Source: an uncultured Lachnospiraceae bacterium (lineage in GTDB: Bacteria; Bacillota_A; Clostridia; Lachnospirales; Lachnospiraceae). Taken from it: a DNA stretch of 13,742 bases. The notes beneath the pieces were generated by a model. That model was given only the letters and a program-made list of their open reading frames with translations. It was not told where the DNA came from and made no database searches. Below, piece by piece: positions 1 through 13,742 of the stretch (the stretch's first letter is position 1; the number at the start of each line of letters is the position of its first letter). Position numbers and translations under genes: made by a program. Where the stretch lies: contig CAMOFS010000009.1 of the NCBI GenBank assembly GCA_946613735.1, positions 1 through 13,742 of the forward strand. The letters are read 5' to 3'.

Positions 1-209
1 AAAAAGGTTGCCTTTTTGGCACCCCGGCTAAGAGCCTCGATACCTATCTGGCCGCTTCCGGCAAACAGATCCAAAAACCGTGCTCCCTGTACGCGATCAC
101 TTATGATGTTAAAAAGCGTCTCCTTGATCCTGTCGGTAGTCGGCCTGGTGCCGTTACCCTCGGGGGATAAAAGAGGAACGGAACGCGCTGTCCCAGCAAT
201 GACACGCAT
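1..209 (-). CDS. rsmD: 16S rRNA (guanine(966)-N2)-methyltransferase RsmD, N-terminal part (cut by window edge)
   Basis: Only the first 69 codons are inside the window; the rest lies off the left end. The protein starts MRVIAGTARS, the usual RsmD opening, followed by GTRPTTDRIKETLFNI (residues 20-35), a signature of this family. The SAM-binding motif I, DLFAGSG, is at residues 47-53, and IEALSRGA follows at 57-64. By family knowledge the enzyme uses S-adenosylmethionine to methylate G966 of 16S rRNA during 30S assembly. The start is supported by a GAGGAG ribosome binding site about nine bases upstream. It follows the pncC gene after 18 bases, so it is probably the next gene of the same operon. 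RsmD is often followed by coaD, which would lie outside this window. Identification is firm; the catalytic NPPY motif cannot be seen here. Confidence 0.95.
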   Translation of the reverse strand, partial: MRVIAGTARSVPLLSPEGNGTRPTTDRIKETLFNIISDRVQGARFLDLFAGSGQIGIEALSRGAKKATF

Positions 210-227
210 ATTACATATCTCCTCAGA

Positions 228-713
228 TCAAAACTGTAAAAACTTATCACTCATCATATCTAAGCCCAGCTTAATGGCATTATCAACAGCCTGGGTCCGG
301 ACCTCACTCCTGTCGCCCGAAAAATTATACCCCCTGGCAACAGACCTTCCCTCATAATAGCATCCGATAAAAACCAGTCCTACTGGATGCGTCTCGTCAA
401 AACCGCCGGGGCCGGCAATACCCGTGGAAGAAAGGGCAATATCGGCACCTGCTTTTTTGGCAGCCTTTTCAGCCATGGCAAGTGCCACTTCCTTGCTGAC
501 CACACCATATTTTTCGATCAGGTAAGGATCCACCCCCAAAAGGTTCTCCTTTGCAGCCTCTGAATAGGTCACATATCCTTCATGGAAAACAGAAGATATA
601 CCGGGATAATCCGTAAGCCTGGCTGCAATAAGACCGCCTGTGCAGGACTCGGCAGTGGTTATGATAAGCTTATTTTTAATCAAAAGCTCTGCCAGAGTAT
701 TAAGCTCATCCAT
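228..713 (-). CDS. pncC: CinA C-terminal domain protein, nicotinamide-nucleotide amidohydrolase (PncC type)
   Basis: This 161-residue protein is a stand-alone CinA C-terminal domain. Family knowledge: it hydrolyses nicotinamide mononucleotide to nicotinate mononucleotide and ammonia, in pyridine nucleotide salvage. The sequence shows TAESCTGG at residues 20-27 (with the conserved Ser23), GYVTYS around 46-51, GVVSKEVALAMAE around 70-82 and STGIAGPGG around 96-104, all hallmarks of the family. Length matches single-domain PncC proteins; the N-terminal MoCF-like domain of full CinA is absent, and the DNA upstream is pgsA, so this is not a truncation. Its ATG overlaps the pgsA stop by one base (TAATG), implying translational coupling, and an AAAGGAA ribosome binding site lies inside the end of pgsA. 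Enzymatic function is inferred from family membership. Confidence 0.93.
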   Translation of the reverse strand: MDELNTLAELLIKNKLIITTAESCTGGLIAARLTDYPGISSVFHEGYVTYSEAAKENLLGVDPYLIEKYGVVSKEVALAMAEKAAKKAGADIALSSTGIAGPGGFDETHPVGLVFIGCYYEGRSVARGYNFSGDRSEVRTQAVDNAIKLGLDMMSDKFLQF

Positions 714-1273
714 TACTTTGTTTCCTTTAAAACATCAACATTTTTGATTATATAATCCACAAGTGAGATCACGGTAAGCGCCAGTGCCACCCACATGAAA
801 ACAATGGATAAAACCTTCCACCAGGAAGGTGAAAAATCAGCTACCATAAAGATCACCATGAGCATCTGGAAAACAGTCTTGAACTTGCCCCAGTAGCTTG
901 CGGCAATGACCACGCCGTTGTCGCTGGCCACAAGTCTAAAGCCTGAAATGATAAATTCCCTGGCAATGATGATGATACAGATCCAGGCCGGAAGCTGTCC
1001 TAAGGATACCAGGCAGATCATGGCCGAGCATACCAAAAGCTTGTCAGCCAAAGGATCCATGAACTTGCCAAAATTAGTGATCATGTCGTATTTTCTGGCA
1101 ATATATCCGTCTGCCGTATCAGTAAGGGAAGCAGCCACGAAAACCAGTGCAGCAATAACTCTGCAGGCTGTGCTGTCAGGAGCGATCAAAAGGAAAAATA
1201 CAAAGAATGGGATCATGATGATCCTTAAAAGTGTAAGCCTGTTTGGCAGATTAAGATTTCTTAAAAACTCCAT
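713..1273 (-). CDS. pgsA: CDP-diacylglycerol--glycerol-3-phosphate 3-phosphatidyltransferase (phosphatidylglycerophosphate synthase)
   Basis: This is an integral membrane enzyme of 186 residues that transfers the phosphatidyl group from CDP-diacylglycerol to glycerol-3-phosphate, the committed step to phosphatidylglycerol and cardiolipin. The full CDP-alcohol phosphotransferase motif D-x2-DG-x2-AR-x8-G-x3-D-x3-D is present: D52, D55, G56, A59, R60, G69, D73 and D77. The N-terminal NLPNRLTLLRIIMIPFF is typical of PgsA rather than of phosphatidylserine synthases. Several hydrophobic stretches (about 18-31, 38-50, 79-105 and 130-170) fit a multi-helix membrane protein. The ATG has a good ribosome binding site (GGGAG, six bases upstream), which sits just past the palindromic element separating it from rimO. 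The stop overlaps the pncC start. Confidence 0.96.
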   Translation of the reverse strand: MEFLRNLNLPNRLTLLRIIMIPFFVFFLLIAPDSTACRVIAALVFVAASLTDTADGYIARKYDMITNFGKFMDPLADKLLVCSAMICLVSLGQLPAWICIIIIAREFIISGFRLVASDNGVVIAASYWGKFKTVFQMLMVIFMVADFSPSWWKVLSIVFMWVALALTVISLVDYIIKNVDVLKETK

Positions 1274-1294
1274 TATACTCTCCCTTCTCTACTA

Positions 1295-1374
1295 CGTTTT
1301 GCTCGCTGTATATGTATCCACCGGAAAACGGAAAAACGTTTTCCTACGTGGACACATATACAACTCGCAAAACT
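1295..1374. repeat. 80-base imperfect palindrome flanked by TACTA direct repeats, possible MITE-like insertion
   Basis: The left arm (about 1296-1330) and right arm (about 1337-1373) are near-complete reverse complements over about 35 bases, with a few mismatches and a 2-base bulge, around a GAAAAA loop. The ends read GTTTTGC and GCAAAAC. Directly outside, TACTA occurs at 1290-1294 and again at 1375-1379, like a 5-base target duplication; the second copy contains the rimO stop codon. Removing the element plus one TACTA leaves an 18-base rimO-pgsA gap with the pgsA ribosome binding site intact. No T-run follows the stem on the minus strand, so it is not an ordinary rho-independent terminator. 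As RNA it would form a long stem between rimO and pgsA. It has no coding capacity. Mobility is inferred. Confidence 0.7.
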
Positions 1375-1376
1375 TA

Positions 1377-2708
1377 CTATTCCGGCATACCTATCAGGTC
1401 ATAATCTTTGGCAGCCGTTATTATTACGTTTTTAAACTCCCCACTTATAAGCTCTTCATCTGTCTCTATAAAGACACTGGAGTCTACGTCCGGTGCGTCA
1501 CGGTGGGACCTGGCCACATATACGCCGTCATCTATACGCCCCTCAACAAAGCAGCTTAAGGTGGAGCCGATAAGCTCATCGTTCTTTTTTTTCACTACCT
1601 CCTGCTGGGTACGCATGATCTCGTCCACCCAGCGTTTCTTGGTGGCATCATCGATCTGATCCGGCATAATGGCAGCCGGGGCACCCTCTTCACGGGAATA
1701 AGCAAAACAACCCAAACGGTCAAATTCCATATCATGGACAAACTCAACCATATCCTGATGATCCGTCTCAGTCTCACCCGGGAAGCCGGCGATCAAAGTG
1801 GTCCTTATAGCTATGTCGGACATGGCATCGCGAAGACGGCCAATAAGCTCAGTGATGTCCTGCTTTGTGGTAAGACGCCCCATCCTTTTTAGTACCTTGT
1901 CCGAACAATGCTGGATGGGCATGTCTATGTAGTGGCATACCTTATCATTTTTTGACATAAGCTCAATAAGCTCATCATCTATCTCCTCAGGATAACAGTA
2001 TAAAAGCCTGATCCAGTGAAGACCCTCTATGGTAGAAAGCTCATTAATAAGGTGGCACAGAGACTTTTTACCATACAGATCCACTCCGTACAGTGTGACC
2101 TCCTGAGCTACAAGTGAAAGCTCCGTGACTCCAGAATCCACCAACTCTTTGGCCTCCGCCAAAAGCTCCTCCATGGGAACGCTGCGGTAAGAGCCTCTGA
2201 TATAAGGAATGACACAATAGGTGCAGCGCTTGTTGCAGCCCTCGGCTATCTTGAGATAGGCAGTGGGCACAGGATTGGTCCTGACCCGTCCCTCTGCAAC
2301 CGGAAGGCCTGACAGGTCATCCAGCCTGCAGACAGGCTCTAGTGGCTTTGTATCCGACAAAAGCTCATCTATCACCCCACAGAGCTTGTCCCAGGAATTG
2401 GTGCCTATCACGGCATCCACCTCGGGTAGCTCTTTTTTAACATCATCAAAAAACCTCTGTCCCAGGCAGCCTGTAAGGATAATGGCCCTGCATATTCCCT
2501 CTTCCTTATAGTCTCCCATCTCGATGACCGTATCTATGCTCTCCTGCATGGCATCCTCAATGAAACTGCAGGAATTGATTATGATGACATCAGCCTCGGC
2601 AGGATCATCGGTGATAACATGTCCGCTCTTTCGCAAGTCAAAGAGCATATGCTCGGTATCACAAAGGTTCTTGTCACATCCTAAGGATACAAAATAGACG
2701 CTTGCCAT
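1377..2708 (-). CDS. rimO: Ribosomal protein uS12 (Asp) methylthiotransferase, radical SAM
   Basis: This 443-residue protein has the three-part MTTase layout. The N-terminal UPF0004 domain has iron-sulfur ligands C11 (in SLGCDKN), C47 (in INSCSF) and C81 (in LTGCLGQR). The radical SAM core has the CxxxCxxC motif at C158, C162 and C165 (EGCNKRCTYCVIP). A C-terminal TRAM-like region lies from about residue 375. By family knowledge RimO adds a methylthio group to the conserved aspartate of ribosomal protein S12 using two [4Fe-4S] clusters. GCDKN followed by a short TRAM domain favours RimO over the tRNA enzymes MiaB and MtaB. The start lies six bases after the rpoZ stop; its best ribosome binding site (GAGGAAG inside the rpoZ end) is rather far upstream, so coupling to rpoZ translation is likely. 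The palindromic element begins just after the stop. Confidence 0.95.
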   Translation of the reverse strand: MASVYFVSLGCDKNLCDTEHMLFDLRKSGHVITDDPAEADVIIINSCSFIEDAMQESIDTVIEMGDYKEEGICRAIILTGCLGQRFFDDVKKELPEVDAVIGTNSWDKLCGVIDELLSDTKPLEPVCRLDDLSGLPVAEGRVRTNPVPTAYLKIAEGCNKRCTYCVIPYIRGSYRSVPMEELLAEAKELVDSGVTELSLVAQEVTLYGVDLYGKKSLCHLINELSTIEGLHWIRLLYCYPEEIDDELIELMSKNDKVCHYIDMPIQHCSDKVLKRMGRLTTKQDITELIGRLRDAMSDIAIRTTLIAGFPGETETDHQDMVEFVHDMEFDRLGCFAYSREEGAPAAIMPDQIDDATKKRWVDEIMRTQQEVVKKKNDELIGSTLSCFVEGRIDDGVYVARSHRDAPDVDSSVFIETDEELISGEFKNVIITAAKDYDLIGMPE

Positions 2709-2714
2709 ATAAGC

Positions 2715-3188
2715 TTATTCTTCCTCTGAAGCTTCTGCTTCTTCCTCTATGGTTTCCTCTTCGTCGTAGTCCTCGTCAAAATCCTCGTCGTCAAAATCAT
2801 CGGAAGAGCCCTTTTTGTCAGCCTCTGCGCGGGCTACAGCCTCCTGCTCCCTGCGGGCCTTTTCCTCTTCCTTTTCGCGCTGTGCAAAGATGGCGTCCTG
2901 CTTGCGCTTTTTCTCAAGGTAATCTGCCAGCTCCTCATTCTTCTCATCGACCTCTTCATCGGTGAGGATCTTGAGCTGACCACTGTAGAGCTCTTCAACA
3001 GCGATGGAAAGAGGCTTCATGCCTGCAGTGCCAGAAATATAGGGCTCGTCTCCATCAATGATCTGACGGGCACGCTTGGCTGTTGCACATACGATGCTGT
3101 AACGGCTGTTGACCACGGGCTCCTCGCCTACCAGTGCGGTCTCCTCATTAACTACCTTCATAAGTTCTACATAAGACGGATGTATCAT
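2715..3188 (-). CDS. rpoZ: DNA-directed RNA polymerase omega subunit with long acidic C-terminal tail
   Basis: Residues 1-75 are the omega core: MIHPSYVELM at the start, SRYSIVCATAKRARQIIDG at 28-46 and KPLSIAVEELYSGQL at 58-72. Omega binds the beta-prime subunit and assists RNA polymerase assembly. The protein is 157 residues long, about twice the usual 60-90. The extra half has a highly charged, probably helical stretch (about 77-126, rich in Glu, Lys and Arg), then an acidic tail from residue 130, where 20 of the last 28 residues are Asp or Glu. The start overlaps the gmk stop in an ATGA, and GAAGGGAG upstream gives a good ribosome binding site. The position directly after gmk is the usual one in Firmicutes. 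The function of the tail is unknown. Confidence 0.94.
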   Translation of the reverse strand: MIHPSYVELMKVVNEETALVGEEPVVNSRYSIVCATAKRARQIIDGDEPYISGTAGMKPLSIAVEELYSGQLKILTDEEVDEKNEELADYLEKKRKQDAIFAQREKEEEKARREQEAVARAEADKKGSSDDFDDEDFDEDYDEEETIEEEAEASEEE

Positions 3189-3829
3189 TTTAATTCTCCC
3201 TTCGCAAATATTTTTAACTCATCCTGCATATCTTTTATATTCTCCAGATTGCGCGAGCTCTTGTAGCGCTCCGCCTGGATAATGGAATGCACAAGCTCCA
3301 CACAGCTGTCCAGATCATCATTGACGATAAGATAATCGTACTTGTCCATCATAAAGGACTGTTCATAGGACAGTGCCAGTCTCTGCTCTATAACATCAGG
3401 CGCCTCGGTTCCCCTTCCTACCAGCCGGTCCTTAAGGGTCTTGGCATCAGGAGGTGTGACAAAAAGCAAAAGTGCCTCAGGGAAAAGCTCCCTGACCTGA
3501 AGTGCGCCGTTGATCTCGATCTCAAGGATCACATCGCGGCCTTCGCCTGTTATCTTTTGTACATAGGGCTTGGGGGTGCCGTAATAATTGCCATTGAACT
3601 GGGTGTATTCCAGCAGCTCGCCTGCCTCTATCATCTGCTCAAACTCATCTCTGGTCTTGAAAAAATAGTCCCGACCGTCCTCCTCGCCCGGGCGTGGGCT
3701 GCGGGATGTGGCTGAGATGGAGAGATTATAGTCGTGCTTTGAAAGCAAATGCTTTACGATCGTGCCTTTGCCTGCGCCGGAAAATCCGGATATGACCGTT
3801 ACTATTCCTTTATACTTTCTTTTTAGCAT
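3185..3829 (-). CDS. gmk: Guanylate kinase
   Basis: Guanylate kinase phosphorylates GMP to GDP with ATP, in the cytoplasm. From the ATG at 3829 the protein has 214 residues, close to the family norm. The P-loop GFSGAGKGT is at residues 15-23, and the GMP-binding signature TSRSPRPGEEDGRDYFF is at about 41-57, with YGTPK at 83-87. A longer reading from a GTG at 3868 would add 13 residues, but the ATG has AAGGAGT seven bases upstream while the GTG has no good site, and MLKRKYKGIVTVISG is a typical beginning. It follows yicC after 54 bases and overlaps rpoZ by four bases (ATGA), a conserved arrangement. Identification is firm; the start is well supported. Confidence 0.96.
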   Translation of the reverse strand: MLKRKYKGIVTVISGFSGAGKGTIVKHLLSKHDYNLSISATSRSPRPGEEDGRDYFFKTRDEFEQMIEAGELLEYTQFNGNYYGTPKPYVQKITGEGRDVILEIEINGALQVRELFPEALLLFVTPPDAKTLKDRLVGRGTEAPDVIEQRLALSYEQSFMMDKYDYLIVNDDLDSCVELVHSIIQAERYKSSRNLENIKDMQDELKIFAKGELK

Positions 3830-3835
3830 TAGTGT

Positions 3836-3842
3836 ACTCCTT
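3836..3842 (-). promoter_or_regulatory. Ribosome binding site deciding the gmk start
   Basis: The minus strand reads AAGGAGT here, six to seven bases before the ATG at 3829. This favours that ATG over the in-frame GTG at 3868, which lacks a comparable site. Confidence 0.8.
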
Positions 3843-3883
3843 GCGATCATTCGCGACCGGATGGCCACCGCCCTATATAATTC

Positions 3884-4759
3884 TTATTCTAAATTCTGTA
3901 TCTGCTCGCGGATCTTTTCGATCAGGGTCTTGAGCTCGATACCTATGTCTGCGATCTCAACATCTGTGGACTTGGATAAGATGGTGTTGCTCTCGCGGTT
4001 GAGCTCCTGAGCTAAAAAGTCCATCTTGCGGCCTACGTCCTGCTTGCCCGTTAGGGTGGCCCTACTCTCGGCTATATGAGACTTAAGGCGGACCATCTCC
4101 TCGTCTATGCATACCTTATCAGCATAGATAACAACCTCGCCGAGGACACGGCTCTCGTCAAGCTTCTGCTCCTGGATAAGATCATGGGTCTTGTCAAGGA
4201 TACGCTTTTTGTATTCCTCTATGATCTGGGGAGAACGCTCTTTAAGTCTGTCGTGAAGCTGCTCCATCCGATCAAGCTTTTCCATAAGGTCAGCCACAAG
4301 ACGCTCACCTTCATCCTGTCTGTTGGCCACAAAAGCCTCAAGTGCCTGTTCGGTGGCCTCTAAAAGAGTGGACTTGAGATAATCCTCATCAAGCTCCGTA
4401 TCTCCTTCTGTAAAGACATCGGGCATACGTGCCAAAAGACCGACGCTTATGGTGCCCTCCAAGCCAAACTCTGCCTGCATCTTTTTTAAGCTCTCGTAAT
4501 ACTTAGCGGCAACGTCGGAATGATAAGAAATATCAACATCACCACCGGTACGCTCATAGGATACATAGACGTCCACCTTACCGCGGCTGATGCGGGACGA
4601 AAGCATCTTTCTCATATCAACTTCACAAAAGGATAAAAGCCGTGGAAGCTTGATACTCAGATCCAGATACCTGTGATTGACTGATTTGATCTCAACAGTG
4701 AGCTTGAACCCATCATCAACTTTTATGTAACGACCGAAACCGGTCATGCTGTTAGCCAT
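3884..4759 (-). CDS. yicC: YicC/YloC family endoribonuclease
   Basis: This 291-residue protein belongs to the YicC/YloC family, reported as endoribonucleases involved in RNA turnover. The N-terminus MANSMTGFGRY and the following EIKSVNHRYLDLSIKLPR region are diagnostic. So is the C-terminal block containing GRKMDFLAQELNRESNTILS, near residues 240-262. Length equals that of E. coli YicC. An ATG six codons upstream (4777) is in frame, but the one at 4759 has GGAG eight bases before it and gives the conserved beginning, so it was chosen. It is the first gene of the housekeeping operon: a terminator and a promoter lie directly upstream, and gmk follows after 54 bases. RNA substrates in this organism cannot be told from sequence. 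Confidence 0.93.
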   Translation of the reverse strand: MANSMTGFGRYIKVDDGFKLTVEIKSVNHRYLDLSIKLPRLLSFCEVDMRKMLSSRISRGKVDVYVSYERTGGDVDISYHSDVAAKYYESLKKMQAEFGLEGTISVGLLARMPDVFTEGDTELDEDYLKSTLLEATEQALEAFVANRQDEGERLVADLMEKLDRMEQLHDRLKERSPQIIEEYKKRILDKTHDLIQEQKLDESRVLGEVVIYADKVCIDEEMVRLKSHIAESRATLTGKQDVGRKMDFLAQELNRESNTILSKSTDVEIADIGIELKTLIEKIREQIQNLE

Positions 4760-4767
4760 ATCGCATT

Positions 4768-4771
4768 CTCC
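4768..4771 (-). promoter_or_regulatory. Ribosome binding site deciding the yicC start
   Basis: GGAG on the minus strand lies eight bases before the ATG at 4759. The in-frame ATG at 4777 has no purine-rich site in front of it, so translation is expected to begin at 4759. Confidence 0.7.
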
Positions 4772-4797
4772 ATCCAAGTTTATTTACATACCAATCC

Positions 4798-4826
4798 ATT
4801 ATAAACAATATAGTATAAAAAAGCAA
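4798..4826 (-). promoter_or_regulatory. Probable sigma-A promoter of the yicC-gmk-rpoZ-rimO-pgsA-pncC-rsmD operon
   Basis: On the minus strand TTGCTT (4826-4821) is followed after exactly 17 bases by a perfect TATAAT (4803-4798). The -35 box matches the consensus only in TTG. Expected transcription start is near 4791, giving a leader of about 32 bases before the yicC ATG. The -35 box and part of the spacer are the T-run of the terminator of the upstream operon, so the two signals overlap. This is a sequence inference with no expression data. Confidence 0.7.
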
Positions 4827-4872
4827 GAAAAACCGTCACAAACCGCGTATTTATGCGGTTTGCGGCGGTTTT
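4817..4872 (-). terminator. Rho-independent terminator of the four-gene kinase operon
   Basis: The arms 4855-4872 and 4829-4846 are reverse complements over 18 bases with two imperfect positions (one mismatch, one wobble in the minus-strand RNA). They enclose an eight-base loop, and the inner eight pairs are perfect (CAAACCGC with GCGGTTTG). On the minus strand the stem runs into GGTTTTTCTTGCTTTTTT, a good U-tract. It lies 27 bases after the stop of the 134-residue gene and separates that operon from yicC. Confidence 0.88.
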
Positions 4873-4873
4873 A

Positions 4874-4889
4874 AAAAACGTTTTCCTAC
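4874..4889. repeat. 16-base sequence shared with the centre of the rimO-pgsA palindrome
   Basis: AAAAACGTTTTCCTAC here is identical to positions 1332-1347, the loop and inner right arm of the palindromic element. Both copies lie just after a stop codon of a minus-strand gene. It contains the self-complementary core AAAACGTTTT. It could be a remnant of the same element or a coincidence helped by low complexity. Confidence 0.4.
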
Positions 4890-4898
4890 CCCTTATTA

Positions 4899-5303
4899 CT
4901 ACTCCTCACTTAAAAGCTTTTTTATCTTTTGAAGACAGCCGCTTCTTACCTCAGAAAGAGCACTGATTTTTTTTTCAACCTGCTTTTTGAACTGATCGTA
5001 TGCCTCCATTATCTGAACTCTATCCTCATCGTCCGGATCTGTATACCTGAATCTTTCAAAGATCTCCTTTCTAAGTTCATCGCAGATGGCCTGTTTCTCA
5101 GCAATATCATAGCGGGCCTTATCCAAAACTATCCTTATATCCAGGATATCATCCTCATAAAAAGCCGCGCCGCCCGGATCCTCCGAAAGGATTTTTTCAA
5201 GATACGGATCTATCCAGTCCAGATCCACCCGGATACGATCCTTTATCCCGGCCTCCTCCACGATGGCTTTTAATCTTTGCATTTGAGTGCTATTGTTTTC
5301 CAT
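4899..5303 (-). CDS. Small charged helical protein of unknown function, last gene of the kinase operon
   Basis: I do not recognise this 134-residue protein. It is strongly charged and predicted all-helical, with probable coiled-coil stretches at about 60-85 (ARYDIAEKQAICDELRKEIF) and 104-132 (FKKQVEKKISALSEVRSGCL). There is no signal peptide or membrane segment. The start is supported by GGAGG five bases upstream. It begins 21 bases after the stop of the giant kinase-domain gene and ends with three consecutive in-frame stops (TAG TAA TAA) before the terminator, so it belongs to that operon. Its size and shape would fit an adaptor, chaperone or regulatory partner of the giant protein, but that is speculation. 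It is a genuine gene by ribosome binding site, spacing and coding character. Confidence 0.8.
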   Translation of the reverse strand: MENNSTQMQRLKAIVEEAGIKDRIRVDLDWIDPYLEKILSEDPGGAAFYEDDILDIRIVLDKARYDIAEKQAICDELRKEIFERFRYTDPDDEDRVQIMEAYDQFKKQVEKKISALSEVRSGCLQKIKKLLSEE

Positions 5304-5324
5304 ATCTGCCTCCGGATGATATAC

Positions 5325-8300
5325 TTATAATGCTTTGCTTTCCGTATCTTCAAAGACCAGAACCTTGCGATATTTATACGATGTAAAAAAGCCCAGTCTT
5401 TCCATAGATGCCTCAAGATTAGCATCGATGGCCTCTGCCATAACGTCAACAAACTGCTTTGTTTCATGGGAACGGACATCCCTGGTAGCATTTGTTGAAA
5501 TAGCCAGCTTTCTCGAAGTAATCCTTGTGATAAGCTTAATAACATTCTCTCTTAATACAGTTACATCAAACTTGGCCTGGCTCCTTATTGCAGCTATCCT
5601 ATCATCCAATTCCTGTCGTTGCCTGTTTTTTTCCTCCTGACTCAGCCCCTTATCAGCTTTTAATGCATCCTTTCTTGCATAAAGAGGATCGCAGGGTTCA
5701 TCAACATGGATCCTTCTATACTCAAAATATGCATTATATGCGTCAATAAGCTGGGGTCCAAGCTGCGGATCATAGGTAGCAATCTTTCTTATGGTGGCAT
5801 CATATTTTGTCGCATCTAAAGCCCGATCCAGAGCAGAAGCTAAGGCTCCTATCTTCTGTTCTTCCCGGCTGGTAGCCACACCGTTTTTGTCCAAAAAATC
5901 ATTGGCAACCACCGAAAGCCTCACCTTTTTGTAGGCCTCCTTGAAGGCTTCCTTTGCAGTCGTTTTTTCATCCTCGTTCTTTGATGCATCAGCCCTTACA
6001 TCCAAAAGCCTGTCTGCCGTTCTTATCATGTCGGTAACTTCATCAACCTTAGTTTTAAGATATGCTTCTATCCTACTGAGCCAAACGGGTGGTTCCCAAT
6101 TGGGAGGTTCCTTTTCAGAACCACCCAGTTTTTTAAGTGCTTCGGGATCTTTTTGTTCTTTTGCCAATTCTGCCTTTAGAGCTTTAAGATTAGCCTCTAT
6201 GGTTCTGCACACATCATTTGGCTGTAGAAAGCCACCAAAGCTGTTTTCCAATGTATATTTCACTTGATCTCTCATAAAATCATCAATACCAACACCTGCA
6301 ATATTGAACCTCAGATTCATAACGAATGTACGAAGCAGCATGGATAAGTTGTTATATGAGCTTTCCAGATTCCTGCTCCTGTACCTGTCTGCCTGAGATT
6401 TTAAAAAACCATATTTAGGATCCATCAATGTAGTATCATAATCATCCAGCATCTCAACATCAACGGAAGTATGCATATCAAAAAGCCTGTTAAAGTATCT
6501 GGTTAGGATAGCACTTTTCGATTCCTTAGGCTTCCTGTCAAATCTCATATCAGAAAGGTATATAGCCGGAAGATCCACGGGATTAGAATCAGTATCAATA
6601 GGAACTCCATCTATGAATTGAAGTGTCTTAACCATTTCTATGACCTGATCACCCATGCCGTCAACAGCATTCTGCAGCCTCAGCTGACATTGTGAAAAAT
6701 TGAAGATAGCAGAGGGTACCTCTATACCCTTTTCCTGGAGCTTCAAAAGAGCAACACCTATCCTTTGGCCGGCAGATTTCTGGTCTCCCAGTGAGAAAAT
6801 CTTTTTCATATCCTTTTCTATGGCGCTGCTATTCTTTTTAAACTTTGCCTGGAATTTGGGTGTCAACAGGTCGTACAGCCCACTTAAGAAACCAGCTGAA
6901 TCTCCTGCCGCGGCTGCAGCCATCATCCTGGTGACATCTATCCGCTGCTGCTCATTTAAGCTGGTAGCATTACCATAATCAATAATGGTTGCTCCGCTGT
7001 CATCGATCATGATATTACCGGCATGCAGATCTCCATGATAAAAGCCTTCTCCAAACACACCCTCCGTAACCCATTTATTGCACAGGGTAGCAAGGTAGTT
7101 CTGACGTAGATCCACTTCTTTAAGAAAGCTTAGGATATCTACACGAAGGAGCTGTAGTCTGACGGCATAATCCTGGTCACTTTCTCCGGCACGCTTTGCC
7201 TTGGCGGCAACAAATTCGGCCACCTTGGTCTTTACCTTGTCCGTATATCTGTCAACAGTATCTCCAGGAGCCTTTTCCAAAAGCATGGAATTGGTGGTGG
7301 CCCCCACACCTTCCACCAGCTTCATTGACCTGACTCCGTCAAAGGTACCGTCCTTATTGGTGGACTTGTCGTATATCTCTCCCTTGACCACGTTTCTGGC
7401 TTCGATGGTAAGATCCAGCTCCTCCTCTATACGGGAAAGCTGTCCCAGATAGGTTGCCTCCATACCACCGTCAGCATCTGTCATCCTGGCACATTTGAGC
7501 ATTACCTCTTTTTCACGCATCATACGGTTTCTGACATCGGGCTTTAAAAGCTTTACTACCACATCCTTGCCATCGGCAGGAAGTCCCGGGCCGTACATCT
7601 TGCAGAAAAAGGTCTGGCCTACAGAGGCTGCACCAAGAGGACGCTCCACCTCTATCTTTGTGATCCTGCCATTGGATCTTTCCACCATACCTAAAAGCTG
7701 AGCCTTTACTATCTCGTCAGGAATGGGGGCCAGCTTTGATTTCACATCACCCAGGGCAGCCTTCATGCTATCTGGCATACTCTCAGTGGGCATACCCTGT
7801 AATATCTTTTGGAACAGAGGCCCTGCGCCCTTTAGGATACCGCCTAAAAGCTCTCCCATTTGCTCGGCCACCAGGTCATCATATACCTTTTTTGCATCAT
7901 CATAAGTCTTTTTCTGTGCTTCGTAGGCTGCCTTTTGCGCTTCTGTGGCGTCAGCAGGCAGCTGTGCAGGAGGCACCGGCTCAGGAGGAAGAGGCTTTTG
8001 CTTTGAAGCATTCCTTACAGCGGCCGCAAACATGCATCGCTTGTCCATGGTGCTTACCCCACTGAAATAGTGTTCAAAGATCAGCTTGATAAACTTACCC
8101 TGACCTGACTCGCCCTGCATGGAGTCTTCTATTATTTTTGCGAGAGCGTCATTTCCGGCCTTTACTCTTTTCGCCTTTTCCTCATCATCTATACCCTTTT
8201 GCTCAGGATCCTTCAGCCCGGCAAAAGGGTCAACCTTTTTATCCTTATCTGCGGAAAAGACCTTTTTAACGCAGTCTGTGATCATGGTCTGAAGCTGATC

Positions 8301-10406
8301 AGAAGCATCCACCACCATATCGTCAATGCTCTTTTCCATATCTGCCAGCTCCTTCACGGAAAAGCCAGCAGGTAACTCGGAAGACGAAAGAGCCGTATCC
8401 AGCTGTGCCTGGATAAGTAAGGAATTACGCTTTGCCTCCAGCTTTTTTTTCTCGGCAACCGGAGCAATAAGCATCAATGCAAAGGCCCTGGACTTTTCAA
8501 AGCCGGCCTTTTTATCTTCAAAAGCAGCCTTTTTATCCTCCAGCTCCTCCATCCTGTCGGCAAGCAGTGACATCTCTTCGATCTCTTCATCGGAAAGAGT
8601 CTCATCGCCTTCTGCTTTATCCGTCAAGGCCTTTAATCTGGCTGAGCAGGTCTGATACTCTTCTTCTTCAGCAAAAGCCTCAGAAAACTCAGGTATATTT
8701 TTCTTGATTTCTTCGTCAGCCTCCCTGTCTGCCGCAGCATCCACAACTGTGCGGATCTTTTTGATGGCATCTGTAATAGACTGCTTGATATCGAAGCTTT
8801 CCTCTCCATCAGCATCATCTCCATCAGCATCATCCGCATCTTTCTTTTTGGAAGCTAAAAATGGAATGCTTGCAAGCACCTTATCCAAAATGGAGGGTGA
8901 AGTCTGATCCTCCCTGTAGCTGTCAGCCACCATGGCTGCAATGGCCGACGTATTGGCTTTGATCATTCTAAGCATGCGCTCACCCGGCTGGGCTAATGTT
9001 TCGTCAGCCTCCCAGGTATGCTGTGAAAAGATGAGCTCAGAAATAAAGTCCCTTACAGCCATCTCTTCCTTTGTCCAGCCCTTCATGTCCTCGGCTGACT
9101 TATCGGTTGATGTGTCGTATACAACCTTTTCATCCATTTCAGACTTTCTGATCCGGGCCTGCTCCAAAAGCTCCATTGTCTCATGGGTATTAACAAACTT
9201 GCCCCTTTTCTCCTGCTCAATTGCATCCAGCTTTTTAAGAGTAGGCTCCAGATCGTATCCATTGGAGGCTGCTATTGCAAGCTGCCGCAGTACTACTGTG
9301 TCGAAATTGGAAAAATACACAGCAGCTTTACCGGTCTTGAGCTCCAAATATCTGGAAAGACGTGAGTTCACGCCCTGGATCTCGCCCAGATCTCGGGATC
9401 GACGCTGGCTTACCTTCATGGTCTCCATGGATGAATCATCCATCTTTACCTCAATGGTAGTATGGACTATCTGCTCATCTATCACCTCTTTTACGGCCTC
9501 AGGATCCATCTTATCCTGTTCCTCGATGATCTTAACATCCAGCTGTGCAACGAGCTCCTGCGCTGACTCCATCATAACCACAGAGCTTGCACCGTTACTT
9601 AGCGTGATGGTCCCGTCCTCGTCCTGACGGATCAAAACCCTGTGGCCTAAAATCTTAACATATGTTGCATATACCTTGCCCTCAGGGATGTCCTTTAATT
9701 CCCGGCGTAGATTTAAAATATCGCCGGCATATGCGGCCGCAGCGGCTTCATCTGTTATCTGGGCGTCGCTGGGTCTGAAGGCTCTCAAAACCTCTAAAAG
9801 CTCCTTGTCCCTTGTCTGAGAGGTCTTTTCCTTTATGGATGCTGTCTTTTCTTTCGGAGCAGATGCAAAATCATAAAGCTTTACACGGACAAAGATATCT
9901 CTGATGGTAGCCTTTAGCGCATCTGCATCTTCGGCCGCATCCTGCATCTGTGGTGCCCCCATAAGTATAGGACGGGATATCTTTTTTGTGGAAAGAAGCT
10001 CCTTGGCCTGTTCTAAAAGCTCTACTTCCCTTATAAGTCGGGTTCTGTTCTTTTCAACAAGCTCCCTTCTGGCCATGCCGGTACTACGGGAAGAATGCCT
10101 CTCGGCACAATACCTGTCGCAGCTATCTATGGCCTTAAAATAAGCCTGTTCGATCTCGGAAAGCTTTTCTGCGGAAAGGTCATCTGCCCAAACTGAGTCA
10201 AGCGCATCCTCTACTGCTTTTAAATTGCCCTTAAGCTCCTTCATCAGCTTGGAATCGCCAAAGGTCTTTTTGCTACTCAAAAGTGATTCTCCAAGCATCT
10301 TGCCTTCTGACACCTGCTGAAGCTCAGAATACTGTTGATCTTCCTGTGTCAGTTCCCTGGTATCCTCTACAGGACTCTGTAATATTTCCTTTTGCTGTTC
10401 TTTCAT
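5325..10406 (-). CDS. Giant (1693-residue) protein with central ABC1/UbiB/ADCK-type atypical kinase domain
   Basis: Residues about 859-1255 form an ABC1/UbiB kinase-like domain. It has the alanine-rich nucleotide loop PLGAASVGQ (923-931), lysine K952 in VVVKLLKP, EEELDLTIEARN (994-1005) and a LLEKAPGD segment matching the family's MEyveG. The catalytic loop is HGDLHAGN (1124-1131; D1126, N1131), the metal motif is DYG (1143-1145), and a C-lobe EKGIEVP follows at 1225-1231. The KxGQ motif that UbiB/ADCK proteins carry before the nucleotide loop appears only as KGAG (859-862). About 850 residues precede the domain: charged helical sequence, an acidic DADGD repeat near 525-535, a K/E-rich repeat near 615-630 and a proline-rich linker (805-818). 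About 440 helical residues follow. No membrane helix is apparent, unlike typical UbiB. Family members act on quinone-type lipids or as ATPases; the substrate here is unknown. Strong GGGGAGG site seven bases before the ATG. Confidence 0.9.
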   Translation of the reverse strand: MKEQQKEILQSPVEDTRELTQEDQQYSELQQVSEGKMLGESLLSSKKTFGDSKLMKELKGNLKAVEDALDSVWADDLSAEKLSEIEQAYFKAIDSCDRYCAERHSSRSTGMARRELVEKNRTRLIREVELLEQAKELLSTKKISRPILMGAPQMQDAAEDADALKATIRDIFVRVKLYDFASAPKEKTASIKEKTSQTRDKELLEVLRAFRPSDAQITDEAAAAAYAGDILNLRRELKDIPEGKVYATYVKILGHRVLIRQDEDGTITLSNGASSVVMMESAQELVAQLDVKIIEEQDKMDPEAVKEVIDEQIVHTTIEVKMDDSSMETMKVSQRRSRDLGEIQGVNSRLSRYLELKTGKAAVYFSNFDTVVLRQLAIAASNGYDLEPTLKKLDAIEQEKRGKFVNTHETMELLEQARIRKSEMDEKVVYDTSTDKSAEDMKGWTKEEMAVRDFISELIFSQHTWEADETLAQPGERMLRMIKANTSAIAAMVADSYREDQTSPSILDKVLASIPFLASKKKDADDADGDDADGEESFDIKQSITDAIKKIRTVVDAAADREADEEIKKNIPEFSEAFAEEEEYQTCSARLKALTDKAEGDETLSDEEIEEMSLLADRMEELEDKKAAFEDKKAGFEKSRAFALMLIAPVAEKKKLEAKRNSLLIQAQLDTALSSSELPAGFSVKELADMEKSIDDMVVDASDQLQTMITDCVKKVFSADKDKKVDPFAGLKDPEQKGIDDEEKAKRVKAGNDALAKIIEDSMQGESGQGKFIKLIFEHYFSGVSTMDKRCMFAAAVRNASKQKPLPPEPVPPAQLPADATEAQKAAYEAQKKTYDDAKKVYDDLVAEQMGELLGGILKGAGPLFQKILQGMPTESMPDSMKAALGDVKSKLAPIPDEIVKAQLLGMVERSNGRITKIEVERPLGAASVGQTFFCKMYGPGLPADGKDVVVKLLKPDVRNRMMREKEVMLKCARMTDADGGMEATYLGQLSRIEEELDLTIEARNVVKGEIYDKSTNKDGTFDGVRSMKLVEGVGATTNSMLLEKAPGDTVDRYTDKVKTKVAEFVAAKAKRAGESDQDYAVRLQLLRVDILSFLKEVDLRQNYLATLCNKWVTEGVFGEGFYHGDLHAGNIMIDDSGATIIDYGNATSLNEQQRIDVTRMMAAAAAGDSAGFLSGLYDLLTPKFQAKFKKNSSAIEKDMKKIFSLGDQKSAGQRIGVALLKLQEKGIEVPSAIFNFSQCQLRLQNAVDGMGDQVIEMVKTLQFIDGVPIDTDSNPVDLPAIYLSDMRFDRKPKESKSAILTRYFNRLFDMHTSVDVEMLDDYDTTLMDPKYGFLKSQADRYRSRNLESSYNNLSMLLRTFVMNLRFNIAGVGIDDFMRDQVKYTLENSFGGFLQPNDVCRTIEANLKALKAELAKEQKDPEALKKLGGSEKEPPNWEPPVWLSRIEAYLKTKVDEVTDMIRTADRLLDVRADASKNEDEKTTAKEAFKEAYKKVRLSVVANDFLDKNGVATSREEQKIGALASALDRALDATKYDATIRKIATYDPQLGPQLIDAYNAYFEYRRIHVDEPCDPLYARKDALKADKGLSQEEKNRQRQELDDRIAAIRSQAKFDVTVLRENVIKLITRITSRKLAISTNATRDVRSHETKQFVDVMAEAIDANLEASMERLGFFTSYKYRKVLVFEDTESKAL
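8805..8834 (-). repeat. 15-base tandem duplication inside the giant kinase gene
   Basis: TCCATCAGCATCATC occurs twice in direct succession on the plus strand. On the coding strand it gives the acidic DADGD/DADGE repeat. It is in frame and probably arose by slippage in an acidic linker. Confidence 0.85.
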
Positions 10407-10429
10407 GATATTTCCTCCCCTGTTTCACA

Positions 10430-11350
10430 TCATGATGCCTGAAGTGTCAATAAAGACTTCCAGATATCGATCATGTTCTTAGTACCCTCTGCTGTCTCAT
10501 CTAAGAAGCTAAGATCCATTGTTATACGCTGGCTGTATGTAAAACCATACTCATCATCCTCTTCCATGGAAAGCAGTCTTTTTATCAAAGCTTTGACCTT
10601 GGGCTCAACAATATGAATGGTAACAGGAGTGTCCTCCCCAAAACGACGGAAATGCTCCACCGCAAATAACAGCATATCCAAAACAGCTGAAGGGTTTTTG
10701 GTAAGAGAAACCATAAAGGTTATCTCCAGCTTTTCACCCTTTTTTGAAAACAGCAATATGGCCTTGGGCTCATCATCTTCCATAAACACCGCCGACTGAT
10801 CCTTCATGAAATCATCAGGTTCAATGGGCATGTCTATATAGTCAGCCCCATGATTGATGATGTCATTGCAAAAGATCATCAGCTTCTTTCTATCAACGGA
10901 TCCCAGGGAAACACTGTGCTTTGAAGCACCCTTTAGCTTATCAGATGTCATAAGGGCGCCTAAAGTAGTCAAAAACGTGCACTGGGGGAGAGGTGTTTTT
11001 TCAATATCAAAGCCATTAAAAATACGATAAAGACCCTCATCTGCCCCTGCAGGGATATCCATATATACCCTATCAACACCATAGGATCTGTGTAATAGAT
11101 CCACCAGCCACAAAAATGACTCCGAGCCTGTACCCGTACCCCGGAAAGGCTCTGAAACATAAAACCAGGTAATCTCCGCTACAAAACCAGTCTTTTTTAT
11201 TATCACACAGCCTGCGGCAGCACCAATTGTCTCTATCCCAAACACAAGTGTCTTCTCATCCTCTGAGAGGATCTCTATAAACCCTTCAGGAAGCATGGGA
11301 AGATAGAATTCGTAGTTAAGTTCATTTATTGGAACCAATCTGCTTTTCAT
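10430..11350 (-). CDS. GNAT-like acetyltransferase protein, probably tandem-domain
   Basis: Residues about 1-130 look like a GNAT N-acetyltransferase fold. AEITWFYVSEPFRGTGTGSE (58-77) fits beta-4 followed by the acetyl-CoA pyrophosphate loop (R70-G-T-G-T-G75), then a helix, a strand VDRVYMDIP (92-100) and the motif-B-like LYRIFNGFDI. Residues about 145-290 seem to repeat the plan (AILLFSKKGEKLEITFMVSL, then LDMLLFAVEHFRRFG) but lack an R/Q-x-x-G-x-G loop, so the second half is probably a degenerate, non-catalytic GNAT. By family knowledge GNATs transfer acetyl from acetyl-CoA to amines on proteins or small molecules; the target here is unknown. It lies 16 bases after the 738-residue gene and 23 bases before the kinase gene, with a GGGGTGAG site five bases before the ATG, so the three are probably cotranscribed. 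Confidence 0.78.
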   Translation of the reverse strand: MKSRLVPINELNYEFYLPMLPEGFIEILSEDEKTLVFGIETIGAAAGCVIIKKTGFVAEITWFYVSEPFRGTGTGSESFLWLVDLLHRSYGVDRVYMDIPAGADEGLYRIFNGFDIEKTPLPQCTFLTTLGALMTSDKLKGASKHSVSLGSVDRKKLMIFCNDIINHGADYIDMPIEPDDFMKDQSAVFMEDDEPKAILLFSKKGEKLEITFMVSLTKNPSAVLDMLLFAVEHFRRFGEDTPVTIHIVEPKVKALIKRLLSMEEDDEYGFTYSQRITMDLSFLDETAEGTKNMIDIWKSLLTLQAS

Positions 11351-11366
11351 AATATCTCACCCCTTC

Positions 11367-13583
11367 CTATTGTCCAATTTTTTGGGCAGCATCAAACATC
11401 AACTGACTATGGGCAAGATCCTGTAGCTTTTTACCGTCTTCTATCATTCTCTCAGCAGCTGCATAAAACCTCTCCTCGTCATTGGCATAAGAATCATCTG
11501 CCAAAAACACAGCCTTTTCCTCATCAGTAAGATGACTTAAGGGATCAGCTTCTCCCCTTACACTAAGGGCCATAAGGGCAGCCCCTCTGCTTTGCATAAA
11601 AAGGCCATCCGCATAGGTGGACTGGATGGTGATCCTTTTGTCATTAAGCTGTGGCATACTGCGCCAGTTGGGATTGATTGTTTTAAGCCGAAGCAGCATA
11701 GACGACGTAAGAGACAGCTCCATCAGGGAACCCTGCACTGCCATCAGGTTAATGGGATTATGATCCTGTTCAAACAGCATAAAGTTGAAATCATGGAGTT
11801 TTCTCACGCTGGTGCCGATGATCTCGGCTGAAAGCTCTTCTTGTTTGTTTTTATAAAAGGTCTCCGCTTCATCGGCATCAAAGGACACGTGCGTATTAAA
11901 AATAAGGCCCATCTCACCTCTTAACTCGTGGGCAAACTCTGCCTTGGTACTGATGAGGTCAGCTCTGTGGATAAGGATCAAAAGAGCGAAGCCCTTAGCT
12001 TTTTCTTCATCCGTGTAACAGTTAAAAAGGTTGTACTTCATGGGATCATTTTTAATGTGCTTACGAACCAGATTCTGATAATCGGGAAATACATAGCGGG
12101 AAATCAAATCTTCGACGGTGTCATCGATATGCTTCATGGTATTGGGCAAACGATCTGACTCGTCTTTTGCCTCCAGCTGCTTATTTACCTCGGGCCTGTA
12201 ACCATACTGGAGCAACAGCATTTGGATGGAATATGACATCTCACCCTTTCCGTAGATAAAGTAGTCAAGGGCTTTCTTCATCTCACTAAGTCCTGCCCTG
12301 TACAAAGCCACGGCATCATCAGCATCTTTTTTACGTAAGGCAAGATTCTTTCTGTAAAGCACATCCTTTAATTCGGGGTTTTTAGATCTGCCCCTTTGCT
12401 TTTCTTCATCCAGGCTTTGTTCCATATTCCTTTCGAGAGCCAAAGAAAGTATCTGCTGCTGCGAAAAACGTCTCTCGTGGAGCATGAAGTTCATAAGTAT
12501 ACGGTCTATGATCTCCCTGTTTCCGGTGACCCGCTGGCTGTTCTCCTCCAGATCAATGCCTTCCATGAAATAGTTCACATCAATATACGACTCCTCACTA
12601 TGATAAACCTCTCTGGCATATGGATATTTTTGCTTGAATTCAGTATCATGACGACTCTGGGCCTCCTGGACAAAATGAGTCTCATGAGCAGGAAATTCAG
12701 CTTTGTACTTTGCCTTTACATCATCGATCTCACTCTTCATAAGATGTATTGCCAGCGCCTCCTGGGCTTTGGCAAGCTCCTTTTTTGCCACAGTGGGATC
12801 CAGTCTGGGGCTGATACCCAGATCCTCTTCGTTAACAATCTCAAGGCTGTGTGTATTAAGGGATTTTTCAAGACAGCTCTTCATAAGCAAAAGGGTCTGT
12901 CTGACGTAACCAAGCTGCCTTTGATCCGCAGCTGAAAGCGTACCTGCATTGGCGGGAACGTTATAGAATTCTACCAAAGCCTTGAGCCTTTGTACCTCAT
13001 CCAGCACCAAAGGAAAATTCTCGCCAATATAATCTGAATCAAACATCCTTGGATTGTACTCACGATACAGATCAGAAGCACTAAAATCTGCAGGCTCCTG
13101 GCCCGCCTCATAATGATACTTCGTAGTGGTATCAAAAACTGCATCCTCGTCATAAGGGCTTAAACCGACAAAAGATGGCTTTTCAATCTTTCTATACCAC
13201 TGGTCTGACAAAAGGCCGGTATACTCCGTGGGATGCTCGGTCAAACCATTGACTCCGATCCTTTCCGAAGCGGCCTTCATCTCTGCTTTCTTTTTCTTTT
13301 TATCCTTGTAGGAAAGATCCGGCTCTTTTGCCGGCTTGAAATGCTCTAAAATATTGGCCGAAACCATCGCCTTGGGCATAAAAAGACTGGGATCCACATC
13401 CTGACGATGGTAGCGGCTTTTCATGCTTTTAAAAAAGGACATCATATTAACTTCTGATCTGATGAAATAGTCCTCATAGCCACCCGTTGTACGAAGCTGA
13501 CCCTCGGCGGTGTCCATGTTGGTGCGAAACGTCTGTGCATAACCGGTCTTACACCTTGTGACCGATGCCTGCTGATCTGACAT
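11367..13583 (-). CDS. Unrecognised 738-residue helical protein, first gene of the kinase operon
   Basis: I do not recognise a family. The protein is hydrophilic and mostly helical, with no signal peptide, no membrane segment and no obvious catalytic motif. Visible traits are a lysine cluster KDKKKKKAEMKAASER (about 93-108), several long charged helices in the middle, and a C-terminal part (about 540-738) that alternates helices with short hydrophobic stretches such as LMAVQGSLMELSLTSSMLLR. The start has a GGGGGAGAG ribosome binding site and a promoter about 70 bases upstream, so it leads the operon with the GNAT-like and kinase-domain proteins. The company suggests it is a structural partner or substrate of those two, which is an inference. 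It has no evident similarity to the flanks of the giant protein beyond shared helical charge. Confidence 0.85.
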   Translation of the reverse strand: MSDQQASVTRCKTGYAQTFRTNMDTAEGQLRTTGGYEDYFIRSEVNMMSFFKSMKSRYHRQDVDPSLFMPKAMVSANILEHFKPAKEPDLSYKDKKKKKAEMKAASERIGVNGLTEHPTEYTGLLSDQWYRKIEKPSFVGLSPYDEDAVFDTTTKYHYEAGQEPADFSASDLYREYNPRMFDSDYIGENFPLVLDEVQRLKALVEFYNVPANAGTLSAADQRQLGYVRQTLLLMKSCLEKSLNTHSLEIVNEEDLGISPRLDPTVAKKELAKAQEALAIHLMKSEIDDVKAKYKAEFPAHETHFVQEAQSRHDTEFKQKYPYAREVYHSEESYIDVNYFMEGIDLEENSQRVTGNREIIDRILMNFMLHERRFSQQQILSLALERNMEQSLDEEKQRGRSKNPELKDVLYRKNLALRKKDADDAVALYRAGLSEMKKALDYFIYGKGEMSYSIQMLLLQYGYRPEVNKQLEAKDESDRLPNTMKHIDDTVEDLISRYVFPDYQNLVRKHIKNDPMKYNLFNCYTDEEKAKGFALLILIHRADLISTKAEFAHELRGEMGLIFNTHVSFDADEAETFYKNKQEELSAEIIGTSVRKLHDFNFMLFEQDHNPINLMAVQGSLMELSLTSSMLLRLKTINPNWRSMPQLNDKRITIQSTYADGLFMQSRGAALMALSVRGEADPLSHLTDEEKAVFLADDSYANDEERFYAAAERMIEDGKKLQDLAHSQLMFDAAQKIGQ

Positions 13584-13619
13584 AGCTCTCTCCCCCTATT
13601 AATTTTTAAAAGAAATGAA

Positions 13620-13637
13620 CGGTTTTCCCTTTAACCG
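13620..13637 (-). other. Small inverted repeat in the leader of the kinase operon
   Basis: CGGTT (13620-13624) and AACCG (13633-13637) are reverse complements separated by eight bases, between the -10 box and the ribosome binding site of the 738-residue gene. It could be an operator or a weak RNA hairpin, but five base pairs is little and chance is possible. Confidence 0.3.
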
Positions 13638-13652
13638 AAATCTTACAGATGA

Positions 13653-13684
13653 ATTATACAACAAATACAGCAACAAGTCTGCAA
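13653..13684 (-). promoter_or_regulatory. Probable promoter of the four-gene kinase operon
   Basis: A perfect TATAAT lies at 13658-13653 on the minus strand, giving an expected start near 13646 and a leader of about 62 bases. The -35 region is poor: at 17-base spacing the hexamer is CAGACT, and the better-looking TTGCAG (13684-13679) is 20 bases away. A weak or activator-dependent promoter is possible. The T-rich DNA upstream and the lack of a gene in the remaining 13685-13742 agree with a regulatory region. Confidence 0.6.
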
Positions 13685-13742
13685 CAAAAAACAAAGTTGA
13701 AAGAAATTGTTTGGAATGGTAAAATTTCATTCCGAGCGAAGC

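What the first reader, a model, noticed from the sequence alone, without database searches (positions are those of the whole stretch)
4817..13684. Self-contained four-gene operon built around a giant UbiB-like kinase protein and a GNAT, possibly an undescribed system
One promoter, four tightly spaced genes (gaps 16, 23 and 21 bases) and one strong terminator delimit a module. It encodes a 738-residue unknown protein, a tandem GNAT-like protein, a 1693-residue protein with a central ABC1/UbiB kinase domain, and a 134-residue helical protein. A kinase-like and an acetyltransferase-like enzyme together with two family-less helical proteins suggest a modification machine or a large complex. I know of no described system with this make-up. 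The four genes sit directly upstream of a core housekeeping operon, which makes the locus easy to compare across genomes.
Basis: partly seen in the sequence, partly recalled or inferred. Interest (0 to 1): 0.75.

Follow-up and report, generated by a model that had tools for sequence, protein, structure and literature searches.

The report
Payload operon of bacterial injection machine
Four genes in a gut-type bacterium look like a remote ammunition store for a phage-tail-like injection machine: a giant kinase-bearing payload and a second likely payload, each with a small companion protein, which would make such kinases and their acetyltransferase-like companions new pieces of a known weapon class.

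Summary
In detail: four minus-strand genes (gaps 16, 23, 21 bases; strong terminator) encode a 738-aa orphan, a tandem-GNAT protein, a 1693-aa protein with an intact ABC1/UbiB-type kinase domain, and a 134-aa helical protein. The four-gene set is not itself conserved. The giant belongs to a modular Lachnospiraceae family: Q-rich N-terminus, 103-aa N-domain, then kinase, calpain-like protease or unknown parts. Genomes carry several copies, mixed with tandem-GNAT genes. In some relatives these genes lie in or directly behind eCIS/PVC-type contractile-injection clusters (sheath, tube, gp25, Pvc16, PAAR-like, AAA+ ATPase). In 299 Lachnospiraceae-family genomes, 6 of 8 with the N-domain have Pvc16 (p 3.6e-6; 6 of 6 at a stricter cut-off set afterwards). 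GNAT clades follow the class of the upstream payload (0 of 1000 shuffles as good); 7 of 8 Ntox11 toxin genes are directly followed by a GNAT gene, the eighth ends at a contig end. Best reading: a CIS payload island encoded away from the machine, with pairs 738-aa+GNAT and kinase giant+134-aa. Not shown: a CIS in the window's own genome (not held), delivery, target, and the GNAT's role.

The parts
11367..13583 (-). P0001, 738 aa, orphan; proposed payload paired with the GNAT gene 16 bases downstream
   Evidence: ORF; no Pfam, NCBIfam or PADLOC match (9-11); 1 homologue, 99% identical; starts MSDQQ; no strongly hydrophobic segment; at most 1.1 bits against ten family HMMs of this system
10430..11350 (-). 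P0002, 306 aa, tandem GNAT; proposed cognate partner (loading adaptor, modifier or immunity protein) of P0001
11126..11143 (-). RGTGTG acetyl-CoA loop of the first GNAT half (residues 70-75)
   Evidence: motif at the aligned place in 26 of 39 rows of A4, so not a fixed feature of the family
10793..10795 (-). Ser186 of P0002, the most conserved residue of the tandem-GNAT family (second half)
   Evidence: S in 38 of 39 rows of A4
5325..10406 (-). P0003, 1693-aa giant payload with ABC1/UbiB-type kinase
10302..10406 (-). Q-rich N-terminal leader (residues 1-35; residues 1-18 modelled with pLDDT under 50), proposed loading signal
   Evidence: Q 16% of the first 50 residues; family median 10% (73 non-identical) against 2% in other ORFs (473); model
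9996..10301 (-). N-domain (residues 36-137), helical, motif GDSxxM..K
   Evidence: 74 protein records in the local set, 77 rows, 69 after removing 95% identical ones; alignment A3: D, S, M, K, Y and R invariant
8859..9740 (-). Mid domain (residues 223-516)
   Evidence: 76 protein records, 73 of 80 rows after removing 95% identical ones
6609..7859 (-). ABC1/UbiB-type kinase domain (residues 850-1266)
   Evidence: PF03109 (9); conserved residues across 80 rows, 68 non-redundant
7014..7037 (-). HGDLHAGN catalytic loop (H1124, D1126, N1131 in 80 of 80 rows; 68 of 68 non-redundant)
6972..6980 (-). DYG metal-binding motif (D1143, G1145 in 80 of 80 rows; 68 of 68 non-redundant)
5364..5612 (-). conserved C-terminal domain of the kinase giants (residues 1599-1681)
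   Evidence: 73 protein records, 65 non-redundant
4899..5303 (-). P0004, 134-aa helical protein, proposed partner of P0003
   Evidence: matches residues 205-294 of a 494-aa protein directly downstream of a kinase giant in G001 (L037), E 6e-7 in the local set
4837..4864 (-). intrinsic terminator
13653..13658 (-). TATAAT, candidate -10 box
   Evidence: no -35 at 16-18 bases seen

Best explanation
The operon is a payload island, encoded away from the machine, of a phage-tail-like contractile injection system (CIS) of the eCIS/PVC kind, in a Lachnospiraceae bacterium. P0003 is a giant cytosolic payload: a disordered Q-rich leader, a shared N-domain and a Mid domain (docking or loading), an active-looking ABC1/UbiB-type kinase as the effector activity, and a conserved C-terminal tail. 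P0001 is a second payload of unknown activity. Each payload is made with its own small partner, encoded directly after it: P0002 (tandem GNAT) for P0001 and P0004 for P0003. Most likely the GNAT-fold partner binds its payload and hands it to the CIS loading ATPase (AAA+, Pvc15-like), with or without acyl transfer; the sheath then drives the payload into a target cell, where the kinase phosphorylates or reprograms targets. Shown here: family membership, kinase residues, tandem-GNAT fold, co-occurrence and physical linkage of family members with CIS loci, and payload-specific GNAT clades. Inferred: that the window's genome has such a CIS, loading, injection, the target, and the partner roles.
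For: (1) P0003 family: 58 homologues among the 7988 candidates scored, 965-2636 aa, all 58 with precomputed PF03109, two also with calpain PF00648; several copies in most of six genomes searched; the N-domain also occurs in calpain and other non-kinase proteins: polymorphic architecture. (2) In G186 one contig carries Pvc16_N, PAAR-like DUF4280, sheath, tube gp19, gp25 and STAS, followed on the same strand by large payload-type genes, GNATs and two AAA+ genes up to a kinase giant; likewise in G004; Ntox11-GNAT pairs lie behind the CIS in G005 and G135 and before it in G047. In G003 a kinase giant, a GNAT and the CIS-type AAA+ ATPase are consecutive. (3) Sheath in 9 of 10 giant-bearing genomes against 0 of 12 without N-domain; the tenth (G002) has the CIS-type AAA+ at 68% identity. 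A genome found afterwards by the N-domain alone in a class-wide scan, G587, also has Pvc16. (4) 7 of the 8 Ntox11 genes are directly followed by a GNAT, the eighth ends at a contig end; the GNAT tree follows the upstream payload class, 7 changes against 8-14 in 1000 shuffles; KIN against rest 2, reached by 1 of 1000. (5) Q-rich leaders, low pLDDT at residues 1-18; PVC payloads are loaded by 50-70-aa disordered N-terminal signals with the Pvc15 ATPase (PMC11495950, abstract and passages seen). (6) No T7SS link: EssC over cut-off in 2 of 10 giant-bearing genomes and 3 of 12 others.
Against: The window's own genome is not held and the window has no CIS gene that I recognised; nearest RimO in 145 genomes is 60% identical. 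P0001 matches nothing in this system. Two genomes with weak N-domain hits (G008, G120; E 8e-5) lack sheath and Pvc16 and have only AAA+ matches of 28-34% identity. 18 of 24 Pvc16 genomes lack the N-domain, so the CIS does not require these payloads. Genomes are related, so the Fisher tests overstate independence. Only 23 of 45 giants have a GNAT directly beside them (20 of 35 away from segment ends). The window's GNAT is not in the kinase-partner clade. The GNAT tree is shallowly supported (9 of 48 inner branches starred; many long branches), and two GNATs behind kinase giants were left out of it by length. No PDB match for P0003 1-560 at E<=1e-3. No experiment.
Confidence: 0.72

Rival explanations
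1. Stand-alone intracellular modification or signalling complex: kinase and acetyltransferase jointly regulate cell proteins.
For: Kinase motifs intact; signalling-type genes (STAS, membrane proteins) lie beside several giants.
Against: Multi-copy, strongly divergent, with calpain or unknown parts in place of the kinase; linked to CIS loci and, through the GNAT partners, to the Ntox11 toxin family; sporadic (8 of 299 genomes).
Confidence: 0.12
2. Payloads of another export route (type VII secretion or lysis release), with the CIS only a co-resident.
For: Many Firmicutes toxins use T7SS (recalled); many giants lie away from the CIS locus (47).
Against: EssC over cut-off in 2 of 10 giant-bearing and 3 of 12 other genomes, no association; CIS genes in all 10; giants on the same stretch as the CIS in G186 and G004.
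Confidence: 0.08
3. Toxin-immunity island: the GNAT-fold and 134-aa proteins are immunity proteins rather than loading partners; delivery as in the best explanation.
For: One partner behind many toxins, partner clades follow toxin class (105, 106), 7 of 8 Ntox11 genes followed by GNAT (104, 116).
Against: Immunity proteins are usually unrelated in fold for unrelated toxins, whereas one GNAT fold serves kinase, protease and Ntox11 payloads; PVC payloads aimed at eukaryotes need no immunity protein (both recalled).
Confidence: 0.25
4. The GNAT protein is an acyltransferase that activates or protects its payload by acylation (as HlyC does for HlyA, recalled).
For: P0002 keeps RGTGTG; the motif is at the aligned place in 26 of 39 rows; tandem-GNAT fold.
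Against: Motif absent in 13 of 39 rows, and lost in P0066, a 55% relative of P0002.
Confidence: 0.25

Closest known systems
eCIS / Photorhabdus virulence cassettes and their payloads
   Same: Relatives lie with Pvc16_N, sheath, tube, gp25, PAAR-like and AAA+ genes; payload-type genes encoded downstream; disordered N-terminal leaders; one payload class nearby is Ntox11, listed with the PVC secretion system in PMC3482391 (passage seen)
   Different: Payloads are giant kinase or calpain proteins with a new N-domain; tandem-GNAT partners; several payload islands per genome; Lachnospiraceae hosts. PMC8213781 (listing and 7 passages seen) has no 'acetyltransferase' in its text, and its passages name a histidine kinase only as regulator
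UbiB/ABC1/ADCK atypical kinases (PF03109)
   Same: ABC1 domain over cut-off; A-rich loop (GAASVGQ), invariant K952, HGDLHAGN, DYG
   Different: Far below the UbiB equivalog cut-off (77.5 against 487.55 bits); KxLQG where UbiB has KxGQ (recalled); sits inside a 1693-aa polymorphic protein
Tandem-GNAT proteins (clavulanate-pathway tandem GNAT 2wpx; Legionella effector VipF)
   Different: Genes next to giant payload genes; acetyl-CoA loop not fixed; near-invariant Ser in the second half
T6SS effector adaptors and Eag chaperones
   Same: Works like: dedicated loading partner of an effector (start of the abstract of PMC12881460 seen in the listing)
   Different: Different fold (recalled); not shown here to bind a payload

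Membership tests
Payload of an eCIS/PVC-type contractile injection system | Relatives encoded within or directly downstream of a CIS structural operon | tested here: met
   kinase giants on one stretch with the CIS in G186 and G004; Ntox11-GNAT or N-domain-GNAT genes behind the CIS in G005 and G135; many other giants are not beside a CIS
Payload of an eCIS/PVC-type contractile injection system | Family occurs only in genomes with CIS genes | tested here: inconclusive
   6 of 8 at E<=1e-4, 6 of 6 at E<=1e-5 in 299 genomes; G587 met; G002 only by the AAA+ ATPase
Payload of an eCIS/PVC-type contractile injection system | CIS in the same genome as this operon | not testable with these tools
   window genome not held
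Payload of an eCIS/PVC-type contractile injection system | Disordered N-terminal signal needed for loading | tested here: inconclusive
   Q-rich leader and low pLDDT; necessity not testable
Payload of an eCIS/PVC-type contractile injection system | Found in particles and injected | not testable with these tools
   needs experiment
ABC1/UbiB atypical kinase superfamily (P0003) | PF03109 over gathering score | tested here: met
   72.3 against 22.9 bits
ABC1/UbiB atypical kinase superfamily (P0003) | Catalytic Lys, HGDxHxGN, DxG conserved | tested here: met
   K952 79 of 79; H1124, D1126, H1128, N1131, D1143 80 of 80; G1130 79 of 80; 67 of 67 and 68 of 68 after removing 95% identical rows
UbiB proper (ubiquinone biosynthesis regulator) | NCBIfam equivalog cut-off | tested here: not met
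   77.5 against 487.55 and 40.9 against 667 bits
GNAT superfamily, tandem (P0002) | PF00583 over cut-off and two GNAT folds | tested here: met
Active GNAT acetyltransferase (P0002) | Acetyl-CoA loop R/QxxGxG/A | tested here: met
   RGTGTG in P0002, but the motif is at that place in only 26 of 39 rows; activity not tested
Known anti-phage defence system | PADLOC model match | tested here: not met
   0 families for all four proteins
Type VII secretion (LXG/WXG) substrate | EssC-type T7SS in the genomes that carry the giants | tested here: not met
   over cut-off in 2 of 10

The most novel reading that the evidence does not exclude
Lachnospiraceae contractile injection systems use a so far undescribed one-partner-per-payload logic: each giant polymorphic payload (UbiB-type kinase, calpain protease, Ntox11 or unknown) has its own tandem-GNAT-fold adaptor that hands it to the AAA+ loader. 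ABC1/UbiB kinases, known to me only as cellular regulators of quinone and lipid metabolism, have become injected effectors.
Probability: 0.42. Interest if true: 0.86.

Novelty: new variant of a known kind. Interest (0 to 1): 0.72.

Why it matters
If true, it adds a payload class (giant ABC1/UbiB-type kinases) and a partner class (tandem-GNAT proteins) to contractile injection systems, in gut-type Lachnospiraceae. Two of the six contigs name roe-deer abomasum or colon, so ciliates, fungi, other bacteria or the animal are possible targets (inference). It makes the open question of how eCIS machines choose and load very large payloads testable, because payloads and partners come in many matched pairs. 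It also gives a use for ABC1-family kinases outside quinone biology. For annotation: giant proteins named only 'phosphotransferase' would become candidate CIS effectors.

Tried and rejected
Stand-alone defence system: no PADLOC match. Rfam: no RNA family in the window. Plasmids: no tblastn match for P0003. Viral contigs: 25 pattern matches, none a relative. P0001 as a member of the AAA+ (c3) family, because of a GYxDYF-like motif near the N-terminus: rejected (P0001 full E 6-28 in three rounds of the local search, hhalign probability 0.2%). Ten family HMMs, c3 among them, gave P0001 at most 1.1 bits; shuffled P0001 was run for six of them and its best scores were higher in all six. P0003 N-terminal fold search: nothing at E<=1e-3. 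Sheath alone as marker: 54 of 299 genomes, two size classes, the short one prophage-like (my reading), so Pvc16 was used as well. T7SS as route: no association. The 12 control genomes were the first handles listed without an N-domain, not a random draw; the weakly positive G008 and G120 and the positive G012 were not in those three calls. Dropped before a count: the GNAT tree took 51 of 58 GNATs by length limits (two of those dropped lie behind kinase giants), of which 25 had a labelled upstream partner. Searches scanned 18 of the 20 members of A1; the other two had been scanned in 29 and 9. Literature on CIS with Lachnospiraceae, rumen, Clostridia, GNAT, UbiB, calpain, on calpain/UbiB in Lachnospiraceae, on giant proteins in Butyrivibrio and on Ntox11 (33) showed no description of these payloads or partners in the listings; only listings and passages were read, and long listings were cut (15 of 87, 15 of 442, 12 of 489, 20 of 395). 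No paper was read whole.
Full report
OBSERVATION. The window's minus strand carries the four ORFs at the stated coordinates, gaps 16, 23 and 21 bases, each start preceded by a Shine-Dalgarno-like sequence (101). The terminator is strong (-23 kcal/mol, z -5.7; 102) and separates the module from the yicC-gmk-rpoZ-rimO-pgsA-cinA genes (names from sequence, recalled). The promoter is less clear: TATAAT without a well-spaced -35 (2, 99), and the contig ends 159 bases upstream. GC is 45.2% in the module against 47.9% beside it; GC3 is 44-50 in the module genes and 55-58 in rimO, gmk and yicC (111): a slight difference only.

THE GIANT. P0003 has an ABC1 domain (PF03109, 4.4e-20; 9) but is far below the UbiB equivalog score (77.5 against 487.55 bits; 10). 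Across 80 related kinase rows the catalytic residues are kept: K952 79 of 79, H1124, D1126, H1128, N1131 and D1143 80 of 80; after removal of rows 95% identical, 67 of 67 and 68 of 68. The protein search (about 5.8 billion sequences; the 7988 best candidates scored) gave 58 relatives of 965-2636 aa, all with PF03109 precomputed and two also with a calpain domain; the names shown are 'phosphotransferase' of Lachnospiraceae or Eubacterium. Iterative local HMMs split it into N-domain, Mid (223-516), Kin (850-1266) and Cterm (1599-1681). The N-domain (invariant D, S, M, K, Y, R in 26 rows; 40) is also found in proteins without kinase, among them proteins with a calpain-type protease. Of 20 neighbouring proteins scanned, 7 matched calpain PF00648 (29; 6 of these over cut-off, 31, 32) and one Ntox11 at 2.6e-44. 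I read this as polymorphic payload architecture. P0003 lacks a strongly hydrophobic segment (maximum 19-residue hydropathy 1.18; 77). The N-domain proteins start Q-rich: median 10% Q in the first 50 residues (73 non-identical) against 2% (473) in other ORFs.

THE PARTNERS. Tandem-GNAT genes lie among the giants. In the first set of segments 21 of 47 giants had a GNAT directly beside them on the same strand and 25 of 47 within two genes, while 19 of 304 ORFs not beside a giant were GNATs. In merged segments it was 23 of 45, or 20 of 35 away from segment ends. One search found 8 Ntox11 genes; 7 are directly followed by a GNAT on the same strand, and the eighth, in G283, ends 289 bases before the contig end and is directly preceded by one. 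A tree of 51 GNATs, 25 of them labelled by the class of the upstream gene, needs 7 changes, against 8-14 in 1000 shuffles; for kinase partners against the rest it needs 2, reached by 1 of 1000. So GNAT and payload type go together. The tree has only 9 of 48 starred branches and many long ones. The structure of P0002 is confidently a tandem GNAT (82, 86, 92). The acetyl-CoA loop motif is at the aligned place in 26 of 39 rows, and is lost in P0066, 55% identical to P0002, whereas a serine in the second half is kept in 38 of 39. I read this as a binding partner first and an enzyme second. In the window the GNAT follows the 738-aa gene, not the kinase giant, and falls in a weakly supported fork (80) whose labelled members follow non-kinase genes. 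P0003 is followed by P0004, and P0004 matches part of a 494-aa protein that directly follows a kinase giant in G001. Hence the proposed pairs P0001+P0002 and P0003+P0004 (inference).

THE MACHINE. Phage-tail sheath PF04984 was found in 9 of 10 genomes with giants and in 0 of 12 without N-domain. The surrounding genes in G186 include Pvc16_N, DUF4280 (PAAR-like), sheath with its C-terminal domain, gp19 tube, gp25 and STAS, and an AAA+ ATPase a little further on: an eCIS/PVC-type cluster. By sequence clusters the same set is present in G001, G004, G005, G047 and G135, and as far as fetched in G003, G006 and G283. In G186 the CIS operon (C1 from about 116.5 kb) is followed by large payload-type genes, GNATs, two AAA+ genes and a kinase giant up to about 182 kb; in G004 the CIS (about 16-38 kb) is followed by giants, GNATs, a further AAA+ gene and calpain proteins up to about 71 kb. 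In G003 a kinase giant, its GNAT and the CIS-type AAA+ are consecutive. In 299 genomes drawn from G004's family, the N-domain is in 8 (E<=1e-4; 44), the sheath in 54 and Pvc16 in 24. Of the 8, 6 have Pvc16 (p 3.6e-6); at E<=1e-5, a cut-off set after seeing the hits, 6 of 6 against 18 of 293 others (p 1.4e-7). G004 was in the sample because it has giants; without it p is 3.4e-5 and 1.8e-6. Fisher's test ignores kinship. The two exceptions, G008 and G120, have the weakest N-domain hits (8e-5) and only AAA+ matches of 28-34% identity. G002 has giants but no sheath or Pvc16; it does have the CIS-type AAA+ at 68% identity, followed by another AAA+, a GNAT and a Q-rich 901-aa protein. A class-wide scan of 391 genomes found three N-domain genomes at E<=1e-5: G004, G186 and a new one, G587. 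G587 was then tested for Pvc16 and has it, and its giant lies beside a GNAT (98). T7SS shows no such association (2 of 10 against 3 of 12; 113). Islands away from the CIS occur in these genomes: in G186 those on C5 and C6, and one at C1 228 kb, about 45 kb beyond the last gene of the CIS island. A remote island beside housekeeping genes, as in the window, is therefore not unusual.

HOW IT LIKELY WORKS. By analogy with PVCs, whose payloads carry 50-70-aa disordered N-terminal signals and need the AAA+ ATPase Pvc15 (PMC11495950, abstract and passages), the leader and N-domain would take the giant to the loader, the partner would hold or prepare the payload, and contraction would deliver it. The kinase would act in the target cell. 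Ntox11 is listed with the PVC secretion system in PMC3482391 (passage), and a Legionella effector domain was likened to it in PMC11696984 (passages). Shown: anatomy, conservation, linkage, co-occurrence, pairing. Inferred: everything after transcription.

WHAT IS KNOWN. Works like: eCIS payload with a dedicated partner. Is a member: P0003 of the ABC1 superfamily (met) but not of UbiB proper (not met); P0002 of the GNAT superfamily (met). Membership in the eCIS payload class is supported through relatives and cannot be tested for this genome. My paper searches listed no paper that ties CIS to UbiB-type kinases or tandem GNATs, though long listings were cut and most subscription papers are not held.

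VERDICT. The finding is real, and more interesting in its setting than as read: a new variant of a known kind.

Noticed in passing
window 2715-3188 (-): RpoZ (omega) homologue of 157 aa with a long acidic tail (SSDDFDDEDFDEDYDEEETIEEEAEASEEE), unusually long for an omega subunit (recalled).
   Followed up: no
L001 1-1749; L039 1955-4466; L053 16707-18439; L054 7331-9066; L097 4748-6450: Signalling-type genes (a STAS-like protein, membrane-protein pairs, a histidine-kinase-like ORF 11 bases before a giant; named by eye or by sequence cluster) lie in or beside the payload islands; a STAS gene (PF01740) also ends the CIS operon in G186.
   Followed up: partly
L084 8108-16423 and the matching genes of L087, L090, L093, L094, L098, L108, L109: Large proteins with apparent signal or membrane segments (clusters c2, c15; judged by eye) upstream of Pvc16 in the Lachnospiraceae CIS operons; could mean a cell-anchored rather than free CIS.
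   Followed up: no
L051 10462-16743 and L059 2585-8827: Two full-length related giants (2093 and 2080 aa), each followed by a GNAT, without N-domain match; the first was scanned against Pfam and had no match.
   Followed up: partly
L097 12020-16629; L106 11649-16365; L086 with L055: CIS-type AAA+ ATPases occur as two different paralogues in one genome, the second nearer the payload genes; possibly payload-specific loaders.
   Followed up: no
L051 3027-3254: A 75-aa ORF matching only the C-terminal domain of the kinase giants, just upstream of an intact giant: looks like the remnant of a lost or replaced payload gene.
   Followed up: no
299-genome sample: 18 of 24 Pvc16-bearing Lachnospiraceae-family genomes lack the N-domain, so their CIS payloads are still unknown.
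   Followed up: no
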